Part shown: positions 1-64,000 of the stretch, in pieces
Numbering within the stretch: the stretch's first letter is position 1
How the letters are laid out: each line of letters opens with the position of its first letter
Virus record (IMG/VR): IMGVR_UViG_3300031251_000017
Location: 1 to 64,000 of that record
Length of the DNA stretch: 64,000 nt
Direction: 5' to 3' (one strand)
From: a virus
The notes under the pieces: model-generated
Seen by the model: the letters and a program-made list of their open reading frames with translations, nothing else
Told to the model about the DNA's origin: nothing
Database searches by the model: none
Made by a program: the position numbers and the translations under genes

Positions 1-246
1 AATAAACAATGGAATCAAATAGTTGGTCGATCGAGCGACCCCTCCCCCTCACCCACGGTCTTGCGACACGAACAGGCAGGCCGGGGGATAGGGGGGTCAA
101 TCTCTACAGTCCTGCGGGGCCTTGACCGCCGGCCCCACAATCAAGAGATTTTTTTCTGCCACGGCTTAAAATTCCGGCCCGACATAGGATCGAAGTCCTG
201 ACGGCTGAGGAATAAATCCCCCCGATAAACAATCCCGCGAGGGTTC
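1..246. other. Non-coding left flank
   Basis: No convincing gene is seen here. The stretch holds a short inverted repeat (GGTCG at 25-29 with CGACC at 36-40) and a second one (GGGGCC at 116-121 with GGCCCC at 131-136), followed after 12 nt by a T run at 149-155. It lies immediately upstream of the packaging genes, so a packaging (cos/pac) site or the leader of the late operon are reasonable guesses, but nothing in the sequence proves either. Confidence 0.4.
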
Positions 247-1032
247 GTGTTGAAGATCAAAACCCGGAAGATTGCCGGCTTGAAGCCGAGCGATCGAAAC
301 GCCCGCGTCCATTCGCCGGAACAGATCGAGCAGATCGCCGAGTCGATCGGAGAGTTCGGCTTCACGAACCCGATCCTCGTCACCCCGGAAGGGACGGTCG
401 TCGCCGGCCACGGTCGCCTCGAAGCGGCGAAGATGCTCGGCCTCGTATCGGTCCCGACGATCGAGATCGGCGCGGATTGGACGCCAGAGCAGATCAGGGC
501 CTATGTCCTCGCCGACAACCAGATCGCGGCGAACTCGTCGTGGGATCGGGATATGCTCGCGGCCGAACTCGGCGAATTGAGTGGCGACGGGATCGACCTC
601 TCGCTTCTCGGCTTCTCCGGGGCCGAAATAGACGATCTTCTCGCGCCCGATCCCGGTGAGGGTGAGGGCGAAGGAGACGGCGAGAAGGCTTACTCGCGCC
701 GGATCGAGGCCCCGATCTACACCCCGAAGGGCGACGCTCCGAAGCCGTGGGAGCTAACCGACGAGACGAAGACGCGCGAACTGAAAGCCGAGATACATGC
801 GGCCGACCTTCCCGGCGACGTTCGGGAGTTCCTCTTGACGGCGGCGGAACGGCACACGGTTTTCGATTTCCGCCGGATCGCCGACTTCTACGCTTCGGCC
901 GAGCCGGCGACGCAGCGGCTTATGGAACGCTCGGCGCTCGTCATCATCGACTTTAATCAGGCGATCGAGAACGGCTTCGTGAAATTGACGCAGCGCCTCG
1001 GCGATCTCGCGGCGAAAAGCCCGAAGCCATGA
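247..1032 (+). CDS. ParB/sulfiredoxin-fold protein next to terminase
   Basis: A 261-residue protein starting at GTG. Residues ~1-110 form a ParB N-terminal-like domain: PSDRNARVHS, then the nucleotide-binding signature VVAGHGRLEAAKMLG (about residues 51-65) and VLADNQIA (about 88-95). The C-terminal half is charged and unassigned. Phage ParB-like proteins of this kind occur fused to or beside DNA methylases and other base-modification enzymes, and some act as nucleases or adaptors. Its stop overlaps the start of the glycosyltransferase gene (ATGA), so the two are translationally coupled and probably act together. It is unlikely to be a segregation protein, since it has no visible centromere-binding HTH and no ParA partner. 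Confidence 0.75.
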   Translation: MLKIKTRKIAGLKPSDRNARVHSPEQIEQIAESIGEFGFTNPILVTPEGTVVAGHGRLEAAKMLGLVSVPTIEIGADWTPEQIRAYVLADNQIAANSSWDRDMLAAELGELSGDGIDLSLLGFSGAEIDDLLAPDPGEGEGEGDGEKAYSRRIEAPIYTPKGDAPKPWELTDETKTRELKAEIHAADLPGDVREFLLTAAERHTVFDFRRIADFYASAEPATQRLMERSALVIIDFNQAIENGFVKLTQRLGDLAAKSPKP

Positions 1033-1880
1033 GGGACGATTTCTGCGTCTTTATCCTCTCGCACGGCCGCGCGGGGAACATCTACACGCTCGATACGTTT
1101 CGCCGGTTCGGCTACACGGGCAAGGCTTACATCGTCATCGACGACGAGGACAAAAGCCGACACGAATATCTCGCGCGCTTCGGCGACGATGTGTTGATCT
1201 TCTCGAAGAAGGAGATCGCCGAGCGATTCGACGAGGGCGACAACTTCGATGACCGCCGTTCTGTCTTCTATGCTCGGAACGCTTGCTTCGATCTCGCGAA
1301 GAAGGTCGGCGTCCGCTACTTCATGCAGCTCGACGATGATTATACCGGGCTTTACTTCCGCTTCGACGACGCACAACGCTATGGCGTATGGCGCGCCGAG
1401 TGCCTCGACGAGATTCTCGACGAGTTGATCGCATACTTCGAGACGATCCCGGCTCTCTCTATCTGTATTTCGCAGGGAGGCGACCATATAGGCGGCGCTA
1501 CTGGATCCTTCGGCGACGTTATCTCGGCGAAGCGGAAGGCGATGAACACCTTCCTTTGCGACGTTGAGCGCCCATTCTCGTTTTTGGGTCGGATTAACGA
1601 AGACGTTTCGACCTATGCGGCGCGCGGGCGGGCCGGAGACTTGTTCCTGACGATCCCATCCGTTCAGGTCAACCAGAAGCAGACACAAACGAATTCCGGC
1701 GGAATGACCGAGCTTTATCTCGACGCCGGAACCTATGTGAAGTCCTTCTATTCGGTGATGTTCGCGCCTTCGTGCGTCAAAGTCTCCGAGATGGGAAGCT
1801 CGCACAGGCGAATTCACCACTCGATCGACTGGCCCTCGACGGCCGTCCAGATCGTCCATGAGAAGCACCGTAAAGCATGA
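1029..1880 (+). CDS. TET-associated-type glycosyltransferase (TAGT-like)
   Basis: A 283-residue protein resembling the TAGT glycosyltransferases that were predicted to add sugars to oxidised or hydroxymethylated bases in phage DNA. Seen: an N-terminal nucleotide-sugar half (CVFILSHGRAG, residues 6-16; VIDDEDKS, 36-43), YARNACFDLA (81-90) and the metal-binding acidic motif QLDDDYTGLYF (100-110). It lies between a ParB-like gene and the terminase small subunit with 4-nt overlaps on both sides, a context often seen for phage DNA-modification genes. No TET/JBP dioxygenase or hydroxymethyltransferase is visible in the window, so the acceptor base is unknown. Assignment rests on motif pattern, not alignment. 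Confidence 0.65.
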   Translation: MRDDFCVFILSHGRAGNIYTLDTFRRFGYTGKAYIVIDDEDKSRHEYLARFGDDVLIFSKKEIAERFDEGDNFDDRRSVFYARNACFDLAKKVGVRYFMQLDDDYTGLYFRFDDAQRYGVWRAECLDEILDELIAYFETIPALSICISQGGDHIGGATGSFGDVISAKRKAMNTFLCDVERPFSFLGRINEDVSTYAARGRAGDLFLTIPSVQVNQKQTQTNSGGMTELYLDAGTYVKSFYSVMFAPSCVKVSEMGSSHRRIHHSIDWPSTAVQIVHEKHRKA

Positions 1881-2317
1881 CCGAGAAGACAAAGGCGGGG
1901 CGCCCGGCGCACCAGCCGGAAGAAAAAGATCGGAAGCTCGTCTCGGCGATGGCGTCCTATGGGATTCCTCAAGACAAGATCGCGTCTGTGATCGGGATCG
2001 ACGAGAAGACGCTTCGCAAGCACTACGCCGACGAGATCGACACGGCCGAGGCGCGCGCGACGGCGGTCGTCGCGAAGACGCTTTATTCGATCGCGACTGA
2101 TCGGAACCACTCGAAGTGCGCGCCGGCCGCGATGTTCTGGCTCAAGTGCCGTGGTGGTTGGCGCGAGAAGGACGCGACCACGACCGACGACTTCGACTCG
2201 ATGCCGGTCCCGCCGCGCAATCTTGGCAAGAAGGAACAGGCCGAGCGCGATGCGGAGACGGCCGGCGTCGGGACCGATTGGGGCGACGACCTCACCCCTC
2301 CGGGGATGCTTAACTAA
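1877..2317 (+). CDS. terS: Terminase small subunit
   Basis: A 146-residue protein with an N-terminal helix-turn-helix (about residues 24-52: ASYGIPQDKIASVIGIDEKT) typical of DNA-recognition subunits of phage terminases. The middle contains CAPAAMFWLKCRGGWREK, also common in this family. The C-terminus is acidic and would contact the large subunit. It overlaps the glycosyltransferase gene by 4 nt and lies 2 nt before the large-subunit gene. Expected role: recognise the packaging site and load the motor. Confidence 0.8.
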   Translation: MTEKTKAGRPAHQPEEKDRKLVSAMASYGIPQDKIASVIGIDEKTLRKHYADEIDTAEARATAVVAKTLYSIATDRNHSKCAPAAMFWLKCRGGWREKDATTTDDFDSMPVPPRNLGKKEQAERDAETAGVGTDWGDDLTPPGMLN

Positions 2318-2319
2318 CG

Positions 2320-4008
2320 ATGTGGGACACCTCCTGCCTCGATTGGCAGCGTCGGATTCTCGAAGGCGAGTCGCTTGTCCCGAAGCTCCCGCTCTTTAAG
2401 GACGAAGCCGGGCGCGCGCTGCGCGTCTTCAAGCGTATGCACATGCCCGATGTTATCGGGACGCCGAGGAACGAAGACGCGGCTGGCCCTTGGCTGTTCC
2501 CGATCGTCGAAGCCATCTTCGGCTCTTACGATCCTTCGACGAACCGTCGAGAGATTTCCGAATTCTTCGTGCTTGTCCCGAAGAAGAACGGCAAGACCTC
2601 GACGAGCGCGGCGATCATGGTCGCAGCGCTGATCTTGAACCGTCGCCCACAAGGCGAATTCGTTCTCGTCGCACCGACAAAAGAGATCGCCGATATATCG
2701 TTCAATCAAGCGGCCGGGATTATCCGCTGCGACCCGGAATTGCAGAAGCTGTTCCACTTGCAGCAACACGTTCGACAGATCAAACACCGCCGAACCGGCG
2801 CGACGCTCAAAGTCAAAGCGGCAGACACGGACGTTATCACCGGCGGAAAGCAAGTCGGAACCTTAATCGACGAGCTGCATGTCCTCGGCGCGAAGAAGAA
2901 CGCCTCGCAAGTCCTTCTGGAGCTGCGCGGATCGCTCGCCGCGCGCCCCGATGGTTTCTTGATAACGATCACGACGCAATCGAAGGAACCGCCGCAGGGC
3001 GTCTTTAAGACAGAACTTGCGAAGGCTCGCGCGGTGCGCGACGGCGAAATGAAATTGCCGCTCTTGCCGGTCCTTTACGAACTGCCGCCCGAGATCGCAA
3101 AAGACAACGGGTGGAAGAACCCGAACATCTGGCACCTGATCAATCCGAACCTCGGACGATCGGTCGATGTCGCGTTCCTTGAGCGAGAAGTTCAGACCGC
3201 CGAGACGCAAGGCAAAGAGCAACTGGCGCTGATCGCGTCGCAGCACTTTAACGTCGAAGTCGGTCTATCGCTCCACATGGATCGATGGGGCGGCACGGAC
3301 TTTTGGGAAGACGCAACCGAGCCGGGCCTCTCGCTCGAAGACATTATGTCGCGTTGCGACGTAGTGACGTGCGGCGTGGACGGCGGCGGTAATGATGACC
3401 TTTACGGCTTCTGCGTGATCGGCCGCGAGCGAAGCACGGAAGACGTTCGCTTCCGCCGCTGGCTCGTCTGGAACCACACTTGGGTCTCGAAGGCCGGCGC
3501 CGACAAGCGGAAGTCGGAGAACGCGAAATATGCCGACTTCGTGAAGGCCGGCGAATTGACGATCGTCGATAACCTCGATGAGGCCGAGATCGCAATCGCG
3601 GACATTGTGGAGCGGCTCGATCGAGAGGGTCTTCTTCCCGACGACGCGATCGGGATCGACCAGATCGGGACGAAAATCCTGACCGACAAGCTCGAATGTA
3701 TCGGGATCGGCAAGGAACGCCTCGCGGCGGTTCAGCAAGGGTTCCGAATGAACGGCGTCATCATCGACGTTGAGCGCCGACTCGAAAGCAAGACGCTGAT
3801 TCACGGCGGTCAAGCGATTATGGCGTGGGCGGTCGGGAACGCGAAGGTCGAAACGCGGGGGAACGCGGTCCTGATAACGAAACAGATCAGCGGCCGCGCG
3901 AAAATCGACCCGCTTATGGCTCTACTCGATGCCGCGACCCTTATGGGCAACCACCCCGAAGCGACCGGGCGGTCGTTTTGGGACACCGACGAGGAAATCA
4001 CGGCATGA
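2320..4008 (+). CDS. terL: Terminase large subunit
   Basis: A 562-residue packaging motor, the usual length for the HK97-type TerL family. The ATPase domain shows the atypical Walker A VPKKNGKTS (86-94) and Walker B LIDELH (181-186). The C-terminal RNase H-like nuclease starts with CGVDGGGNDDLYGF (350-363; D353 is a likely metal ligand) and has further acidic residues near GIDQIGT. It pumps DNA into proheads and cuts it at the ends of packaging. The stop overlaps the portal start by 4 nt. Confidence 0.95.
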   Translation: MWDTSCLDWQRRILEGESLVPKLPLFKDEAGRALRVFKRMHMPDVIGTPRNEDAAGPWLFPIVEAIFGSYDPSTNRREISEFFVLVPKKNGKTSTSAAIMVAALILNRRPQGEFVLVAPTKEIADISFNQAAGIIRCDPELQKLFHLQQHVRQIKHRRTGATLKVKAADTDVITGGKQVGTLIDELHVLGAKKNASQVLLELRGSLAARPDGFLITITTQSKEPPQGVFKTELAKARAVRDGEMKLPLLPVLYELPPEIAKDNGWKNPNIWHLINPNLGRSVDVAFLEREVQTAETQGKEQLALIASQHFNVEVGLSLHMDRWGGTDFWEDATEPGLSLEDIMSRCDVVTCGVDGGGNDDLYGFCVIGRERSTEDVRFRRWLVWNHTWVSKAGADKRKSENAKYADFVKAGELTIVDNLDEAEIAIADIVERLDREGLLPDDAIGIDQIGTKILTDKLECIGIGKERLAAVQQGFRMNGVIIDVERRLESKTLIHGGQAIMAWAVGNAKVETRGNAVLITKQISGRAKIDPLMALLDAATLMGNHPEATGRSFWDTDEEITA

Positions 4009-5468
4009 GTCTTTTTTCGTGGTTGAAAGGCTCTCCGAAAGCCGCGCCGGCGCCCGAGCCGCAGGTCTCGCAGCCGCAGAACATGGTCTTCGAGGAAGCC
4101 TTTTGGCGCGATCTCGCCATCGGGGCGAAGACAACGGCCGGCGAGACGGTAAGCTGGACGACATCGCTCTCGAATCCGGCCGCGCTTCGTTGCGGTCTCG
4201 TCATTGCGGACGGCATTTCGACGGTTCCGCTCAAATTGATGCGGAAAGACCCAAAGACCGGGCGTCGATCGGAAGCGACCGATCATCCGCTCTACTGGCT
4301 TTTTGCGCGCGCGCCGTCGCCGTTCCAGAACTCGCAAGAATTCCGCGAGTCGATGGCGCTGCATTGCGTCTTTACCGGGAACGCCTATGCGTTCATCAAC
4401 CGAGTCGGCGGGAAGGTTCGGGAGCTTCTCCTGATCCCGCCTCACGCCGTTTCTGTTGAGCAGAAGGCCGACTATTCGGTCGTCTATTCGGTGACGGGGA
4501 TCGACGGCAAGGTCGAGGAATTCCCGGCCGAAACGATTTGGCATCTTCGCGGGCCTTCGTGGAACGGTTTTACCGGTATCGACACGATCTTCCATCTTCG
4601 GAACGCGATTGGACTCGCGATGGCGACCGAGCGCGCGCACGCCGCGCGCTTTGTTAACGGAATCCAGACGACCGGCGTTTATACGGTGAAGACGCGCCTC
4701 GACGATGCTGGCTATAAGCGCCTCGCGGCGTGGGTAAAGTCGCATTTCATCGGCGGGGCGAACTCCGGCAAGCCGATCATCCTCGATAACGACGCGAGCT
4801 TCTCGCCGACAGATATGACCGGAGTCGACGCCGAGCATGTTGCGACGCGCGAGCATCAGATCGAGGAAATCTGCACCGGCTTTGGCGTTAAGCCGATTAT
4901 GATCGGCCACGCCGACAAGTCAGCGACCTATGCGTCGGCCGAACAGATGTTCTTGGCTCACGCGGTCCATACGATTCGCCCTTGGCACCGGAGGATCGAG
5001 AACTCGCTCGAAGCCGCGCTTCTCTCGATCGACGAGGCGAAGCAGGGTTATTATTTTAAGTTCTTCGACACCGAACTCCTTCGCACCGACGCGACGACGC
5101 GCGCGACCTATCTCCGACAGATGGTCGAGATCGGCCTCACGCCGAACCAAGTCTGCGAATTCGAGGATATGGACGGATTCCCCGAGGGCGACGTTCACTT
5201 CCGCCCGGCGAACCTTGTCCCGATCACGAAGGAAACGAACAACCCGCCCGCACCGGCCGCAAAGCCGGCTGCGGACCCGAACGCGCCGCCGGAAAGCCAG
5301 CCGGCTTCGCCCGATCAGACGGCCGCGAACGTCTTCCGCGTCAACGTTGGTCGAATCCTCTCTGCGCACAACGAAAACCTGATCCGCGACGCTTCCGGCA
5401 AGCTCTCCGAAGTCTTGTCGAAGCTCGACGCGCAGCAACCAGAAGAACCCGACGAGGGGGCGCAATGA
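4005..5468 (+). CDS. Portal protein (HK97 family)
   Basis: A 487-residue portal subunit that would form the dodecameric DNA gate at one capsid vertex. The start chosen is the ATG overlapping the terminase stop (MSLFSWLKGS), because upstream in-frame codons lie inside the terminase gene. Family features seen: AALRCGLVIADGISTVPLKL near residue 55, HPLYWLFARAP, IWHLRG and GFGVKPIMIG. The C-terminal ~80 residues are rich in Pro and Ala, then helical. The stop overlaps the protease gene by 4 nt. Confidence 0.92.
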   Translation: MSLFSWLKGSPKAAPAPEPQVSQPQNMVFEEAFWRDLAIGAKTTAGETVSWTTSLSNPAALRCGLVIADGISTVPLKLMRKDPKTGRRSEATDHPLYWLFARAPSPFQNSQEFRESMALHCVFTGNAYAFINRVGGKVRELLLIPPHAVSVEQKADYSVVYSVTGIDGKVEEFPAETIWHLRGPSWNGFTGIDTIFHLRNAIGLAMATERAHAARFVNGIQTTGVYTVKTRLDDAGYKRLAAWVKSHFIGGANSGKPIILDNDASFSPTDMTGVDAEHVATREHQIEEICTGFGVKPIMIGHADKSATYASAEQMFLAHAVHTIRPWHRRIENSLEAALLSIDEAKQGYYFKFFDTELLRTDATTRATYLRQMVEIGLTPNQVCEFEDMDGFPEGDVHFRPANLVPITKETNNPPAPAAKPAADPNAPPESQPASPDQTAANVFRVNVGRILSAHNENLIRDASGKLSEVLSKLDAQQPEEPDEGAQ

Positions 5469-6361
5469 AGAATCTTAAGCCGATGTTTTTTGATCTCGCC
5501 AAGTTCGGCGAGCCGATCAAGTGCGAGAAGTCGAAGGAGCCTTCGCGCCTCGCGCTCTCGACCGACACGGAATCCCCCGAGCTTATGATTTACGGCGACA
5601 TCGGCGGCTGGTGGGACGGCCCCGACACGCTCGAAGTCGTCAAGGAACTCGCTTCGATCAGCGCCGACGAGATCAGCGTGCGGATCAACTCTCCGGGTGG
5701 GTCGGTCTTCGATGGCGTCGCGATCTATAATGCGCTCGCGATCCATTCCGCGAAGGTTAACGTGAAGATCGAGGGCGCGGCTTGTTCGATCGCCTCCGTG
5801 ATCGCGATGGCCGGCGACGAGATTTCGATCGGCGCTGCCGCCGACATGATGATCCACAAGCCTTGGTCCTATGTCCAAGGCGACGCGGAAGCGATGCGGA
5901 AAGAAGCCGAGATTCTCGACATGCTCGAAGGCGGTCTCGTCGATATTTACGCCGCCCGCACCGGGAACGATCCGAAGGAGATCGGGAAGATGCTCGCCGC
6001 CGAAACTTGGTTTCGCGGTCAGGCTGCGGTCGACGCCGGCTTCGCCGATGTCTGCGTTCCAGCGAAGAAGAAGGCGCAAGCCGCGCGCTCGCAGATTTAC
6101 GCGCTTTTCAAAAATGCGCCGGCTGAACTTGCCGCGCTGGCCGACGACGACGACATCCCCGGCGTTCGTCAATTCGAACAGTTTCTTCGCAACGCGATCG
6201 GCATGAGCGCCGACCATGCGAAGGCCGTGGCTTCGGCTGCAAAGAAATTCGCACCGGTGCGAGAGGCGCCGGCGATAGCAGATCGCGACGATCCTGCGCC
6301 CACTGTGGATGCAAGCGACCTATGGAAGCTCGCGAACCACATTCGCAAATTGAGCAAGTAA
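5465..6361 (+). CDS. ClpP-like prohead protease
   Basis: A 298-residue S14-family (ClpP-fold) maturation protease. Seen: the substrate-groove motif RINSPGGSVFDGVAIYN (73-89), the catalytic serine in GAACSIASVIAMAG (S108) and the catalytic histidine in MMIHKPW (H131). The C-terminal ~100 residues are extra relative to ClpP and may act as scaffold. It sits between portal and major capsid genes, the standard HK97-like order, and is expected to trim scaffold or the capsid N-terminus during head maturation. Confidence 0.9.
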   Translation: MKNLKPMFFDLAKFGEPIKCEKSKEPSRLALSTDTESPELMIYGDIGGWWDGPDTLEVVKELASISADEISVRINSPGGSVFDGVAIYNALAIHSAKVNVKIEGAACSIASVIAMAGDEISIGAAADMMIHKPWSYVQGDAEAMRKEAEILDMLEGGLVDIYAARTGNDPKEIGKMLAAETWFRGQAAVDAGFADVCVPAKKKAQAARSQIYALFKNAPAELAALADDDDIPGVRQFEQFLRNAIGMSADHAKAVASAAKKFAPVREAPAIADRDDPAPTVDASDLWKLANHIRKLSK

Positions 6362-6372
6362 GGAGCCATAAG

Positions 6373-7611
6373 ATGGCCGACGAAATTGACAACCCCGTCA
6401 AAGGGGTGATGGTCGCCTTCGAGGAATTCAAGGCGGCGAACGACGAGAACCTTCGCAAGCGCGATGTCGTCATCGAGGAAAAGGTCGCTCGGATTAACAA
6501 CACCCTCGACCGCTTCGAGGATATGAACAAGAAGCTCGTCGACTCCGAGAATGCCACGAAGGCGCTTCAGGAGAATTTTGATCGCCTTGAGACGGTGCTG
6601 AACCGTAAGGCGTTCAATAAGGGTGGCGATCTCCCCGAGGCGACGAAGGATGAAGCGGAATATCGCGACGCCTTCCGCCGCGCGATCCGCAAGCCCGAAG
6701 GCGAGCGCCGTCCCGAGGACTCCGCGCTTCTTCACAAGCGCAAGGCCGCGCTCATCAAGGGCGACGACACCGCTGCGGGCTATCTGCTGGCCCCGGCCGA
6801 GATGGAAGCCGCGATCATCAAGGATGTGGTCGAGATTTCCCCGATCCGTGGTCTCGCGTCGGTTCGCGCGATCGGTTCGGCGACCCTCAAGATGCCGAAG
6901 CGCACCGGCACGGCCGGCGCTGCGACGCGCGTCGGCGAACAGACGACTCGCGCAAACACGGGCGATCCGGCTTATGGCATGATCGAGATTCCGGCGCCGG
7001 AAATGTTCGCTCGCGCGGAGATTTCGGCCCAGATGATCGAGGACTCGGCCTATGACCTCGAAAAGGAGCTTCGCGGCGAATTCGCCGAGCAGTTCGCCCT
7101 CAAGGAAGGCATCGAGTTCGTTTCCGGCACCGGCGTAAACAATCAGGCCGAGGGTCTTCTGACGAACTCGGGCGTCGGTTCGGTTGCGGCCGGCTCGACC
7201 ACGAACATCACGGCCGATGGTCTGATCGCGCTCTACTATGCGCCGAAGACCGTCTATCTCGCGGGTTCGTCCTTCATCCTCAATCGCGCTTCGATCCGCG
7301 AGGTTCGTAAGCTCAAGGATGGTGAGGGTGGCTACCTGTGGACGCCGGGAATTCCGGGCGCTGTTCCGAATACGATCCTCGGCGCGGGTTACACCGAAGT
7401 CCCGGCGATGCCGGACATCGCTTCGGGCGCTTTCCCGGTCATGTTCGGCAACTATGCGCGCGGCTATGTGATCGTCGATCGCGTCGCCATTCAGGTGCAG
7501 GTCGACTACATCACCGGCGCCGACTCCGGCATCGTCGTGTTCCGCGCTCGCAAGCGCGTCGGCGGCGGCGTTCGTCAGGCGGATTGCCTCAAGAAGCTGG
7601 TCATCTCGTAA
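6373..7611 (+). CDS. Major capsid protein (HK97 fold)
   Basis: A 412-residue major head protein. The start at 6373 is chosen because AGGAG at 6361-6365 is correctly spaced; the frame also has an earlier ATG without such a site. Residues ~1-105 are highly charged and helical (a delta/scaffold domain, probably removed by the protease). The mature part begins near AAGYLLAPAEMEAAI and shows family features such as SPIRGLASVRAIG, PKRTGTAGA, ELRGEFAEQFALKEGIEFVSGTG (written here only as landmarks) and a C-terminal VDRVAIQVQVDY. Expressed with the preceding head operon and followed by a terminator-like hairpin. Confidence 0.9.
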   Translation: MADEIDNPVKGVMVAFEEFKAANDENLRKRDVVIEEKVARINNTLDRFEDMNKKLVDSENATKALQENFDRLETVLNRKAFNKGGDLPEATKDEAEYRDAFRRAIRKPEGERRPEDSALLHKRKAALIKGDDTAAGYLLAPAEMEAAIIKDVVEISPIRGLASVRAIGSATLKMPKRTGTAGAATRVGEQTTRANTGDPAYGMIEIPAPEMFARAEISAQMIEDSAYDLEKELRGEFAEQFALKEGIEFVSGTGVNNQAEGLLTNSGVGSVAAGSTTNITADGLIALYYAPKTVYLAGSSFILNRASIREVRKLKDGEGGYLWTPGIPGAVPNTILGAGYTEVPAMPDIASGAFPVMFGNYARGYVIVDRVAIQVQVDYITGADSGIVVFRARKRVGGGVRQADCLKKLVIS

Positions 7612-7628
7612 GAGCCACCCGATAAGCG

Positions 7629-7656
7629 ACGGCGCGCGCGCGACGCGCGCCGTTTT
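7629..7656 (+). terminator. Rho-independent terminator after the capsid gene
   Basis: A GC-rich stem (ACGGCGCGC at 7629-7637 with GCGCGCCGT at 7645-7653) is followed by TTTT. It lies 17 nt after the capsid stop and probably lowers expression of downstream genes relative to the capsid. Confidence 0.7.
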
Positions 7657-7688
7657 CCCCGTCCTTCAAATTCAAAAAGGAGTGGAAG

Positions 7689-8117
7689 ATGGCCTTCCGC
7701 GATCTTCACCACAATATCCATGTCGCGCGCGGCATTTCGCCCGCCGCCGCGACGACCGACAACACCGCGTGGGTGTCGCAGATCGTCGACACGCAGGGTT
7801 ACGACTCGGTCGAGTTCCTCGCGCTGATCGGCAATCTCGCCGACGCCGATGCGACCTTCGCGGTCCTCGTCGAAGACGGCAACGCTGCGAACCTCTCGGA
7901 CGCCGCGACTGTCGCCTCGAAGTTCCTTCTCGGCGGCACCGCGAACGCGAATTTCGTCTTCTCTGACGACGATAAGGTTCGCAAGATCGGCTATATCGGC
8001 GACAAGCGTTATGTTCGCGTGACGATCACCCCCGCGAACAACACCGGCAACGCCTTTGTGGCCGGCGTGTGGGTGCTTGGCCATCCCCGCTCGATGCCGA
8101 CCCCGAACGTCCCGTAA
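7689..8117 (+). CDS. Putative head decoration or auxiliary head protein
   Basis: A 142-residue protein of unrecognised family. It starts at an ATG preceded by AAGGAG at 7675-7680 and lies between two terminator-like hairpins directly after the capsid gene. The sequence is beta-rich, with alternating hydrophobics, no Cys and a Pro-rich C-terminus (HPRSMPTPNVP). Position, compactness and its own strong ribosome-binding site suggest an abundant capsid-surface protein, but that is an inference from context. Confidence 0.5.
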   Translation: MAFRDLHHNIHVARGISPAAATTDNTAWVSQIVDTQGYDSVEFLALIGNLADADATFAVLVEDGNAANLSDAATVASKFLLGGTANANFVFSDDDKVRKIGYIGDKRYVRVTITPANNTGNAFVAGVWVLGHPRSMPTPNVP

Positions 8118-8132
8118 GGGCAGACTGATAAC

Positions 8133-8161
8133 GCCCCGGCGGGTCTTCCGCCGGGGCTTTT
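8133..8161 (+). terminator. Rho-independent terminator
   Basis: A perfect 10-bp stem (GCCCCGGCGG at 8133-8142, CCGCCGGGGC at 8148-8157) with a 5-nt loop is followed by TTTT. It directly follows the 142-residue head protein gene. Confidence 0.85.
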
Positions 8162-8175
8162 CATAGGGGAACGCA

Positions 8176-8637
8176 ATGCGCGGCACCGTTTTGAGAGATT
8201 TCCACTATTCGCACGACGGTATTCGGTCGGAGCGACTTCTTGCGGGCGACGAGCATGTCTTCCGCCCCGAGCTATTCGACGGCCTTGTCCGAGACGGCCT
8301 CATCAAGGCCCCGAAGGTCGAAAAATCCCGCAAGGGATCGCCGGAACCGGCCCCCGTATCGACGAAAGAGGTCGAGGGCGACAATCCTCCCTCTAAACCG
8401 GAAACGCCCACCAGCGACGCCCCTGCGGGGGAAGGAAGCGAGGAAGTCGTGACCGATCCGCTCGACACTCTCGCCGCGCTCGAAGAAGTCGAGGACGCGG
8501 GAGACGAGAATCCGCTCGTCGTGCGGCATGTCTCGCGCGGCAAGTATGACGTTTTCCGGGGTTCTGTGAGGATCACGAACGATCTCACAACCAAGGAAGA
8601 AGCCGAGGCGAAGCGAGCCGCGCTGGCCGGCGCCTAA
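8176..8637 (+). CDS. Hypothetical phage protein in the head region
   Basis: A 153-residue protein with three parts: an N-terminal segment (~1-55, FHYSHDGIRSERLLAGDEHVF region), a low-complexity Pro/Glu/Ser linker (~60-115) and a compact C-terminal motif (residues ~118-150: VVRHVSRGKYDVF then LTTKEEAEAKR). Similar N-terminal segments occur in short proteins near phage capsid genes, and the C-terminal motif looks like a small stand-alone beta-alpha unit. Function is unknown. Confidence 0.55.
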   Translation: MRGTVLRDFHYSHDGIRSERLLAGDEHVFRPELFDGLVRDGLIKAPKVEKSRKGSPEPAPVSTKEVEGDNPPSKPETPTSDAPAGEGSEEVVTDPLDTLAALEEVEDAGDENPLVVRHVSRGKYDVFRGSVRITNDLTTKEEAEAKRAALAGA

Positions 8638-8667
8638 TCAAAAACCAAGTGAAAAAGGAGCCGGGCA

Positions 8668-9075
8668 ATGGCTGATGGAACTTATCAGACGAAAGTCTAC
8701 ACGAAACAGGGCGGCGACGAACTTCATGTCGCGGCCGGCGGCAAGATCCAGCACGAAGGACAGGTCTCGGTCACGCAGTCGACCTCGATCGCCACCGCCG
8801 TCACCGCTAACGCGCTGTCGGGCCAGATCACGACCGTCTCGCAGACGATCGCGGCCGGCGCCGAAGCGACCTTCGTCGTCAATAACTCGCTTGTGGAAGC
8901 CACGGACGTTGTGGTCGTCTGCATCGCGACCCACACTTCCGCCGGCAACTTCGAGGCGTCTGTTCGCGCGGTCGCGGCGGGTCAGTTCACGATCCAGTTG
9001 ACGAACCTCGACGCGTCGGTCGCCGGCAATAACGTGCTGGTGCTCAACTTCCACGTCATCAAAACGAAGGCTTAA
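8668..9075 (+). CDS. Hypothetical virion protein, beta-rich
   Basis: A 135-residue protein with AAGGAG upstream (8655-8660). It is rich in Thr, Val and Ala, with N-terminal GGDELHVAAGGKIQ and alternating hydrophobics throughout, ending in LNFHVIKTKA. This resembles small beta-sandwich head-fibre or decoration proteins, but no family was recognised. It is 4 nt from the next gene. Confidence 0.5.
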   Translation: MADGTYQTKVYTKQGGDELHVAAGGKIQHEGQVSVTQSTSIATAVTANALSGQITTVSQTIAAGAEATFVVNNSLVEATDVVVVCIATHTSAGNFEASVRAVAAGQFTIQLTNLDASVAGNNVLVLNFHVIKTKA

Positions 9076-9079
9076 TCGA

Positions 9080-9454
9080 ATGTCCTTCGTCCGCAGAATC
9101 CCCGTCCCGGTCGTCTGCGACGGCTCCGGGAACGCGACGGTTTACTCGGACCCGATCAGCGCCGGTCAGATTTCGCATATCGTCTACCAGAAGGGGACGA
9201 TGGGCGCGACGCCGACCTTCACGCTGACGGCCGAGGCGACGGGCGAGACCATCTGGTCGGAGTCCAACGTCGCCGCTAACGCTGTGCGCGCCCCGCGACA
9301 GCCGACGCACAACTCTGCTGGCGCCGCCGCGCTATTCGCGGCGGGCGGCACCGGCGTGAACGACAAGATCGCCCTCGCCAATGATCGCGTGAAGATCGTG
9401 ATCAGCGGCGGCGGCGCGGGCGGCACCGCCACCTTCCACATCGTTCTCGTCTAA
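9080..9454 (+). CDS. Hypothetical virion protein
   Basis: A 124-residue, beta-rich protein with Gly/Ala-rich segments (AALFAAGGTG, ISGGGAGGTATFHIVLV). It is spaced 4 nt after the preceding gene and 11 nt before the head-tail connector, so it is co-transcribed with head-completion genes. Its size and composition resemble its upstream neighbour, and the two may be partners on the head surface. No family recognised. Confidence 0.5.
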   Translation: MSFVRRIPVPVVCDGSGNATVYSDPISAGQISHIVYQKGTMGATPTFTLTAEATGETIWSESNVAANAVRAPRQPTHNSAGAAALFAAGGTGVNDKIALANDRVKIVISGGGAGGTATFHIVLV

Positions 9455-9465
9455 AGGGGCGGCGC

Positions 9466-10149
9466 ATGTTCTCGATCACGGTCCCGGCGTCCTCGCGGGC
9501 GCTTCTCTCCCTCGCGGAAATCAAGGCTGCGGTGGGCGAGACCGGATCGACGAACGATGCCGCCCTAACGGCGCTCGGGGCGCAACTCTCCGACGCTATC
9601 GTTCTGGCCTGCGGCGTCCCGTCCGATGGCGTGACGCCGCCGACCCTATTGCGCGAGACGATCGTCGAGACGGTTCGGCATGTCTCGCACTTCTCGGCGT
9701 GGGGTTTCCCGAATAATGGGCAGCGCCACGGCGATATGATCGACGATCGCCTCGATGGCCTTCTTCTCTCGCGGCGCTTCGTCTCCTCCGTGGACTCCGT
9801 AATCGTCAACGGCGACACGCTTGACCCCTCGGCCTATGAGATCGACCGATCGCCCGCGATCCTTCGCTCGATCTCGTCGTCTTCCGGCGGATATTCGCAA
9901 TGGCCGAGCGGAGTCTCGGTCGTGACCTATCAGGCCGGCTTTGTAACGCCTCCCGAGCCGTTGAAGCTCGCCGCGACGCTTCTGATTCGCGAGGCGTGGG
10001 CGATTATGAAGGCCGATCCGCTGGTTCGCGGCGAGACCTTCGAGGGCCTCGGCGCGGTTCAATACGGACTCGGCTCGCTCATGTCGCAGAACGGCGGTAT
10101 GCCGCCGGGGATCGCCGACATCATCGCGACCTATAGGCACTCGATCTAA
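9466..10149 (+). CDS. Head-tail connector (gp6-like adaptor)
   Basis: A 227-residue protein resembling the HK97 gp6/gp15-type adaptors that form a ring under the portal. The N-terminal helical part (LLSLAEIKAAVGETGSTNDAAL) and the mid section (FVSSVDSVIVNGDTLDPSAYEID, then VSVVTYQAGFVTPPEPLKLAATLLIREAW as landmarks) match the usual pattern of a helical bundle plus a small beta unit. The stop overlaps the next start (TAATG). Gene order (capsid, connector, joining protein, tail terminator, tube) supports the call. Confidence 0.72.
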   Translation: MFSITVPASSRALLSLAEIKAAVGETGSTNDAALTALGAQLSDAIVLACGVPSDGVTPPTLLRETIVETVRHVSHFSAWGFPNNGQRHGDMIDDRLDGLLLSRRFVSSVDSVIVNGDTLDPSAYEIDRSPAILRSISSSSGGYSQWPSGVSVVTYQAGFVTPPEPLKLAATLLIREAWAIMKADPLVRGETFEGLGAVQYGLGSLMSQNGGMPPGIADIIATYRHSI

Positions 10150-10502
10150 TGGGAGCGCGCGAATCCTACGCGGCGATGCTTACTCGCCGATACGCTCGCT
10201 TCGGCGCGGACGCGACCTTCACAAGCCCGGCGACGAAGCAGCCGGCAACCCTTCGCGTGATCGACCTATCGAAGACGAAGATGGCCGGGAGCGACTTCAC
10301 GCAAGTCCCGACGATCTTCCCGACCGTTACGGCGCGAGCCGACGACATCATCGCGCTCGGCTTCGATCCGGCCGATCTCGTCGGAACGGCGATCACTTAC
10401 AACGGCGAGGAATGGGTTGTCGTGACCTATCAACGGCACCCCGGCGTCTTCGATCCGGCGCTCGATCAGTTCTATTTTACCCTTGAGGCCCCGACACAAT
10501 GA
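10149..10502 (+). CDS. Head-tail joining / head closure protein
   Basis: A 117-residue small beta-barrel-type protein immediately after the connector. Seen: an N-terminal segment with FGADATFTSPATKQ, DIIALGFDPADLVGT and a C-terminal half with ITYNGEEWVVVTYQRHPGVF, the last like the closing segment of head closure proteins. It would bind the connector ring and seal the filled head. It overlaps the following gene by 4 nt. Confidence 0.6.
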   Translation: MGARESYAAMLTRRYARFGADATFTSPATKQPATLRVIDLSKTKMAGSDFTQVPTIFPTVTARADDIIALGFDPADLVGTAITYNGEEWVVVTYQRHPGVFDPALDQFYFTLEAPTQ

Positions 10503-10957
10503 TCGACCGTCGAGAAGGAATCATCGCGCGCCTCGTCGAGCTAATGGATTCGGTCGATGGCGTCGAAGTCGTTTACCGGAACAACCCGAACCCGAACGAA
10601 GGCAAGATGCCGGCGATCGTCGTCTTCGACGCCGACGAGGAACAGAGTCCGGTTCCTGAGAATATGAGGAACAAGGGGGCGACCGCTCCTGTCTTCCTGA
10701 CGATGAAGCCGGAAATCTTCATCGTGCTTTCCGATCGCGCGGCGAACGCCGGATCGCGATTGAACGAACTTCGCGCTCGCGTCCTCAAGGCGATTGCAAA
10801 CGATCAGACGCTCGTCGATCTCGCGACGACGAACGGCCGGATCAATCTTCACTCGACCCGAACCGGCTTCGCGGTCGGGCGGTCTCTCGCGGCGGAAATG
10901 AAGATCGAGATCGGCTTCACTTATCCGCTTCTCTTTTCGGACCTAGCGGACGCTTAA
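10499..10957 (+). CDS. Tail terminator / tail completion protein
   Basis: A 152-residue protein in the position of the tail terminator, which stops tube polymerisation and docks the tail to the head. It begins with a helix (DRREGIIARLVELMDSV), followed by a strand-rich core (MPAIVVFDADEE, MKPEIFIVLSD) and helix (LNELRARVLKAI), and ends with a hydrophobic strand (MKIEIGFTYPLLF). This alternation fits the alpha/beta fold of gpU-like proteins. No clear family signature was read. Confidence 0.6.
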   Translation: MIDRREGIIARLVELMDSVDGVEVVYRNNPNPNEGKMPAIVVFDADEEQSPVPENMRNKGATAPVFLTMKPEIFIVLSDRAANAGSRLNELRARVLKAIANDQTLVDLATTNGRINLHSTRTGFAVGRSLAAEMKIEIGFTYPLLFSDLADA

Positions 10958-11062
10958 CGAATTCGGCCGCGCCTCGCGCTCGCCGTAGCCAGAAACGACC
11001 CTTCGGCAAGGTCGCCCAGCCCGTCGTGATGACGCGCTAATCCCTCAGATGGAGCCTCTATC

Positions 11063-11728
11063 ATGTTGCACGACGTTGGAAACTATCAGGTCGGCAAGGG
11101 CATTGCCTACTTCCGCAAGTGGACAAGCGCCCCGCAGAAATGGGTCGCTGGCATGACCGTTTCGCCCGGCGCTTACGTCGACAACGGCGATTACCTGTGG
11201 ACGACCGCGAGCGGCGGAACGGCGACCGGCGCGGGCGTCGGCCCGACCGGAGTGACCGGAACTTTCACGGACGGCACCATCGTTTGGTCCGCTGTTACGT
11301 GGGACGATCTCGGCAACTGCCCGAAATTCAGCTTCAAGCCCGAACTTGAAACGCTTGAGCACTTCTCGTCTCGCGGCGGCGTCAAGACGCGCGACCAGAA
11401 GATCGTCACCGCGCTCAAGGGTTCGCTGACCGTTGAACTCGACGAGATCACGGCCGAGAACCTGACCTTCGCGCTTCTCGGCTCGATCACCGGCGCCACC
11501 GGCTCGCGCGTCGTGCAGGTGTTCGCGAACTCGCAGGTGACCGGAGAAGTCAAGCTCGTTCAGGCGAACGCGGTCGGCAAGCGTTTCCAGCTAAAGTTCG
11601 GCTCGGTGCAAATCTTCCCCGATCAAGAGATCAGCTTCATCGGCGACGACTACGGCGTCATTCAGACCACGATCGAGGTCAATCTCGACGCTCAGGGTGT
11701 GTTCTGGACGGCGACCGAAATTCCGTAA
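11063..11728 (+). CDS. Major tail tube protein
   Basis: A 221-residue tail tube subunit. Residues ~25-85 hold an inserted module with the recurrent phage pattern W-(x)-G-V-x-Y-x-(W/C)-x-x-SGGT-x-G-x-G-P-x-G-(x)-DGT-x-W, a surface carbohydrate-binding-like insertion often added to tail and capsid proteins. The rest (FSFKPELETLEHFSSRGGVKTRD, ALKGSLTVELDEIT as landmarks) matches tail tube folds. A ~105-nt gap without a gene precedes it, with GGAG near 11050. Confidence 0.75.
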   Translation: MLHDVGNYQVGKGIAYFRKWTSAPQKWVAGMTVSPGAYVDNGDYLWTTASGGTATGAGVGPTGVTGTFTDGTIVWSAVTWDDLGNCPKFSFKPELETLEHFSSRGGVKTRDQKIVTALKGSLTVELDEITAENLTFALLGSITGATGSRVVQVFANSQVTGEVKLVQANAVGKRFQLKFGSVQIFPDQEISFIGDDYGVIQTTIEVNLDAQGVFWTATEIP

Positions 11729-11743
11729 GAGAAAGGGTGAGTC

Positions 11744-12163
11744 ATGTCGGGAATTGTGGATATTGTTCTGCCTAAGCGGTCTGTGACGCTTTACGGCGTC
11801 GAGATCGAGATCACCGGAGTCAAAAACAAGGCGATCGGTGAACTTTGGGATCGCTTCCCGCAGATTTCCGACATGGCCGAAGCCGGCAAATTCGGGTTGA
11901 AGGAGCTTCTCTCCCTCGACGAGGAAGTGGTGGCGGCGTTCATCGCCGCCGGCACAGGAAGGCCGGGCGATCCGATCGCCGAGGCTTTCGCGCGCGAGCT
12001 TCCGCTCGGCGATCAAGCCGAATTGATCGCGGCAATCCTAGAAAGGACGCTCCCGCGAAGCTCCGGCCCTTTCGTCGAAAGCTGGCTCCAGATTCTCACG
12101 CTACTTGGGATGATACGCCCGGCGCAAAAGAACGCTGGCGCTGGCGCCGCAACTGGGAACTAG
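11744..12163 (+). CDS. Tail assembly chaperone (gpG-like, unshifted)
   Basis: A 139-residue protein between the tube and tape-measure genes. Seen: an N-terminal beta segment (KRSVTLYGVEIEITGVKNKAIGELW as landmark), then a helical domain. It is the 0-frame product of a two-frame chaperone gene. At 12067-12073 the message holds C CCT TTC in this frame, a canonical slippery heptamer, and the -1 frame stays open to 12372. Such G/GT pairs coat the tape measure and recruit tube subunits in long-tailed phages. Confidence 0.75.
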   Translation: MSGIVDIVLPKRSVTLYGVEIEITGVKNKAIGELWDRFPQISDMAEAGKFGLKELLSLDEEVVAAFIAAGTGRPGDPIAEAFARELPLGDQAELIAAILERTLPRSSGPFVESWLQILTLLGMIRPAQKNAGAGAATGN

Positions 12164-12372
12164 CCCACGCGATCGACGCACTCGTTGGCGCGAACTACTC
12201 CCTCGCGGAAATCCTCGACTTCACGCCGCGTCAAACACACGCGGCGCTCCATCACGCACAGATACGGGAGAAGAAGCATCTCGCCGACTTGGCGAAGATC
12301 GTCTTCGCCGGGTCGAAGTGCGACCAGCGCGGTCTTGAACGATTCACGGATGGATTGACGCGCGATGGGTGA
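11744..12372 (+). CDS. Tail assembly chaperone, -1 frameshift product (gpGT-like)
   Basis: The predicted fusion made when ribosomes slip back one base at CCCTTTC (12067-12073). About 110 residues of the unshifted chaperone would be joined to 99 residues from the -1 frame, giving ~209 residues. The second-frame part reads as a real domain (WDDTPGAKERWRWRRNWEL, then HAIDALVGANYSLAEILDFT) and its stop at 12370-12372 overlaps the start of the next gene, as expected for true coding. It parallels lambda G/GT. The frame and heptamer phase were checked by hand. Confidence 0.75.
12067..12073 (+). promoter_or_regulatory. Programmed -1 ribosomal frameshift site CCCTTTC
   Basis: The heptamer C CCT TTC is in the correct phase (codons CCT at 12068-12070 and TTC at 12071-12073) for X XXY YYZ slippage into the open -1 frame. 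It lies 93 nt before the 0-frame stop at 12161. Confidence 0.7.
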
Positions 12373-13018
12373 GCCGTTCCTTCGAGTCAACGTCAATGAG
12401 GCTCAGGTCGCCGAGCTTTCGACGCTATTCGAGAAGAACGAACGCGCGGCCGCACTTGCCGCGACAGAGACGATTAAGACGACGACCGCTAACGTCTTGC
12501 TTCGCGGTCGTCTCAATATCCAATCGAGCGGCAAGTTCACCGGGCCTTGGCTAAAGGGCCTACAGTCCCGTCAATATCCGAAGGGCAAGAACAGCACGAA
12601 CGCGCGATCGTTCATCAATCACAAGTTCGGCGGTCTTGCTTCGGTCTTCGAGTTCGGCGCTTCGATCCGACCGAAGCGCGGGAAGTATTTATGGATTCTT
12701 GCGCCCGGCGCTCCGAAGCGAATGACGATCGGCGCCGACTTCGGCAAGGGGTGGATCAATCAAGTCCGAGGGCGCACTTCCGCGAAAATGTTCGCTCGCG
12801 CTGCCGGCGAAAAGCTCGCTTACAAGCTCTCGGCGGAAGGTTTCCCGATGCTTGGCCTCTCGATCAAGAGCGGCAAGCGGTCCCGGTTCAAGCCTTATGT
12901 TATCGGAATCCCGTTCGCGAATATCCACAAACGCTGGTCGATCATACCGATCGCGGAAGCCGAGGGCGACAAGATGGTTTCGCGATTCCTGTCAATCTTC
13001 GATAAGGCGGCAGACTAA
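12365..13018 (+). CDS. Minor tail-region protein (DUF6441-like)
   Basis: A 217-residue protein between the chaperone and the tape measure. The pattern FTGPWLKGLQSRQYP, then INHKFGGLASVFEFGASIRPK and YLWILAPGAPKR resembles the DUF6441 phage family, which occurs at this position in alphaproteobacterial phages. Its role is not established; tail completion or tape-measure handling are possible. The start overlaps the frameshifted chaperone end, and the stop overlaps the tape measure start (TAATG). Confidence 0.6.
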   Translation: MGEPFLRVNVNEAQVAELSTLFEKNERAAALAATETIKTTTANVLLRGRLNIQSSGKFTGPWLKGLQSRQYPKGKNSTNARSFINHKFGGLASVFEFGASIRPKRGKYLWILAPGAPKRMTIGADFGKGWINQVRGRTSAKMFARAAGEKLAYKLSAEGFPMLGLSIKSGKRSRFKPYVIGIPFANIHKRWSIIPIAEAEGDKMVSRFLSIFDKAAD

Positions 13019-15171
13019 TGGCTGACGGGAGGAAGATTGCGATCGAGCTTCTCTTTTCGTCGAAGGGCGCGAAGGAAGCTGCTGGATATAATCGGGAGGT
13101 CACGAAGTCCGTCGAGGACATGACGAAGAAGCTCAAGAGCGCCGATTTCTCGTCGCTCGACACGGCTCTTTCGAAGTTCAATCGCGGCAGCTATTCGATC
13201 TCCGACGCGCCGATGAAGAAGCTCGGCGAGGCGACGAAGCTGACGCGCATGGAAGCTCTGACGCTTCAATACACGTTCAACGATGTGACCGCCTCGCTCG
13301 CTTCCGGCATTTCGCCGATGACGATCCTCCTGCAACAGGGAGGACAGGTCACGCAGGCGTTCGGAGGTCTCAAGGGAACGATCACGACGCTTACGCCCCT
13401 TCTCCTTCGGTGGGCGCCCGCTATCGCCGCCGCCGCAGTAGCAGGCGGCGCACTATTCGCTGTCTTGAAGGCCCCGGCGATCGGCGCGGAAGCGGCGAAG
13501 AAGATCACCGACATTGGCGACGCCGCCGACAAGGCGGGAGTCCCTCTTAATCGTCTCCAGACGATCATGAAGGAGCTTGTCGCGGAAGGTAACACGCCGG
13601 CCGACGCCGCGAAGGACGAAGCCGTAAAGGCGATTGATACGCTACGCAGTCTCATTGCCGAGTCGAAGAAGTCGCAGAAGGACTCGCAGAAGGGTAAGAA
13701 GGAATTCGCGAAGCGCCTGTCGGTTCCCGGAGAGGGCGAAAACCCCTTCGATAAAGCCGATGGGATGAATGACGGTCACAAGTATAAGACCGTCAGGGCG
13801 CCGCAGACCGATAAGACCGGCGCGCGCCATGTCGACAAGGGCGGGCGAGAGGGCACGGACAATGCTCCCGGCCTCGGCAAGATCGAGGAAAACGTCCTCG
13901 ACATTCCGAAGAAGGGCGCGAAGAAGGAAGCGCCGAACAAGCCGATCGACGACGCCGCGACGCATATCGGGAAGGACTTCCCCGGCGCGACCGATGTCGC
14001 GTCGAAGCTCAAAGTCGATACGCGCGACCTCGATCCGAACAAGCTCGAAGATAAGGTAAAAATCCTAGAGCGGCTCGCGACCGCATATAAGGCTCTACCG
14101 GACGGCTCAAAGAAGCTGGAGGTGAAGGTCGATCTCGATAAGGAACTCGGGAAGACGCTCGCCGATATTGTGACTAAGAACCTCGTCGATCAATTCAAGG
14201 CGGCGGCGCTCGGCCCGATCAATCCGAAGGAGACGATCTCGCCGGAAGGCGCGGCCAAGTCGAAAGCGATCACCACTCAAGAGGAACAGAACAAACTTCG
14301 CGAGTCCGATCTCGAATTGAAAAACAAGGAGCCGCTGCTCAACACGGCGCAGCAGGCCGGACTCGATAAAAACAAGGAACTCGACAAGAGCGCCCAAGGA
14401 GGCGACTTCACGACGCAGTTCTTCAAGGCCCTTGGCGCCCTAACCGATACGATCGACAAGATCAGGACGGGAGACAAGCAAGCCGTCGCCGATCACCCGA
14501 TCGTCGCGGACGCCTTCAAGGCTGGTCGCGCGATGGTTGGCGTCGCGGATAATGCCGGCGACGCTGCCGGCGCGGCTCTTGCCGCTGCGGCGACCGACAA
14601 GACGGCGAAGAACGCCGAAGCGGCGCGAGACGGCCTCGCGGCGGGCGAAGCCATCGCGAAAGCTCTCGCCGAGGACTCGGAGAGGGCGGCGAACGCTCTT
14701 GAGCGAGCGGCGGCGGCTTCAAAGGAAATCAAGCCCCCCGGAAATGGAAACGACGCGATCGACCCTTCGGGGGGAAGCGGGAATTCCGGCTTCGCCGATG
14801 GCGGCTTCGTCTCGGGACCGGGAACCACGACGAGCGACTCGATCCCGGCGATGCTGTCAAACAGCGAATTCGTGGTTAAGGCGGCGTCGGTTCAGAAGCC
14901 GGGAGTCCTCGGTCTCCTTCATGCGATCAACGGCGGCGCGAGTGTTCCTTCGCTGTTCGGTCGTCGGCGCGGCTACGCGGACGGCGGCATCGTCGGGTCG
15001 GTTCCCGATATTGGAGGCGCCGGAGGCGGTGGGACTCCTATTCACGTTCACTTCGACGGCGTTTCGATCGGGCCGATGTCGGCCTCGAAGGGCGTCGTCG
15101 ACCAGCTACTTCGAGAAGAAGCGAAGCGCCGCGTGTCGAGCGCCGGCAAAGCGCCGAGTCGGGTGGGATAA
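13018..15171 (+). CDS. Tail tape measure protein
   Basis: A 717-residue protein that should set tail length. Residues ~75-150 match the prophage tape-measure N-terminal type: LQYTFNDVTASLASGISP and TILLQQGGQVTQAFGGL, followed by a hydrophobic segment (WAPAIAAAAVAGGALFAVL). The centre (~200-600) is long, charged and helical, with Lys/Asp/Ala-rich low complexity. The C-terminus has the typical FADGGFVSGPGT and SNSEFVVKAASV motifs followed by GYADGGIVG. No lysozyme or peptidase domain was seen. Confidence 0.9.
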   Translation: MADGRKIAIELLFSSKGAKEAAGYNREVTKSVEDMTKKLKSADFSSLDTALSKFNRGSYSISDAPMKKLGEATKLTRMEALTLQYTFNDVTASLASGISPMTILLQQGGQVTQAFGGLKGTITTLTPLLLRWAPAIAAAAVAGGALFAVLKAPAIGAEAAKKITDIGDAADKAGVPLNRLQTIMKELVAEGNTPADAAKDEAVKAIDTLRSLIAESKKSQKDSQKGKKEFAKRLSVPGEGENPFDKADGMNDGHKYKTVRAPQTDKTGARHVDKGGREGTDNAPGLGKIEENVLDIPKKGAKKEAPNKPIDDAATHIGKDFPGATDVASKLKVDTRDLDPNKLEDKVKILERLATAYKALPDGSKKLEVKVDLDKELGKTLADIVTKNLVDQFKAAALGPINPKETISPEGAAKSKAITTQEEQNKLRESDLELKNKEPLLNTAQQAGLDKNKELDKSAQGGDFTTQFFKALGALTDTIDKIRTGDKQAVADHPIVADAFKAGRAMVGVADNAGDAAGAALAAAATDKTAKNAEAARDGLAAGEAIAKALAEDSERAANALERAAAASKEIKPPGNGNDAIDPSGGSGNSGFADGGFVSGPGTTTSDSIPAMLSNSEFVVKAASVQKPGVLGLLHAINGGASVPSLFGRRRGYADGGIVGSVPDIGGAGGGGTPIHVHFDGVSIGPMSASKGVVDQLLREEAKRRVSSAGKAPSRVG

Positions 15172-15174
15172 GAG

Positions 15175-15591
15175 ATGGCCGGGAAAGTCACAGACCTTAT
15201 CTTCTCGGGCCTCGGCTTCCCGACCTTTTGCGCGCGTGGCGTCGAGGTCGAAGTGACGCCGATCCCGGCCTCAAAACAGTTCCGCCGCGATGTGAACGGA
15301 ACGCTGCGCGATGTCTCCGATCCGGTCTTCCGCAAATATCAAGTGAAGGTGAACTTCCGAGATCAGCAGTTCCCCGACTTAGGGGGCGTTTGGCCGGGGA
15401 AGCAAGTCACCGTTACGACTCCGATCGTTTGGGGATCGAGCGCGACCGGCGCGACCGGCGCGACCGCTTCGACCGGATATGGCTATACAGGCCTCGCGGT
15501 TCAAATAACCGGGAGGATTACCGACTTCTCGGCTTCCCGCGACGAGTGGGCGGCGGATAATTCCGGCTTCATCGTCATCGAGGAACAGTAA
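15175..15591 (+). CDS. Distal tail-region structural protein
   Basis: A 138-residue, beta-rich protein between tape measure and the large tail-tip protein. Seen: VEVTPIPASKQFRRDVNGTLRD early on, a GATGATAS low-complexity loop around residue 95 and a hydrophobic C-terminal strand (FIVIEEQ). The position corresponds to small distal-tail or hub-adaptor proteins. No family is recognised with confidence. Confidence 0.55.
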   Translation: MAGKVTDLIFSGLGFPTFCARGVEVEVTPIPASKQFRRDVNGTLRDVSDPVFRKYQVKVNFRDQQFPDLGGVWPGKQVTVTTPIVWGSSATGATGATASTGYGYTGLAVQITGRITDFSASRDEWAADNSGFIVIEEQ

Positions 15592-18096
15592 ATGAGCGGT
15601 CCCGGTCCCGGCTCGGGCGGTCCGATCTATTTCGCGTGGGTCGACAAGACCGAGACGACCTTCTCGTCGGCGACGCATTGTCGCCTCGACGAGCCGGTGT
15701 GGTCTTACCGATTCACCCACGACGAGGGACAGATTCCGACGATCGAGATCGAGATCACGAACCCTTGCTTCGGGACGCCATATGTCGGCCTGCTCGCCGC
15801 GAGCCGGAAACAATGGGCGTGGGTTTCGGTTTGGGATTATGACTCATCGTCGGTGAAGGCCCTGATCTTCGGCCGGATCGTCGGCATCCCTTCCGACCTA
15901 TCGTCGAAGTTCATCAAGTTCCTGTTGATCGCGCGAGCCGACGACTACATCGTGCGCAAGCAAACGCTCGCCGACTCGTTGAAGGTCGCGCCGTATTATG
16001 ACCCGATCTTCTTCGACGATCGCGCTCGGAACGATCCAGATGCGATCCTCGAAGGGTATTCGGCCTCTTACCATGTCGACCGCACGACGCTCGCGTGGAC
16101 GATCTCCGACATCCTCGAAGCCGAGGACGGGAACGTGCCGATCGGGCAGGATGAAATCTTCTCGGAGCTTTCCTTCAACGTAAAGGGACCGCCGCTGCGC
16201 GCGGTCCGAGCCGAGGCAACCGTTCAATGGTCGCAGAACTTTCGCGGCGTCGTTATTCCGGTGATGAACGGCGTCGTCGAAACACTAACCGGCGGCGATC
16301 TAATATCGGGATGGCCGAAGCCGGGAGATGATCTCGGCGGCGGATGGAAAGCCGCTTATGGGACCGCCGCTGTTGATCTAAAAGGCACGATGCACGCCGA
16401 GGCCCATCAAGAGTCCGGCTCTTTCCATGATACGAACACGACACACCAAGAAGGCGACGTTATTTCCGCGTCGTGGAATTCCTCGACGCCGCCTAATGGG
16501 ATCACAGTCGATTACAAGACCGATAGCAACTATGCGAATATCGGATCACTCGGAGGCGACACAGGTAAGGGTTTCGGAAGTAGCGGCGCGGGTTCCTCGG
16601 GAGACGATACTTCGTTCGGCGTTTCTGCGTCTTGGCAGTCGATACAGGTCTGGAAGGTCGCCACGACCCTCTACATTATGCCTGACGGCGCTCCGAACCC
16701 CTTCACCGAGCTTTTGACGCTTACGCTCGAAGCTGACGTTCAGCCGGTCTTGACCGACGCCACTTCCGGCGCCGACACCGAAGTGATCACGCTCAACTCG
16801 ATCGACGTTGGCGAAGCTTATGTCGACATTCGAGCGTGGTCGTCGCTCAAGGCGGCTGGCGGGTCGATCTCGATCGGCCAAGTCATGCAGCCGAACATTC
16901 CGGTCGGCCCCGGTGGAATGTCTCCACAGGTCGCCCTCAATAGCGGATCGATGGGGTCGAGCGCCCCGGCCTTCTCGGACATTGCCGGTGAGACGACGAG
17001 CGACAACAGCGTGGTTTGGGCTTCGCTCGGATCGAGCGCGACGACGATCGGCGATTGGACTGGCTCGACGTTCGTCCGCAAGGGAACGATCATCTGCTAT
17101 GAGACGGGTGGTGGCTATTTCTTCCTATGCACTACGGACGGCTACACCGCGACGAAATCGCCCTTCTACCTTTACGATGCGTTTAGCAACCCGATCCTAG
17201 ACTTTTACGGGAATCAGGTTCGCAATCCGAACATAGCGACTCCGGGAACCACGTTCGGCGACAACGGCGTAACGTGGACCGCGCTCGGAGCGGGAGGCCC
17301 TTCTCTTATCGTTCCGATCGGAGGACAGCCGGGGAATATCCAGCAGGCCGACTTCTATTCGGGAGCGCGCGGCACGAACGCGATCGAGTTCATCATCAAT
17401 AAGTGCGTCGCGAGGATGAAGGACCGCTGTCGCGCGGTCGAGATCGGTTGCGAGATTCCATTCTCGCTCGCGCTCGATCTATCGCTTCGCAAGTCCGCGA
17501 CGATCACGCACAAATATCTTCCGGGTGGCGTTGCGACCGGGAAGATCATCTCCTATTCGATCGCTGGAGATGGGGAAGGCAGGAAAAGCGCGACGATCAA
17601 GATCGGCTGCGCGGTCGGACGGGGCGGATCGGTCAGCGCCAGCGCCGGAACGGACGATTGGTCGGATGCGATCGCACATGAAGCGCAGACGCAAACCGGC
17701 GGAACGGTTTCGCTCGGCCCTGTAACCTATACGCCGCCGCCTCCGAATATGACCTATAATGGCCTCCAGCCCCCGTTGACTCGCGATCAGGTCGTTATTT
17801 TCGCGTCGTGGTTGGGTTCGCTTAGTTCACAAACGCACGCGGCTCTATTGGCTTATTCCTCGCAGGGCTACGTTCCCTACACTGTCGGATGGGCGTCGAA
17901 CGTCTTCAACGTCGCGGCGCGCGCGCAAGCGGCGCGCTTCGCGGCGATGTCTGATCTCTCTCGCCTTGAAAATTCGGTCTACTTCGAGTGCCATCTCCGA
18001 CCTATATCGGGGAACGAAGTCACAACCCCATACTATGTCGAGGTCTCCGACCTCAAGATTCCGAAGCAGATTGACCTAGAAGCGGAGCCGCTATGA
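15592..18096 (+). CDS. Large tail-tip / hub-like protein
   Basis: An 834-residue protein, the largest after the tape measure. Residues ~1-220 resemble a hub-type start (ITNPCFGTPYVGLLAASRK, LIFGRIVGIP, LLIARADDYIVRKQ). A Gly/Ser-rich region follows (SSGAGSSGDD around 340). Near residues 455-580 are two copies of the phage W/DGT surface module (TSDNSVVWASLG and TFGDNGVTWTALG), like the insertion in the tail tube protein. The C-terminal part continues with a hub-like stretch (YSGARGTNAIEFIINKCVARM as landmark). It is followed by a 4-nt overlap. Confidence 0.6.
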   Translation: MSGPGPGSGGPIYFAWVDKTETTFSSATHCRLDEPVWSYRFTHDEGQIPTIEIEITNPCFGTPYVGLLAASRKQWAWVSVWDYDSSSVKALIFGRIVGIPSDLSSKFIKFLLIARADDYIVRKQTLADSLKVAPYYDPIFFDDRARNDPDAILEGYSASYHVDRTTLAWTISDILEAEDGNVPIGQDEIFSELSFNVKGPPLRAVRAEATVQWSQNFRGVVIPVMNGVVETLTGGDLISGWPKPGDDLGGGWKAAYGTAAVDLKGTMHAEAHQESGSFHDTNTTHQEGDVISASWNSSTPPNGITVDYKTDSNYANIGSLGGDTGKGFGSSGAGSSGDDTSFGVSASWQSIQVWKVATTLYIMPDGAPNPFTELLTLTLEADVQPVLTDATSGADTEVITLNSIDVGEAYVDIRAWSSLKAAGGSISIGQVMQPNIPVGPGGMSPQVALNSGSMGSSAPAFSDIAGETTSDNSVVWASLGSSATTIGDWTGSTFVRKGTIICYETGGGYFFLCTTDGYTATKSPFYLYDAFSNPILDFYGNQVRNPNIATPGTTFGDNGVTWTALGAGGPSLIVPIGGQPGNIQQADFYSGARGTNAIEFIINKCVARMKDRCRAVEIGCEIPFSLALDLSLRKSATITHKYLPGGVATGKIISYSIAGDGEGRKSATIKIGCAVGRGGSVSASAGTDDWSDAIAHEAQTQTGGTVSLGPVTYTPPPPNMTYNGLQPPLTRDQVVIFASWLGSLSSQTHAALLAYSSQGYVPYTVGWASNVFNVAARAQAARFAAMSDLSRLENSVYFECHLRPISGNEVTTPYYVEVSDLKIPKQIDLEAEPL

Positions 18097-18332
18097 GCCT
18101 CGAAAGGATCGTTCGCCCGGCGCTACCGAACGACATATCGCCGCCGAAGCAGCAGAGCCGTAATCGAACAGCGCAAAACTGGAACGCCGTCATTCTTCGG
18201 TATGGTGTCGGTGGTTCGATCAAGGCGATCTCGGGAAGCTATTCGATGAACGGGAGCCTCTACAACATCAAGAAGCCGAAGGAAGATAAATCCGGCGGCG
18301 GCGGTTCGTTCCTCGGGATCACGTTCCCCTAA
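18093..18332 (+). CDS. Small tail-region protein
   Basis: A 79-residue basic protein translationally coupled on both sides (ATGA with the hub-like gene, TAATG with the next). It ends in a Gly-rich tail (KSGGGGSFLGITFP). Similar short proteins occur between hub and fibre genes in many phages, but no function can be assigned. Confidence 0.55.
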   Translation: MSLERIVRPALPNDISPPKQQSRNRTAQNWNAVILRYGVGGSIKAISGSYSMNGSLYNIKKPKEDKSGGGGSFLGITFP

Positions 18333-20332
18333 TGTCGACCGAAGTGTCTCGCGAAACATCTGTTCGGCGGATCACCGCGCCGGATAACGACGCGACCTAT
18401 GTCGACCTCAAGGTTAACGACAAGATTCGCTTCATCGACCCGAAGCAGAATTATCAAGAGTGGGAGCTTTCCTTCTCGAATAACGACAACGCCGACCGAA
18501 GGGTTCATGTCGTCGAGGTCGGAGACGACAAGCTGAAAGTCGAGAGGATCGACTGGCTACAAACAATCCATTCCGATAGCGGGCACTTTCAAGAGTGGCA
18601 GTCGTCTTACGAGAACTCGGACGATCCGCCGGTCCACTTTCAAACCCACAAGCGAAAAATCTACTCGCTTAATGACGATAAGACGAAGAACGAGTCGATT
18701 TGGATCGAGGTTCAAAGGATAGACGCGATTTGGTTCAAAGACGTGCGCGGTCAAGAGCGCGTGTGGTATCTCGACTGGCCCGATCTTCAAGACGATGAAT
18801 GGGATTACAAAGACCTGTCGCAACCCGATAAGAGGTGGGACGGGACTGAGATAAATCCTCCGTGGCGTCTCGATCCATTCCAGACGATTGTCGATTGTTC
18901 CTTCGGCGCGCTATCGATGATGGTCCTCTATGGGCGGGATCAGATCGCCGCGATCCCGATGGCAAGCCTTACGAAGCCGAAGCCATCGTTCAAAACCCGA
19001 TCGAAGGTAGTCTTCGACCCGCCGCAGCATTGGTTCCCTTCTATCGGGCCGGGCTATTTTCAAGTCGCGCAAATCAAGACGGCGAAGAACATTCATGCAA
19101 TGTCAACGCAGATTGATTTTAGCGGCCAGTCCGCTCAACCCGCTTCGGATTGGTTCAAACAATACGTTTATAATACCGCTGTTTCACTTTTCTCTAATGC
19201 GAAGGCTTGCACGCCGCTCACAAGAACCGGCGTGACTCTTGATTGGGAACAAGCCGAAATAAGTCTGCATATGGAATTCGGAAATCACTTAGCGACCATC
19301 TCGGCCGCAGAGGGATTTGGATATTTGAGGTATAGCGACGGCGACATTGGCTATGGTGACGGTTCAACGTCATCATGGGACGGGTTCGGTTATGGGGTTT
19401 TTTGGAAAAGGGAGCATAGGACCGGCACTAACTTTCCGACTCCTTGGTCCGCTTGGGAATATGGATTTGGGCCTTATACCGATGCCCCTTGGTGGGTCTA
19501 TACCGGCCCCGTCATAAACGCCTCGGCGGATGGAAAAATATATAATGAGCGCGGCGATGTTTTCGCAACCGACAAAAACGGAGTGCGCCTTGTAACGGCG
19601 GGAGACACGACAAGCAGGTTGCCGGTTTATCGTCTTACTCCAGACGCGGCTGAGCAGGTTGGTGAAATCCCCATGAAGCCGGCTGCGGACCCGATTACCT
19701 ATGCGCCATTGGATGGCGCGTGGACAACTTATTTGCTGGCCTCAACTGTAGATGTAAACGGGAAGATTTCGGATGGCTGGAATAACTATGACCCATATTT
19801 CGGAACCGGAGATGTTCGGCGCGCCGTTCTAAAGCAAAACAATAAATTGGATGTTTTCAAGTCGGAGGTTAAGTCCATCACCGGAACCGACTTCGGTCTA
19901 GGAGTCGACACGCCCCCCGTTCGCATATTCAATTTTCCTTACAATATCAGCGACGACATATCGAAGACATGGGCATTTGCTGATGACGGGACCGATACAA
20001 ACGAGTTCGGTCAAACCGAGTGGACTCTGGTTCAAGGGAGTCAAGCGTCCTTTCCACTAAAGGGCGGTCATATCCTTACGCCTTACGGGAAGTTCGATGC
20101 GCCCGCCGGGAATTTCGCTTTTCAAGGATGGCTGTCTTTACATAATGGCGAGCATAATCTTCAAGCATTCATCCTGAGAAGTTCGCCATCGACGTTCAAG
20201 CGATACATCTATCTCGACGGGAAGGACTACGGCGCGAAGCTCGCCGCCGCGCTCGGATGCTCGATTGACGAAATCCGCGCCATCTATTTCGACATAAAAT
20301 CGAGCGACATCCAAAAGCTCGGGACGCGATAA
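18332..20332 (+). CDS. Large adhesion-region protein, unknown family
   Basis: A 666-residue protein of no recognised family. The N-terminal ~150 residues contain three similar blocks (NYQEWELSFSNNDNADRRVHVVEV, FQEWQSSYENSDDPPVHF and QERVWYLDW as landmarks), suggesting an internal repeat that could bind the tail tip. The middle and end are rich in aromatic residues and Gly-Tyr (FGYLRYSDGDIGYGDGSTS). From about 19100 to 20150 the DNA is visibly poorer in GC than its neighbours, which fits a recently acquired receptor-binding part. A role in host recognition is an inference. Confidence 0.5.
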   Translation: MSTEVSRETSVRRITAPDNDATYVDLKVNDKIRFIDPKQNYQEWELSFSNNDNADRRVHVVEVGDDKLKVERIDWLQTIHSDSGHFQEWQSSYENSDDPPVHFQTHKRKIYSLNDDKTKNESIWIEVQRIDAIWFKDVRGQERVWYLDWPDLQDDEWDYKDLSQPDKRWDGTEINPPWRLDPFQTIVDCSFGALSMMVLYGRDQIAAIPMASLTKPKPSFKTRSKVVFDPPQHWFPSIGPGYFQVAQIKTAKNIHAMSTQIDFSGQSAQPASDWFKQYVYNTAVSLFSNAKACTPLTRTGVTLDWEQAEISLHMEFGNHLATISAAEGFGYLRYSDGDIGYGDGSTSSWDGFGYGVFWKREHRTGTNFPTPWSAWEYGFGPYTDAPWWVYTGPVINASADGKIYNERGDVFATDKNGVRLVTAGDTTSRLPVYRLTPDAAEQVGEIPMKPAADPITYAPLDGAWTTYLLASTVDVNGKISDGWNNYDPYFGTGDVRRAVLKQNNKLDVFKSEVKSITGTDFGLGVDTPPVRIFNFPYNISDDISKTWAFADDGTDTNEFGQTEWTLVQGSQASFPLKGGHILTPYGKFDAPAGNFAFQGWLSLHNGEHNLQAFILRSSPSTFKRYIYLDGKDYGAKLAAALGCSIDEIRAIYFDIKSSDIQKLGTR

Positions 20333-20344
20333 GAAGGGCAAGCG

Positions 20345-21613
20345 ATGACAATTCTCTTTGTCGGGAGCGACGGGGCGAAGTGGGGTTCCGGCCTCGGCCG
20401 GCGCCTGACTGTCACCGAACACGACAATAACAACTGGCAATTTCTCGAACGCCTTGTCGCGCTTGAAGGCGCGACGGCTTACGCGGGGATAACCGGGTTC
20501 TCAATCACCGGCACGACCGGCGCGCCCGGCTCTAAGTTCAACGTGGATATGTCTGACGGTTCTCACTTCGGCCCGTTCGATCTCCCGGTCGCGAAGTTCA
20601 AATCGCGCGGAGCCTATGCCGGCGGCGCTTCATTTGCGGTCAACGATGTATTCACGATCAACGGGTCGCTCTATCTCGTCAACGTCCCGCACGTTTCTCC
20701 GACAGGGTTCAATCCATCTCTAAACGATGGCGCGGGCCACGACTATTATTCGGAACTCATCCCTACGCCGACCGGATCGCTCCCGACAGGTGGATCGACC
20801 GGCTACAATCTGCGCAAGCTCTCGTCGAGCAATTTTGACGTTGGATGGGCGCCGCCGCTCCCGGTCGGAGGTGCGACCGGGCAATATCTGGCGAAGAACT
20901 CAAGCACCTATTTCGACGCCGGCTGGATCACCCCGCCGAAGCATTCCCCGCCAACCGGACCCGCCGGCTATGTCCTCGGCCTTCTATCGACCGGGATCGA
21001 CGACTTCGATTGGATTCCGCCTGTCCCTCTTGGCGGTGGGACGGGCTTCGCGCTCATCAAAAACTCCGACGCTGATCTCGATTATTCGTGGGCGCTAGCT
21101 GTTCCCGCTGGCGGCGCGACAGGCTATGTGCTGACGAAGAATTCCGGCGCTGATTTCGACTACGCGTGGGCGGCGCTTCCAACTGGCGGCGGATCGGCGA
21201 CCGGGACAGTTCCTTCTGGCGGCGTGACAGGCGCTTATCTTCGTAAGTCCGATTCAGCCGATTATGCGATGGTGTGGTCAACGGACGGCGAACCGGCCCG
21301 TATCGAATCTATGTATGCGACAGGCGTTTGGATCGAGCCGCAAGATCGGGCGAAGATCATCCAATATGTCGCTGGCGATCTCACTCTCAACTTCACCGGG
21401 CCGACCGGATTCAAGGGGAACTTCGAGATTCTTTTCGCGGCTGTCGACACAACTCCCTTCAATATCCTGATGGGGACAGGCTACAAGCATTGCGGCACGG
21501 GCTTCGACACCGGGACCGTCTTCGGCGCTACCTTCATCAGTCAATTCGCTGGCGATGGCGTCTATATCTATGAGATCAACCGATACGGCCCGATCGTCGT
21601 CTTGAGCGGCTAA
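20345..21613 (+). CDS. Tail fibre with GATGxxLxKNS repeats
   Basis: A 422-residue fibre protein. Residues ~140-300 hold at least six copies of a ~27-residue repeat with the pattern P-x-G-G-(A/S/G)-T-G-x-x-L-x-K-(N/L)-S-x-x-(D/N)-(F/Y)-D-x-x-W (for example ATGYVLTKNSGADFDYAWA). Such units build triple-stranded shafts in phage fibres. The last ~100 residues form a distinct beta-rich tip with Gly/Cys (MGTGYKHCGTGFDTG). It is followed by a strong terminator, so it ends this transcription unit. Confidence 0.75.
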   Translation: MTILFVGSDGAKWGSGLGRRLTVTEHDNNNWQFLERLVALEGATAYAGITGFSITGTTGAPGSKFNVDMSDGSHFGPFDLPVAKFKSRGAYAGGASFAVNDVFTINGSLYLVNVPHVSPTGFNPSLNDGAGHDYYSELIPTPTGSLPTGGSTGYNLRKLSSSNFDVGWAPPLPVGGATGQYLAKNSSTYFDAGWITPPKHSPPTGPAGYVLGLLSTGIDDFDWIPPVPLGGGTGFALIKNSDADLDYSWALAVPAGGATGYVLTKNSGADFDYAWAALPTGGGSATGTVPSGGVTGAYLRKSDSADYAMVWSTDGEPARIESMYATGVWIEPQDRAKIIQYVAGDLTLNFTGPTGFKGNFEILFAAVDTTPFNILMGTGYKHCGTGFDTGTVFGATFISQFAGDGVYIYEINRYGPIVVLSG

Positions 21614-21640
21614 TCTCCTTTCATATCTCTGATCTTTCAG

Positions 21641-21669
21641 CCCCGCGCGGCTTTGCTGCGCGGGGTTTT
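21641..21669 (+). terminator. Rho-independent terminator after the fibre gene
   Basis: The stem CCCCGCGC (21641-21648) pairs with GCGCGGGG (21658-21665) and is followed by TTTT. Confidence 0.8.
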
Positions 21670-21719
21670 CGTTTGTGGCCGGGGGTGCCGGGGGGCGCAA
21701 CCAGCAAAAGAGAGTGCCA

Positions 21720-23723
21720 ATGGCTCGCGTCTGTCTGAACATGATCGTCAAAAACGAAAGCGCGATCATCGAGCGCTGTCTTTCTTCGGTCGTCGGGTTC
21801 GTCGATTGCTTCGTGATCGCCGACACCGGGTCGACCGACGACACAAAGGAGAAGATCACGGCCTTCTTCGAGGCGCGCGGGATTCCGGGTGAGATCGTCG
21901 ATCTCCCCTTCGAGAACTTCGAGCAGGCGCGGAACGGCGCGATCGAAGCGGCTGAGGCTTCCCTGTTCGCGTTCGATTATCTGCTCTTTATCGATGCAGA
22001 TATGGAACTCGTCGTCTCCGATCCTTCCTTGAAGGAGAAGCTCTCGCACAACTGCTATTTGGCGAAGCAGCGCAATGTGGGCGGGCTTGTCTATGACAAC
22101 GCCAGAATCGTTAAGGCGTTCGTCGGCGCGCGCTATATCGGCGTCACTCACGAATATCTCAACAGCACCGGCGAGATCGCCCGACTCCCCGAGCAGATGA
22201 TCTATTTCCGCGACTACGAAGTCGGATCGAATCGGAAGGACAAGAGCGAGCGCGACATTCGCCTCTTGAAGGCAGACCTCGCAAAGAACCCGGAGAATGG
22301 GCGGTCGCACTTCTATCTGGCTCAGACCTATTTCGAAGCCGAGAACTTCGGCAAGGCTCGCCATCACTACCAGAAGCGTCAAAAGCTCGGGGGCTTCGAC
22401 GAAGAAGTCTGGTTCGCGCAAATGTGTGAGGCGCTTTGCGACTTGAATCTTGGAGACGAAGACGCCTTCGAGATTAAGATCAAGCGTGCGTTTCAGGCGC
22501 GCCCGACGCGCGCCGAACCGCTTTGCTATCTGGCTAGGTTCTATCAGGCGAAGGGCCTAAACGATCTCGCTGCGATGGTCTGCGACGAAGGGATGTCGAT
22601 CCCGATTCCGAACGACATCCTGTTCGTCGATACGAACGTCTATGAGCGGAGCTTCAAGGAAATCTTTTCGATCGTCGGATATTATGCGCGCGATCGGAAG
22701 GGCCGGGCCTTCGATATGAACAACTGGCTCGCGCTCTCGCGTAAGGCTTCCCCGCAAGCCGCGAAGCTCGCGGGAATGAATATGCCGCCGTATCTCGCGC
22801 CGCTTTCGATCTATCTCGACTCGTGGGAAGCGAAGAAGATCGACTTCACGCCAGAAGAAGGATGGTTCGCTCTGAACCCCTCGATCGCGCGCGTCGGCGG
22901 TTATCTCGATTGCATCGTTCGCACGGTCAACTATCAAGTCGTGTGGTGCGAGAACGGCGCGGCGTATGAGACGAAAGACGATGCGCCGATCACGACGCGC
23001 AACTTCTATCTGCGCCTCGGCGACGACCTCTCGACGATCGACTGGCACGAGATTCTTCCGCCGCTCAATATGCCGGCGCGGACCGAGGCCGACCGGATTC
23101 TCGGGTTTGAAGACCTTCGCCTCGTCGAGTGGAAGGGCGAAGTCTATGTGAACGGCACTTGCCTTGAACTCGAAGAAGGCGGTCACCCGAACATGGTCCG
23201 CGCTCGCCTCAATCGAGACGGGTGGCGGCTCGAAGAACTCGCCGGCCTCATCCCCGACACGACGCCGCGCCAAGTCGAGAAGAACTGGTCGCCGTTTGTC
23301 GACGAGGGGGAGCTTCGTTACCTCTATTCCTACGGCCCGACGAAGATCGTCAACTCGGAAGGCGACACGATCGCCGTAAACGAGCCACCGATCCGCGCTT
23401 CGAGCTTCCGGGGAGGGTCGCAGCTTATTCCCTTCGAGGACGGCTGGCTGTGCTGCGTTCACGAAGTCGCGCCGAACCCGGCGACGAGATCGCGAATCTA
23501 TTCGCACCGCTTCGTTTGGTTCGATCGCGACATGGTTCTGCGTCGCGTCTCGATCCCGTTCGTCTTCGAGAAGCCGCGCTTCGAGTTCGCGGCTGGTCTC
23601 GCGTGGTCGAAGGACGGGAAAAAGCTGATCGTTTCCTACGGCGTGGACGATCGCGAGGCGTGGGTCGGATCGTTCGATGCGGCCGAGATCAGCGCCTTCC
23701 TTCTCGACGCGCTTTCATTCTAG
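21720..23723 (+). CDS. GT2 glycosyltransferase - TPR - beta-propeller (GH130-like) fusion
   Basis: A 667-residue multidomain enzyme. The start at 21720 is preferred over an in-frame GTG at 21675, which lies just beyond the terminator. Residues 1-190 are a GT2 (GT-A) domain: NMIVKNESAIIERCL, ADTGSTDDT (34-42) and the metal-binding FIDADME (90-96). Residues ~205-320 look like TPR helices (NPENGRSHFYLAQTYFEAE, then AEPLCYLARFYQAKGLNDLA). Residues ~385-660 have repeated blades resembling the GH130/GH43 five-bladed propeller: RILGFEDLRLVEW, QVEKNWSPF, YGPTKIV, RGGSQLIPF and SYGVDDREAW. It sits among fibre genes, so the acceptor may be a virion or surface glycan. Confidence 0.75.
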   Translation: MARVCLNMIVKNESAIIERCLSSVVGFVDCFVIADTGSTDDTKEKITAFFEARGIPGEIVDLPFENFEQARNGAIEAAEASLFAFDYLLFIDADMELVVSDPSLKEKLSHNCYLAKQRNVGGLVYDNARIVKAFVGARYIGVTHEYLNSTGEIARLPEQMIYFRDYEVGSNRKDKSERDIRLLKADLAKNPENGRSHFYLAQTYFEAENFGKARHHYQKRQKLGGFDEEVWFAQMCEALCDLNLGDEDAFEIKIKRAFQARPTRAEPLCYLARFYQAKGLNDLAAMVCDEGMSIPIPNDILFVDTNVYERSFKEIFSIVGYYARDRKGRAFDMNNWLALSRKASPQAAKLAGMNMPPYLAPLSIYLDSWEAKKIDFTPEEGWFALNPSIARVGGYLDCIVRTVNYQVVWCENGAAYETKDDAPITTRNFYLRLGDDLSTIDWHEILPPLNMPARTEADRILGFEDLRLVEWKGEVYVNGTCLELEEGGHPNMVRARLNRDGWRLEELAGLIPDTTPRQVEKNWSPFVDEGELRYLYSYGPTKIVNSEGDTIAVNEPPIRASSFRGGSQLIPFEDGWLCCVHEVAPNPATRSRIYSHRFVWFDRDMVLRRVSIPFVFEKPRFEFAAGLAWSKDGKKLIVSYGVDDREAWVGSFDAAEISAFLLDALSF

Positions 23724-23732
23724 GGGGATTGA

Positions 23733-24071
23733 ATGGAGATCGACCTTCGCAACGGCGCCAAGTGGGAATTCCCCCTCGAAATGGTCGATGATGTCGGCCC
23801 GGTCGTCATGACCGGGCGGGCGCTCGAATTCGAAATCTTCGACCGGAGTAATACGCTGATCGGCTTCGCGGCGACGACCGGAGCGACCGGCGGGACGCTC
23901 ACGATCAATGGATCCACGGTCGACGTTCTTATCCCGGCGGCGGTTCGCCCGGCTTTGGCGATCAATGGCCCTTTCCTGATCGCATACGGCGATCTTTTCG
24001 ACATCAGCGTGGCCGAGCGGGAATGGCTCGGGCGCGCCGAGTTCCGAATCCTTTCCGGCCCGACTCCTTAA
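23733..24071 (+). CDS. Hypothetical protein in the adhesion region
   Basis: A 112-residue beta-rich protein ([20 protein letters not shown] near the start, [19 protein letters not shown] in the middle). It looks like a small baseplate or fibre-attachment sandwich domain and lies 9 nt after the glycosyltransferase gene and 13 nt before the collagen-like gene. No family recognised. Confidence 0.5.
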
Positions 24072-24084
24072 AGCGAGGTTCGCA

Positions 24085-25182
24085 ATGGCGACTTTCCGAA
24101 TCCCGTCTCGAAAGGTCACGATCGGCGGGGCCGGGCTTCGGGGTTTTACTGGTGCGACCGGCCCGCAAGGGCTGGCTTCCACCGGCCCGACAGGCGCTCA
24201 AGGGCTATCAATCACAGGGCCGACCGGGGCGCCCTCGACTATTCCGGGGCCGACAGGATCGCCGGGAACCTCGATCGTCGGGCCGACAGGATCACCGGGC
24301 GCGACGGGGGCCTCATTCACAGGGCCTACGGGGGCCGCTGGTAGCCTTGGGCCGACAGGCGCAACGGGTATAGCGGGCCAGTCCTTTACCGGCCCCACGG
24401 GCGCTGCTGGCGCGTCTGTGACCGGGCCGACAGGGGCGCAGGGCAATTCGATCACCGGGCCGACCGGCGCGCCAACGGCGGTCATTATCTCGGCGACGAT
24501 GCCGACCGGGATCGGCGCGGGTCAGGAATGGTGGAACACCAGCGACGGCAAGAAATATATCTACTTCAATGACGGCGACTCTTCGCAATGGGTAGAAGAC
24601 TGCTATCCGCTGATCGGTCCCACCGGCCCGACCGGGGGAGGCGGGGGAGGCGGCGCGATCTACGCGACGGGCGCCGCCCCTACCGGAGCGGCCGACAATT
24701 CGCTTTGGTTTAACACCGTCGATGGCGTCCTCTATGTCCGATATAACGATGGCGACTCGACCCAGTGGGTTCAGAGCGATTTCTATGCGGGGATCGGGCC
24801 GACCGGACCTTCTGGAGGGCCGACCGGACCGACAGGATTTGGCTTCACCGGCCCTACTGGCGCGGCTTCCACCGTGCCGGGGCCGACAGGCCCGGCGGGA
24901 TCAGTCGGCGGCGCGACGGGATCGGTTCAACTCGACTTCGGATCGACGCCGACCGACTTCGCTTCCCTCGCGGTAACGGACACCGGAGTCGCTACGGGGT
25001 CGCAGCTTTCGGCTTGGCTCGTCGCGACTCCGACCGCCGATCACTCAGCCGACGAACACGTCGTCGAGAATCTCAAGGTCATGGCCGGAAATATCGCTTC
25101 CGGCACCGGCTTCACGATCTACGGACTCGCGACGCTCGGCCGCGTGTCGGGCAAGTTCTCCGTGCAATGGAAAAGGGTTTAA
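24085..25182 (+). CDS. Collagen-like tail fibre protein
   Basis: A 365-residue protein dominated by Gly-X-Y triplets, mostly GPT and GAT (residues ~12-130, ~185-195 and ~250-280), which form collagen-type triple helices in phage fibres. Two copies of a small globular module interrupt the repeats: [19 protein letters not shown] and [19 protein letters not shown], each ending SQWV. The C-terminal ~90 residues form a beta-rich tip ([15 protein letters not shown]). Thr in the Y-position could be glycosylated; a glycosyltransferase gene is two genes upstream. Confidence 0.85.
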
Positions 25183-25185
25183 GAC

Positions 25186-26610
25186 ATGGGCATCCAAGTT
25201 CAAGGCGGAACTTCCGGCCAGACGGCAGACGTTGACTCGACCTCGAAGGGCCTAATCGTCCAGCAGCCGAAGACGCTCGCGCAAGCTGGCTTCGGCCTTA
25301 TGGCCGGCCAGATCGACGCCGGCTCGATAACCGGTAACGCGCTCAACCGAAACGTGATGATCTCGCCCGGCAACCGACTTGAGATGTCGATGGTCTCGCC
25401 GCTGTTCTCGGACACGTTCAACTACGCGGCGCAAGACTCGGGTCGATGGAACGTCGCACTCACGACCTTTACGGCTTCCTACGCCGCCGGCTTCTTGACG
25501 CTCAACAGTGGATCGGTGACGACCGCTTCGGCGACGGCGATGATGCGCTCTTATTGGCAGCATCCGATCCCGACCGAAGGCGCTCTCGTCTTCCGCATGT
25601 TCGGATTCCAGACGCAAGTCGCGCAAGCGAACTGCACGACAGAGTTCGGCTTCTTCTTCGCGACCGGCACAGCGGCGCCGACCGATGGCGTCTTCTTCCG
25701 CTTTGACGCGACCGGCACTCTCAAAGCGGTCATCAACTATAACGGCACGGAAGTGACGAGCGCGGCGCTGACCGCTCCGGCAAACGGCGTCATCTCGCGC
25801 TGGAATATCGTCCTCGACGAGACCCACGCCGAGTTCTGGATCAACGGCGTCCTCTATGCCTCGATCTCGGCTCCGACCTCGACCGGCCAGCCGCTCATGC
25901 ACGCCTCGGTTCAGGCCGCCGCGCGCATGTATCACGCCGGCTCGGTGCCTTCGGTCGCTAACCAGTTGAAGATTTCCGACATCGACGTTTGGTCTACGGA
26001 CGGCAATCTGAACAAGCCCTTCAATATCCAGCGCGCCGAGCAGGGCCTTATGGCCTATCAAGGCGTCGCCGGCATGACGATGGGGTCGACGGCGCTTTAT
26101 GCGAACTCGGCGAACCCGAGCGCCGCTGTCCCGACGAACACGACCGCCGCGCTCGGCTCGGGCCTTGGCGGGCAGTTCTGGGAGACGGCTTCCCTCGCGG
26201 TCAATACGGACGGCGTGATTTCGTCTTACCAAGTCCCGGCCGACACCGTGAACATTTCCGGTCGCAAGCTCGTCATTACCGGCGTCCGCTGGAGTAGCAT
26301 CGTCCAGACGGTCCTCGCAGGCGGGCCTTTCGTCTACCAGCATGGCCTCGCGTTCGGTCACACGGCGGTCTCTCTGGCGACGGCCGAAGCGGCGGCTGCA
26401 AAGGCCCCGCGTCGTCTCGCGCTCGGCGTCTCGACGTTCGCGGCGGCGGCGGCTGTTGGATCGCTCGGCGCGAATATCACCGCGCAGTTCGCCTCGCCGA
26501 TTGTCGTCAACCCCGGCGAGTTCATCGCGACCTTCGTCAAAAATATGGGCACGGTCGGCACTTCCGGCACGATCCACCACTCGATCAACTTCGAGGGCTA
26601 CTGGTCTTAA
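25186..26610 (+). CDS. Adhesion-region structural protein with lectin-like domain
   Basis: A 474-residue protein. The N-terminus (GIQVQGGTSGQTADVDSTSKGL) and hydrophobic Ala/Gly-rich stretches resemble phage tail-surface proteins. Residues ~70-230 read as a concanavalin-like sandwich: LFSDTFNYAAQDSGRWNV, GALVFRMFGFQTQ, ISRWNIVLDETHAEFWINGVLYAS (landmarks). The C-terminal half is Ala-rich with beta strands. It likely binds host or particle glycans. It is followed by a hairpin with a UUCG tetraloop. Confidence 0.6.
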   Translation: MGIQVQGGTSGQTADVDSTSKGLIVQQPKTLAQAGFGLMAGQIDAGSITGNALNRNVMISPGNRLEMSMVSPLFSDTFNYAAQDSGRWNVALTTFTASYAAGFLTLNSGSVTTASATAMMRSYWQHPIPTEGALVFRMFGFQTQVAQANCTTEFGFFFATGTAAPTDGVFFRFDATGTLKAVINYNGTEVTSAALTAPANGVISRWNIVLDETHAEFWINGVLYASISAPTSTGQPLMHASVQAAARMYHAGSVPSVANQLKISDIDVWSTDGNLNKPFNIQRAEQGLMAYQGVAGMTMGSTALYANSANPSAAVPTNTTAALGSGLGGQFWETASLAVNTDGVISSYQVPADTVNISGRKLVITGVRWSSIVQTVLAGGPFVYQHGLAFGHTAVSLATAEAAAAKAPRRLALGVSTFAAAAAVGSLGANITAQFASPIVVNPGEFIATFVKNMGTVGTSGTIHHSINFEGYWS

Positions 26611-26618
26611 TCGAAGCG

Positions 26619-26640
26619 GCGCGCGGCTTCGGCCGCGCGC
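26619..26640 (+). terminator. GC-rich hairpin with TTCG loop
   Basis: GCGCGCGGC (26619-26627) pairs with GCCGCGCGC (26632-26640) around TTCG. The tail is TTCCCCC rather than a T run, so termination would be weak; RNA 3'-end stability is an alternative role. Confidence 0.5.
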
Positions 26641-26671
26641 TTCCCCCGTCGCATGAATCGGAGATTAAAAG

Positions 26672-27319
26672 ATGGCGATCAATTTCCCCTCGTCGCCCTC
26701 GGATGGGCAAATCTACACCGACACGACGAGCGGGAACGCCTATCGCTATAATGCGGCTATTGGCGCATGGAAGATCAGCGCGGCGGCGATTTCTGGCGCT
26801 CTTGTTTTGCTAGAGCAGCACACCGCGTCTAATTCGGCTTCCCTTGATTTCACTTCGTGCTTCACGTCGGCCTATGACAGATACGTGATCGAGTTGATCT
26901 CGATGGTGGTCGGGACTAACGCCGCCTCATTAGGTATACAGGTATCAACGGATGGTGGAGCGAGCTTCATCGCCGGGACAAATTATTTTTGGAGTTACTA
27001 CGCCACCTTAGTGGGGGGCGCCTCGTCGGGCGGCGGAGGCGCTGGATCTACGTCAAGGATGCAGCTATTCGAGCCGCTCCTAAGTTCAGCAACTCCGAAC
27101 TTCTCTGCAACATTGGAATTCTTCGACCCGCTGAACGCAAGCGTGAAGAAAATTCTTACTGGTAGAGGACAAGGGATATTCTCCACCGACCTCGGCCTTT
27201 ACGGCTTCCAAATCTACGGGTTTTACAATGCCGCAGCGGCGGTAAACGCCATAAGGATTGCGCCATCGAGCGGCGTCATCGCGTCTGGAGTCGCGCGCGT
27301 TTACGGCGTCGCTAAGTAA
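26672..27319 (+). CDS. Putative tail fibre / receptor-binding protein
   Basis: A 215-residue protein whose first ~32 residues (NFPSSPSDGQIYTDTTSG, then YRYNAAIGAWK) form a particle-attachment module shared with the next gene. The remaining part is beta-rich and Ser/Gly-rich (GGASSGGGGAGSTS around 120) and ends in VARVYGVAK. Shared heads with different tails are typical of exchangeable receptor-binding proteins. GC content falls toward the middle of the gene. Confidence 0.6.
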   Translation: MAINFPSSPSDGQIYTDTTSGNAYRYNAAIGAWKISAAAISGALVLLEQHTASNSASLDFTSCFTSAYDRYVIELISMVVGTNAASLGIQVSTDGGASFIAGTNYFWSYYATLVGGASSGGGGAGSTSRMQLFEPLLSSATPNFSATLEFFDPLNASVKKILTGRGQGIFSTDLGLYGFQIYGFYNAAAAVNAIRIAPSSGVIASGVARVYGVAK

Positions 27320-27330
27320 AGGGGCCAAGA

Positions 27331-28323
27331 ATGAATTTTCCCTCGTCGCCCACTAACGGCCAGACTTACACCGATCCGACCTCGGGGAATGTCTATCAGT
27401 TCGCCTCGACTCCCGGCGTCTGGAGATCGCTTGGTCAGACGCCTTCTGTGGGGCCGACCGGGTGGACCGGGCCAACTGGCCCCGGAGGTGGGCCAACGGG
27501 ACCGACAGGAGCGGCGGCGAGCAATCTGATCGTTCTTTCGGCTGACACCACCTATTATGTCCGGCAAGACGGCAGCAATTCGAATAGCGGCCTTGCGAAT
27601 AATTCCGGCGGCGCGTTTCAGACTCTCGCCTATGCAATGCTGTATATGTATAAGATCAACGCTAATAATTACGCGGTGCAGATCAAAGTCGCAGACGGGC
27701 ATTGGACAGAGAAGACGGTTACTCAGACATACTTTTCCGGGGTTATCGCGCCGCCCGTTCGGCCGATCAATGCGTCCAAGTTCGAGATCGTCGGAAACGA
27801 AGCCACGCCAGACAATTGCTTCCTAGACGCCACGACCGCTGGCGCGGACGCCGGTCTCACTATCGCCGGCAATGTCATCGTGGACAGGTTCTCCGGGTTC
27901 AAGGTTTCTTCGGGGTATGCCGGGATAGAGATGCACCTTTATGCGTCTCTCAACGTGATCGAGAATATCAACTTCATTGATTGCCCGATTGTGCTAGTGG
28001 CGGATCACTACTGCTATATCGAGGCGTTCTATAATAATATCTATGTCGGAGGGACGATCAGTCGCTTTGCGTGGATCGACTTCTATTCGACCGTCTGGAA
28101 CTTCTTCCCCACGGCTTTGCCGGGGCTGGTCATGACCGACAAATCACTCCTACTTCGCTTCTGGTCTCAGACGAATTTCTATCTCTACAGTCCCGAGAAT
28201 TGCACGCCTGATCCGGCGTCAACGAAATACACCGTCCAGAAGTTCTCGTGGTTTAACAGCTATGGGCAAGGCGGGATCGGGACTAACGCCGGGTCGGCTG
28301 ACGCGACTTGTCTCATCACGTAG
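27331..28323 (+). CDS. Putative beta-helix tailspike
   Basis: A 330-residue protein. Residues 1-35 repeat the attachment module of the preceding gene (NFPSSPTNGQTYTDPTSG). A short collagen-like stretch follows ([20 protein letters not shown], ~46-65), then TYYVRQDGSNSNSGLANNSG, the usual entry into a right-handed beta-helix in tailspikes. Asn-rich rungs continue to the end. A depolymerase or lyase activity is possible, but no catalytic residues can be named. The gene is poorer in GC than its surroundings. Confidence 0.65.
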   Translation: MNFPSSPTNGQTYTDPTSGNVYQFASTPGVWRSLGQTPSVGPTGWTGPTGPGGGPTGPTGAAASNLIVLSADTTYYVRQDGSNSNSGLANNSGGAFQTLAYAMLYMYKINANNYAVQIKVADGHWTEKTVTQTYFSGVIAPPVRPINASKFEIVGNEATPDNCFLDATTAGADAGLTIAGNVIVDRFSGFKVSSGYAGIEMHLYASLNVIENINFIDCPIVLVADHYCYIEAFYNNIYVGGTISRFAWIDFYSTVWNFFPTALPGLVMTDKSLLLRFWSQTNFYLYSPENCTPDPASTKYTVQKFSWFNSYGQGGIGTNAGSADATCLIT

Positions 28324-28338
28324 TAGGAGCGACCGAAG

Positions 28339-28617
28339 ATGCCACCGACCATACTCTCATCAAGAGCCGAGACGAAGATCGAGGTCGTCGCGCTATGGCA
28401 GGCGCGAGAAGTCATCAAGCGGCATGGCCTTTTTGCCGATGTGGAGACTTACGCCAACACGCATATAGACGATCTTCCGGCGCTCTACCAGTTGTGGAAT
28501 TTCGGGAATAATGTCGTCCGCCACTCACCTATAATCGACACTATGAAGGTGCTTCTAAATCTAACAGATGCGGGGATCGACGCGATGTTCGATGAAGCAT
28601 CGAGGCTGAGGCAATGA
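28339..28617 (+). CDS. Hypothetical protein
   Basis: A 92-residue mostly helical protein (EVVALWQAREVIKRHG near residue 15). It overlaps the methyltransferase gene by 4 nt and so may be its partner or a fibre-assembly chaperone. No family recognised. Confidence 0.5.
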   Translation: MPPTILSSRAETKIEVVALWQAREVIKRHGLFADVETYANTHIDDLPALYQLWNFGNNVVRHSPIIDTMKVLLNLTDAGIDAMFDEASRLRQ

Positions 28618-29192
28618 GGCCCGCGCACGAGTTCGCCGATTGCCGCAATCGCTCGCAAGCCGGCCAAGATGTCTTCGTGCTCTCGGCGCTCAAGTGGAAG
28701 CGCGAGGGCGTCTTCGTCGAGATCGGCGCGAGCGATCCCGTTCTTTCGAGCAACACCGCGCTACTCTCCGACGAGTTCGGATGGCGTGGACTCTCGGTCG
28801 AGATCGACGGCTCGCTCGCTCCGAAGTGGGCGAAGCGTCGACCGAAGGACATCTTCCTCGTCGATGACGCGACGACGAAAAACTGGCGCGGCTTGCTCGG
28901 CTTCACCGAGCGAGTCGATTATCTGTCGCTAGACATCGACCCTCCCGAGGCGACGCTAGCCGTTCTCGAAGCTCTCCCGCTCGATGTCGTCCGCTTCTCG
29001 GTTATAACTTACGAGCACGACGCATGGCGGGGCGACTTCCGCCCGCGCGAGCGCAGCCGAGAGATTCTCCGGTCGCACGGTTACAAGCTCGCCGTCCCGG
29101 ATGTTAGGACTCATGTCTTCTGGCCGTATCAAGGGCCGGAACCTCAACCCTTCGAGGATTGGTGGATAGACCCCGAAGTGGTCGATCTCTGA
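28614..29192 (+). CDS. FkbM-type SAM-dependent methyltransferase
   Basis: A 192-residue class I methyltransferase of the FkbM type. Seen: QAGQDVFVLSALKWKREG (16-33), the SAM-binding loop GVFVEIGASDPVLSSNT (33-49), GLSVEIDGS and LDIDPPEATLAVLEAL. FkbM enzymes O-methylate sugars or small molecules. Its place after the fibre genes suggests it caps or alters a glycan made by the GT2 fusion enzyme or modifies the cell surface. It is followed by a strong terminator. Confidence 0.75.
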   Translation: MRPAHEFADCRNRSQAGQDVFVLSALKWKREGVFVEIGASDPVLSSNTALLSDEFGWRGLSVEIDGSLAPKWAKRRPKDIFLVDDATTKNWRGLLGFTERVDYLSLDIDPPEATLAVLEALPLDVVRFSVITYEHDAWRGDFRPRERSREILRSHGYKLAVPDVRTHVFWPYQGPEPQPFEDWWIDPEVVDL

Positions 29193-29197
29193 AACGC

Positions 29198-29221
29198 AAG
29201 CGCCCTCCGGGGCGCTTTTTT
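29198..29221 (+). terminator. Rho-independent terminator
   Basis: AAGCGCCC (29198-29205) and GGGCGCTT (29210-29217) enclose a 4-nt loop and run into a T tract. It marks the end of the tail/adhesion transcription unit. Confidence 0.85.
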
Positions 29222-29236
29222 TATGGGGTGAAGGCA

Positions 29237-29419
29237 ATGAAGGACGCGCACATCATCGTCTTTATAGTCGTCGTGCTTTTGGTGGGCGCACTATCCGGCT
29301 GCGCGGCCGGGCGCTTAGTGCAAAGTGAGGGCGACGGCTATTCGAACGGCGGCAAAGCAAGACCGCCGGCGTGCGTTATACGGCGGGAAGGAAATGTCGA
29401 GGAATGGGGCGATTGCTGA
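29237..29419 (+). CDS. Small lipoprotein
   Basis: A 60-residue protein with an N-terminal hydrophobic segment (HIIVFIVVVLLVGALSGC) ending in the lipobox LSGC, so Cys22 should be lipidated. The mature part is short and charged with two further Cys. It is the first gene of the lysis region. It could be an accessory o-spanin-like or superinfection-exclusion lipoprotein. The start at 29237 has GGTGAAGG upstream. Confidence 0.6.
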   Translation: MKDAHIIVFIVVVLLVGALSGCAAGRLVQSEGDGYSNGGKARPPACVIRREGNVEEWGDC

Positions 29420-29431
29420 GAGGCGACGACC

Positions 29432-29674
29432 ATGTTCGATCTCATACCTTGCGACGAGCTTCCCTTCTTGATGCTGACGGTCGCGATCCTCGGTTCGGCT
29501 TATCTGATCTTCTGGTGGGCTAGGTTCGATCCGAGTCCGCTTCCCTCTTGGCGGTGGGGAGATACGCCTCGCCGCGAGCCGAAGGTGAGGCTCGATCTCG
29601 TCGCGCACATCATCGGCGGGTTCTTCGCGGCGCTCGCCGTCGACTACGCAATCAATCATCCGATATGCGGCTGA
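29432..29674 (+). CDS. Small membrane protein, lysis region
   Basis: An 80-residue protein with two predicted membrane segments (FLMLTVAILGSAYLIFWWA, residues ~12-30, and LVAHIIGGFFAALAVDYAI, ~56-74) separated by a basic loop with RRE. It overlaps the next gene by 10 nt. It is one of three small membrane proteins that could be the holin or antiholin; the choice cannot be made from sequence alone. Confidence 0.55.
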   Translation: MFDLIPCDELPFLMLTVAILGSAYLIFWWARFDPSPLPSWRWGDTPRREPKVRLDLVAHIIGGFFAALAVDYAINHPICG

Positions 29675-29841
29675 TCGCGCGGCTCGTCTTCGTGGCGCTT
29701 GTTCACGGCGGCGCTTACGTGTGGGTCGCCTTAAACGGCGGGCTTTTCATGTCTGATCCCGAAGCACGTTTATTCAAGGTCGCGATCACTCTCTTAGCCG
29801 CGATGCTCGGCGGGGCCTTCCTTCTCGACTGGCTTCTCTAA
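29665..29841 (+). CDS. Very small membrane protein, holin candidate
   Basis: A 58-residue protein with two hydrophobic segments (LIARLVFVALVHGGAYVWVAL and ITLLAAMLGGAFLLDWLL, the second split only by its loop). The start chosen is the ATG at 29665, inside the end of the previous gene. The stop overlaps the next start (TAATG). Size and topology fit a class II holin or pinholin, but this is inference. Confidence 0.5.
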   Translation: MRLIARLVFVALVHGGAYVWVALNGGLFMSDPEARLFKVAITLLAAMLGGAFLLDWLL

Positions 29842-30080
29842 TGGCGCCGAGGATCGACCGAAAGCGAGCTTCGGCGATCATCGTCGAGAGTTGGATCGAA
29901 GGGTCGTCTCCGAACGAAATCCAGAAACACATGCGGACTCTCGGCTTGCTCGTCGAGATTTCCGCGATCCGCGCTTGCGTCCGCGAATACATCGGAGCGG
30001 TGGACGAAGCGAGATTTTATGGAAGGAAAGACCGCAATGAAGATGAGCGCAAACGGCCGCGCGCTACTGATCCAGCGTGA
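29841..30080 (+). CDS. Hypothetical protein overlapping the endolysin gene
   Basis: A 79-residue basic protein with an HTH-like helical segment (IIVESWIEGSSPNEIQKHM). Its last 44 nt overlap the endolysin gene in a different frame. No function can be assigned. Confidence 0.45.
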   Translation: MAPRIDRKRASAIIVESWIEGSSPNEIQKHMRTLGLLVEISAIRACVREYIGAVDEARFYGRKDRNEDERKRPRATDPA

Positions 30081-30852
30081 GGGATTTAAGCTCAAGGCTT
30101 ATCAGGATTCGGTCGGGGTCTGGACGATTGGCGTCGGACATACCAGCATGGCCGGCCCGCCGCATGTCTCTCCCGGCTTGGCGATCTCGAAGGCCGAGGT
30201 CGATGCGATTCTCTCGCGCGATCTCGTCAAGTATGAGAACATCGTCACTCGCGCCATCCACGTTCCGTTGACGCAGGGCCAGTTCGATGCCCTCGTCTCG
30301 ATATGCTTCAACGTCGAGTCTGCTCTGTCGTCGAGGTCGTCGATCGTTCGCGCGCTCAACTCCGGCAACTATCGCGCGGCCGGCGACGCCTTCCTTCTCT
30401 ACAATCACCCGAGCGAGATCATCGGCCGTCGCAAGGGTGAGCGGAAGCAGTTCCTGTCCGCGACGAACGGATCGGCCGGGAAGCCGGTCCGCTATATGCC
30501 CGCGTCCGATCTCCACGAAGACGAGAAGGTCACGCCCGACTATCTGCGCGCGGCTGGCTCTCGGACGATCAAGGCTGCGGACTCGATCAAGAAGACCGCC
30601 GCGACGATCGGCGTCGGCGACATGCTCGCGACGGCTTCGCAGATCAAAGACTACGCCAATCAGGCGAACGACATCGCGACGGGCTTCCAGCACGGCGCGC
30701 CGGCTCGCGAGCTTCTCGATAACTATTGGCCGATCTTCCTCGGGGTCGGCGCGACGATGATCGTCGCGCTCCTTGCCTTCCTGATCTGGACTTACGCGCG
30801 CCAGATCGTGAAAGCCCGAGTCGATGACGCCGTTTTCACACCGGGAGAATGA
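30037..30852 (+). CDS. Endolysin, GH24 lysozyme with C-terminal membrane segment
   Basis: A 271-residue muramidase. The start at 30037 is preferred because GGAAGGAAAG (30021-30030) is well placed for it. The T4-lysozyme-type catalytic triad is complete: E15 in REGFKLKAYQD, D24 and T30 in WTIGVGHT. Residues ~150-240 form a helical extension, and a transmembrane segment lies near the end (IFLGVGATMIVALLAFLIW, ~236-254). Typical phage GH24 enzymes have ~150-165 residues without a C-terminal anchor, so this one may be membrane-tethered until triggered, or use the segment in assembly. Confidence 0.88.
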   Translation: MKMSANGRALLIQREGFKLKAYQDSVGVWTIGVGHTSMAGPPHVSPGLAISKAEVDAILSRDLVKYENIVTRAIHVPLTQGQFDALVSICFNVESALSSRSSIVRALNSGNYRAAGDAFLLYNHPSEIIGRRKGERKQFLSATNGSAGKPVRYMPASDLHEDEKVTPDYLRAAGSRTIKAADSIKKTAATIGVGDMLATASQIKDYANQANDIATGFQHGAPARELLDNYWPIFLGVGATMIVALLAFLIWTYARQIVKARVDDAVFTPGE

Positions 30853-30853
30853 T

Positions 30854-31303
30854 ATGCCCGCCTTCCTTCTCACCTTCGGTCAAATGTTCCTTAGCTTCGC
30901 GTCGTCGCGGGTCGGAAATATCGTTTTCGCTGCGTTGATCGCCTTCGTGTGGGGTCATCATCGCGCGGACGTTGCGTGTCGCGAGGAAGCGGCCGACGCA
31001 CAAGTGAAACTTGAGCGCGCTTTCTGGGCAGAAGTCGATCGCCAGCGGAAGGTCGCGAAGGAGATCGAGGACCGGGCGCGCCAGCGCGAGGGCGAGAACG
31101 CGGTGGTCGCCCGCGCCATGCAAGCCAAGATCGACGAATACGCCAAGAAGGAGTCAAAAGATGTCTCGTCGGAACCGCCACTATCGCCTGTCTCGGGCGC
31201 CACGCCGCGCGCGCCTCGGTCTTGTGTTGTCGATGATGATTTTGCTCGCGTCGTGCGCTCACTCGATGCCGCCGGTCGTCGTCGGGGCGCACCTTCCCGA
31301 TAG
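30854..31303 (+). CDS. Inner-membrane spanin (Rz-like)
   Basis: A 149-residue protein with an N-terminal membrane segment (VGNIVFAALIAFVWG, ~25-39) and a periplasmic coiled coil (~45-105, REEAADAQVKLERAFWAEV). GGGAGA at 30843 precedes the start. The Rz1-like lipoprotein gene starts inside it in the +1 frame, the classic nested Rz/Rz1 layout. Together they fuse inner and outer membranes in the last step of lysis. Confidence 0.82.
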   Translation: MPAFLLTFGQMFLSFASSRVGNIVFAALIAFVWGHHRADVACREEAADAQVKLERAFWAEVDRQRKVAKEIEDRARQREGENAVVARAMQAKIDEYAKKESKDVSSEPPLSPVSGATPRAPRSCVVDDDFARVVRSLDAAGRRRGAPSR

Positions 31304-31472
31304 GCCGGCGACCCTCGGAAAGAAGGTCGATCTGCCGCCGGTCATCATCGGCGAGTCGACGAAGGTCTTCGCCTTGAAGAACCGCGCCGTCGCGATCGAA
31401 GCGAACAATCGGATCGAAGCCGGCGCGGCTTATGACGACGAGCTTCGAGCCGGCTACGGCGCCAAGGAATAA
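31161..31472 (+). CDS. Outer-membrane spanin lipoprotein (Rz1-like), nested
   Basis: A 103-residue lipoprotein beginning inside the Rz-like gene. GAAGGAG at 31147-31153 precedes its ATG. The signal peptide is basic (RRNRHYRLSRAPRRARLG) followed by VLSMMILLASC, with lipobox LASC. The mature part has Pro residues (MPPVVVG, DLPPVIIG), typical of Rz1. It is longer than lambda Rz1 and extends 169 nt past the Rz stop. Confidence 0.8.
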   Translation: MSRRNRHYRLSRAPRRARLGLVLSMMILLASCAHSMPPVVVGAHLPDRPATLGKKVDLPPVIIGESTKVFALKNRAVAIEANNRIEAGAAYDDELRAGYGAKE

Positions 31473-31474
31473 GC

Positions 31475-31496
31475 GCCGGGGCGATAGCGCCCCGGC
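31475..31496 (+). terminator. GC-rich hairpin after the spanins
   Basis: GCCGGGGCG (31475-31483) pairs with CGCCCCGGC (31488-31496) around ATAG. It lacks a T run (TTCACC follows), so it may be an attenuator rather than a full terminator. Confidence 0.5.
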
Positions 31497-31529
31497 TTCA
31501 CCCGACACCGGCCGAAGGGGGAAAGACCG

Positions 31530-31763
31530 ATGCCGACGACTCAATATCATTTAGGGGAACTACTCGGGAATCTTTTTGAGACGACCTCGGAGCGTCTACA
31601 GGCCGTAGCTGCGGCGTCGGCGATCACGCTTCCTTGGTGGCTTCCTGATCTTCATTCGATCTCGGCCGAAGCCGCTCTCATCGCGCCGATCCTCGGCTGC
31701 ATTTGGTTCGTCGTGCAGATCGCTTTGCGGATTATCGAGTTCGAACGAAAAATGAAGAAGTAA
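31530..31763 (+). CDS. Holin-like membrane protein
   Basis: A 77-residue protein with GGGGG AAAG upstream. It has a weaker hydrophobic segment (AAASAITLPWWLP, ~26-38), a clear transmembrane helix (AALIAPILGCIWFVVQIAL, ~48-66) and a short basic cytoplasmic tail (EFERKMKK). This layout recalls class II/T7-type holins. It is the most holin-like of the small membrane proteins here. Confidence 0.6.
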   Translation: MPTTQYHLGELLGNLFETTSERLQAVAAASAITLPWWLPDLHSISAEAALIAPILGCIWFVVQIALRIIEFERKMKK

Positions 31764-31797
31764 CCTTCCGCGATCGTATCGTCCGCAAGGGGGCCAC

Positions 31798-32874
31798 ATG
31801 AAGAAGCCAGCCAAAAACAAAGAGCAGGAATTTCTAGCGGCGGTCGAAAGGAACCGGAACCCTGATGGAACGATAAATCGGAGCGCAGTGGCGCGCGATC
31901 TCGGCGTCGTGCGCCAAGCCGTTCAACCCCGAATTAAATTGTTAGAAGTCGAGGAACGGGTGGCTCGGAACAGACGCTTCGAGGCCCCTGATCTCCCCCA
32001 CCGAACCCGACAGCTCGACGAGCTGATCGCCGATCGTATCAAGGAAAGCGATCGGGTGATCTCGGCCGACGAGGCGCGCGACCTTATCCCGATCAAGGTC
32101 AACATCGCCGGCCCCTTCGGGCTTCTCGTCTTCGGCGATCCCCATGTCGACGATCCGGGTTGTGCCTTCGCCCTTCTCAAGAAGCACATCGAGCTTGCCG
32201 CGAGCCACGAACACATCTTGGCGGCGAACATCGGCGATCTCGCGAATAACTGGGTCGGCCGGCTGGCTCGGCTCTACTCGTCGCAATCGACGACCGACCG
32301 CGAGTCGTGGACTCTCGTCGAGTGGATGGTGAAGGCCGTGAACTGGCTTTTCATTATCGCCGGCAACCATGACCTATGGACCGGCGCGGGCGATCCCGTC
32401 GCATGGTTCGCGAAGCAGTCCGGTTCGATGTATGAGGAACACGGAGTCCGTCTCGAATTGCAGCACCCTTGCGGCGCTCGGACCCGAGTTCATGCCAGAC
32501 ACGACTTCCCCGGCCACAGCATTTGGAATTCTATGCACGGCCCGAAGCGCGAACTCGTCGCCGGGTTCCGCGACCATATCCTCGTCGCTGGCCACAAGCA
32601 TATCGGCGGCGACGAAGGGACGGTCTCGCCGGATGGGATATGTGCGCAGCTTGTTCGCGTGAGCGGTTACAAGCTCGCCGACACTTACGCGCGCCAACTC
32701 GGCTTGAAGAAGATGCCGATCCACCCCGCCGCGCTCATAATTATCGACCCCCGCGAACCCGACAACTCGCGAGCGCGCGCATGGTGCGCGCCGACAGTGG
32801 ATCTCGGGGTGAAGCTCTTGGACTCGATCCGCCGCGACTTTGACGCGGGACAGAAGCGGAAAGGTCGCGCCTGA
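31798..32874 (+). CDS. Calcineurin-like metallophosphoesterase with N-terminal HTH
   Basis: A 358-residue protein. Residues ~1-60 form a helix-turn-helix (NRSAVARDLGVVRQAVQPRI). The catalytic domain from ~105 shows the ordered metallophosphatase motifs GDPHVDD, NIGDLANN, AGNHDLW and VAGHKHIGG. Similar HTH-metallophosphatase proteins occur in phages beside packaging or late genes; substrates could be DNA ends or nucleotides, but this is unknown. It shares its last bases with the next start (TGATG). Confidence 0.85.
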   Translation: MKKPAKNKEQEFLAAVERNRNPDGTINRSAVARDLGVVRQAVQPRIKLLEVEERVARNRRFEAPDLPHRTRQLDELIADRIKESDRVISADEARDLIPIKVNIAGPFGLLVFGDPHVDDPGCAFALLKKHIELAASHEHILAANIGDLANNWVGRLARLYSSQSTTDRESWTLVEWMVKAVNWLFIIAGNHDLWTGAGDPVAWFAKQSGSMYEEHGVRLELQHPCGARTRVHARHDFPGHSIWNSMHGPKRELVAGFRDHILVAGHKHIGGDEGTVSPDGICAQLVRVSGYKLADTYARQLGLKKMPIHPAALIIIDPREPDNSRARAWCAPTVDLGVKLLDSIRRDFDAGQKRKGRA

Positions 32875-33404
32875 TGTTGATAGCGTTCTCAGGTCGGGCG
32901 GGCGCCGGTAAGACGACCGCCGCGTGGTTCTTCGAGCGCCACGGCTTTGTTCGGACCCGGTTCGCCGGCCCTCTCAAGGATATGATCCGCGCTCTCGGAT
33001 TGAGCGAGCAAGAGATCGACGGCGATCTGAAAGAGAAGCCTTGCGCGCTTCTCGGTGGCGCGACGCCGCGCCACGCGATGCAAACGCTCGGAACCGAGTG
33101 GGGGCGCGAGCTAATCCATCCCGAGCTATGGGCCGTGATCTGGCAGGACCGCGCGCGCCGGCTGCTCGATATGGGGAGGTCTGTCGTCGTGGACGATTGC
33201 CGCTTCCCGAACGAAGTCGTCGCGATCAAGGCCCTCGGGGGGAAGATCGTCCGAATCCACACCACGGACCCCGCCAGCCCCGGCGCGGCACATTGTAGCG
33301 AGACGCAGAACCTCCCCTTCGACGCAACGGTTCTCAACGAAGGGACCGATCTCGAAGTCTTCGAGTCGAGGCTTCGGGGATTGATCGACCAGCTATGGGG
33401 ATGA
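32874..33404 (+). CDS. Deoxynucleoside monophosphate kinase
   Basis: A 176-residue P-loop kinase like phage T4 gp1. Seen: the Walker A loop GRAGAGKTT (7-15), FAGPLKDMIRALG (30-42), ATPRHAMQTLGTEWGRE (65-80) and VVVDDCRFPNEV. It would convert dNMPs to dNDPs from degraded host DNA. In some phages such kinases also phosphorylate a modified dNMP, which is of interest here because of the TAGT-like glycosyltransferase gene. It overlaps both neighbours by a few nt. Confidence 0.88.
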   Translation: MLIAFSGRAGAGKTTAAWFFERHGFVRTRFAGPLKDMIRALGLSEQEIDGDLKEKPCALLGGATPRHAMQTLGTEWGRELIHPELWAVIWQDRARRLLDMGRSVVVDDCRFPNEVVAIKALGGKIVRIHTTDPASPGAAHCSETQNLPFDATVLNEGTDLEVFESRLRGLIDQLWG

Positions 33405-33652
33405 CGATGGCCGAGGAAGAAGACGACTTCGACCCCGATCTCGATGGCGCCGGCGGTCCCGAAGACCACATCGCCGCGAGGGCGATCGCTCACACAAAGG
33501 AACTCGAAGCCGCAGCGAAATTAAAAGAGGCTGGCCACGAAGACCTTTACAAGGAAGCCGTCCTAATGGCCGAGGCGCTTCGGCACTCGTTCCGAACGCG
33601 GAAGATCGGTCAACTCGAAACGATCAAGGGCGACAAACAGGAGACGAGCTAA
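33401..33652 (+). CDS. Small acidic hypothetical protein
   Basis: An 83-residue protein from the ATG at 33401 (overlapping the kinase stop); ATGs at 33395 and 33407 are alternatives. The start is very acidic (AEEEDDFDPDLD), the rest is helical and Lys/Ala/Glu-rich. It overlaps the next gene by one base. No function recognised. Confidence 0.55.
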   Translation: MTMAEEEDDFDPDLDGAGGPEDHIAARAIAHTKELEAAAKLKEAGHEDLYKEAVLMAEALRHSFRTRKIGQLETIKGDKQETS

Positions 33653-33849
33653 TGCTTCAAATCATCGTGCTTGTCTGCGCGATCGGAACCGCGAAGTGCG
33701 ATCAATCGACCGCGCGGGCCTATCACGTTTACCGGGCGCCACCCGGCTTCGCTACTTGCGGCTGGCAGTCGATATTCGTTCACGACGAGGCGCTCGCGCC
33801 CGCCGCCGACGAGGAACAACACGCGCGCTGCGCATGGAGGCCGCAATGA
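33652..33849 (+). CDS. Small, possibly exported protein
   Basis: A 65-residue protein starting in a TAATG overlap. The first ~15 residues are hydrophobic (MLQIIVLVCAIGTAKC) and could be a short signal peptide. Four Cys (residues ~9, 16, 36 and 61) suggest disulphides in the periplasm. Its stop overlaps the hydrolase start. Unknown function. Confidence 0.5.
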   Translation: MLQIIVLVCAIGTAKCDQSTARAYHVYRAPPGFATCGWQSIFVHDEALAPAADEEQHARCAWRPQ

Positions 33850-34610
33850 TGAACTTCCTAGCGCCGCTGCTGGCGTGGTTCGTCAAGCCGAACTGGACGA
33901 TTTACCGAGATTCGCCATACGGCTCGGACCCTCAACAGGTCGGCGACTTCTATATGCTCAACGGGGGCGTGAGGCCCGCCGTGATCTTTATCCACGGCGG
34001 CGGCTGGTCGGCCGGCGACAAAAGCGTCTATGAGGGCCGGGCGCGCAGATACGCGCTCGCCGGGTTCCATGTGATCGCGATCAACTATCGCCTCGCCAAG
34101 TTCGAAGACAAGTCGACGCAATGGCCGGCGCAACTCAATGACGTTCGGCTCGCTCTCAAATGGGTGCGAGATAGAGCGGGCGCCCTTCGGGTCGATCCGG
34201 GTCGGATATGCGTCGCCGGGGATAGCGCGGGCGGTCACTTGTCGCTGATGCTCGGCCTAACGGATAAGCCCGTCTGCATCCTCAATATGTTCGGGCCGTG
34301 CGACCTTCGCCCGATGTCGGACTTGCTCTGCAAGCTCCCCGTCTTCGGCGGTGGGCCGGCGACAGAGGACGCTTGCCCGATTGAGCGGATCGGCCCCGAC
34401 TTCCCGCCGACGCTGACAATCCACGGCACGCGGGATTCGACCGTCGCTTATGAGCAGGCGCTAACGCTCGATCGCAAGCTCGAAGCACTCGGCGTCGACC
34501 ATTCGTTGATCTCCTATGACGGGGGCCACGAATTTACGGATTTGCCTTGGTGGAAAGAGGCGTGGCTCGAAGCGCGCGGTCTTTGGTGGATTATGCGGAG
34601 GATCAAATGA
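33846..34610 (+). CDS. Alpha/beta hydrolase (esterase/lipase type)
   Basis: A 254-residue hydrolase. The start overlaps the previous stop (ATGATGA; second ATG at 33849). The oxyanion-hole motif HGGGWSAGD (50-58), nucleophile elbow AGDSAGG (S127), acid in IHGTRDS (D197) and His in YDGGHEF (H228) make a complete catalytic triad of the HGGG esterase/BD-FAE type. The first ~15 residues are hydrophobic and may be a membrane anchor. It lies in the lysis-late gene region, so cleavage of envelope esters or capsule O-acetyl groups is possible; the substrate is unknown. Confidence 0.82.
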   Translation: MMNFLAPLLAWFVKPNWTIYRDSPYGSDPQQVGDFYMLNGGVRPAVIFIHGGGWSAGDKSVYEGRARRYALAGFHVIAINYRLAKFEDKSTQWPAQLNDVRLALKWVRDRAGALRVDPGRICVAGDSAGGHLSLMLGLTDKPVCILNMFGPCDLRPMSDLLCKLPVFGGGPATEDACPIERIGPDFPPTLTIHGTRDSTVAYEQALTLDRKLEALGVDHSLISYDGGHEFTDLPWWKEAWLEARGLWWIMRRIK

Positions 34611-35209
34611 ACTGGCTCAAGACGATTTGGACGGCCTTCCTCGCCCTGCTCGGGATAAAGGCCCGCAGAGTGTGGACGGCCTTGAACGATGTGCCGATCT
34701 ACTATGACGATCAAGGGCGGGCCTTCTTCGTCTTCCCGACGACGAAGCCGGGCGCGAACTATCTCCTGACCCCGGCCGGCGGCCCGATCAAAGGGAAGTC
34801 GATCACGATCCGCTACACGATCGATGTGACGGGCGCGCCCGTCTTCGATTATCGGACGCACGATGACAATCAAGTCGAGCCGGGCTTTCCGGGGATCGCG
34901 CGCTTGATGATCCAGCGCAAGGGCGACGACTGGTCAGCCGCTGGCGAAATGCAGTTTTACCGATTCTGGTCGGTCGAGGGTTGCAAGGAACTCGCCCCCG
35001 GAACCTTCGAGATCACGGCGACGCTCGATCCTTATCTCTGGACCTCGGTTTATGGGGTGAGGGGATCGGACGCGCCGGCCGAATTCGCGGCGGCATTGGC
35101 GGAAGCCGAGTCGATCGTCCTGACCTTTGGCGGCGGCTACTTTTACGGCCACGGCGTTTACGTTCACGACGGCGCCGCCCGGTTCACGATCGAGTCGATT
35201 TCCTACTGA
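34607..35209 (+). CDS. Hypothetical beta-rich protein coupled to the hydrolase
   Basis: A 200-residue protein whose start overlaps the hydrolase stop (ATGA). An N-terminal hydrophobic segment (LKTIWTAFLALLGIKA) is followed by a beta-rich domain with many aromatics and Gly (YLLTPAGGPIKGKSITIRY, LTFGGGYFYGHGVYVHDG). It resembles jelly-roll glycan-binding domains, and with the hydrolase it may act on the same glycan. No family recognised. Confidence 0.5.
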   Translation: MNWLKTIWTAFLALLGIKARRVWTALNDVPIYYDDQGRAFFVFPTTKPGANYLLTPAGGPIKGKSITIRYTIDVTGAPVFDYRTHDDNQVEPGFPGIARLMIQRKGDDWSAAGEMQFYRFWSVEGCKELAPGTFEITATLDPYLWTSVYGVRGSDAPAEFAAALAEAESIVLTFGGGYFYGHGVYVHDGAARFTIESISY

Positions 35210-35251
35210 TCGAGATGCGAACGGCGCCAATATAAGCGCCGACGCTCAACT

Positions 35252-35292
35252 GGCCCCCGCTTCCGGCTTCGGCCGGGGCGGGGGCCTTTTTT
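35252..35292 (+). terminator. Strong terminator ending the rightward late genes
   Basis: GGCCCCCGC (35252-35260) pairs with GCGGGGGCC (35278-35286), with an inner CCGGC-TTCG-GCCGG stem, followed by TTTTTT. It separates the late genes from the leftward integrase operon. Confidence 0.9.
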
Positions 35293-35297
35293 GCGTT

Positions 35298-35597
35298 CTA
35301 GCCCCTCCACCAACTCGGCAAGATGCTTGTGGACCCCCTCGGTTTCTCGACCGGGATCGCCCTGACGACGCTTTCCTTGCGCTGGCGCTCGGCCCATTCC
35401 TCGTGCTTCTTGTTCCACTCGGCGACCTTTTTGGCGAACTCGGTCGGCCCGATCCCGGCGAGGATCATCGTCTGGAGCGCCGCTTCGACTTCGAGGGGTG
35501 TTCCCTGATAGCCGGAGGATATTCGCGGGCCGACAAAGACCCAATGCCGGCGAAGGTCGTCGCGGGCGTCTTTCAACTGCTCAACCGTCCACTTCAT
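35298..35597 (-). CDS. Hypothetical protein downstream of integrase
   Basis: A 99-residue protein coupled to the integrase (ATGA overlap at 35594-35597). It begins MKWTVEQLKDARDDLRRH and continues with a helical segment (GPTEFAKKVAEWNKKHEEW). It has no HTH typical of an excisionase. The coupling suggests a role in integration or lysogeny, but none can be assigned. Confidence 0.55.
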   Translation of the reverse strand: MKWTVEQLKDARDDLRRHWVFVGPRISSGYQGTPLEVEAALQTMILAGIGPTEFAKKVAEWNKKHEEWAERQRKESVVRAIPVEKPRGSTSILPSWWRG

Positions 35598-36664
35598 AGT
35601 TCCGTCTCCTTCCACCAATCCCCCGCCCACTTGTCGCCCGTTTGGCGAATGTGGGTGTAGCGTTTCAAAGATTTCCAATCGCGATGTCCCGAGACCGTTG
35701 CAACGTGCGGGATGTTCCAGCCGAGTTCGAATAGCCGGCTGATCCCTTCGTGGCGCAAGTCGTGGAAGTGGAGGTCTTCGATCCCGAGGATCGCGCAAGC
35801 GCGTGCCCACGCCGAGCTAATCGAGCCGGCGGTGTAGGGGAAGATTTCCTTCTCGACGCGCGGCATCGAATTGATGATCTCGACCGCTTCCGGCGGGAGG
35901 TCGACGCGGACATCGTTCCCGGCCTTGTCTCCGGGGTTCTTCATGTCTCGGACGATAACCCGATCGAGATCGAGGTCGGCCCATTCGATCCGTGTTATTT
36001 CCTCCTGCCGCCGGGTCGAATAGAGGGCGAAGGGGATAATCCTGTGCATCGGGATCGTCGATGGCCGGCGCCGGGTCCGGTCCCGGAAGAACGCCATCAG
36101 GCGCTCGACTTCCTCGACGGTCGGCCGGCGTTCCCTCTCCCTGCCCTTGGCGGTCAGCCCGAGGCGCTTCGTCACCTTGGCGGCGTCTTGCATAGCGGAC
36201 GGGTCGAGAGGTAGCCCCCACGCCGCCCTAGCCAGCGAGAAGACGGCCCCGAGGTGCGATAGATAGTTCGCGACCGTTGCAGGCGATCGGCCCTTGCTCA
36301 TGGATTGCGCGAAGGCGACGAGATCGGGGCTTCCTATCTCGCCGCAGGGGAGAGCGGCGATCGGGTGACGCTTGATCGCTTCGAGGCATTGCGCCTTAGT
36401 CTTCCCCATCGCCTTCCGGGAGTCGGCGATATATCGGTCGATTGCGTCGGCCAGCGTCGCGCCCCTAACGGCGCGCCGGGCGATCTCGATCCCGGTCTTC
36501 TCGATCTCGGCGTTCCGCTTCTCGATCCAGACGGCGGCGGCTTGCTTCCGATCGAAGGTCTTCGTCTCCCGGAAGGCGAGCTTCCCGCCTTCTCGAATTA
36601 GAACATCGGCCCGATAAGCCGTTGTGCCATCTTTGCGCTTCCGCGCTATGATTCTTCCGCCCAT
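35594..36664 (-). CDS. int: Tyrosine-recombinase integrase
   Basis: A 356-residue integrase. The start MGGRIIARKRKDG is chosen because the upstream in-frame extension runs through repeat-rich non-coding DNA. The N-terminal part is an AP2-like arm-binding domain, then a SAM-like core-binding domain (~65-160). Catalytic motifs: arginine in FALYSTRRQEEITRIEW, HDLRHEG, SGHRDW and the nucleophile in LKRYTHIR. It would integrate the phage at a host att site, so the phage is temperate. It has a coupled downstream gene. Confidence 0.93.
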   Translation of the reverse strand: MGGRIIARKRKDGTTAYRADVLIREGGKLAFRETKTFDRKQAAAVWIEKRNAEIEKTGIEIARRAVRGATLADAIDRYIADSRKAMGKTKAQCLEAIKRHPIAALPCGEIGSPDLVAFAQSMSKGRSPATVANYLSHLGAVFSLARAAWGLPLDPSAMQDAAKVTKRLGLTAKGRERERRPTVEEVERLMAFFRDRTRRRPSTIPMHRIIPFALYSTRRQEEITRIEWADLDLDRVIVRDMKNPGDKAGNDVRVDLPPEAVEIINSMPRVEKEIFPYTAGSISSAWARACAILGIEDLHFHDLRHEGISRLFELGWNIPHVATVSGHRDWKSLKRYTHIRQTGDKWAGDWWKETEL

Positions 36665-36940
36665 CGGCCCATCCTTTGTTGCGCCACGGCGGGGCGGAAC
36701 TTGCGCCAATGGAGCAGTATTGGCAAGGAATAGCCACCAAAGACCCGGAAAGGCCGGGAATTCGACAAGGGATGGAGAGGCGCAAGTGGTTGGCATCGAA
36801 GGAAAAACCTTACAGGCCAGTGACATACGTTTCTGCGTCGCCCCTATGATGGAGGGGAAGGACAAAAACGAGCAGCCCCAGATAATTCAATCGCTTGAAA
36901 AACAGCGCCGGGGCTATGGCGCAAGGAATGGCGCAAGCGA
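36665..36940. other. Non-coding region with repeated TTGCGCC/GGCGCAA heptamers (attP candidate)
   Basis: No gene is seen between the integrase and the PrtN-like gene. The heptamer TTGCGCC or its complement occurs five times: 36679-36685, 36701-36707, 36779-36785, 36918-36924 and 36930-36936. The last two belong to a direct repeat of ATGGCGCAAG. Repeated short sites next to an integrase gene are typical of arm-type binding sites in attP. The core crossover site cannot be picked out. Confidence 0.45.
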
Positions 36941-37201
36941 TCACCCTGTTATTTGGTTGAGTTCCTTCCGAGCAGCTTCGCGCCGCGCGTCGATCCATTC
37001 CGCAAGATCGTCAACGTGGACTCCCTTCGCGCTCTTTTGAGACCCACCATCCATGCGAACAAGCGGCAGCTTTATTTCGCCGTGAACGATCTTCCTCGCG
37101 AGCTTGTCGGTGGTCATGCTGAAATAGTCGCGCGCTACATCGTCGAGCGGGATAATCGCCCGCGCGCCGTATTGAGCCATGAGAAGAAAGCGCGTGTTCA
37201 T
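36941..37201 (-). CDS. PrtN-like (pyocin activator family) regulator
   Basis: An 86-residue protein beginning MNTRFLLMAQYGARAIIPL, with LPLVRMDGGSQKSAKG and VHVDDLAEWIDARR. This matches the small pyocin activator PrtN family, which in Pseudomonas turns on pyocin genes; family members are common in temperate proteobacterial phages beside integrases. GGAGGAAG precedes the start. Its start overlaps the stop of a 44-residue membrane protein gene (TGATG). Confidence 0.75.
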   Translation of the reverse strand: MNTRFLLMAQYGARAIIPLDDVARDYFSMTTDKLARKIVHGEIKLPLVRMDGGSQKSAKGVHVDDLAEWIDARREAARKELNQITG

Positions 37202-37335
37202 CAATCTTCCTCCGACCAATGCTTGTGCCGTCCCGAGTTCCCGGTTCGGTTTCCGAACAAGATGCGCGCGCCGTCGCAAAGCCAGCACCAGACGCACCAA
37301 AGGCCGATGAGCGCGAGTAAGTCCTTCCCGGTCAT
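37201..37335 (-). CDS. Small single-pass membrane protein (44 aa)
   Basis: A 44-residue ORF that is coupled on both sides: its ATG overlaps the stop of the upstream coiled-coil gene (ATGA) and its TGA overlaps the PrtN-like start. It contains one hydrophobic helix, LLALIGLWCVWCWLC (~6-20), and a polar C-terminus (HKHWSEED). The double overlap is the main evidence that it is translated. Confidence 0.6.
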   Translation of the reverse strand: MTGKDLLALIGLWCVWCWLCDGARILFGNRTGNSGRHKHWSEED

Positions 37336-37997
37336 TTGCCGATCTCCCCCTCGATCTTCTCGAAGCGGCCATCGTGGAATTCGTCAACGCTGCGAACCCA
37401 CAAGCGCCGGTCTTCCTTGCCGCGATAGACGACCATCGGTTCGTTATCCCGAAGGTGTCGGGTCACTTGCAGGACCGCATGACTGAGGACCGTATAAGTC
37501 GATCCGCGCTTCTTGTGGCGATAGGTCTCGCCCGTCCATCCGAGCGTGAGAGCGCGCGCTTCCCACTCGTCGCGCTCGTCTTCGAGAGCCTTTGTGCGTT
37601 GCTGCTCGGCGGCGAGTTCGGCGCGGAGGGCGTCGCGCTCGGTCTCATGTTGGAATCGCGCCTTGTCAGCCACATCGTCTTTCGCTTTGCAAGCCCACTT
37701 GAGACGGTCGCTTTCTGCTTTAGAGGCGGCGAGTTCGGCGCGGAGTGTATTGACAATCTTCTCCAGCTTTCCCCGCTCAGTCTCGCCCCACTCACGGGCG
37801 GCTTTTTCGGCGGCGAGTTCGGCGCGGAGAGCGTCGCGCTCGGCCCGCGCGTCCTCTGCCTCGCTTTGCGCGCGGCCACAGGCGCGAACTTCCCTAATCC
37901 TGATCCTGTCCGCCGTCTCCCGGCGCTCCTTCTCGGCGGCGAGTTCGGAGGTCAGGCGCTCGATTCGGGCGCGAGCATCTATTTCCCATTCACTCAT
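37332..37997 (-). CDS. Coiled-coil protein with DUF1653-like C-terminal domain
   Basis: A 221-residue protein. Residues ~5-140 are coiled coil with the block DALRAELAAEK occurring repeatedly. Residues ~155-215 (YRHKKRGSTYTVLSHAVLQ, then MVVYRGKEDRRLWVRSVDEF) match the DUF1653 pattern, a small beta domain of unknown role. It overlaps the next coiled-coil gene upstream by 8 nt. Confidence 0.65.
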   Translation of the reverse strand: MSEWEIDARARIERLTSELAAEKERRETADRIRIREVRACGRAQSEAEDARAERDALRAELAAEKAAREWGETERGKLEKIVNTLRAELAASKAESDRLKWACKAKDDVADKARFQHETERDALRAELAAEQQRTKALEDERDEWEARALTLGWTGETYRHKKRGSTYTVLSHAVLQVTRHLRDNEPMVVYRGKEDRRLWVRSVDEFHDGRFEKIEGEIGK

Positions 37998-38904
37998 TGT
38001 CGACTCCCTTGAGCGCGGCGAGTTCGCGCTCTGCCTTCCTCGCCCTTTCCAGATAGCGATTATTCGCTTCGAGCAATTCGTTCACGCGGCGCTCTTGATG
38101 ATCGACAAGCATCGCGACCCCTCCCCCGGCGCGCGCCATATCCTTCTTGAGCGCGGCGAGTTCCTTCTTTGCTTCGTCGCGCTCATGCTCGGCGCGATAG
38201 GCGCGCGCCATAAAATCAGCGGACCCCTCGGTCCATAGCGCGAGTCGCTTCTCGGCTTCCTCGGCCCGGCGAAGATGCCGCGAAGCTGCTTCGTTCATCA
38301 GCTTCGCGTTATCGACAGCCGCGTCGCGCTCGGCCTTTATGGTCTCGACGACCACTTCGACCATCTCGATCTTCTTCCCGGCTTCATCGTCGATGCGACG
38401 CCATTCCTCGACTTCGGCGCGGAGGGTGTCGCGCTCGGCTTCGGCCTTCTGGCGCGCTATGCCTAAATTCCTAATGTCGCGTATGTCAGCCTCACGCGCC
38501 TCGAATTGTATTCTGGCTTCTTCCCTCTCGGCGGCGAGTTCGGCGCAGGCTTTGTCTGCGCGTTCTTTCTCTATTTGCCAGTGGCATTGAAACTCGGCGT
38601 GCTGGCTGCGTTCATAATCCGCGTCGCTCTTGGCGGCGGCGAGTTCGGCGCGGGCCTCATGAAGGATTGCTTCAATAGACGCAAAGTCACCCTGCGCCTT
38701 GGCGAGTTCGGCGCTGGCCTTGATCGCCTCGTCTTTCATCGCCTCGTATTGCGACTGCCAGTTTTTATTGCCGATCCGAAGGGCGCCGATTTCACTCGCC
38801 GCCTTCCGAAGCAACCACCCGAGAGTAACGCGCGCTTCGTGAACGCGCTGGTGTTCCGCGCCGCTCTCGGTCACGAGTTCAAGAAGGACATCGACCTCAG
38901 GCAT
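37990..38904 (-). CDS. Long coiled-coil protein
   Basis: A 304-residue, almost entirely helical protein with many heptad-like blocks (AELAAAKSDADYE, ERDTLRAEVEEW, KKELAALKKDM). It shares the ELAA repeat style with the next gene, so the two may have arisen by duplication or form hetero-coils. It overlaps the ParB-like gene by 8 nt. No enzymatic motif seen. Confidence 0.6.
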   Translation of the reverse strand: MPEVDVLLELVTESGAEHQRVHEARVTLGWLLRKAASEIGALRIGNKNWQSQYEAMKDEAIKASAELAKAQGDFASIEAILHEARAELAAAKSDADYERSQHAEFQCHWQIEKERADKACAELAAEREEARIQFEAREADIRDIRNLGIARQKAEAERDTLRAEVEEWRRIDDEAGKKIEMVEVVVETIKAERDAAVDNAKLMNEAASRHLRRAEEAEKRLALWTEGSADFMARAYRAEHERDEAKKELAALKKDMARAGGGVAMLVDHQERRVNELLEANNRYLERARKAERELAALKGVDNE

Positions 38905-40675
38905 CGTAAGTCTCCTTATAAGACGCGATGACGATCTTCTCGCCGCGAAGCTGCGGGGGAAGCCAGCCGTGAACGGCGGCGGCGGTAGCAGAGAACAGGG
39001 CGAGGTCGCCCTTCTTCGAGGGCCGGGGCTTCTTGTCGACCCCCATCTCGTCGAGCGCCGCGTGGCAGAGATCGGCCTTCACCGCCTTGAAGTAATGCGT
39101 GGCGTCGAAGACCTCGCGGGAAGCTCTTTCGAGTTCGGCGGGATCGAGCGCGCGCAGGAGCGCGGCTCGCACGTCCTTCGTGCAGAACCCGGTCCGAAGG
39201 TCGAGGCTCTGAGCGATCAATTCCGCAAGCCGCTCGCCGGCCTCGACCGGACCCTCGGGGGATTGAGCGAGGATCGTCTCGAAGCGATCGGTCGGCCCCT
39301 CGCCGAGTCCCGGCGCTCCGTTCGATCTGATCTTCGCCGGGGTGTCGCCGTAGGACTCAAGGGTGGCGATCAAGACGCTGACGGCGAGAGCCGGGTCTTT
39401 CCGCAGGGTGAGATACGCCGCCTTCGTCAACTGCTCGGACAGGGCAAGCTCAAGAGCCGCGCTGATCTTCTCGGAAGGCGCTGCGCTACTATCCTCCATC
39501 CCTTCTTCTTCCGGCTCTCCAGCGGCCGGTTTGCCGGCCGTGGCGGAGGCTTTCGCGGTCTTCGGGTCGAGGACGCCGCGCTCGATGACGATCTTCCCAT
39601 CCCAGTCAACCGAGACGAAGCACCCCGACTTCGCCCTCTCGGCCGGCTTCCAGCGCCGGGCGTCGATCGCAGCCTCGATTTCCTGCTTCCTCTCGACGAG
39701 CGCCTCGATCTCGGCATCGTCCTCGGCGCCGAACGGGTCTTCGCTGTCCTCCGGGGAGAGGACGGCGATCCGTTCCTCGATCTTCTTGTGTTCCGCTCGC
39801 TCGGACGGCGACGGGTTCCGCTTCCCGGTCTGAGGAAGCCGAGGCCAGTTCCACGGGGATTGCACCGAGTCCTTCGTAACAGCGAATGACCAGCCGTCCG
39901 CGATCAGGTCGGCGCAAGTCTTTTCGAGCTTCTCGGCGAGAAGACGCTTCGCGAGATCGGGATCAGAGAGAACATTCTCGTCTCCGAATAGGTCTTCGAT
40001 GATCGACCCGCCGGCCGCGAGATAGGCTTCGAGGCCGATCGCCTCGAAAGCCCGGTTCGCGTCGTGATCGAAGCCGAGCGCCGCCTTTACATCGTGAGGA
40101 TAGACGCCGCCCTTCTTGGCGAGCTTGTCGAAGACTTCTTTCTGAACTTCTTGGTTCGGGGCGATCGTAAAGGCTTTCGCCGTCTCGTCGCTGATCTGTA
40201 GGTTCCGCCACGCCTCGCGAATATCCGGGTGGAGCTTTCCGAGGGCGAGTGCCGCCTTCACCTCTTTCTCGGTCTTGCCGAACCTTTCCGCTATGTCCCT
40301 CGGCGCGAGGCTTGATGTCAAAGCCGCATAAGCCTCGAATTCGTCGATCGGGTGAAGGCCCTCGCGCTGAACGTTGGCGACGAGCGAAAGCTCGCGGGCT
40401 TCGTCGTCTGTAGCGTCCGCGTAGACGATCGCCTTTGTAACGTCGATGGGGAGTTCTACTCCCTCTTTCTCATGGAGGAAGCGGATCGCGGCGAGGCGTC
40501 GATTGCCGTCGATCACTTCTGCTTTCCCGTCTTCCCGGAGCCGAACAATGATCGGCTGCAAGAGGCCGTGCGCTTTGATCGAAGCCGCGAGCGACTCGAT
40601 CCCGATGTCGCGATCGGTCTTGCGGCAGTTGATGTCCTCCCGCGTCAAGAGGTCTGTTAGATTAAGCGTCGTCAT
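38897..40675 (-). CDS. Large ParB-like protein
   Basis: A 592-residue protein. Residues ~1-110 are a ParB N-terminal domain (GLLQPIIVRLREDGKAEVIDGNRR, then LSLVANVQREGLHPIDEFEAY as landmarks) and ~110-190 contain the ParB HTH (APRDIAERFGKTEKEVKAAL). The C-terminal ~400 residues are longer than in chromosomal ParB and include acidic and Ala-rich parts. No ParA gene is visible, so a role in gene regulation, host takeover or DNA processing is as likely as partition. AAAAAGGA precedes the start. Confidence 0.82.
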   Translation of the reverse strand: MTTLNLTDLLTREDINCRKTDRDIGIESLAASIKAHGLLQPIIVRLREDGKAEVIDGNRRLAAIRFLHEKEGVELPIDVTKAIVYADATDDEARELSLVANVQREGLHPIDEFEAYAALTSSLAPRDIAERFGKTEKEVKAALALGKLHPDIREAWRNLQISDETAKAFTIAPNQEVQKEVFDKLAKKGGVYPHDVKAALGFDHDANRAFEAIGLEAYLAAGGSIIEDLFGDENVLSDPDLAKRLLAEKLEKTCADLIADGWSFAVTKDSVQSPWNWPRLPQTGKRNPSPSERAEHKKIEERIAVLSPEDSEDPFGAEDDAEIEALVERKQEIEAAIDARRWKPAERAKSGCFVSVDWDGKIVIERGVLDPKTAKASATAGKPAAGEPEEEGMEDSSAAPSEKISAALELALSEQLTKAAYLTLRKDPALAVSVLIATLESYGDTPAKIRSNGAPGLGEGPTDRFETILAQSPEGPVEAGERLAELIAQSLDLRTGFCTKDVRAALLRALDPAELERASREVFDATHYFKAVKADLCHAALDEMGVDKKPRPSKKGDLALFSATAAAVHGWLPPQLRGEKIVIASYKETYDA

Positions 40676-40872
40676 TCCTTTTTCCTTTTCTAGGTTCGAA
40701 AGTGTCGGGTCACTTGAGAAACGCGAACTAACGCCGCAAGCGCAGGAACGTCCGAGTCATTCGGCCGCACCACACAAGGGAACCAATTCGCGCCGAGGAC
40801 CGGCGCCAATGCACTCGCCGTCAAGCCCCGACTGCCGGTGTTACGATGCCACTTCCCGGCTTGGCGGTTCGA
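40676..40872 (-). other. Gap upstream of the ParB-like gene
   Basis: No convincing gene. The ribosome-binding site of the ParB-like gene lies at 40680-40690. A 43-codon TTG-started frame (stop near 40690) ends VRVSQVTRHFRT but lacks a clear ribosome-binding site, so it is not called. Confidence 0.35.
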
Positions 40873-40983
40873 TCAATGAGCGGCTCGGATGACGATCTCG
40901 ATCCCGAGCAATTTCGTCGCGGTGAAGACGACTAGAACCCATCCGAGGCCCTCGCCGACTCCCAAGTAAAAACTCTGTTTCAT
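40873..40983 (-). CDS. Small membrane protein (36 aa)
   Basis: A 36-residue ORF with a strong ribosome-binding site (AAAGGAG, 7 nt before ATG). It has a single hydrophobic helix (GLGWVLVVFTATKLLGIEIVI). It lies directly after the dCTP deaminase gene in the same operon. The good ribosome-binding site is the main support. Confidence 0.55.
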   Translation of the reverse strand: MKQSFYLGVGEGLGWVLVVFTATKLLGIEIVIRAAH

Positions 40984-40994
40984 CTCGGTCTCCT

Positions 40995-41456
40995 TTAAGT
41001 CTCGAAGCGCGCTTCTTGCGGGCCTCGCTCTTGGTCTTGATATTTCCCGGTGTAGGGTTGATCGGTCGGCTCATAGAGCAAATGGAAAACGATCTGCGCG
41101 ATCGGCGAGCCGTCCGCGATCGTCAACGTCTCGGGGCCGTGGTTCGTCAATTCGAGGGTGAGGAATCCCTTCCATCCCGGCTCGATGATCGTGTTCTGAA
41201 CCGCGAGACCTTGGCGCGCCCATGAACTCTTGTCGGCGACTTGGGCGAGCAAGAAGTCGGGCATCTTGAATTCCTCTAGCGTCGAGGCGAGCCGGAACTC
41301 GCCGCTGCGCAAGACGCGACCCTTGTCGATCCTCACATCGTAACCTGCCGAGGAAAGCCCGAACGACATGCCGAAGGCTTTCCCACGCTCGACGAACGGC
41401 TTGATGAGGCGGTGGTTGATACAATGATCGCGGATATGTTGAGCCGGCAGGATCAT
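40995..41456 (-). CDS. dcd: dCTP deaminase
   Basis: A 153-residue dCTP deaminase/dUTPase-fold enzyme. The start MILPAQHIRDHCI is chosen with GGAGGA upstream. Seen: GLSSAGYDVRIDKG (~38-51), KSSWARQGLAV, EPGWKGFLTLELTN (the Glu in TLELTN is the likely catalytic base) and GSPIAQIVFHLLYE. It is shorter than Escherichia coli Dcd (~190). It makes dUTP from dCTP and feeds pyrimidine pools; such enzymes accompany phages with altered bases as well as ordinary phages. Confidence 0.85.
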   Translation of the reverse strand: MILPAQHIRDHCINHRLIKPFVERGKAFGMSFGLSSAGYDVRIDKGRVLRSGEFRLASTLEEFKMPDFLLAQVADKSSWARQGLAVQNTIIEPGWKGFLTLELTNHGPETLTIADGSPIAQIVFHLLYEPTDQPYTGKYQDQERGPQEARFET

Positions 41457-41460
41457 CTGC

Positions 41461-41682
41461 TTATTCCTCCATGACCGTGGGAACGTCGCGCCATTCGAAG
41501 GTGTTCGAAACCAAGCAGCCGTGCTTGTAAATCTTGACATTGAAGCGGTGCTGCAGCCGCTTATCGATACGAACGTCGAATGGGTTCGGTCCGAAGACGC
41601 GAGAGGCAAGCCATCGGATTTCGTCGACTTCCTTCTCGACTCGCATGGTGCTCGTAGCGGGATCGAAATCTGTTGTCTTCAT
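41461..41682 (-). CDS. Small hypothetical protein
   Basis: A 73-residue protein (MKTTDFDPATSTMRVEKEVD start) whose ATG overlaps the stop of the HNH gene. The C-terminal half is basic and beta-like (RFNVKIYKHGCLVSNTFEW). It lies 4 nt before the dCTP deaminase gene. No family recognised. Confidence 0.5.
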   Translation of the reverse strand: MKTTDFDPATSTMRVEKEVDEIRWLASRVFGPNPFDVRIDKRLQHRFNVKIYKHGCLVSNTFEWRDVPTVMEE

Positions 41683-42110
41683 TTGATGTCCTCGAAGATT
41701 GGACGGGGCGGGAGGGACTGCTTCTGAATCCGCGTCGGCTTCGCGCTCGTCTCGAAGCCGCGCGACTGTATCTTCGTCTTCGACTCGACGAGGCCGTGCG
41801 CCTTCTTCGCCATGCGATCGGCCTTCGCTTGCCGCTTGCGTTCGGCGGCGGTCTTTAGTTCGTGGGGGAGCCTCAAGACGGTGGCGAGGTTCGACTCTCG
41901 GTTCTCGCCCCCTTCTTCGAGCGGCTTGATGTGCTCCAAGTCGAAGGTCTGCCCGTCCGCGATCAAGATGCCGGTCAGGTAGCACTTCGACCCACCGCGT
42001 CGCAGGATGCGAAGGCGAACGGTCGGCGGCGGCTTTGAGTCGGGGTTCTTCCCGATCCATTCCTTGACGGCGCGCCCATGCGCTTTCTCGATCTTTGGTG
42101 CCTTCGTCAT
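41679..42110 (-). CDS. HNH endonuclease
   Basis: A 143-residue HNH protein. The metal-binding/catalytic region is CYLTGILIADGQTFDLEHIKPLEEGGEN (landmark, ~43-70), followed by NLATVLRLPHELKTA, so the E-H and final H are present. In HK97-like phages an HNH protein often works with terminase at cos cleavage, but those lie next to the terminase, whereas this one is in the early leftward operon. It could also be a homing or recombination nuclease. Confidence 0.8.
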   Translation of the reverse strand: MTKAPKIEKAHGRAVKEWIGKNPDSKPPPTVRLRILRRGGSKCYLTGILIADGQTFDLEHIKPLEEGGENRESNLATVLRLPHELKTAAERKRQAKADRMAKKAHGLVESKTKIQSRGFETSAKPTRIQKQSLPPRPIFEDIK

Positions 42111-42141
42111 TCTCTGTTCGCGTCTATGGGTTGTCGGGTCG

Positions 42142-42197
42142 TTGCGTTGCGATGCGGCGCGGCGCGGTGCGCAGCGGAGCGCGGGGTTGCGCGGCGG
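42142..42197. repeat. Degenerate pentamer repeat, copy 1
   Basis: Read on the + strand in steps of five, this gap reads TTGCG TTGCG ATGCG GCGCG and so on: an NNGCG series (CGCNN on the transcribed strand). It lies just ahead of the HNH gene start in the mRNA leader. Confidence 0.7.
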
Positions 42198-42203
42198 TGG
42201 AAC

Positions 42204-42686
42204 CTATTTCCCAATCCTGCGGAAATCCTCGCGCGGATCGGGGTTGACCGTCTCGACATTCGCCACCAGACCCTTGTTGCTCTTGGGGCGAGGGTGGGAG
42301 GTCGATTCAAGAAGGCGGTAACGGGAAAGCTGCTCGGTGGCGGCGATCATGTCGTCGCGCGTCAGGTTTTGCGAAATGGCGATCTCTTGGACGCGCGCCT
42401 CGCGCCGGCTGATCCGACGAATTTTCTTGAACCCCTTCGGGGCGCGCTCAACCATGCTCCTGCCGTCGAGTCGCATGAAGCCGAAGCCGCGAACCCCGTC
42501 GATCACAACTCCGAAATCGCGCTCGGCGGCTTTCTTCGCGGATTGATAAGCAGGAAGATTGCTCGTCACTTTGAAGCCGACCGTATCGGAAGCGGCCTCG
42601 AAGCTCATGTTCGACATGACCGGCATCTGCCGGAACAAGTTCACAAGGGCCTCGGTTTCCTTGCTCTGATTGAAAATCGGTTTCAT
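42204..42686 (-). CDS. Hypothetical early protein
   Basis: A 160-residue protein of unrecognised family (FNQSKETEALVNLFRQMPVM near the start, RREARVQEIAISQNLTRDDM near 100). It is basic and may bind nucleic acid. CGGAGAAA precedes the start. It is flanked on both sides by pentamer-repeat gaps. Confidence 0.5.
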   Translation of the reverse strand: MKPIFNQSKETEALVNLFRQMPVMSNMSFEAASDTVGFKVTSNLPAYQSAKKAAERDFGVVIDGVRGFGFMRLDGRSMVERAPKGFKKIRRISRREARVQEIAISQNLTRDDMIAATEQLSRYRLLESTSHPRPKSNKGLVANVETVNPDPREDFRRIGK

Positions 42687-42709
42687 TGCTTTCTCCGTTG
42701 TCAGGTTCG

Positions 42710-42778
42710 TTGCGTTGCGTTGCGGTTCAGATCACGGCGCTGCGAAGCGTTGCGTGGCGGAGCGGGGCGCGGCGTTGA
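42710..42778. repeat. Degenerate pentamer repeat, copy 2
   Basis: TTGCG TTGCG TTGCG, a short break (GTTCA GATCA), then CGGCG CTGCG AAGCG TTGCG TGGCG GAGCG and so on. It lies in the leader of the 160-residue gene. Confidence 0.7.
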
Positions 42779-42786
42779 TTTGGTGG

Positions 42787-42835
42787 TTCCCCACCGGGAA
42801 GCCGACCGTGATCGGCTCTCCGTTGGGGTGGGGAA
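42787..42835. other. Hairpin between two pentamer repeats
   Basis: TTCCCCACC (42787-42795) pairs with GGTGGGGAA (42827-42835); an inner AGCCGA/TCGGCT stem (42800-42805 and 42812-42817) makes a two-tier hairpin. There is no T run, so it is more likely an RNA structure than a terminator. Confidence 0.5.
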
Positions 42836-42853
42836 GCCCGAAGGCTCCCCCCG

Positions 42854-42915
42854 TTGCGTTGCGTTGCGGTGCGAAGCGCCGCATAGCGCAGCGTCGCGGA
42901 GCGGTGCCGCGCGTC
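42854..42915. repeat. Degenerate pentamer repeat, copy 3
   Basis: TTGCG TTGCG TTGCG GTGCG AAGCG CCGCA TAGCG CAGCG TCGCG GAGCG: ten consecutive pentamers following NNGCG with one exception. It begins next to the stop of the 189-residue gene. Confidence 0.7.
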
Positions 42916-42916
42916 G

Positions 42917-43486
42917 TCATCCGTTCCCCCAAGTGAACTTGGTGGGGCGGAATCTCCCATTTCCGGCCGGGCTTTTCGTGATCGGGCGACCGCGCCCGAC
43001 CCCGGCCAGCAGACCGGCTTGCTCGAAGAACCTCTCGAAGATTTCCTCGGGCAGCGTGTCGTTAAAAATCCGCATTTCGAGTTCGCCGCGCCAAGTCGGA
43101 ACAATCGGGAAGAACCGAGTGACGCGGGAACCCGGCCCGCGCTTTCCGTTCGCGTGGGCGTAAATCTCGATAGCCTTCACCTCGTTGATATGGACGCCGA
43201 GGCTAACGTCGCTCATGGCGACGACGCCCGTCGCAAATTGGCCGGCCCAAGTCTGATTTCCCTTGCCCTTAATCTTCTCGTTCAAGAGAGATGCAGTTTC
43301 ATCAAGCGCACATTTGAAGGCAACGCCGGGAATGAAGACGATTCCATTATCGTCAACGTGCGCCTTCTCTCTCCATCGGCGCTTCTCGTGGGCGTCTTCG
43401 TCCTCACCCTTTTGAAGCGCCTTAACGAAGTGCTTTGATGCGGAATAGGGGGTCATTCCTTCGATCTGGATGGTCACGGTTCTCAT
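42917..43486 (-). CDS. Hypothetical early protein with glycine/arginine-rich C-terminal loop
   Basis: A 189-residue protein. N-terminal IQIEGMTPYSASKHFVKALQ is followed by DDNGIVFIPGVAFKCALDE, then PGSRVTRFFPIVPTW and a C-terminal GLLAGVGRGRPITKSPAGNG loop. Related-looking proteins occur in recombination regions of many phages without known function. The Gly-rich loop before a terminal beta strand recalls RAMP-type RNA-binding proteins, but the similarity is only visual. GAAGGAAA precedes the start. Confidence 0.5.
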   Translation of the reverse strand: MRTVTIQIEGMTPYSASKHFVKALQKGEDEDAHEKRRWREKAHVDDNGIVFIPGVAFKCALDETASLLNEKIKGKGNQTWAGQFATGVVAMSDVSLGVHINEVKAIEIYAHANGKRGPGSRVTRFFPIVPTWRGELEMRIFNDTLPEEIFERFFEQAGLLAGVGRGRPITKSPAGNGRFRPTKFTWGNG

Positions 43487-43499
43487 TTTCGTTTCCTTC

Positions 43500-43563
43500 T
43501 TGCGTTGAGGTTCGTTGCGTTGTGCGGCGAAGCGCGGCGTAGCGGGGTGTCGCGTGGCGAGGG
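43500..43563. repeat. Degenerate pentamer repeat, copy 4
   Basis: TTGCG TTGAG GTTCG TTGCG TTGTG CGGCG AAGCG CGGCG TAGCG, a more decayed copy between the ProQ-like gene and the 189-residue gene, in the leader of the latter. Confidence 0.65.
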
Positions 43564-43567
43564 GTTC

Positions 43568-43945
43568 TTATTCGACTTGCGCCGAAACCTTGGGGTGCTG
43601 CGACAGGAATCTCTCAAGGCGACCCCGCATATGGGCGGCTTCGTTGTGGGTGATCTTCCCGTCTTCCTTCCCTTCGAGATTAAACCGTGGCGCGCCCTCG
43701 ATCGACGCCGGCTCGCAGTAGCGCGCGCCGTGCGTATAATCGAGAAGCGCGACTCCGATCTCATAGGAACCGAGTTCCGGGATCGCGTGGGCGATGTCCT
43801 GCCCGATCCCGATCTTGAGCGGCTTCTTCATCTCCCCGGAGGGAACGAAGCAAGCCGGGAAGCGATCGACGAGGATCGCGCGAACGCGCGCGACCATCGC
43901 CTTGTTCGTCTTCGTCTTGAAGCTGTTGTGGGCTTGCTGCATCAC
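43568..43945 (-). CDS. ProQ/FinO-family RNA chaperone
   Basis: A 125-residue protein matching the ProQ/FinO core: FPACFVPSGEMKKPLKIGIGQDI (landmark), LGSYEIGVALLDYTHGARYC, GAPRFNLEGKEDGKITHNEAAH. The domain binds structured RNA, mainly 3' hairpins, and regulates mRNA stability or plasmid/phage antisense systems. It overlaps the recombinase-like gene by 4 nt. Downstream on the transcript are gaps with structured pentamer repeats, which are candidate RNA targets (inference). Confidence 0.8.
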   Translation of the reverse strand: MMQQAHNSFKTKTNKAMVARVRAILVDRFPACFVPSGEMKKPLKIGIGQDIAHAIPELGSYEIGVALLDYTHGARYCEPASIEGAPRFNLEGKEDGKITHNEAAHMRGRLERFLSQHPKVSAQVE

Positions 43946-44976
43946 TTCCCCCCGTTTACGGAGTCATAGCCGGAGAGCCAGCGGGCGGTTTGGTCTTCGT
44001 GCTTGCGGACTGGCAGCGGCACGTTCTTCCTCGAAGAACCTTGTCGCGCGGCCGTCGCGCCGTCCTCGAAGATAGGATCGGCCCCCGCCGGGTCCGCTAC
44101 GCCCTTTGAGGCGTCGGCGGGGGCCTCGGACTGCGACGACCCGCCAGCCGCGTCCTTCTCTTGCGCCGGCTCGTCGGCCAGCGCGTTCTTAACGACCGTG
44201 TGAGCCGCACCACTCGTCGGCTTGCCCGAGAAGATTTCCTCGACGGTCGCCTCGCCATTCTTGATAGCCGAGAACATGCCGCGCAGGATCGGGATGTGGT
44301 CGAGGTTTATGTCGTCGTTACCGGCGACGCCGAGCGCGGCGAAGACTTGCTCGGGCTTAATGCCGAAGGCGGCAAACGCCGTGACCGCCTTCTCCCGGCG
44401 AACCGTGAGCGTCTGAACGTCTCCCGCGACGACCTTCCGCGCGGCTTCGTATGCTTGACGCCATACCGGCTTCGGGACACAGCCGAGGATCACGTTGCGC
44501 TTTGCGATAGCCATCGCAGCGTTGCCCGTCACGATCCTCATGTCTTCGTTATAGAGCTTCCCATATTTGTCCGAGATACGGCGTGAGACTTGAACCGTCT
44601 GGCCGGAACCCGTTTCGAGATCGAGGAAGGAAGCCTCGGCGACGATCATCTTGTCCTCGATCCTCGTCTCGACGATCCGGGTCGACACGCGGCAATTCCC
44701 CCAACATTGGTGGATGATCTCGGCGAGCCGGATCGAGGGGCCGAGGATCGGCTTCCCGCCGCGCGGAAGCGCGAAGGAACACTCGGCGGCGGTTTCTTCG
44801 TCCATCGTCGCGAGGGTCAGGATCGCTCCGGTCGCGCGCTGTATCGAACGCGGATAACGCCGGGCGGTCTCGACTTGAATGTCGATCTCGGCTCGCGCGA
44901 GTCCGATCGCGAGCGGGAGAGAGTTCGGCGCGATCTGCTCGATCACCTCGCCGTCGTGCGTTACGATCTCATTCAT
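43942..44976 (-). CDS. Putative phage recombinase (RecT-like role)
   Basis: A 344-residue protein starting MNEIVTHDGEVIEQI, with AAAGGA upstream. Seen: RSIQRATGAILTLATMDEETA, GKPILGPSIRLAEIIHQCWG, and a block ending ILGCVPKPVWRQAYEAARK. The C-terminus is Ala/Pro-rich and disordered, as in single-strand annealing proteins. It lies directly after a PD-(D/E)XK exonuclease gene, the standard exonuclease/annealing-protein pairing. Family membership cannot be proven by eye. Confidence 0.5.
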   Translation of the reverse strand: MNEIVTHDGEVIEQIAPNSLPLAIGLARAEIDIQVETARRYPRSIQRATGAILTLATMDEETAAECSFALPRGGKPILGPSIRLAEIIHQCWGNCRVSTRIVETRIEDKMIVAEASFLDLETGSGQTVQVSRRISDKYGKLYNEDMRIVTGNAAMAIAKRNVILGCVPKPVWRQAYEAARKVVAGDVQTLTVRREKAVTAFAAFGIKPEQVFAALGVAGNDDINLDHIPILRGMFSAIKNGEATVEEIFSGKPTSGAAHTVVKNALADEPAQEKDAAGGSSQSEAPADASKGVADPAGADPIFEDGATAARQGSSRKNVPLPVRKHEDQTARWLSGYDSVNGGK

Positions 44977-44989
44977 TCGTTCGGTTCCT

Positions 44990-45955
44990 TTACTTGCGGA
45001 AAGCCCACGCGGGGATGTCGTTAATATCGAGTTCTTCGAGCGGGAGCGCCTCAACCCACGGCGTGTCGAGGCCGAACTTCTCGGAGAAGGCGAGCCAGTT
45101 CGCTTCGCCTTGTTCGATCACGGCGCGGCCGTGGTCGAAGATGCCGTTCTCGGGCGAGATTTGCGTCGCCCATGACAGGGGCGCGCTCTGTTTCTGAACG
45201 AAGACGAAGACGAAGGCGGCGGCGTCCTTTGCGGCAGCAGCGCGCAAGCGATCGACGGTCGTCGTGTCGCCATCTGGAAGACCGAAGACTTTCCCGGCTT
45301 CGACAAGCGCCGCCATCTGCCTCCAGCCGTCCATGTAATAGGCGGCTTGCACGAAATACTTGTAAGTGCCGATATGACGCCGGCAGAGTTCTACGAAGTC
45401 GATCCCGTCGCGGTTCGTTATCGACTTGAGATCGACGCCAGCGATCGGCTTCAAGGCGTCAAAGCGGACCTTCTTCCGAATTCCGTTTTTCGGGTCGATC
45501 CAAAAGATCGAGACCTCTGTCCCGATAGTATTGTGGAAGGCGTCGCCATGTTCGGGATTCGATCGAACAAGCGAGCCGGCCTTCATGATTCGTTTATAGA
45601 ACCGCCAGCGGATCGGAGTCTTTCCGGCTTCCTCGATCGCCTTCCGCTCGGCCTTCCCTTCCTTGATATTTCCGGGGAGCATTGCGGGCGCATATAGCTT
45701 CTCGAAAAGTTCGCGCCCTTCGAGGATATTCTTGTGCATCGCCGTCCCGACGATCTTCGCTTCTTCCTTCTCACCTTCCTCGTCGTCGGGATCAGGGTTG
45801 AAGCGCGACTCCCACCACCAGTTCGGAGGGCAGACGGCGAGCTTACGAATATCACTCGACCCGAGCGCCGGGTCGATGTGATAGCGATCTTCGGGCAGTC
45901 CGAAGTAAATTCCCGGCGCGAGCGGATTGGGCAGCTTTCTTTCTTCCTCGCTCAA
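44990..45955 (-). CDS. PD-(D/E)XK exonuclease (RecE/exonuclease VIII type)
   Basis: A 321-residue nuclease starting at TTG with AGGAGG upstream; the TTG overlaps the previous stop. N-terminal GIYFGLPEDRYHIDPALGSS (landmark), KIVGTAMHKNILEG (His), IGTEVSIFW (Glu), then the catalytic RFDALKPIAGVDLKSI with D and D-x-K. It would resect double-stranded DNA ends to give a substrate for the adjacent annealing protein. Confidence 0.82.
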   Translation of the reverse strand: MSEEERKLPNPLAPGIYFGLPEDRYHIDPALGSSDIRKLAVCPPNWWWESRFNPDPDDEEGEKEEAKIVGTAMHKNILEGRELFEKLYAPAMLPGNIKEGKAERKAIEEAGKTPIRWRFYKRIMKAGSLVRSNPEHGDAFHNTIGTEVSIFWIDPKNGIRKKVRFDALKPIAGVDLKSITNRDGIDFVELCRRHIGTYKYFVQAAYYMDGWRQMAALVEAGKVFGLPDGDTTTVDRLRAAAAKDAAAFVFVFVQKQSAPLSWATQISPENGIFDHGRAVIEQGEANWLAFSEKFGLDTPWVEALPLEELDINDIPAWAFRK

Positions 45956-46269
45956 GAGCGCCTCCTGTGTCTATGGACGCGCCGGGTCGGCTCGTCTCCG
46001 TGTTCGGTGTCTTCTTCCGATTCCGGGATCGGCCAATTCCAAGAGCGATCCGGTTCGGCCTTCGGCATTTCGAGCGAGCCGTTTACGAACGTCGACCGAT
46101 CCGGCTCGCAAGCCGTCTCGACTTTCGTGCTTCCCGCCGCGAGAAGAATCCCTCCCGCGACAATGGCGCTAACCCCGATTATGATTCCGAGTTCGATCAA
46201 CCCGCGCTTGTGGATTGCGAGAAAGTCGCGCGCGATCTCGGCGCGCGAGGGGAGGTCGGGAAACTCCAT
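45952..46269 (-). CDS. Small membrane protein
   Basis: A 105-residue protein with one transmembrane helix (LIELGIIIGVSAIVAGGILLA, ~22-42) and a Glu/Arg-rich C-terminus ending HRHRRRS. Start overlaps the stop of the 71-residue gene (TGATG) and its stop overlaps the exonuclease start (TTGA). Unknown role. Confidence 0.55.
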   Translation of the reverse strand: MEFPDLPSRAEIARDFLAIHKRGLIELGIIIGVSAIVAGGILLAAGSTKVETACEPDRSTFVNGSLEMPKAEPDRSWNWPIPESEEDTEHGDEPTRRVHRHRRRS

Positions 46270-46484
46270 CACGCCGGTTCCTCCTGCATGATTGCGTTCC
46301 ACGCCTCGACGCCGCGCTTGACGCGATCGGCTTGCTCGGGGCCGACCCACACCGAAACGTGGGAGACCTGTCCGGGATCGAGGGAGTCGTTCAAATAGAC
46401 TCCGACCGATCCCCCTTCCTTTTCGATCGTCTTGAGCTTCGGAAGCCCGTCGAGCGCGAAGCAGAAGGAACCGTGGATAACCAT
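46269..46484 (-). CDS. Small hypothetical protein
   Basis: A 71-residue protein (MVIHGSFCFALDGLPKLK). The ATG at 46484 overlaps the previous stop (TAATG) and is preferred to an in-frame GTG at 46493. The middle is beta-like (GGSVGVYLND, HVSVWVGPEQ), the end helical. No family recognised. Confidence 0.5.
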   Translation of the reverse strand: MVIHGSFCFALDGLPKLKTIEKEGGSVGVYLNDSLDPGQVSHVSVWVGPEQADRVKRGVEAWNAIMQEEPA

Positions 46485-46672
46485 TATAGCCACCCCACGA
46501 CGATGCCGATCGGCGGGAAGATTATCCCGACGAGGCGGAAAAGAATCTGCGCGGTGAATGGGCCTCCCATTGCGTTGTAGAGCGAAATGATGTTCAAGGC
46601 GTAGCCAGAACCGGCGAGGAAGAACATCGCGAAGGTTCCGAAGACGACAGCGGCGTCTTTAATCTTGCGCAT
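46484..46672 (-). CDS. Small two-pass membrane protein
   Basis: A 62-residue protein with two hydrophobic helices (AAVVFGTFAMFFLAGSGYAL and ILFRLVGIIFPPIGIVVGWL). AAGGGG precedes the ATG. It is embedded in a row of overlapping small genes in the early leftward operon, so it may act on the host membrane early in infection. Confidence 0.55.
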   Translation of the reverse strand: MRKIKDAAVVFGTFAMFFLAGSGYALNIISLYNAMGGPFTAQILFRLVGIIFPPIGIVVGWL

Positions 46673-46682
46673 CGCGATCCCC

Positions 46683-46988
46683 TTAGTTCGCGAGAGAGAG
46701 GGCGAGGCGGATTCCCTCGACGACAAGGACGCAGAAGAAGAACGTCGCCCACGAAAGGTTCTTCTCGGCGCGCTTCTTCTCGGCGCGCGCTTCGGCGAGC
46801 GTCTCGATCGTCCTCTTGAGATAATACTCGGAGCTTCGCGCGTAGATTCCGGCGGCGCGGCACCATCCGGTTATCTCGCGATCCTTTTTCGCGATCAAAG
46901 CGGCGCGCTCGTCGTTATCGATGTCGCGCCCATTGTTATTGGCGCCGGAAACAATCGCGAGCGCCTTCTCGATCCAATTCTTCGTCAT
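46683..46988 (-). CDS. Small tail-anchored membrane protein
   Basis: A 101-residue protein, helical and charged, with a C-terminal membrane segment (LSWATFFFCVLVVEGIRLAL, ~78-97). Unknown role. Confidence 0.5.
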   Translation of the reverse strand: MTKNWIEKALAIVSGANNNGRDIDNDERAALIAKKDREITGWCRAAGIYARSSEYYLKRTIETLAEARAEKKRAEKNLSWATFFFCVLVVEGIRLALSLAN

Positions 46989-47022
46989 TGTCAGCCCTTA
47001 ACTTGTGGGAGGATTAGAGGTC

Positions 47023-47062
47023 GCGCGGGGCCGGGACAGGAGGAAACCGGCCCCGCGCTTTT
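47023..47062 (+). terminator. Perfect 12-bp hairpin with T run
   Basis: GCGCGGGGCCGG (47023-47034) pairs with CCGGCCCCGCGC (47047-47058), followed by TTTT on the + strand. No rightward gene ends here, so it may stop antisense transcription, or act as an RNA structure between two leftward genes. Confidence 0.55.
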
Positions 47063-47082
47063 CGCCGCTGGGAGTCGGCGAA

Positions 47083-47235
47083 TTAGGAAGGATCAGGCTC
47101 GCAATAGATCGGGCGGGGGTTCCCGCCCTGATCGAGATGCTTTGCGGAAGGAAGGACACCGCAACGTGCGCACTTACGGCGCCCGAGCTTGTCCCGTTTA
47201 ATCTTCGCTTTTCCGCACTTCACGCACGAAGCCAT
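47083..47235 (-). CDS. Small zinc-ribbon protein (50 aa)
   Basis: A 50-residue ORF with GGAGA 8 nt before ATG. It has two Cys pairs (CVKC and CARC, residues ~4-7 and ~22-25) plus a later Cys, with a basic linker (GKAKIKRDKLGRRK), a typical zinc ribbon. Such small proteins often bind nucleic acid or RNA polymerase. Confidence 0.65.
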   Translation of the reverse strand: MASCVKCGKAKIKRDKLGRRKCARCGVLPSAKHLDQGGNPRPIYCEPDPS

Positions 47236-47313
47236 GATCGAATCTCCAAAGCCCGTTAAGAGGTCGAGACGCCGGCCTTTCCAACTCCCCTAGTCTCGAC
47301 CCCTTCCCGGCTC

Positions 47314-47361
47314 GTCAGAGATCCATCTCTGACGACATCCGAACGCGAATGCGTTCGGATG
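47314..47361. repeat. Two tandem perfect hairpins
   Basis: GTCAGAGAT/ATCTCTGAC (47314-47322 and 47325-47333) is followed 2 nt later by CATCCGAACGC/GCGTTCGGATG (47336-47346 and 47351-47361). Both stems are perfect, with 2- and 4-nt spacers. There is no T run. They lie in a 184-nt gap (47236-47419) between leftward genes that holds nothing else recognisable. Confidence 0.7.
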
Positions 47362-47419
47362 CGCTTGAACCCGTGGGAGTCCTGAAGGCTTAGGACGGGT
47401 CCAATGCAAGGGGGTTGAA

Positions 47420-47872
47420 CTAGAGTGGATCGAGGGCCGGCTCGATCGCCGGCTTCGACGATGCGGGAGCTTCGAGCTTGACGAGCTGCAATCCGTCGAG
47501 CATCGCTTCGTGGTGCTCGAAGATCGCGTCGCGCATTGCCTTCTTCTTCTTCCGAATCTCGGCGGCTTTGATCGTCTCGATGGCCTCGCGCTCCATTTCG
47601 AGCAGGGCCTCGAAGTCGTGGCGCTCGACCTTGCCGATGATCCAAGCCATCTGCGTAGACGAGTCGAGATCAACGTCCTCGACAATCGCGGCGACTTTGA
47701 CGACCGTCATCTTGTGGCGCGTATCGGTCGGAACGATCACGAAGTCGTCGGGCTTGATCGTCTTGTCCATCGTCTTGAAGATCGTTCGCGTCGCGCGATC
47801 TCCTTCCTCGTAAGTGCAAGCGACGGCTCGCACGTCGTCGTTAATCAAGAACACAGCGGTCGAATAGTTCAT
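47420..47872 (-). CDS. Hypothetical early protein
   Basis: A 150-residue protein. N-terminal beta region (STAVFLINDDVRAVACTYEE, DFVIVPTDTRHKMTVVKVAAI as landmarks) and a helical C-terminus rich in Ala/Glu/Lys. GGAGA precedes the start. No family recognised. Confidence 0.5.
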   Translation of the reverse strand: MNYSTAVFLINDDVRAVACTYEEGDRATRTIFKTMDKTIKPDDFVIVPTDTRHKMTVVKVAAIVEDVDLDSSTQMAWIIGKVERHDFEALLEMEREAIETIKAAEIRKKKKAMRDAIFEHHEAMLDGLQLVKLEAPASSKPAIEPALDPL

Positions 47873-47906
47873 CTTTCGTCTCCGAAGGTTTGGAGGTTAG
47901 AGGGAT

Positions 47907-48131
47907 TCAGCGGGTGAAGATCGAAGCCGTCTCGACGCAATCGAGGATCGCGTTCGTGACGCCGTAGGAATCGCGCTCGGCTTTGGCGATCGAGATCACC
48001 TCGTCGAGATAGTCGGCAACGGCGGAGCCTCGGAAGCCGGCGGCGACGAGCGCAACAGCAACGGCCGAGGGATCGGAGAGGTCGACGCCGGAGGGAATCT
48101 TCGACGCCATATAGTGGGCGGTGGTGTCCAT
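47907..48131 (-). CDS. Small hypothetical protein
   Basis: A 74-residue mostly helical protein (SAVADYLDEVISIAKAERD). Its start overlaps the stop of the 34-residue membrane protein gene (TGATG). Unknown role. Confidence 0.5.
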   Translation of the reverse strand: MDTTAHYMASKIPSGVDLSDPSAVAVALVAAGFRGSAVADYLDEVISIAKAERDSYGVTNAILDCVETASIFTR

Positions 48132-48235
48132 CAGATCGTCCTCAGAAGTTCGTTGTAGAGATAGGCGGCGAGAAGCCCGGCGAAGACGCCGGCAATAGCG
48201 GCCATTGCGCAGTCGGCGATAAATTCAGCGTCCAT
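48131..48235 (-). CDS. Small membrane protein (34 aa)
   Basis: A 34-residue ORF with AAGGGG upstream and a TGATG overlap with the following gene. One hydrophobic helix (AMAAIAGVFAGLLAAYLY) covers most of it. Confidence 0.5.
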   Translation of the reverse strand: MDAEFIADCAMAAIAGVFAGLLAAYLYNELLRTI

Positions 48236-48266
48236 TGAAAAACCCCTTCCTTGGTCTCGGGGGAGC

Positions 48267-48289
48267 GCCCGGCGCGCTCGGCGCCGGGC
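48267..48289. other. GC-rich hairpin upstream of small genes
   Basis: GCCCGGCGC (48267-48275) pairs with GCGCCGGGC (48281-48289). It lies directly after the stop of the DUF932-like gene on the leftward transcript and may reduce read-through into the rest of the operon or protect the mRNA end. Confidence 0.5.
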
Positions 48290-48296
48290 AGTCCAA

Positions 48297-49499
48297 TCAA
48301 GCCACCTTGTCGAGGATTTTCCGCGCGGCCATTTCCTGCGCGACGCGATCGTCGTTATTCGGAATGTCCCGCGCGTTCGCGGTAAGAGCCTGAGCGAAAT
48401 CCCAAGCCGAGCGAACCGGAACGCCTTCCTCGCGCTCGCCTTGCTCAAGGATTTCGAGGGCCTTCTTCTTCGAGAAGTCGCGGCTCTGGAGGAAGGCGAG
48501 GGCCTCGTCTTCGTCCTTCGCGACTTGAGCCTCTTTCGCCGCGCGAACGCCGTCGAGCAGCTTCTTTTCCGAACCGTTGGCGAAGGAAGCGAGCGCCGGG
48601 CGGGCTTGCTCAAGGAAGCGCGCGGGGGCGTATTTCGAGTGAACCATCCTGATTTCCTCGAAGCCTTCGACGCCCCACATGATGCGGTTGCAGCAAATTC
48701 CGCGAAGATAGAAACAGGCGATCTTGAGGGCGCCCGAGCCGACTTCCGAGTTCGTAACGTAGAAGCCCCGGAAGACGAGATCGGGAGAACCGTCCGGGAG
48801 CTTGCCGATCTCGATCGGGTTGCGATCGTCGACAAGGAAGACGAACACGTCGCGATCCGAAGCGAACAAGGTCGTCGTGTCGAGCGTGACGGGCGCCTCG
48901 GGATCGTAGTGGTGGGTGCGCCAATCGAGGACGCCGGGAACCTTCCAACGCTCGTCTCCGGTCCCGTTGCCCGCGATGATCTGGATCGCTTCGACGACTT
49001 CGGCGTCGAAGATTCGGCCGTAGTCGACTCCCGTAACCGCGCGAAGCTCGTCTCCGGCCGAGTAGCTCTTGATTGTCTCGCCGGTCCGATTGTAGCGGAG
49101 CGAATAGGTCAGGTCGTCGGCGACGTTTTGGCTCGGGAGAGTCCGAAGCCAGCCGGCCGGGGCCTTCCCGAGCGAGCAGAGTTGATTGAACGACCAGTGG
49201 GTCGCGCCGAGTTCGGTCCCGTCCGGGAGGCCGACCGAAAGAAGGTTCGTATCGGCCTTCGTCTTCGGGACCGGCGCGAGAATCTCGATCTTGCGAGTAT
49301 CGAGGACGGTCTCCCGCGAAGAGTCGCGGCGAGCCTTAACCGAGTCGAACAGGTCGGAGAGGGAAAGGAACTTCTCGTCGGGCGAGCGGCGCGACCACTC
49401 GCGAGCAAGTTCCATCCGGGTGTCGCCCTTTTGAAAATTGCCAACTTTGAAGGGGGCGACCTTGGCGGTCGAGGTATTGATCGGGGAAAGCGCGTTCAT
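48297..49499 (-). CDS. DUF932/phage-plasmid-like protein
   Basis: A 400-residue protein, first gene of the early leftward operon. Seen: the family block LGATHWSFNQLCSLGKAPAGWLRTLP (landmark), LRAVTGVDYGRIFDAEVV, and VFLVDDRNPIEIG then RGFYVTNSEVGSG. DUF932 proteins occur in many phages and plasmids, commonly near recombination genes, with unknown biochemical role. The start MNALSPIN is preceded by GGAGGA. Transcription is probably controlled by the operator pair at 49546-49594. Confidence 0.75.
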   Translation of the reverse strand: MNALSPINTSTAKVAPFKVGNFQKGDTRMELAREWSRRSPDEKFLSLSDLFDSVKARRDSSRETVLDTRKIEILAPVPKTKADTNLLSVGLPDGTELGATHWSFNQLCSLGKAPAGWLRTLPSQNVADDLTYSLRYNRTGETIKSYSAGDELRAVTGVDYGRIFDAEVVEAIQIIAGNGTGDERWKVPGVLDWRTHHYDPEAPVTLDTTTLFASDRDVFVFLVDDRNPIEIGKLPDGSPDLVFRGFYVTNSEVGSGALKIACFYLRGICCNRIMWGVEGFEEIRMVHSKYAPARFLEQARPALASFANGSEKKLLDGVRAAKEAQVAKDEDEALAFLQSRDFSKKKALEILEQGEREEGVPVRSAWDFAQALTANARDIPNNDDRVAQEMAARKILDKVA

Positions 49500-49532
49500 C
49501 GGTAAGTCCTCCGTCGTGATTGACGAGGGAAG

Positions 49533-49560
49533 ACTAGATCGACGGCTTACCGTTTGGCAA
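49533..49560 (-). promoter_or_regulatory. Candidate early leftward promoter
   Basis: On the minus strand TTGCCA (49560 to 49555) is followed after 16 nt by TCTAGT (49538 to 49533). The first operator copy covers the -35 box, so repressor binding would block it. It would drive the DUF932-to-integrase operon. Confidence 0.4.
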
Positions 49561-49561
49561 G
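49546..49561. promoter_or_regulatory. Operator-like palindrome O1
   Basis: CTTACC-GTTT-GGCAAG. The same half-sites and spacing recur at 50641-50656 in front of the Cro-like gene. Confidence 0.65.
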
Positions 49562-49578
49562 CCCCCAAATCGAAAAAA

Positions 49579-49594
49579 AGTGCCTATTGGTAAT
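49579..49594. promoter_or_regulatory. Operator-like palindrome O2 (imperfect)
   Basis: AGTGCC-TATT-GGTAAT, matching the reverse-complement form CTTGCC-N4-GGTAAG at 9 of 12 positions. Its centre is 33 bp from that of O1. Confidence 0.45.
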
Positions 49595-49700
49595 TTTTCT
49601 TGACTCGCGGCAAGCCGGACCCCTACAACCCCGGAACGGGAGTCGCGGGGGGAAGGGGAACCATCTGGCTCTGCTAGAGATCACGACATAGATAGCCGAA

Positions 49701-49728
49701 GGGGGGAAAGCCTAAAGGCTTCCCCCCC
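49701..49728. terminator. Hairpin after the repressor gene
   Basis: GGGGGG and AAGCCT on the left pair with AGGCTT and CCCCCC on the right, with one bulged A. It lies 70 nt beyond the repressor stop. There is no clear T run on either side. Confidence 0.45.
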
Positions 49729-49800
49729 CTATCCTTAGCCTCTCAATTACTACGGGATTCTACTTAGCCGCGCGCGTTCTTAATACGTGCGCGCCTGGCC

Positions 49801-50502
49801 CTAGAGCGGCCGATATTTTCCGATCACAAGCCCGATCAACTCGATCCGCTCCCCGCCTTCTTCGATCAGATCGAGATCGGCGACGACCCCATCTTCCCGA
49901 TCTCGGCCCGGCCGGCTCGCGAATTCGATTCGCTTCCCGGAGGCCGAGACCTCCCGACAGGAGACCTCCCGGAGCGCCCCTCGCTTACGCTCGATCACGA
50001 CAAGATCGCCGGTGACGATCTGATCCCGCGCTTCGAAATAGGGAACGCAGATCACGAAGTCTTCGTTCTTAATCTCCCGACCGGCCATTGAATCCCCGGA
50101 GACTTTATAGGCGAACTGCATGGCCGGATGGTGCCGACCCGGAACGGCCGGCGCTTCGACTATTTCCCCAAATCCACAAAAAGCGGCTCCTTCCTCAAAC
50201 CACCGCCTTGCACAAACCTCCCCCATAATTGCTGCTCCCGTTATCAGTATCGCACCCGCGCGCGAGCCTTTACCGGAAGCGGTTCCGTTTGAAATGTGCG
50301 CTGGCGTATATCCCGAATCGTCGAGGAAGATTGAGGCCGACACACCGAGTTCCTGAGCGAGCCTTTCGAGTTCCTCGACCCTCGCCAGCCTCTTGCCGTT
50401 CTCAATCCGGGAGAGCTGCGCCTCGGACATACCGATCGCGTCTGCTAATTCTTTGAGCGTAAATTTTTCTTCCCTAACGGCTTTCAATAAATCGTTTCTC
50501 AT
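49801..50502 (-). CDS. CI-like repressor (HTH-XRE plus S24 peptidase domain)
   Basis: A 233-residue repressor. The start MRNDLLKAVREEKF is used. Residues ~8-55 are an XRE HTH (TLKELADAIGMSEAQLSRIENGKR as landmark). The C-terminal LexA/S24 domain has the nucleophile region YKVSGDSMAGREIKNEDFV and GDLVVIERKRG. It is divergent from the Cro-like gene, with an operator copy between them. It should keep early genes off in lysogens and be inactivated through RecA after DNA damage. Confidence 0.85.
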   Translation of the reverse strand: MRNDLLKAVREEKFTLKELADAIGMSEAQLSRIENGKRLARVEELERLAQELGVSASIFLDDSGYTPAHISNGTASGKGSRAGAILITGAAIMGEVCARRWFEEGAAFCGFGEIVEAPAVPGRHHPAMQFAYKVSGDSMAGREIKNEDFVICVPYFEARDQIVTGDLVVIERKRGALREVSCREVSASGKRIEFASRPGRDREDGVVADLDLIEEGGERIELIGLVIGKYRPL

Positions 50503-50629
50503 GGGTCTGGCCCTTTCATGGCGCCCCCTCCATCGGATCAAAACATCACCGATCGCGCATAAATAAACGCTCTTGCAGAAATTAGCACCCCCGGAATCTA
50601 CCCAAAGAGGGGCCATTTATCGCCACGTC

Positions 50630-50659
50630 TTGACTCGCGTCTTACCAATCGGCAAGAAT
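50630..50659 (+). promoter_or_regulatory. Candidate early rightward promoter
   Basis: TTGACT (50630-50635), 18 nt, then AAGAAT (50654-50659). Operator O3 fills the spacer. A start site near 50666 would make the mRNA of the Cro-like gene almost leaderless if translation begins at the ATG at 50667. The block CTTGACTCGCG also occurs at 49599-49609. Confidence 0.5.
50641..50656. promoter_or_regulatory. Operator-like palindrome O3
   Basis: CTTACC-AATC-GGCAAG, identical in half-sites to O1, lying just before the Cro-like start. Confidence 0.65.
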
Positions 50660-50888
50660 GGCTGTTATGAGACTTGCCGAATACCTCGAAGCAAAAAGCC
50701 TGACCGCCTCGGCGTTCGCCGAGTCCGTGGGCATCACCCCGACCGCCCTAAGCCGCTACCTTGGCGGCCAGAGGACGCCCTGTCTTGAGGTCGCCGGCCG
50801 GATCGTCGTCGCCTCGAAGGGCGAGGTCGACTTCCACGACCACCTCGACCCGACGCTCGCGAAGAAGATCAAGGCGGCTCGGAGATGA
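50658..50888 (+). CDS. Cro-like HTH regulator
   Basis: A 76-residue protein with an XRE-type HTH (LTASAFAESVGITPTALSRY, ~15-34). Starts at 50658 (MAVM) or 50667 (MRLAEY) are both possible; no strong ribosome-binding site is seen for either. It is the first gene of the rightward early operon, divergent from the repressor, the classic Cro position. The stop overlaps the next gene (ATGA). Confidence 0.78.
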   Translation: MAVMRLAEYLEAKSLTASAFAESVGITPTALSRYLGGQRTPCLEVAGRIVVASKGEVDFHDHLDPTLAKKIKAARR

Positions 50889-51217
50889 GTGCGCGCGAAC
50901 CTCTCAAGACGCGGCGCGCGCACGAACTCGCCTCAACCGAATTCCGGGGAGCGCCTTACGAGGTCGGCTTCGGCCGCTTCGAGGACGGTCGGCTCGCCGA
51001 AGTCTTCATCGACTGTCAAGCGAAGGGTCTGACTGCGATCTCCGACGACGCGAAAGATGTCGCCGTGTTGATCTCGATCGCTCTGCAATTCGGCGCGCCC
51101 GTTGAAGTGATCCGCGATTCTCTTACGCGCACAAGCGACGGCGAAGCGACCGGGATCGGCGGTCACGTTCTCGATCTTTTGGAAAACTCGAATCCTTCGG
51201 CCTCCCCGAAGGCGTGA
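50885..51217 (+). CDS. TSCPD-domain-like protein
   Basis: A 110-residue protein with YEVGFGRFEDGRLAEVFID, ISIALQFGAPVEVIRDSL and GGHVLDLLE. The order matches the TSCPD domain found at the C-terminus of some ribonucleotide reductases and as free-standing phage proteins. The Cys in the domain name is represented only by FIDC here. It overlaps the Cro-like gene by 4 nt. Confidence 0.6.
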   Translation: MSAREPLKTRRAHELASTEFRGAPYEVGFGRFEDGRLAEVFIDCQAKGLTAISDDAKDVAVLISIALQFGAPVEVIRDSLTRTSDGEATGIGGHVLDLLENSNPSASPKA

Positions 51218-51269
51218 CGGCGCTCGCCCCGGCGTCAATAGCGCGGGGCTTATTCACTCCTTGCAACTA

Positions 51270-51296
51270 GCCCCGGCTTCGGCCGGGGCGCTTTTC
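51270..51296 (+). terminator. Terminator-like hairpin in the early operon
   Basis: GCCCCGGC (51270-51277), TTCG, GCCGGGGC (51282-51289), then GCTTTTCC. It follows the TSCPD-like gene and could be an antitermination control point for the replication genes. Confidence 0.7.
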
Positions 51297-51312
51297 CAAA
51301 AGGGAAACGCCG

Positions 51313-51534
51313 ATGAAATGGATCGACCCACGCTTCGCCGGGAGCACTATTCACGAAGGCGTTCCGGTTCGTCTTCCTCCGAAAAAGGTGTTTCACACGC
51401 TCGCCGTTCATAACGATCCGCCGACGAAGAAGACGCGCCGCGAAGGCTTGCCTCGGCCGACTCACCTTGTCCCGATCTACGCCCTAATCCCGAAGCGGAC
51501 AGGCAAGCTCTATTCCTACGCAGGGCGCTACTAA
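51313..51534 (+). CDS. Small basic hypothetical protein
   Basis: A 73-residue basic protein (VRLPPKKVFHTLAVHN, then PPTKKTRREGLPRP). AGGGAAA precedes the ATG. No family recognised. Confidence 0.5.
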   Translation: MKWIDPRFAGSTIHEGVPVRLPPKKVFHTLAVHNDPPTKKTRREGLPRPTHLVPIYALIPKRTGKLYSYAGRY

Positions 51535-51552
51535 CCAAAGAAAGGTGCGGCA

Positions 51553-52035
51553 ATGTCCGAACAAGGCCACAACGGCTTCAACGCCACGACCGTCAATCGC
51601 TTCCTCGGGGAAGTGTTGCGCGTTCACGACAAGCTCGACGAAGCAAAGATCGAGCACATGAATAATTGCCGCGAGATTCGCGAGCCGATCAAGAGGATCG
51701 AGAAGCAAGCGAAGGATGCTGGAATCCCGCTCGCTGCGTTCCGCGCTCTCATCAAGTCCGAACTCGCCGAGCGCGCTTACAAGCGCGCGATCGACAAGGC
51801 TCGGCCGAACGATGAAGACGACGCCGATGCGTGGGACGCGCTTCGAGAGATCGCGGCCGAAGGAAAGCCCGACGATCTGTTCTCTCATGCCGTCAAGAAG
51901 CACGACGAGGAAGACGAGGATCGCGACCTTCGTCCTCGCACGTTGCGCGAGAAGGAAGACGACGCGGCGAAGAAGAACGCAAAACTGATCGAGGAAGGTA
52001 TCTCCGAACTCGACGATGGACTCGGTGACGACTAA
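51553..52035 (+). CDS. GapR/DUF2312-like helical protein
   Basis: A 160-residue helical protein. Residues ~12-75 (VNRFLGEVLRVHDKLDEAK, REIREPIKRIEKQAKDAGIP, LAAFRALIKSELAERAY) follow the layout of GapR/DUF2312 DNA-binding coiled coils, which in Alphaproteobacteria bind overtwisted AT-rich DNA. The C-terminus is very acidic (HDEEDEDRDLR). The assignment is tentative. It overlaps the resolvase gene by one base. Confidence 0.45.
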   Translation: MSEQGHNGFNATTVNRFLGEVLRVHDKLDEAKIEHMNNCREIREPIKRIEKQAKDAGIPLAAFRALIKSELAERAYKRAIDKARPNDEDDADAWDALREIAAEGKPDDLFSHAVKKHDEEDEDRDLRPRTLREKEDDAAKKNAKLIEEGISELDDGLGDD

Positions 52036-52607
52036 TGAAAATCCTCGCCCTCGACATAGCTCGGACCTCGGGGTTTTGCGTCGGCGTGGCCGGCGAAGCA
52101 AAGCCCCGTGTATGGGCCGAGCGGCTCGCCAAGAAGGGCGAGGGTTACGAAGAAGCGTGCGCCAATCTCGGGCGCACGCTACGCGACTGGCTTCGCGTCG
52201 AAAGCCCCGACTTGATTGCGATCGAAAGCTGGCTTCACCCGCTTGCTCAACCGAGCGGCGACGCCGCGATTATGCAACTACATTTGCACGGTGTAGTGCG
52301 CGGGATCGTCGCTTGTAAGAGCATCCCGATTCGGATGCCGACGCCGGCCGATGTGCGAATTCACTTTTGCGGGAAGTCTTCCGCCTTCAAGAGGACGCGC
52401 GGACCGAAGACGCCTCAAGAGAAAGCCGAAGCGCGCAAAGCGACGAAGGCGATGGTCATCAATCGCGCCATCCTGCTCGGCTATCTCCCGCGCGATTGCA
52501 AAGACGACAACGCGGCCGACGCCGCCGCCCTATGGGATTTCGCTTGCGCGCACTACGCGCGCGCCACGCCGCCTTCCATTCACCTATTCAACGAGGCCGC
52601 GCCATGA
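52035..52607 (+). CDS. RuvC-like Holliday junction resolvase
   Basis: A 190-residue protein with an RNase H-like fold: first Asp in MKILALDIARTSGFCVG (D7), Glu in LIAIESWLHP, and a C-terminal acidic pair in CKDDNAADAAALWDF. This four-acidic arrangement is typical of RuvC-type phage resolvases, which trim branched DNA before packaging. The stop overlaps the next gene by 4 nt. Confidence 0.8.
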   Translation: MKILALDIARTSGFCVGVAGEAKPRVWAERLAKKGEGYEEACANLGRTLRDWLRVESPDLIAIESWLHPLAQPSGDAAIMQLHLHGVVRGIVACKSIPIRMPTPADVRIHFCGKSSAFKRTRGPKTPQEKAEARKATKAMVINRAILLGYLPRDCKDDNAADAAALWDFACAHYARATPPSIHLFNEAAP

Positions 52608-52984
52608 ACGCAATCGAAGAAGTGGTTCGCCTTCGCAATCGGGTCGAGGAACTCGAAGCCGAACGCAAATTCTTGAAGGAGGCCCTACGCCCGAGCGATC
52701 GGCGCTTCTCGTCGCTCAAATTGACGCCGAGCGAGCGGACCATCCTTCATCGGCTCTACGCCGTCGCGCCGCAAGCTGTCTCGAATTCATCCTTGATCGT
52801 CGCGCTTGATAACGAAGACGCGGGTGATCCATTGAATACGCTTGCGGTCTTTATTCACAAGCTGCGGAAGAAGGTCTCGCCGATCGGCGTCGTCATCTTT
52901 AACGACTACACAGTCGGCTATTACATCGAGACGAGCGGGAAGAAGATTCTCGACGGCGTTATCGCGCGCGAGGTCGAGCAATGA
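52604..52984 (+). CDS. Winged-helix DNA-binding protein (OmpR-type)
   Basis: A 126-residue protein. A coiled coil (~1-32) precedes a domain with LTPSERTILHRLYA, PLNTLAVFIHKLRKKVSPIG and VIFNDYTVGYYIE, the pattern of OmpR/PhoB DNA-binding winged helices. No receiver domain is present, so it may be a constitutive phage regulator. It is coupled to its neighbours by ATGA overlaps. Confidence 0.75.
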   Translation: MNAIEEVVRLRNRVEELEAERKFLKEALRPSDRRFSSLKLTPSERTILHRLYAVAPQAVSNSSLIVALDNEDAGDPLNTLAVFIHKLRKKVSPIGVVIFNDYTVGYYIETSGKKILDGVIAREVEQ

Positions 52985-53547
52985 ACTGGCCCTTCGGGAA
53001 CCTCCCGCGCTTCGCTTACGATCTAATCGTCGTCGATCCTCCGTGGAGCTTCGAGAACTGGAGCGACAAAGACCTTCGGAAGACGGCGAAGGGTCAATAC
53101 TCTTGCATGACGCAGCAGGACATCCTTCGTCTCCCGATCGGGAACCTCGCGAAGCGCGACGCCATCTGTCTCTTGTGGGCGACGAATCCAATGCTCAAGC
53201 AGGGGATCGAGGCGCTCGAAGCGTGGGGATTTCAATACAAGACAAGCGCCCACTGGGTTAAGCGCACGAAGAAAAAGAAGCTAGGCTTCGGAACCGGCTA
53301 CATCCTTCGCTCGGCCGGCGAGCCGTTGCTAGTCGGAACGATGGGCAAGCCGGAAACAACGAATAGCGTCCGATCGGTCTTCGAGGGTCTTGTGCGACAA
53401 CACTCCCGCAAGCCGGAAGAATCCTTCGCATGGGCCGAGCGGCTTATGCCGGGCGCGAAGCGCGTCGAAATCTTCTCCCGTCAATCGCGCCCCGGATGGG
53501 ATGCGTGGGGGAATGAGACAAACCGTTTTGTGAGGGGGCCGAAATGA
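52981..53547 (+). CDS. MT-A70-family adenine methyltransferase
   Basis: A 188-residue N6-adenine methyltransferase with the catalytic DPPW motif (VVDPPWSFENW, 18-28). Further family motifs are LLWATNPMLKQGIEALEAWG, KTSAHWVKRTKKKK and RSVFEGLVRQHSRKPEE. It could methylate phage DNA to evade restriction or to mark DNA for regulation. It directly precedes a GcrA-like gene (4-nt overlap), notable because GcrA reads adenine methylation in Alphaproteobacteria. Confidence 0.9.
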   Translation: MNWPFGNLPRFAYDLIVVDPPWSFENWSDKDLRKTAKGQYSCMTQQDILRLPIGNLAKRDAICLLWATNPMLKQGIEALEAWGFQYKTSAHWVKRTKKKKLGFGTGYILRSAGEPLLVGTMGKPETTNSVRSVFEGLVRQHSRKPEESFAWAERLMPGAKRVEIFSRQSRPGWDAWGNETNRFVRGPK

Positions 53548-54041
53548 CCGGGAACTGGTGGAACGCGGAACGCGAGCAACAGGTTCGCGAGCTTTGGCCG
53601 ACGCACTCGGCTTCGGAGATCGGGGCGAAGATCGGCGCTTCTCGAAATGCCGTGATCGGCAAGGCTTCCCGGCTCGGCCTTACCGGCGGGAAGCCGAAGC
53701 CCATTCAAACGAGGAAGCCTTCCGCTGATCCGAAGACGGTTAGGGCGCGCGCCCTTCGTCGAGCGCGCGCCGCCGGTATATCCCCACCCCCGCTTCCGAA
53801 ACGCGAACCAGCGACCACGGCTCCCCCGCCGCCGGTCGATTCAAAGCGCGTCCCGCTAATCGAACTCACATACCGATCTTGCCGCTGGCCGCTCGGCGAT
53901 CCTCAAGACGACGACTTCTGCTTCTGTGGGGCCGATCGCGAGTCGCTCGCCGTCAATCGCCCTTACTGCGCCGGCCACGAGGTGCTCGCCTATCGGCCGA
54001 CGACTGGTCTGATTCTCAAGAAGCGTCGGGGGATGTTGTGA
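53544..54041 (+). CDS. GcrA-family cell-cycle regulator
   Basis: A 165-residue protein. The N-terminal HTH (EREQQVRELWPTHSASEIG, then SRNAVIGKASRLGL) is the GcrA signature, and the C-terminus has SCRWPLGDPQDDDFCFCG and NRPYCAGHEVLAY, the sigma-binding end. In Caulobacter GcrA activates genes at GANTC-methylated promoters with sigma-70. A phage copy could redirect host cell-cycle genes or activate phage promoters. Coupled to the methyltransferase gene. Confidence 0.88.
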   Translation: MTGNWWNAEREQQVRELWPTHSASEIGAKIGASRNAVIGKASRLGLTGGKPKPIQTRKPSADPKTVRARALRRARAAGISPPPLPKREPATTAPPPPVDSKRVPLIELTYRSCRWPLGDPQDDDFCFCGADRESLAVNRPYCAGHEVLAYRPTTGLILKKRRGML

Positions 54042-54256
54042 GCGCCGTGGGGTCGATCATCAAATATGAGGACTTCCTCGGCGTGCTTGAACGCTTCGCC
54101 TTCGAGCGCGAGGAAACCGCGCGGCGCACAGGCTTCGAGCATCACAAGCGCGATTGCGAAGTCCTCGATCGACTCGTCCTTCTATTCGCCGCCGGGAAGC
54201 CCGAGATCATGCAGGCCCTTCGCACGGCTTCCAAGCGTCTCGAACGAGGGGCCTAG
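54038..54256 (+). CDS. Small helical hypothetical protein
   Basis: A 72-residue protein starting at GTG that overlaps the GcrA stop (GTGA). Helical and charged (YEDFLGVLERFAFEREETARR). No family recognised. Confidence 0.5.
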   Translation: MSAVGSIIKYEDFLGVLERFAFEREETARRTGFEHHKRDCEVLDRLVLLFAAGKPEIMQALRTASKRLERGA

Positions 54257-54263
54257 TGGCGAA

Positions 54264-54509
54264 ATGAAGAAGCGCAAGAGCAAAAACGACGACCCGCGCG
54301 ATTGCGCCTGCGGACTCAACAAGGGGCGCGGCTACATCTGGCGCGATGATACCGGCGTCGATCATATCGAATGTGAGGCGTGTTCAACCGGGCCTAGGTT
54401 CCCATATTGGCGCCCGCACACAGTGCATTACCGGGGTAGCCTCGGCGAAAGCAATACCCCGGCGCAAGGGGACTTGTTCGGGAATATTGCATTTATGGGG
54501 CCTCTCTAA
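54264..54509 (+). CDS. Small zinc-ribbon-like protein
   Basis: An 81-residue protein with Cys pairs CAC and CEAC (DCACGLNKGRGYIWRDD, HIECEACSTGP), likely binding zinc. The stop overlaps the next start (TAATG). Function unknown. Confidence 0.55.
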   Translation: MKKRKSKNDDPRDCACGLNKGRGYIWRDDTGVDHIECEACSTGPRFPYWRPHTVHYRGSLGESNTPAQGDLFGNIAFMGPL

Positions 54510-54859
54510 TGCCGCTCCCGTCTCGGCAACACCGCTATTCGCTCGCGGACATTGTGACCGCCGCGAAGATGGCTGGCTCGGGAGCGAGCGCCGACGAGAT
54601 AGCGCGGGCGATCGGTCGGGGGATGAACGTAACAGACGTTTACAAGCTCCTGACCCGTTACGGAATCTCATTAATCCCGAAGCACCACACGCAGGTTTGC
54701 CTCCCGCTCGTCGTCTCGCGCGCTTCTATGGAAGCCGCGAGCGCGATCGCAGAGAAGATGGGCGAAGACCCGCAATGGCTCGTCGCTCGAATTCTTGAGG
54801 CTTGTATAACCGACCGCGCGACCGTTGCGCGTGTTCTAGAATGGATCGACCCACGATGA
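54509..54859 (+). CDS. HTH-containing hypothetical protein
   Basis: A 116-residue protein. Residues ~10-50 look like a helix-turn-helix (ADIVTAAKMAGSGASADEIA, NVTDVYKLLTRYGI). The rest is helical (ASMEAASAIAEKMGEDPQWL). It overlaps the following gene by 4 nt. Possibly a DNA-binding regulator. Confidence 0.5.
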   Translation: MPLPSRQHRYSLADIVTAAKMAGSGASADEIARAIGRGMNVTDVYKLLTRYGISLIPKHHTQVCLPLVVSRASMEAASAIAEKMGEDPQWLVARILEACITDRATVARVLEWIDPR

Positions 54860-55176
54860 ACACTTACGACATAATGTTCGGTGCGTTCTTTGGTTCGGCT
54901 ATTGCCCTGTTTATCAAGGCCACGAACGAACTCGCTCGCGCGCGAAAAGACGCGACGCCCGAAGTCAAAGAACCGGAGAACTGCCCGCATTGCCGCTATT
55001 GGTGGCGAACCTCCTTTTGTGATCTCGGGAAGGACTTCGATGGGCGGGAGATCATCCTCGGGATTTGTCGTCGCAACGCTCCGAAGGAAGTCGCGAACTG
55101 CTCAACGAAGCAATGGCCCGAGGTCGCGCACGACGATTGGTGCGGCGAATTCGAGACGAAGGAATGGAAGAAGTGA
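54856..55176 (+). CDS. Membrane-anchored Cys-rich protein
   Basis: A 106-residue protein with an N-terminal hydrophobic segment (YDIMFGAFFGSAIALFI) and six Cys (CPHC, FCDL, ICRR, NCST, WCGE), suggesting metal or disulphide binding. It overlaps the primase gene. Similar proteins occur in phage early regions; role unknown. Confidence 0.5.
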   Translation: MNTYDIMFGAFFGSAIALFIKATNELARARKDATPEVKEPENCPHCRYWWRTSFCDLGKDFDGREIILGICRRNAPKEVANCSTKQWPEVAHDDWCGEFETKEWKK

Positions 55177-56348
55177 CCGACGCCGACTTCGACGCGTGGG
55201 TCCAGAAGGCCCGAGACACAAAGATCGAACACGTCGCCGAGGCGCTCGGGATTCGCGTCCCGGCGCGCGGAGAATATCAAGGCCCCTGCCCTATCTGCGG
55301 CGGCACCGATCGCTTCTCGATCAACGTCAAGAAGCAAGTCTTCAACTGTCGCGGCGGCGAAGGCGGCGACGCGATCAAGATGGTTCAGCATGTGAACGCC
55401 TGCGAATTCGTCCCGGCTTGCGAGTTCATCAACGAAGAACCGGCGCCGCGCTCGTCGAGCGGCTATCGCGAGCGCGATCCGGCGATCGACAAAGAGCGGA
55501 AGGAAGAACGGAAGGACGCCGCGATCGAGCGCGAGGAAAAGGAGAAGGCCGAGATCGACGATGCGATCGTTATCGCGACTCGCTTCTTTGACGAGGCGAA
55601 GCCGATCGAGGGAACGGTCGCCGAGGACTATCTGGAGCGACGTGGCCTTCCGGCCGGGTTCATCCCGCCGGGTTCCGATCTTCGCTTCGTCCCTCACCTC
55701 GCATACTGGGGATATGCCGACCGCGACTCCGGCGAGTTAATCGACCTCGGGCCGTTCCATTGCCTCGTCGGTGCGATCCGTGCGGTTGATGGGCGCATTA
55801 TCGGCATCCATCGCACCTATCTCGGACCGGATGGCGGGAAGCTCCGACCGCCGGGAGACCCCGCTCGCAACCGGGCGAAGAAGATTTTCCGCAAGTCGCA
55901 AGGCGGTCTGATCCGCTTCGGCGAGATCGGCGAGACGCTAGCCGTTGGTGAAGGCATCGAAAGCACCCTCTCCTTCCGCCGGCTTGCGCTGGAAGAAGCT
56001 GTCTCCGGGGTGCCGGGTGATGTTTCGTATGCGGCGGGAGTGTCGCTCGGGAACATTTCTGGTTCGTCGACCGGCACCATTCCCCATCCCAAGAAGAAGC
56101 GCGGCTCGATGCAAAACGGCGAACCCGATCCAGACCATCCGGGAATGATCCTCCCCCCGCAAGTGAAGCGCCTGATCTTGATCGGCGACGGCGACTCCGA
56201 TCCGGCTGAGACGGCGATGCGCCTTCGAACGGCGGGCGCGCGAGCGCGGCTAGCCGGGATCGAGGTCTCAATCTGGATGGCGCCCGAGGGGAAGGACGCA
56301 AACGATGTCCTGCTCGAAAACCTCAAGAACAGGAGCGCGGCGGAATGA
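55164..56348 (+). CDS. DNA primase with zinc-finger and Toprim domains
   Basis: A 394-residue primase (start ATG 55164; GTG at 55173 overlapping the previous stop is an alternative). Residues ~40-75 form the zinc-finger region: CPICGGTDRFS, then FNCRGGEGGDAI. The usual fourth Cys (CRGC) is Gly here. A Toprim domain follows: TLAVGEGIESTLS, then LILIGDGDSDPAE and KDANDVLLENL. It would make primers for phage DNA replication and is coupled to the DnaA-IV gene. Confidence 0.85.
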   Translation: MEEVTDADFDAWVQKARDTKIEHVAEALGIRVPARGEYQGPCPICGGTDRFSINVKKQVFNCRGGEGGDAIKMVQHVNACEFVPACEFINEEPAPRSSSGYRERDPAIDKERKEERKDAAIEREEKEKAEIDDAIVIATRFFDEAKPIEGTVAEDYLERRGLPAGFIPPGSDLRFVPHLAYWGYADRDSGELIDLGPFHCLVGAIRAVDGRIIGIHRTYLGPDGGKLRPPGDPARNRAKKIFRKSQGGLIRFGEIGETLAVGEGIESTLSFRRLALEEAVSGVPGDVSYAAGVSLGNISGSSTGTIPHPKKKRGSMQNGEPDPDHPGMILPPQVKRLILIGDGDSDPAETAMRLRTAGARARLAGIEVSIWMAPEGKDANDVLLENLKNRSAAE

Positions 56349-56815
56349 ACCGGGTTGATCGAGTCGAGACTCACGCCGTTTTGGAAAAGAGGGGCGGCGT
56401 CGCGGTCCTCGCTATGCGCGAGGGGTCGGCGCCAACGCTCGAAGACAAGCGCGAAAGGATTCTTCGACGAGAGGCGAAGGAACTCGATCGCCTGTTGAGG
56501 GTTCGCGCGCTTATATCGCCGCCGCCGGCTATGACGATGACCGTGATCGCTTTGGCGGTCGGCCAGCACTTCCGAATAACGGGAGCCGAGATCAAATCTA
56601 AGAACAGATTTACAGGGCCGAGGTTCGCGCGCCTCGTCGCTTATTTCCTATCCCGCGAACTCACGACGGCTTCCTTCCCGACGATCGGTCGCTTCTTCGG
56701 GAAAGATCACACTTGCGCGCTCAAGGGGAATCGCCGGCTCGCCGATCGTCTAGCGGCTGGCGACAATCAACTCGCGTCCGATCTCGGCGCGATCAAGGAA
56801 AGGATCGGGCTATGA
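56345..56815 (+). CDS. DnaA domain IV-like DNA-binding protein
   Basis: A 156-residue protein whose C-terminal ~85 residues match the DnaA origin-binding domain: IALAVGQHFRITGAEIKSKNR, ARLVAYFLSRELTTASFPTI and RFFGKDHTCALKG (landmarks). DnaA domains I-III (including the ATPase) are missing. It may bind the phage origin or compete with host DnaA at DnaA boxes. It overlaps the primase and the following gene by 4 nt each. Confidence 0.8.
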   Translation: MNRVDRVETHAVLEKRGGVAVLAMREGSAPTLEDKRERILRREAKELDRLLRVRALISPPPAMTMTVIALAVGQHFRITGAEIKSKNRFTGPRFARLVAYFLSRELTTASFPTIGRFFGKDHTCALKGNRRLADRLAAGDNQLASDLGAIKERIGL

Positions 56816-57036
56816 GCCAATCGCGCAAGCACTCGGCCTTTGAGGCAGTAGCGAACACGGTCGTCGGGATCGCGCTTTCGTTCGCCTCCGTTCAATGGCT
56901 GTTTCCCCTGTTCGGCGTCGAGATGTCGCTCTCGCAGAACTTCGCGTCGACCGGGTTGATGACGATCCTCTCGCTTATCCGGTCTTACGCGCTTCGGCGG
57001 GTCTTCAACTGGCTACATCGGCGGGGGCTTAATTGA
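56812..57036 (+). CDS. Small membrane protein (DUF7220-like)
   Basis: A 74-residue protein beginning MSQSRKHSAFEAVANTVVG, with two hydrophobic stretches and a C-terminal SLIRSYALRRVFNWLHRRG. This closely recalls a family of small phage membrane proteins (DUF7220), often located among replication genes. Coupled to its neighbours. Confidence 0.7.
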   Translation: MSQSRKHSAFEAVANTVVGIALSFASVQWLFPLFGVEMSLSQNFASTGLMTILSLIRSYALRRVFNWLHRRGLN

Positions 57037-57170
57037 TCGAGCGCCTCCCCTATCGTTTCCGATCGACCGGCCGACTCGTCTTTATCATCGTCGTGCGGAC
57101 CCCCTCCCGCATGATTAAGCGCGCTCGTAAGAAAGCGCGCGCCGCCCGACTTAACCCGAGGCCAGCATGA
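57033..57170 (+). CDS. Small basic protein (45 aa)
   Basis: A 45-residue ORF starting at TTG overlapping the previous stop (TTGA); its own stop overlaps the ATPase start (ATGA). It is strongly basic (MIKRARKKARAARLNPRPA at the end). It fills the only gap in an otherwise fully overlapping operon, the main support for translation. Confidence 0.5.
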   Translation: MIERLPYRFRSTGRLVFIIVVRTPSRMIKRARKKARAARLNPRPA

Positions 57171-58456
57171 CCGCGATCCCGCCCATCCTCTCCTTCGACC
57201 AGTTCGTCGAGGTTAGCCGGCCGCTCACCGATCCACCTCCCTATCAATCGCGCTTTTCGGCCGTCCGATGGAATGACCTCGATCTTCCCGGAGCGGAGCA
57301 CGAATGGCTCGTAAAGAACGTGGTCACGCGGCGGGAGCGAACGATGATGGTCGGGGCTTCGCAATCCGGGAAGTCGTTTCTCGCGATCGACCTCGCCCTC
57401 TCGATCGCCAGAGGCGTGCCGTGGTTCGGAAACCGGGTGCTGAGAGGCGGCGTGGTCTATCAGGCGGGAGAGGGCGGGCGAGGGATTAAGAAGCGCCTAC
57501 GGGCCTACAGGGCTGAACATAGCCTATCCCCCGACGCCGACCTTCCCTTCGTCCTCCTGCCGGCGACCGTCGATCTCTTTTCCGGCGACGACGCCTGCGA
57601 GGCTTTGATCGCCGAGTCGATCCACTGGGGATCGACCTTCGATTGTCCGCTTGAACTCGTCGTGATCGACACCCTCTCGACGGCGACGCCGGGAGCCGAC
57701 GAGAATTCCTCGAAGGACATCGGCCCGGTCCTCGCCCGTTGCGAGAGGATCGCCCACAAGACGAACGCTGCCGTCATGCTGGTTCACCACATGAATTCCG
57801 GGGGCCAGAAGCCGCGCGGCCATACCTCGATCCTCGCTAACCTCGACTCGGTCCTCAAGGTCGAGAAGCTCGACGAGATGGACATCGACCGCCGGGCGAT
57901 CCGCGAGATCGAGATCGCCAAAGAGAAGGACGGGGAGAGCGGCAAGAAGTGGCGCTTCGTGCTTCCCGCTGTAGAGATCGGGAGAGACGCCGAGGGCGAG
58001 CCGGTAACGTCCTGCGTCGTGCGTGGGCCGAACTCGGAGGGCGCGCCGGGCGAGACCTCGAAGGCGACCGACGCCGGCATCCGGCTAACCCCGCAAGCCG
58101 AGGTGTTCCTCCGTGCCGTCTATCGCGCACTCGCCGACCACGGCGAATCGCCGCCGCACGAACTCGGACTCCCCGGCGGGACGCGGGTCGTTAAATGGAA
58201 GACGCTCGGCGAGGTGTTCGCCTCGATGGCTTTCGACGGCGCCGACGAGGCCGACCCGAAGAAGCGGCAAGACAAGCTGTCGCAAGCGATGAAGCGGCAC
58301 GGCGAGCGCCTTATGCAGCTGAACGTGATAATGCGGGAGAACCCCTTCGTCTGGCTGACAGGCCGCAAGGTTCGCGGCTTCGCGAAGCGGGACGACAGCG
58401 CCGAGCGCCGGGCCGAGGAAGCGCCGCCGCCCATGCAAGACGACGAGGGGTTCTAA
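57167..58456 (+). CDS. RecA-fold ATPase (RepA/AAA_25-type replication helicase)
   Basis: A 429-residue ATPase. Walker A MVGASQSGKSFLA (61-73), then VVYQAGEGGRGIKKR, Walker B LELVVIDTLSTATPG and MLVHHMNSGG. These are typical of the RepA/AAA_25 group that unwinds or loads at phage and plasmid origins. The C-terminal ~130 residues carry a winged-helix-like region (RVVKWKTLGEVFASMAF). With primase and the DnaA-IV protein it forms the replication module. Confidence 0.85.
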   Translation: MTAIPPILSFDQFVEVSRPLTDPPPYQSRFSAVRWNDLDLPGAEHEWLVKNVVTRRERTMMVGASQSGKSFLAIDLALSIARGVPWFGNRVLRGGVVYQAGEGGRGIKKRLRAYRAEHSLSPDADLPFVLLPATVDLFSGDDACEALIAESIHWGSTFDCPLELVVIDTLSTATPGADENSSKDIGPVLARCERIAHKTNAAVMLVHHMNSGGQKPRGHTSILANLDSVLKVEKLDEMDIDRRAIREIEIAKEKDGESGKKWRFVLPAVEIGRDAEGEPVTSCVVRGPNSEGAPGETSKATDAGIRLTPQAEVFLRAVYRALADHGESPPHELGLPGGTRVVKWKTLGEVFASMAFDGADEADPKKRQDKLSQAMKRHGERLMQLNVIMRENPFVWLTGRKVRGFAKRDDSAERRAEEAPPPMQDDEGF

Positions 58457-58458
58457 CC

Positions 58459-59130
58459 ATGAGCAAATCTGACAGGCTTCGCCAGCGTCTTGTCACGATC
58501 GGGGAGGCGACGGCCTTCCTCGGAAATCGTGGAAAATCAGCGACTCCTCGGAGAGCGCCCGACAATCTGACAAGCCTAGAGTCAGAAGCGGCGACATATA
58601 TGTCAGAAAGCGCGGGCCGCTTCTCGGACGAACGGTCGGCCCGGTTGATCGCGAACGCCGCGCTCGGTTCGGTCGTCGCCGAGTGGTCGAAGGAACTGGT
58701 GCGCCAGCGCCTCAAGGAAGCGGCGCGCGGGGGCGAAAGGATCACAGGCCGGGTCGGGCCTTCCTCGAAGCTCGGGTTCTGGCCCGAGGTCGCGCTGTTC
58801 GCCGACATAACCGCCGCCGATCGCAACATCATCTATCAGGCGGAACTAGACGGGACGCGCGCCCCGGCGCGCCCCTCGGGCGTCGGCGGCGATCGAGACG
58901 TTTCGCAGATTGAGGCGTCGATCTACTGGCCGGCGCTTTACCTCAAGGCGGAAGAACACGACGCGGCGCGCCGCGCTCTCCAATGTTGGGGATGGTGCGA
59001 GGCGCGCCGGCAATCGTTCTCAGGTCAATATCGGGAACTCGGCTGCTCGCTCCGAACGGCGAACCGCAGGGTCGACGAGGCGATCGAGACGATCCTCGCC
59101 GGCCTTATCCGTGACGGCGTGGATCCATAA
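58459..59130 (+). CDS. Hypothetical protein at the end of the replication operon
   Basis: A 223-residue protein. N-terminal polar region, then helical segments (LVRQRLKEAARGGERITGR, ASIYWPALYLKAEEHDAARR) and a C-terminal HTH-like part (GQYRELGCSLRTANRRVDEA). Similar proteins (DUF6362-like) close the replication operon in other phages, but the match is uncertain. It is convergent with the next gene and overlaps it by 26 nt. Confidence 0.5.
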   Translation: MSKSDRLRQRLVTIGEATAFLGNRGKSATPRRAPDNLTSLESEAATYMSESAGRFSDERSARLIANAALGSVVAEWSKELVRQRLKEAARGGERITGRVGPSSKLGFWPEVALFADITAADRNIIYQAELDGTRAPARPSGVGGDRDVSQIEASIYWPALYLKAEEHDAARRALQCWGWCEARRQSFSGQYRELGCSLRTANRRVDEAIETILAGLIRDGVDP

Positions 59131-59344
59131 GATCGAGTTCCTCGATAATCCTCCCGAGGTTCCCTCCGAGCCGCTCGCACAAGGCGATCAGTTCGGGCAC
59201 GATCGAGACAGGAATCGGCGCTGTCCCGTTCAACCATCGCCGGATCGTTCTCTCGGCGACGTTGAGGTCGACCTCGAAGTCGGCCGATCCCCACCGGGGT
59301 CCATAGAGGGTCTCGCCGATTCTCTTGAGAAGCTCCGGGGTCAT
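59105..59344 (-). CDS. Small HTH regulator
   Basis: A 79-residue protein with an HTH (DLNVAERTIRRWLNGTAPIP, residues ~26-45). It ends the leftward accessory array and overlaps the convergent rightward gene by 26 nt. Probably a local transcriptional regulator. Confidence 0.65.
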   Translation of the reverse strand: MTPELLKRIGETLYGPRWGSADFEVDLNVAERTIRRWLNGTAPIPVSIVPELIALCERLGGNLGRIIEELDLMDPRRHG

Positions 59345-59349
59345 AGCGT

Positions 59350-59610
59350 TCAGTCCTTAGCCGTTGCATCAAGGCTATCGAGCCATAGATCATATTCGTC
59401 GTGCCCGACCAGCGCGCCCCCTATTATGAAGGCGCTGGGGTTGATCTTTTTGTATTCCCCGAGACGGGCCTTATTCCAAAGAACAAAGCCGCACATCGAT
59501 CCGCCCGGCCATCGAATTCGGTCGTGCTGAATCTGTTCCTCGCAGCTCCGTCCGTGGACTCTGGCGTAATTGGCGAAGCGCGGGTTCCATTCCAAGGAAG
59601 GTGCTCTCAC
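59350..59610 (-). CDS. Hypothetical protein
   Basis: An 86-residue protein starting at GTG that overlaps the previous stop (GTGA). It has an aromatic-rich segment (RFANYARVHGRSCEEQI, CGFVLWNKARLGEYKK). No family recognised. Confidence 0.5.
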   Translation of the reverse strand: MRAPSLEWNPRFANYARVHGRSCEEQIQHDRIRWPGGSMCGFVLWNKARLGEYKKINPSAFIIGGALVGHDEYDLWLDSLDATAKD

Positions 59611-59867
59611 AGTCCTAGCTCCTTGATCGCTTGCCCGCGCGTTTCCGGCACGACGAGGACGCCGAAGCGATCGAGCAGCCGATCGAATTGAGCGTCCACC
59701 GTCTTGAAAAGTTCCGGCAGATCGGCGTCTTTCGCGCCGGGCGTCCGATCTCTCTTGACGAGATCGGCGTCGGGAAAATTCGCCATCGCCCAGAAGTCGA
59801 GCGTGTCGAGGATCGCACCCCGAAGCTGGTCGCGAAGCTGGTCTCTTTTGTCGGGGGTGATGCTCAT
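59607..59867 (-). CDS. Hypothetical helical protein
   Basis: An 86-residue protein (MSITPDKRDQLRDQLRGAIL). AAAGGA precedes the ATG; the start overlaps the stop of the 73-residue gene. Mostly helical and acidic. Unknown role. Confidence 0.5.
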   Translation of the reverse strand: MSITPDKRDQLRDQLRGAILDTLDFWAMANFPDADLVKRDRTPGAKDADLPELFKTVDAQFDRLLDRFGVLVVPETRGQAIKELGL

Positions 59868-60085
59868 TTCTCGGTTCCTTTCGTCTTGGCGGCTTTCTTG
59901 AGGGCCTTGAGAATATCGTCGGCGACCTTCTTGATCGAGACGCCGAACAAGTCGGCGACCAAGCAAGCGGTGACGCTCCAGAAAGGGTTCCCATCGAGAT
60001 CGCGCTGATCCTCGTCGGTCACCCATTCGGTGTCGTCGTTGAAGGCGAGCCAGAAGATCGCTTCACGGTAGCCGGGGCGCTTCAT
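59864..60085 (-). CDS. Hypothetical protein
   Basis: A 73-residue protein (MKRPGYREAIFWLAFNDD) with a C-terminal HTH-like stretch (CLVADLFGVSIKKVADDIL) and basic tail. Start overlaps the stop of the 94-residue gene. Confidence 0.5.
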   Translation of the reverse strand: MKRPGYREAIFWLAFNDDTEWVTDEDQRDLDGNPFWSVTACLVADLFGVSIKKVADDILKALKKAAKTKGTEK

Positions 60086-60366
60086 CGTCCTTCCTCCCGA
60101 TCTTCGACGATCGCCACGCGGTCGAGAATCTCGTCGATCGCGTCGATCGCGACCGAATGAACGATGTCGTCGAGCCAGTCGGGGATCGGAAGGCCGGTCT
60201 CGGCGAAGGCCCGGTTCGCCGCCTTGCGCACCTTGTCCACAAGCGCGCTGCGTTGGTTGTCGAAGGGAATATCGCCGAGGCGCTTCGGCTTCGGCTCGGT
60301 CGGCTTCTCTTGATCGCCCCAGATGATCGTGTTTCGGCAATAAGGGCGGGGGGAATTGCTGGTCAT
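60082..60366 (-). CDS. Hypothetical protein
   Basis: A 94-residue protein, polar at the N-terminus and helical at the C-terminus (LDDIVHSVAIDAIDEILDR). AAGGA precedes its ATG. It is the first of four genes with overlaps (60366 to 59350). Confidence 0.5.
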   Translation of the reverse strand: MTSNSPRPYCRNTIIWGDQEKPTEPKPKRLGDIPFDNQRSALVDKVRKAANRAFAETGLPIPDWLDDIVHSVAIDAIDEILDRVAIVEDREEGR

Positions 60367-60437
60367 CGTTTCGTTCCTTGATCGGGAGGGGAGGAAGCCG
60401 TGGCCAAAGCCAACGGAATTTATGCAGATTGTATGCA

Positions 60438-60457
60438 GACGGGGCCGAAGCCCCGTC
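60438..60457. terminator. GC-rich TTCG hairpin
   Basis: GACGGGGC (60438-60445) pairs with GCCCCGTC (60450-60457), 2 nt after the stop of the next leftward gene. Two ATGCAGA direct repeats lie beside it. No T run follows. Confidence 0.5.
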
Positions 60458-60459
60458 GA

Positions 60460-60744
60460 TTAGATGTGGCGAAGCGATCCGCCGCCGACGCCGAAATCGC
60501 GCATACGAACGAAGTCGGGTTTCCCGGATCGAGCGGCGGCGTCGGGGTTGAGGGGATAAGCGTCCCATCTCCCGAGCCGCTCGATCGAGTCGGGATTAAC
60601 CTTGACGTTCGTTCCGGTTCGATCGCGCTCGATCGCGATAATCGTCCCGGCTACCCATCCGGCCGATCCGGCGTAAACCTCAACACGCTCGCCGACCCGG
60701 TAGATCGACCCATCGTAAAAGTGAACCTCGTCTTGCTTCGTCAT
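60460..60744 (-). CDS. Hypothetical protein with SH3-like start
   Basis: A 94-residue protein. Residues ~5-50 (EVHFYDGSIYRVGERVEVY, GWVAGTIIAIERDR) look like an SH3-like beta barrel. The start is preceded by the SAS-like element at 60747-60759. Confidence 0.5.
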   Translation of the reverse strand: MTKQDEVHFYDGSIYRVGERVEVYAGSAGWVAGTIIAIERDRTGTNVKVNPDSIERLGRWDAYPLNPDAAARSGKPDFVRMRDFGVGGGSLRHI

Positions 60745-60746
60745 AA

Positions 60747-60788
60747 GGGCCTCCTGCCCGGTTGAGGGCCGGGGCCGAAGCCCCGGCC
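60747..60788 (-). promoter_or_regulatory. SAS-like leader (hairpin plus enclosed RBS)
   Basis: Minus strand: hairpin GGCCGGGGC-TTCG-GCCCCGGCC (60788 to 60767), then GGGCAGGAGGCCC (60759 to 60747), TT and the ATG. The SD core AGGAG lies between GGGC and GCCC. Confidence 0.75.
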
Positions 60789-60794
60789 GGTGGA

Positions 60795-61040
60795 TTAGCG
60801 CCAGCGGGTCGCGGTCTTTATCTCGACTTCGAGGCCGTCGATCATCTTCTCGACCTCGCGCTCGACCTTCGAGTCGATCTCGTCGTCGAGGCCGGCGATC
60901 TCGCCTTCGAGTCTTTCGACCTTCGCGGAGAGTTCCTCGATCTTCTCGATCGCGATCTTGAGGTCATGCGCGCGGACGGCGACGATCTTTTCGAGATCGA
61001 CGAGACGGCGAGCGGTAGAGGGGAAAAAGAACTTGAACAT
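60795..61040 (-). CDS. Small coiled-coil protein
   Basis: An 81-residue protein with a hydrophobic/basic start (MFKFFFPSTARRL) and a long coiled coil (EKIEELSAKVERLEGEIAGL as landmark) to the end. The start is preceded by the SAS-like element at 61047-61059. Confidence 0.6.
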   Translation of the reverse strand: MFKFFFPSTARRLVDLEKIVAVRAHDLKIAIEKIEELSAKVERLEGEIAGLDDEIDSKVEREVEKMIDGLEVEIKTATRWR

Positions 61041-61046
61041 TTGCGT

Positions 61047-61089
61047 GGGCCTCCTGCCCGGTGTTGAGGGGGAGGGCCATCCCTCCCCC
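61047..61089 (-). promoter_or_regulatory. SAS-like leader (hairpin plus enclosed RBS)
   Basis: Minus strand: GGGGGAGGG-ATGG-CCCTCCCCC stem (61089 to 61068), then GGGCAGGAGGCCC (61059 to 61047), then ACGCAA and ATG. Confidence 0.75.
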
Positions 61090-61096
61090 GGTTGAG

Positions 61097-61246
61097 TTAG
61101 ACGAGGACGCCGATCAGAAGCCACGAATGGGTGGTCTCGGCCTGCCCGTGATAAGCCGGGCCGGTGACGAAGCCGATCGCGTCGGCTTGCGAGGCGAGCC
61201 AATCGGAGAACGGGACGAAGACGGCTTTCGTTGCGAAGAAGTTCAT
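61097..61246 (-). CDS. Small hypothetical protein (49 aa)
   Basis: A 49-residue ORF (MNFFATKAVFVPFSDWLASQ) with a SAS-like ribosome-binding element 6 nt upstream and its own promoter-like sequence. The C-terminus is hydrophobic (SWLLIGVLV). The leader is the main evidence for translation. Confidence 0.6.
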   Translation of the reverse strand: MNFFATKAVFVPFSDWLASQADAIGFVTGPAYHGQAETTHSWLLIGVLV

Positions 61247-61252
61247 GGTCTA

Positions 61253-61293
61253 GGGCCTCCTGCCCGGTTTCGCGCCGGACCTCTTGCCCGGCG
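61253..61293 (-). promoter_or_regulatory. SAS-like leader
   Basis: Minus strand: CGCCGG stem (61293 to 61288 with 61278 to 61273), containing GGGCAAGAGGTCC-like sequence, then GGGCAGGAGGCCC (61265 to 61253), TAGACC and ATG. The stem therefore carries a second, decayed copy of the motif. Confidence 0.7.
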
Positions 61294-61302
61294 ACGAAGA
61301 CG

Positions 61303-61331
61303 ATTAAACCGTGGAATTCGGAAAACAGCAA
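61303..61331 (-). promoter_or_regulatory. Sigma-70-like promoter (TTGCTG-N17-TTTAAT)
   Basis: TTGCTG (61331 to 61326), 17 nt, TTTAAT (61308 to 61303), located just after the previous stop and followed by the SAS-like leader. Confidence 0.65.
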
Positions 61332-61340
61332 GCGCCGATT

Positions 61341-61601
61341 TCAGTCGTCGAATTCCTCGATGAAGTGGCGGGCGTCGTCGAGCGATTCGAGGATCGGCGC
61401 GGTCGGCTCGCCCTTCGGGGTGAAGACGAAGAAAGGCCCCTCGAAGCAGCCGTAAGCGCCGACTCGGGGCTTGTCCGAGTTCACGATCTTGAAGCCCCGA
61501 TAATCGAGCGAGTCGATCGCGCCGGCTACGCGCGCGGCTTTGATGAACTTCGCCCACCGAGGGATTCGGGTCCGGTGTCCGTTGAAGTCTTTGATTGCCA
61601 T
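61341..61601 (-). CDS. Small hypothetical protein
   Basis: An 86-residue protein (MAIKDFNGHRTRIPRW). The middle is beta-like with aromatics (YGCFEGPFFVFTPKGEP). It is preceded by a variant SAS-like element at 61609-61623. Confidence 0.55.
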   Translation of the reverse strand: MAIKDFNGHRTRIPRWAKFIKAARVAGAIDSLDYRGFKIVNSDKPRVGAYGCFEGPFFVFTPKGEPTAPILESLDDARHFIEEFDD

Positions 61602-61608
61602 TTTAAGC

Positions 61609-61623
61609 GGGCCTCCATTGCCC
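61609..61623 (-). promoter_or_regulatory. SAS-like element, variant
   Basis: GGGCAATGGAGGCCC (61623 to 61609): the same flanks with a 2-nt insertion before GGAGG. A short GGGA/TCCC inverted repeat lies upstream. Confidence 0.65.
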
Positions 61624-61660
61624 GGTTGAGCGGAGCGGGACGATCCCACCCCGAATTCGT

Positions 61661-62068
61661 TTAGCAGCCGTAGGGTTCGCGATATTCGATCCGAACGAAG
61701 AAGCGATCTTCGCGCTCGACAACTTCCCAAGGATAGCCGAGCGATTGCGACTCGGCCCACTCGCGCGCCGCGACTTCGGTCGCGAAGCCGGTCTCGCCGC
61801 GATATTCGCGCTTGACGAGGACCGGGCAGAACCGCTTCGGGCGAGCGCCGCCGATATAGCGGGCCGTTACGATCTCGAAGCCCATCGAGCGGAAGTCGCG
61901 ATCGTCGAGGCGCGAGACGTTGCGGAAGCCGGCCTCGATTAGCGCCTTGCGCGCGTCGCCGACCGTAGCGCCGACGATCTTGCGACCCTCGGCCGTTTCG
62001 TAAATTCCGCCGTTCCAGCGATCGGCGTGGATCGCGGCGACGAGCTTCTCGGCGATTTGTCTATCCAT
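61661..62068 (-). CDS. Hypothetical accessory protein
   Basis: A 135-residue protein (MDRQIAEKLVAAIHADRWN). A basic alpha/beta region includes VGATVGDARKALIEAGFRN and FATEVAAREWAESQSLGYP. It has an ordinary ribosome-binding site (GGGGAAAG) instead of the SAS-like leader, since it directly follows the 71-residue gene and is probably co-transcribed. Confidence 0.55.
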   Translation of the reverse strand: MDRQIAEKLVAAIHADRWNGGIYETAEGRKIVGATVGDARKALIEAGFRNVSRLDDRDFRSMGFEIVTARYIGGARPKRFCPVLVKREYRGETGFATEVAAREWAESQSLGYPWEVVEREDRFFVRIEYREPYGC

Positions 62069-62079
62069 CTTCTTTCCCC

Positions 62080-62295
62080 TTAGCCTTCGTGCTTCGTGAT
62101 GATAACGGAGTCGAGGCCGAGGACCGGGCGACCGTTGAAGTGGAGTCGGGTCTCGCCGATGTCTTGAAGCTCATACTCGATCTTCCCGAAGGCATCCCGG
62201 TGGCGGCAAAACAGGGCGCCGACGATCGCGAGCGGCGCGATCATGACGAGGTTCCCGTCCTTAGATTTTACTTCGTAAAGGGTCGGCTTTTTCAT
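62080..62295 (-). CDS. Small hypothetical protein
   Basis: A 71-residue protein (MKKPTLYEVKSKDGNLVM) with a hydrophobic stretch (VMIAPLAIVGALFC) and C-terminal beta strands. The start is set by the SAS-like element 6 nt upstream. Confidence 0.55.
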   Translation of the reverse strand: MKKPTLYEVKSKDGNLVMIAPLAIVGALFCRHRDAFGKIEYELQDIGETRLHFNGRPVLGLDSVIITKHEG

Positions 62296-62301
62296 CTTCG
62301 T

Positions 62302-62341
62302 GGGCCTCCTGCCCGGTTCGCGACGGGCCGTTGCCCGTCGC
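62302..62341 (-). promoter_or_regulatory. SAS-like leader (hairpin plus enclosed RBS)
   Basis: Minus strand: GCGACGGGC-AACG-GCCCGTCGC (62341 to 62320), then GGGCAGGAGGCCC (62314 to 62302), ACGAAG and ATG. Confidence 0.75.
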
Positions 62342-62348
62342 AAGAGAG

Positions 62349-62377
62349 ATTAGATAGTGAACCGGGAAAAACAGCAA
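62349..62377 (-). promoter_or_regulatory. Sigma-70-like promoter (TTGCTG-N17-TCTAAT)
   Basis: TTGCTG (62377 to 62372), 17 nt, TCTAAT (62354 to 62349), 9 nt after the previous stop. Confidence 0.7.
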
Positions 62378-62386
62378 CACCCCTGT

Positions 62387-63031
62387 TCATCCCCACGCGA
62401 GGCCGTAGCGTTCCGCGCATTGAGGGCCATAGCCTACCTGAGTCGATCTCTCGTCTTTCAGGCCCTTATTGCAGAAGCAGCAGCGGCCGGTCAGGCGACC
62501 GTGCTCGGCGGCGACCCCTGCGGGATCGGCGGCGAAGCGACGCAGGCCGTCGATCAATCCGGCCGGCGTATCGGCGCGGGGGGAAGCCTCGAAGTCGCCC
62601 GAGGCAAGGATGCGACCGAACCAGACCGGCTCGTCTCCCTCGGCGGCACGACGCGATTCGGCGACGTTGAGCGATCCGGGAACGCGGGCGCGCTCGCTGG
62701 CAACCGATAGGCGATATTCGTCGCCGTCGAAGCCGATCACGATCGCCGGGGCCTTGAGGTGGGCGCGAGCCTTGTCGAAAAGAGCGGTGATCGCCGAGAG
62801 GTCGCCGACCGCCGTCTTCTTCCGCTCCGGGGCGGGCGTAGCAGCCCCCGTAGCGCGTTCGGCGAGCTTGACGAGGTAAGGGCGCTGCTTCTCGCTCGCC
62901 CGGCCGTAGCGGGTTACGCCGGCGACGAGAGAGGACGCGAAGGAACGATCGCGGTCGGCGAGTTTCTCGACGTTGGCGGCGAGGATCGCGGCGAGATCGG
63001 CGTCGGTCATGTTCTGAAAGTTCGTGTTCAT
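62387..63031 (-). CDS. Protein with C-terminal treble-clef zinc motif (DUF6011-like)
   Basis: A 214-residue protein. N-terminal helical part (TDADLAAILAANVEKLADRD, EKQRPYLVKLAERA), a central beta domain (IVIGFDGDEYRLSVAS, WFGRILASGDFEAS) and the C-terminal GRCCFCNKGLKDERS and VGYGPQCAERYGL, a zinc-binding unit of the DUF6011 type that is common in phage and plasmid proteins. Preceded by a SAS-like leader and promoter. Confidence 0.65.
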   Translation of the reverse strand: MNTNFQNMTDADLAAILAANVEKLADRDRSFASSLVAGVTRYGRASEKQRPYLVKLAERATGAATPAPERKKTAVGDLSAITALFDKARAHLKAPAIVIGFDGDEYRLSVASERARVPGSLNVAESRRAAEGDEPVWFGRILASGDFEASPRADTPAGLIDGLRRFAADPAGVAAEHGRLTGRCCFCNKGLKDERSTQVGYGPQCAERYGLAWG

Positions 63032-63037
63032 AGCGGC

Positions 63038-63050
63038 GGGCCTCCTGCCC
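63038..63050 (-). promoter_or_regulatory. SAS-like element
   Basis: GGGCAGGAGGCCC (63050 to 63038), then GCCGCT and ATG. A GC-rich stretch able to pair partly (GGGGGC/GCCCGCCCC, 63056-63080) lies upstream. Confidence 0.72.
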
Positions 63051-63086
63051 GGTTCGGGGGCCGGCCGATGCCCGCCCCACGCCCCT

Positions 63087-63114
63087 CTTATACGCCTGCC
63101 GCATAAAACAGCAA
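63087..63114 (-). promoter_or_regulatory. Sigma-70-like promoter (TTGCTG-N16-TATAAG)
   Basis: TTGCTG (63114 to 63109), 16 nt, TATAAG (63092 to 63087), 14 nt after the previous stop. Confidence 0.7.
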
Positions 63115-63128
63115 CACGAAATGCCGGA

Positions 63129-63326
63129 TCAGGCCCGGCGACCGATCTCGGCCTTGATCGCCCGAAGCGCGTTCTCCCGGATCGCCGACCGTTCCCAGAC
63201 GTTCGGGGTTGCGGTTGCGCGCCTCTCGGCCTCGTCGATTATCGCCTCGACCCGAGCGCATTTGACGGCTTGAGCGAGCCTCGGGTTCGCCTCGGGGGCT
63301 TTGATGTCTCGAAGGAAGCGGTTCAT
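63129..63326 (-). CDS. Small helical hypothetical protein
   Basis: A 65-residue protein (MNRFLRDIKAPEANPRLAQA), helical and basic. It uses a normal AAGGAGA site. No family recognised. Confidence 0.5.
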   Translation of the reverse strand: MNRFLRDIKAPEANPRLAQAVKCARVEAIIDEAERRATATPNVWERSAIRENALRAIKAEIGRRA

Positions 63327-63391
63327 CTCAAAATCTCCTTGTCTGCAATGGGCGGCGCGCCGCGAGACGAATCTCTCGCGACTCGCGGTTT

Positions 63392-63634
63392 TCAGCAAGC
63401 GTCGCAGTCATCATCCTCGGGTTTCGAGAACTCGAAGACGGTCTTCGATTCGAGCGCCCACCCCTGATCGTTCAAGAGCGAGAGGACTAGATCGGCGCTC
63501 GGCTTCGGCGTGACGCAGCGGTCGATGTAGTATTGAGCCAGCCCCATCTCGTCGGCCCATTGCCGGGCCTCCCGCAGGGTGCGGAAGGCTTTCCGGCCTT
63601 CGCCGTAGTCGGCGATCACTTGATAGACGATCAT
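63392..63634 (-). CDS. Small hypothetical protein
   Basis: An 80-residue protein (MIVYQVIADYGEGRKAFRTL) with an alpha/beta start (REARQWADEMGLAQYY) and an acidic Cys-containing end (EDDDCDAC). Start set by the variant SAS-like element upstream. Confidence 0.5.
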   Translation of the reverse strand: MIVYQVIADYGEGRKAFRTLREARQWADEMGLAQYYIDRCVTPKPSADLVLSLLNDQGWALESKTVFEFSKPEDDDCDAC

Positions 63635-63638
63635 CCTC

Positions 63639-63685
63639 GGGACTCCTTTGCCGGTTGAGAAGGGGAGGGCCTTAGCGCTCTCCCC
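63639..63685 (-). promoter_or_regulatory. SAS-like leader, variant
   Basis: Minus strand: GGGGAG/CTCCCC stem (63685 to 63680 with 63667 to 63662), then GGCAAAGGAGTCCC (63652 to 63639) ahead of the ATG at 63634. The flanks and SD core are altered together but can still pair in part. Confidence 0.6.
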
Positions 63686-63691
63686 GGTTGA

Positions 63692-64000
63692 TTAGGACGC
63701 GCTCGGATAGGTTTCCGGCTCGTAAACGATCGCGTTCAACTTATTGAACCGGCCCGAGCGGTCGTCGCGGCCGAAGTTCGCGGAAAGCCGACCCTCGACC
63801 GGGCGGAACATAACGCTCGCCTTCCAAGGGTTCTGGCTGGTGCGGTAGCGACCGACGAAGCCGATCAACGAAATGTCGCGACGGCCGGGCGAGAAGCTAT
63901 CGCGAACCCACCGACGAGCCTCGACGACAAGGCGACGGCCGCGAATCTCGATTTCGACGTTCCCGATCTCGACGAAGTAAATCGACGAGTCCGAATAAGA
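63692..64000 (-). CDS. Hypothetical protein, 5' end outside the window
   Basis: The last 102 residues of a leftward gene whose start lies beyond 64000. The visible part is beta-rich and basic (SIYFVEIGNVEIEIRGRRL, SVMFRPVEGRLSANFGRDD) and ends in YEPETYPSAS. It resembles small single-domain phage accessory proteins; no family recognised. Confidence 0.5.
   Translation of the reverse strand, partial: SYSDSSIYFVEIGNVEIEIRGRRLVVEARRWVRDSFSPGRRDISLIGFVGRYRTSQNPWKASVMFRPVEGRLSANFGRDDRSGRFNKLNAIVYEPETYPSAS

Follow-up and report, generated by a model that had tools for sequence, protein, structure and literature searches.

What the start-associated sequence (SAS) of Cluster K mycobacteriophages does has been a question since 2011 (PMC3203893), and its role was termed ill-defined as late as 2024 (PMC11373665). 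This 13-nt string (GGGATAGGAGCCC; PMC3203893, PMC11373665), in which GGG and CCC enclose AGGAG, recurs in many same-orientation copies a few nucleotides 5' of the starts of non-structural genes, and some copies have an upstream promoter with an inverted repeat. The extended form (ESAS) combines a promoter with an inverted repeat in the DNA (PMC11373665), for which the authors of that paper found no support for RNA pairing. An SAS/ESAS of similar layout (GGGAAAGGACCCC), with an ESAS centred on GTAGAG, is present in Microbacterium phages of Cluster EF (PMC7302621).

We analyzed a 64,000-nt stretch of viral DNA (positions 1 to 64,000 of IMG/VR record IMGVR_UViG_3300031251_000017; hereafter, the window) within a 66,335-bp phage contig. 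Six exact copies of the core GGGCAGGAGGCCC occur in the accessory, non-structural region of this contig—as compared to 0.0103 expected on both strands—all on the minus strand and each with an ATG 2-6 nt downstream, while two variant cores, GGGCAATGGAGGCCC and GGCAAAGGAGTCCC, are separated from their ATGs by 7 nt (leader D) and 4 nt (leader I), respectively. Eight small genes (A, B, C, D, F, G, I and J) are thus preceded by a leader, composed of an upstream hairpin (H1) and a mini-hairpin (H2) around the Shine-Dalgarno (SD) sequence; genes E and H have plain SDs without the core. The GGG-N5..8-CCC frame was not found in the last 25 nt before any of the other SD-bearing starts (36 control genes). 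An earlier note on this DNA had located five of the exact copies and both variants correctly, yet its count of at least seven genes understated the array, which continues with leader J just past the window end. Its spacing of 2-6 nt holds for the exact copies, and AACC, which it placed nearly always 5' of the core, precedes five of these six cores, with ACACC in leader B instead. Four leaders (J, G, F, C) lie downstream of the element TTGCTGTTTT, a putative promoter with just four copies in the contig, each ahead of a leader; the remaining four (A, B, D, I) occupy gene gaps. The repeated promoter element at four leaders is not mentioned in the earlier note.

Table 1. Leaders and genes of the array. 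Positions refer to the window unless stated otherwise; E-values are those of R1, a covariance model built from leaders of other phages.
Feature	Position	Strand	Remarks
Leader A core (H2), GGGCAGGAGGCCC	60747..60759	-	2 nt 5' of gene A ATG; R1 match 60742-60791, E=0.0027
Leader A H1	60767..60788	-	C(UUCG)G loop; gap after gene B
Leader B core (H2)	61047..61059	-	R1 E=0.0014
Leader B H1	61068..61089	-	gap after gene C
Leader C core (H2)	61253..61265	-	R1 E=4.8e-4
Leader C H1	61273..61293	-	
Leader C putative promoter, TTGCTGTTTT ... TTTAAT	61303..61331	-	
Leader D variant core, GGGCAATGGAGGCCC	61609..61623	-	stem unchanged, loop 2 nt longer; R1 E=0.0037
Leader D H1	61631..61653	-	gap after gene E
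Leader F core (H2)	62302..62314	-	R1 E=1.7e-6
Leader F H1	62318..62343	-	
Leader F putative promoter, TTGCTGTTTT ... TCTAAT	62349..62377	-	
Leader G core (H2)	63038..63050	-	R1 E=9.4e-5
Leader G H1	63057..63078	-	one G.G mismatch
Leader G putative promoter, TTGCTGTTTT ... TATAAG	63087..63114	-	
Leader I variant core, GGCAAAGGAGTCCC	63639..63652	-	weakest member; R1 E=0.21
Leader I H1	63662..63685	-	gap after gene J
Leader J (contig coordinates, past window)	core 64059-64071; H1 64077-64101; putative promoter 64104-64136	-	exact core; R1 E=3e-4 (in L013)
Gene A	60460..60744	-	94 aa; no family above cut-off
Gene B	60795..61040	-	81 aa
Gene C	61097..61246	-	49 aa
Gene D	61341..61601	-	86 aa
Gene E	61661..62068	-	135 aa; no leader here, G408 homologue has one
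Gene F	62080..62295	-	71 aa
Gene G	62387..63031	-	214 aa; DUF6011 (Pfam PF19474, E=1.1e-12)
Gene H	63129..63326	-	65 aa; upstream hairpin, plain SD, no core
Gene I	63392..63634	-	80 aa
Gene J	63692..64000 (63692-64054 in contig)	-	120 aa; truncated by window end
HTH protein gene	59105..59344	-	accompanies the leader in numerous other phages

In having a conserved 13-nt SD string with GGG...CCC ends, near starts and in one orientation, the array shows the traits of an SAS, and SAS/ESAS is indeed the nearest described system, as the earlier note had proposed. The sequence and the hosts differ, with GGGCAGGAGGCCC showing more than two mismatches to either SAS consensus; some cores of phages G408 and G409 (see below) nevertheless have 12 of 13 letters in common with the SAS of Cluster EF, whose host is actinobacterial. 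Hairpins precede 8/8 cores here, as opposed to weak ones at 10/14 sites in phage Anaya (Cluster K) and a strong one at just 2-3 of the eight sites examined in AnnaSerena (Cluster EF). The proposal that the ESAS is the counterpart of H1 could not be upheld, since the ESAS is a conserved inverted repeat with a SigA-like promoter rather than an RNA hairpin and strong upstream hairpins are missing from most SAS sites of Anaya, whereas here the sequence of H1 varies while pairing stays, both H1 and H2 covary, and the putative promoters are a separate TTGCTGTTTT element. The ESAS layout is resembled instead by a promoter palindrome of other members of the leader family. T4-like hairpins at the RBS (mobE, the gene 43 operator), too, control the translation of phage genes; as far as they are cited in PMC3014915, they belong to single genes, with no repeated leader, and the mobE hairpin sequesters the RBS, whereas the SD core here lies in a loop. 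A T4 RegB site was rejected, the A-rich 3' side required by its consensus (PMC3014915) being absent here.

H1 is a GC-rich hairpin 5' of the core in all eight leaders. Its arms differ in their letters but are paired at 62/64 positions, against a permutation mean of 44 (sd 3.5); only one of the 40,320 arm permutations, namely the true arrangement, reached this value. Folding energies compared to shuffles gave z-scores of -2.3 to -5.2, and the upstream hairpins were stronger than those at 36 control starts (Mann-Whitney P=2.6e-5). These sequence comparisons bear out the larger stem with kept pairing described in the earlier note, and show H1 to be maintained by selection for pairing, not sequence. 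An intrinsic terminator was rejected in the absence of a U-run 3' of H1 in gene gaps, as was a DNA operator because the letters differ in each copy. Hairpins of this GC-rich kind, lacking a core, also precede some other genes of the phage genome, so that H1, where it lies in a gene gap, may in part reflect a more general feature.

A search with the linked HTH protein rather than the motif as an anchor gave 65 viral loci. Many of these have the leader with differing SD flanks (GGGC/GCCC, TGGC/GCCA, CGGC/GCCG, GGGT/ACCC, CGGG/CCCG), so that H2 is kept by compensatory change. As MAFFT gave no structural alignment of the H2 variants, H2 was tested by permutation (Python). Across 13 distinct flank pairs, 49/52 positions are paired versus 36.7 expected (reached in 0/20,000 permutations), and the longest stem enclosing GGA measured 4.58 versus 3.73 (sd 0.117; 0/5,000). 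The covariation score, derived from a rough, model-fitted alignment (A6), was 0.238 compared to 0.104 in shuffled data (0/500), with the best slid version at 0.100. The pairing of GGGC with GCCC around the SD, suspected in the earlier note, thus proves to be under selection by these comparative measures.

In folds restricted to the likely transcript, the SD was mostly unpaired, with a mean accessibility of 0.60 in leaders versus 0.39 in control genes (P=0.035). Leaders were no better than controls in keeping the SD independent of the folded window (window sd 0.25 versus 0.09), a result that does not point towards pure insulation, even if this comparison is limited by windows that extend unrealistically beyond the real 5' end. 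Five SD pairs on a 5-nt loop would probably not form without opening of the stem; H2 could therefore reduce, rather than increase, translation.

Dozens of further phages, as well as some plasmids, share the module of hairpin and SD mini-hairpin. When R1 was built with this phage left out, its top six matches in the window were six of the leaders (E=1.7e-6 to 0.0037); leader J was also matched, leader I weakly (Table 1). Phages G408, G409 and G410 carry arrays with a different core, CGGGA(A)AGGACCCG, G408 and G409 also possess homologues of array genes, and each array phage has nearly one core across its accessory gene set. The leader is present on Paraburkholderia and Xanthomonas plasmids, and a Klebsiella plasmid version is only a probable member of the family. 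The independent origin in an alphaproteobacterial phage considered in the earlier note is hence too narrow a view, the leader being common to many phages and to beta- and gammaproteobacterial plasmids. Phages related by their helicase (L108-L116, 77-40% identity) lack the array, implying an accessory module; on six of them, R1 returned one weak match (in G012).

Neither the window nor six family loci gave a match above the gathering threshold in Rfam 15, and the leader is a real, so far uncatalogued translation-start element. A motif-anchored scan of genome contigs (257 Gb) yielded 60 matches, about chance level, most of which either fell within genes or lacked a hairpin and promoter. Hairpin- or core-anchored patterns produced three matches and no convincing leader in 385 alphaproteobacterial genomes, and chance-level matches were all that BLAST returned for the leader in collections of phages and plasmids, with no leader among four plasmid matches inspected. 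A covariance-model search of 240 alphaproteobacterial genomes was uninformative, since it scored 24 candidates per genome where there were often thousands.

Several explanations compete. A role in mRNA stability or processing can be entertained tentatively: H1 would act as a 5'-terminal stem-loop after promoters and as a cleavage or decay-blocking site in gaps, while the SD flanks would just keep the RBS out of H1. The location of H1, at the expected transcript start (J, G, F, C) or a few nucleotides past a stop codon (A, B, D, I), and similar hairpins in other gene gaps of the phage fit this idea, which alone, however, gives no account of SD flanks that pair together and covary. Hairpin loops that place GGA over the SD are sites of CsrA. 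A translational operator, with an RNA-binding protein of phage, plasmid or host origin (CsrA-like or other) reading the SD loop of H2, perhaps together with H1, and switching the gene set jointly, appears somewhat more doubtful. The nearly uniform core in each array phage, the GGA within a small hairpin loop at the SD and a bulge conserved in many H1 stems of the family would suit such an operator, but no linked RNA-binding protein was found and the linked HTH protein resembles a DNA binder. As to CsrA itself, it occurs in just 8/58 sampled alphaproteobacterial genomes (a sample that may not include the phage's host) and in 0/4 array phages, and in most of this phage's cores the base two positions 5' of GGA is C rather than A.

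We regard it as improbable that a protein binds the DNA of H1 or of the core, as proposed for the ESAS, or that either serves as an RNA antitermination site like put of phage HK022. The palindrome TGTCCTAnnnTAGGACA across the -10 in many family members is a likely DNA operator, but is separate from H1, whose sequence is unconserved within this phage, and the module is tied to the SD and start codon, also before genes without their own promoter. Least credible is a duplicated RBS copied between genes by recombination, with functionless flanks and stems: six identical cores and the accessory nature of the genes would agree with it, but it is strongly contradicted by H1 arms and, among phages, SD flanks that differ with pairing retained, and by other phages' arrays, which keep the architecture around another core instead of losing flanks and stems at random, as the earlier note had envisaged for this case.

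We favor, with a probability of roughly 0.72, the view that mobile genetic elements carry a portable, structured leader RNA 5' of genes, which would act at translation initiation. Sequence comparison establishes how this leader is built and placed, that pairing is under selection in H1 and H2 alike, and that many phages and some plasmids have it. Read 5' to 3', the module starts from either a putative promoter or the preceding gene's stop codon, followed by H1, which lies at the probable start of the transcript, give or take a few nucleotides, or else a few nucleotides past the stop codon; a short linker, in many cases with ACC or ACT at its end; H2, with a stem of usually 4 bp and a 5-9-nt loop containing the SD; and, after 2-10 nt, the start codon. 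H1 may shield the 5' end and stop upstream sequence from folding onto the RBS, H2 may present the SD in a loop that forms on its own and with moderate stability (about -6 kcal/mol), and 30S loading would then be set by the cassette itself. By analogy, the leader may work like the SAS of Clusters K and EF, which have no consistent H1. Given the near-uniform core per array phage, accessory genes would present a common target to any factor reading the loop, and their co-regulation by the leader is plausible. A wider picture is conceivable, if rather unlikely: a class of mobile-element RNAs that phages and plasmids have carried into several classes of proteobacteria, in which a dedicated phage, plasmid or host factor reads the SD loop to form an accessory translational regulon. 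The actinobacterial SAS would then represent the same principle, by independent or common descent.

Hairpins of RiboJ-type insulators shield the RBS from upstream context. Such hairpins likewise sit directly 5' of the RBS (PMC6206723) but are synthetic and ribozyme based, and the folding test lent no clear support to insulation by the phage leader. As SAS sites hardly vary within a phage group, pairing of their GGG/CCC flanks is not visible there; the variation in this leader family shows that flanks pair, turning a conserved-string puzzle into a testable RNA structure. With the leader as a start signal, accessory operons can be sought in phage and plasmid genomes, and synthetic RBS insulators may have a natural equivalent in it.

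The phage contig (66,335 bp) carries the tailed-phage genes for terminase, portal, major head protein and tape measure as well as an integrase gene; the phage is tailed and probably temperate. Its host is likely alphaproteobacterial, given that the terminase is closest to those of Agrobacterium phage Rivra and Labrenzia phage vB_LagS-V1 (51%). Within the array of small genes A-J, DUF6011 in gene G was the sole domain to score above its cut-off. Eight of the ten genes—all except E and H—are preceded by a leader consisting of a GC-rich upstream hairpin (H1) and a mini-hairpin with the Shine-Dalgarno sequence (SD) in its loop (H2).

Exact copies of the H2 string, GGGCAGGAGGCCC, occur six times in the contig (0.0103 expected), every one ahead of a start codon, while the D and I cores are variants with longer SD loops. 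A second element, TTGCTGTTTT, is present in four copies in the whole contig, each directly ahead of one of the leaders J, G, F and C. It is followed after 16–17 nt by a -10-like hexamer, the two together forming the predicted promoters of these leaders and thereby placing the predicted transcript start at the base of H1 or close by. No promoter precedes leaders A, B, D and I, and their H1 starts a few nucleotides past the stop codon of the preceding gene.

Although the H1 arms differ in sequence, their inner positions are paired in 62 of 64 cases across the eight leaders. Among all 40,320 reassignments of 3′ to 5′ arms (hand-defined, with bulges excluded), the true one alone attained this pairing (mean 44.0, sd 3.5). 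Z-scores against dinucleotide shuffles ranged from -2.3 to -5.2, and the leader hairpins were stronger than those at 36 SD-bearing control starts from this genome (P = 2.6e-5). H1 is thus an RNA structure; strong gap hairpins are not unique to the array, since two of the 36 control starts and a few further gene gaps have them.

The near-invariant core is, for that very reason, of little use for judging H2 pairing within the present phage. Core scans of other viral contigs revealed the same layout of promoter, H1 of the form GGATGGGnnnnnCCCGCC and core, the promoters having a palindrome that resembles an operator (TGTCCTAnnnTAGGACA) across the -10, and in scans fixing one flank or none, every promoter-bearing match still had a flanked SD. 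Downstream of several of these leaders lies a small HTH protein, GEALYGPRWQSELARDLKVSDRTVRRW, of which the present phage has one as well. Searching with this protein returned 65 viral loci, part of them with a recognisable leader, and provides the cleanest test of H2, as the loci are chosen by protein. The leaders upstream of it have various flanks, among them GGGC/GCCC, GGGC/GTCC, GGGT/ACCC, GGGT/ACCT, TGGC/GCCA, CGGC/GCCG and CGGG/CCCG. Three counts agree, though they are rough, as they include some leaders first found by motif scans and ignore relatedness: hand-defined flanks paired at 49 of 52 positions in 13 distinct pairs (36.7 when permuted; 0/20,000 permutations as high); under a fixed rule, the longest GGA-enclosing stem averaged 4.58 versus 3.73 (38 distinct leaders; 0/5,000); and the covariation score on alignment A6, a model-fitted alignment with some TGGC-type rows out of place, was reached by 0/500 shuffles, with slid versions at ≤ 0.100. 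H2, too, is an RNA structure whose pairing is under selection.

Coordinates of the leader arrays and associated features.
Feature	Position	Strand	Remarks
Phage integrase	35594-36865
ParB-like protein, 592 aa	window 38897-40675	minus	Adjoins the integrase region
HTH protein, present phage	59105-59344
Consecutive small genes A-J (n=10)	about 60.4-64.1 kb	minus	Right end of contig
tRNA-Met (CAT) gene	contig 64295-64371 (L013 1295-1371), past window	plus	Just beyond leader J promoter
Strong GC-rich hairpins before core-less starts	window gene gaps 7689, 26672, 31530, 51313		Some with short T run
Array of phage G408	60.6-63.9 kb	minus, as in present phage	Homologues of genes E, G and HTH
One of the five R1 matches in phage G409	41.8 kb		Outside the G409 array
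Two such leaders, viral contig G003 (43-kb, 68% GC)	L170 13990-17220
Klebsiella-type layout	L318, L319, about 2180-2275		Palindrome over -10, hairpin, SD mini-hairpin
Operon opened by a leader	L016, about 3822-4300	reverse	Two proteins resemble HigB toxin and HigA antitoxin (by eye)
HTH homologue, Mesorhizobium / Sinorhizobium plasmids	L308 2501-2719, L312 2501-2719		Directly upstream of annotated anti-phage-associated DUF499 protein

A covariance model (R1) built from 20 leaders, none of them from the present phage, returned leaders F, G, C, B, A and D as its top six in a full-sensitivity scan of the window (E=1.7e-6 to 0.0037) and ranked leader I eighth (E=0.21); beyond the window it matched leader J (E=3e-4), all E-values being rough. 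By this model, the present leaders are members of a wider family; Rfam release 15 had no match in the window or six family loci. Leader arrays with another core recur in phages G408, G409 and G410 (66.2, 67.9 and 67.0 kb), where R1 detects five, five and three leaders, respectively. G409 also encodes homologues of gene G, gene H (weak) and the HTH protein, and G410 one of the HTH protein. The gene E homologue in G408 has a leader, whereas gene E of the present phage does not. Cores in the three phages are mostly CGGGAAGGACCCG or CGGGAAAGGACCCG, with AGGG replacing CGGG in some copies; the exceptions are CGGGAGAGACCCG in a single G410 leader and a plain SD in another. The earlier note named random loss of flanks and stems in close relatives as the outcome that would refute its idea and reduce the leader to a duplicated ribosome-binding site. 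These three phages point in the opposite direction: compared with the present phage, they retain SD and pairing while the flank letters have changed. Separately, G003 has a second repeated start signal, GAGGAGGCCT, ahead of several small genes, and a start region common to five contigs (L137, L149, L154, L157, L164) contains CCACCACCGGGCAAGGAGGCCCA before the ATG, with pairing SD flanks.

Comparable signals are known from actinobacterial phages. The Cluster K start-associated sequence (SAS), GGGATAGGAGCCC, is repeated 11–19 times per genome, close to starts within the non-structural half, and about half of the copies have a 17-bp inverted repeat, the ESAS, upstream (PMC3203893). Putative SigA-like promoter hexamers were later reported in the ESAS (PMC11373665). 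Microbacterium Cluster EF phages have ten copies of GGGAAAGGACCCC (PMC7302621), 12 of whose 13 letters are matched by some G408 and G409 cores. It is the consistent H1 that sets the present family apart, since upstream 40-mers fold weakly at most sites in the DNA examined from the SAS phages Anaya and AnnaSerena.

Judging by where H2 lies and by its SD-containing loop, the leader would act at translation initiation. H2 alone (about -5.7 kcal/mol) may be stable enough to matter, yet weak enough for the ribosome to open. When folding is confined to the probable transcript, most of the SD stays unpaired (0.47–1.00), although for some leaders (I, L016, L017) other pairing is favoured over H2. Over arbitrary windows, mean SD accessibility was 0.60 versus 0.39 in control genes (P=0.035), being more window-dependent in leaders than in controls. 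The predicted folds thus fit SD presentation, without clearly supporting context independence. It is also possible that a trans-acting factor reads the leader. CsrA, which binds GGA in hairpin loops that cover an SD, would be one candidate; however, only 8 of the 58 alphaproteobacterial genomes sampled had a CsrA, none of the four array phages did, and the consensus A two bases before GGA is missing from the main core of the present phage.

Leaders that may act at translation initiation also occur on plasmids. Among named records, R1 matched one plasmid of Paraburkholderia kururiensis (E=1.5e-5) as well as two conjugative plasmids of Xanthomonas translucens that share one leader (E=0.004; both E-values rough). 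If the two L016 proteins are indeed HigB and HigA, the palindrome over the -10 there is likely a HigA-type operator. Klebsiella plasmids with a distant HTH-protein homologue carry GTACCTAAAATAAGGTAC, the hairpin GGGAAGGCTACGGAGCCGCCC and GCCTAAGGAGGC ahead of the operon's first gene. Because the R1 search does not reach this version, its kinship with the leader family is probable rather than established; the 91-bp stretch recurs across 554 plasmid records, of which 521 carry the type conjugative.
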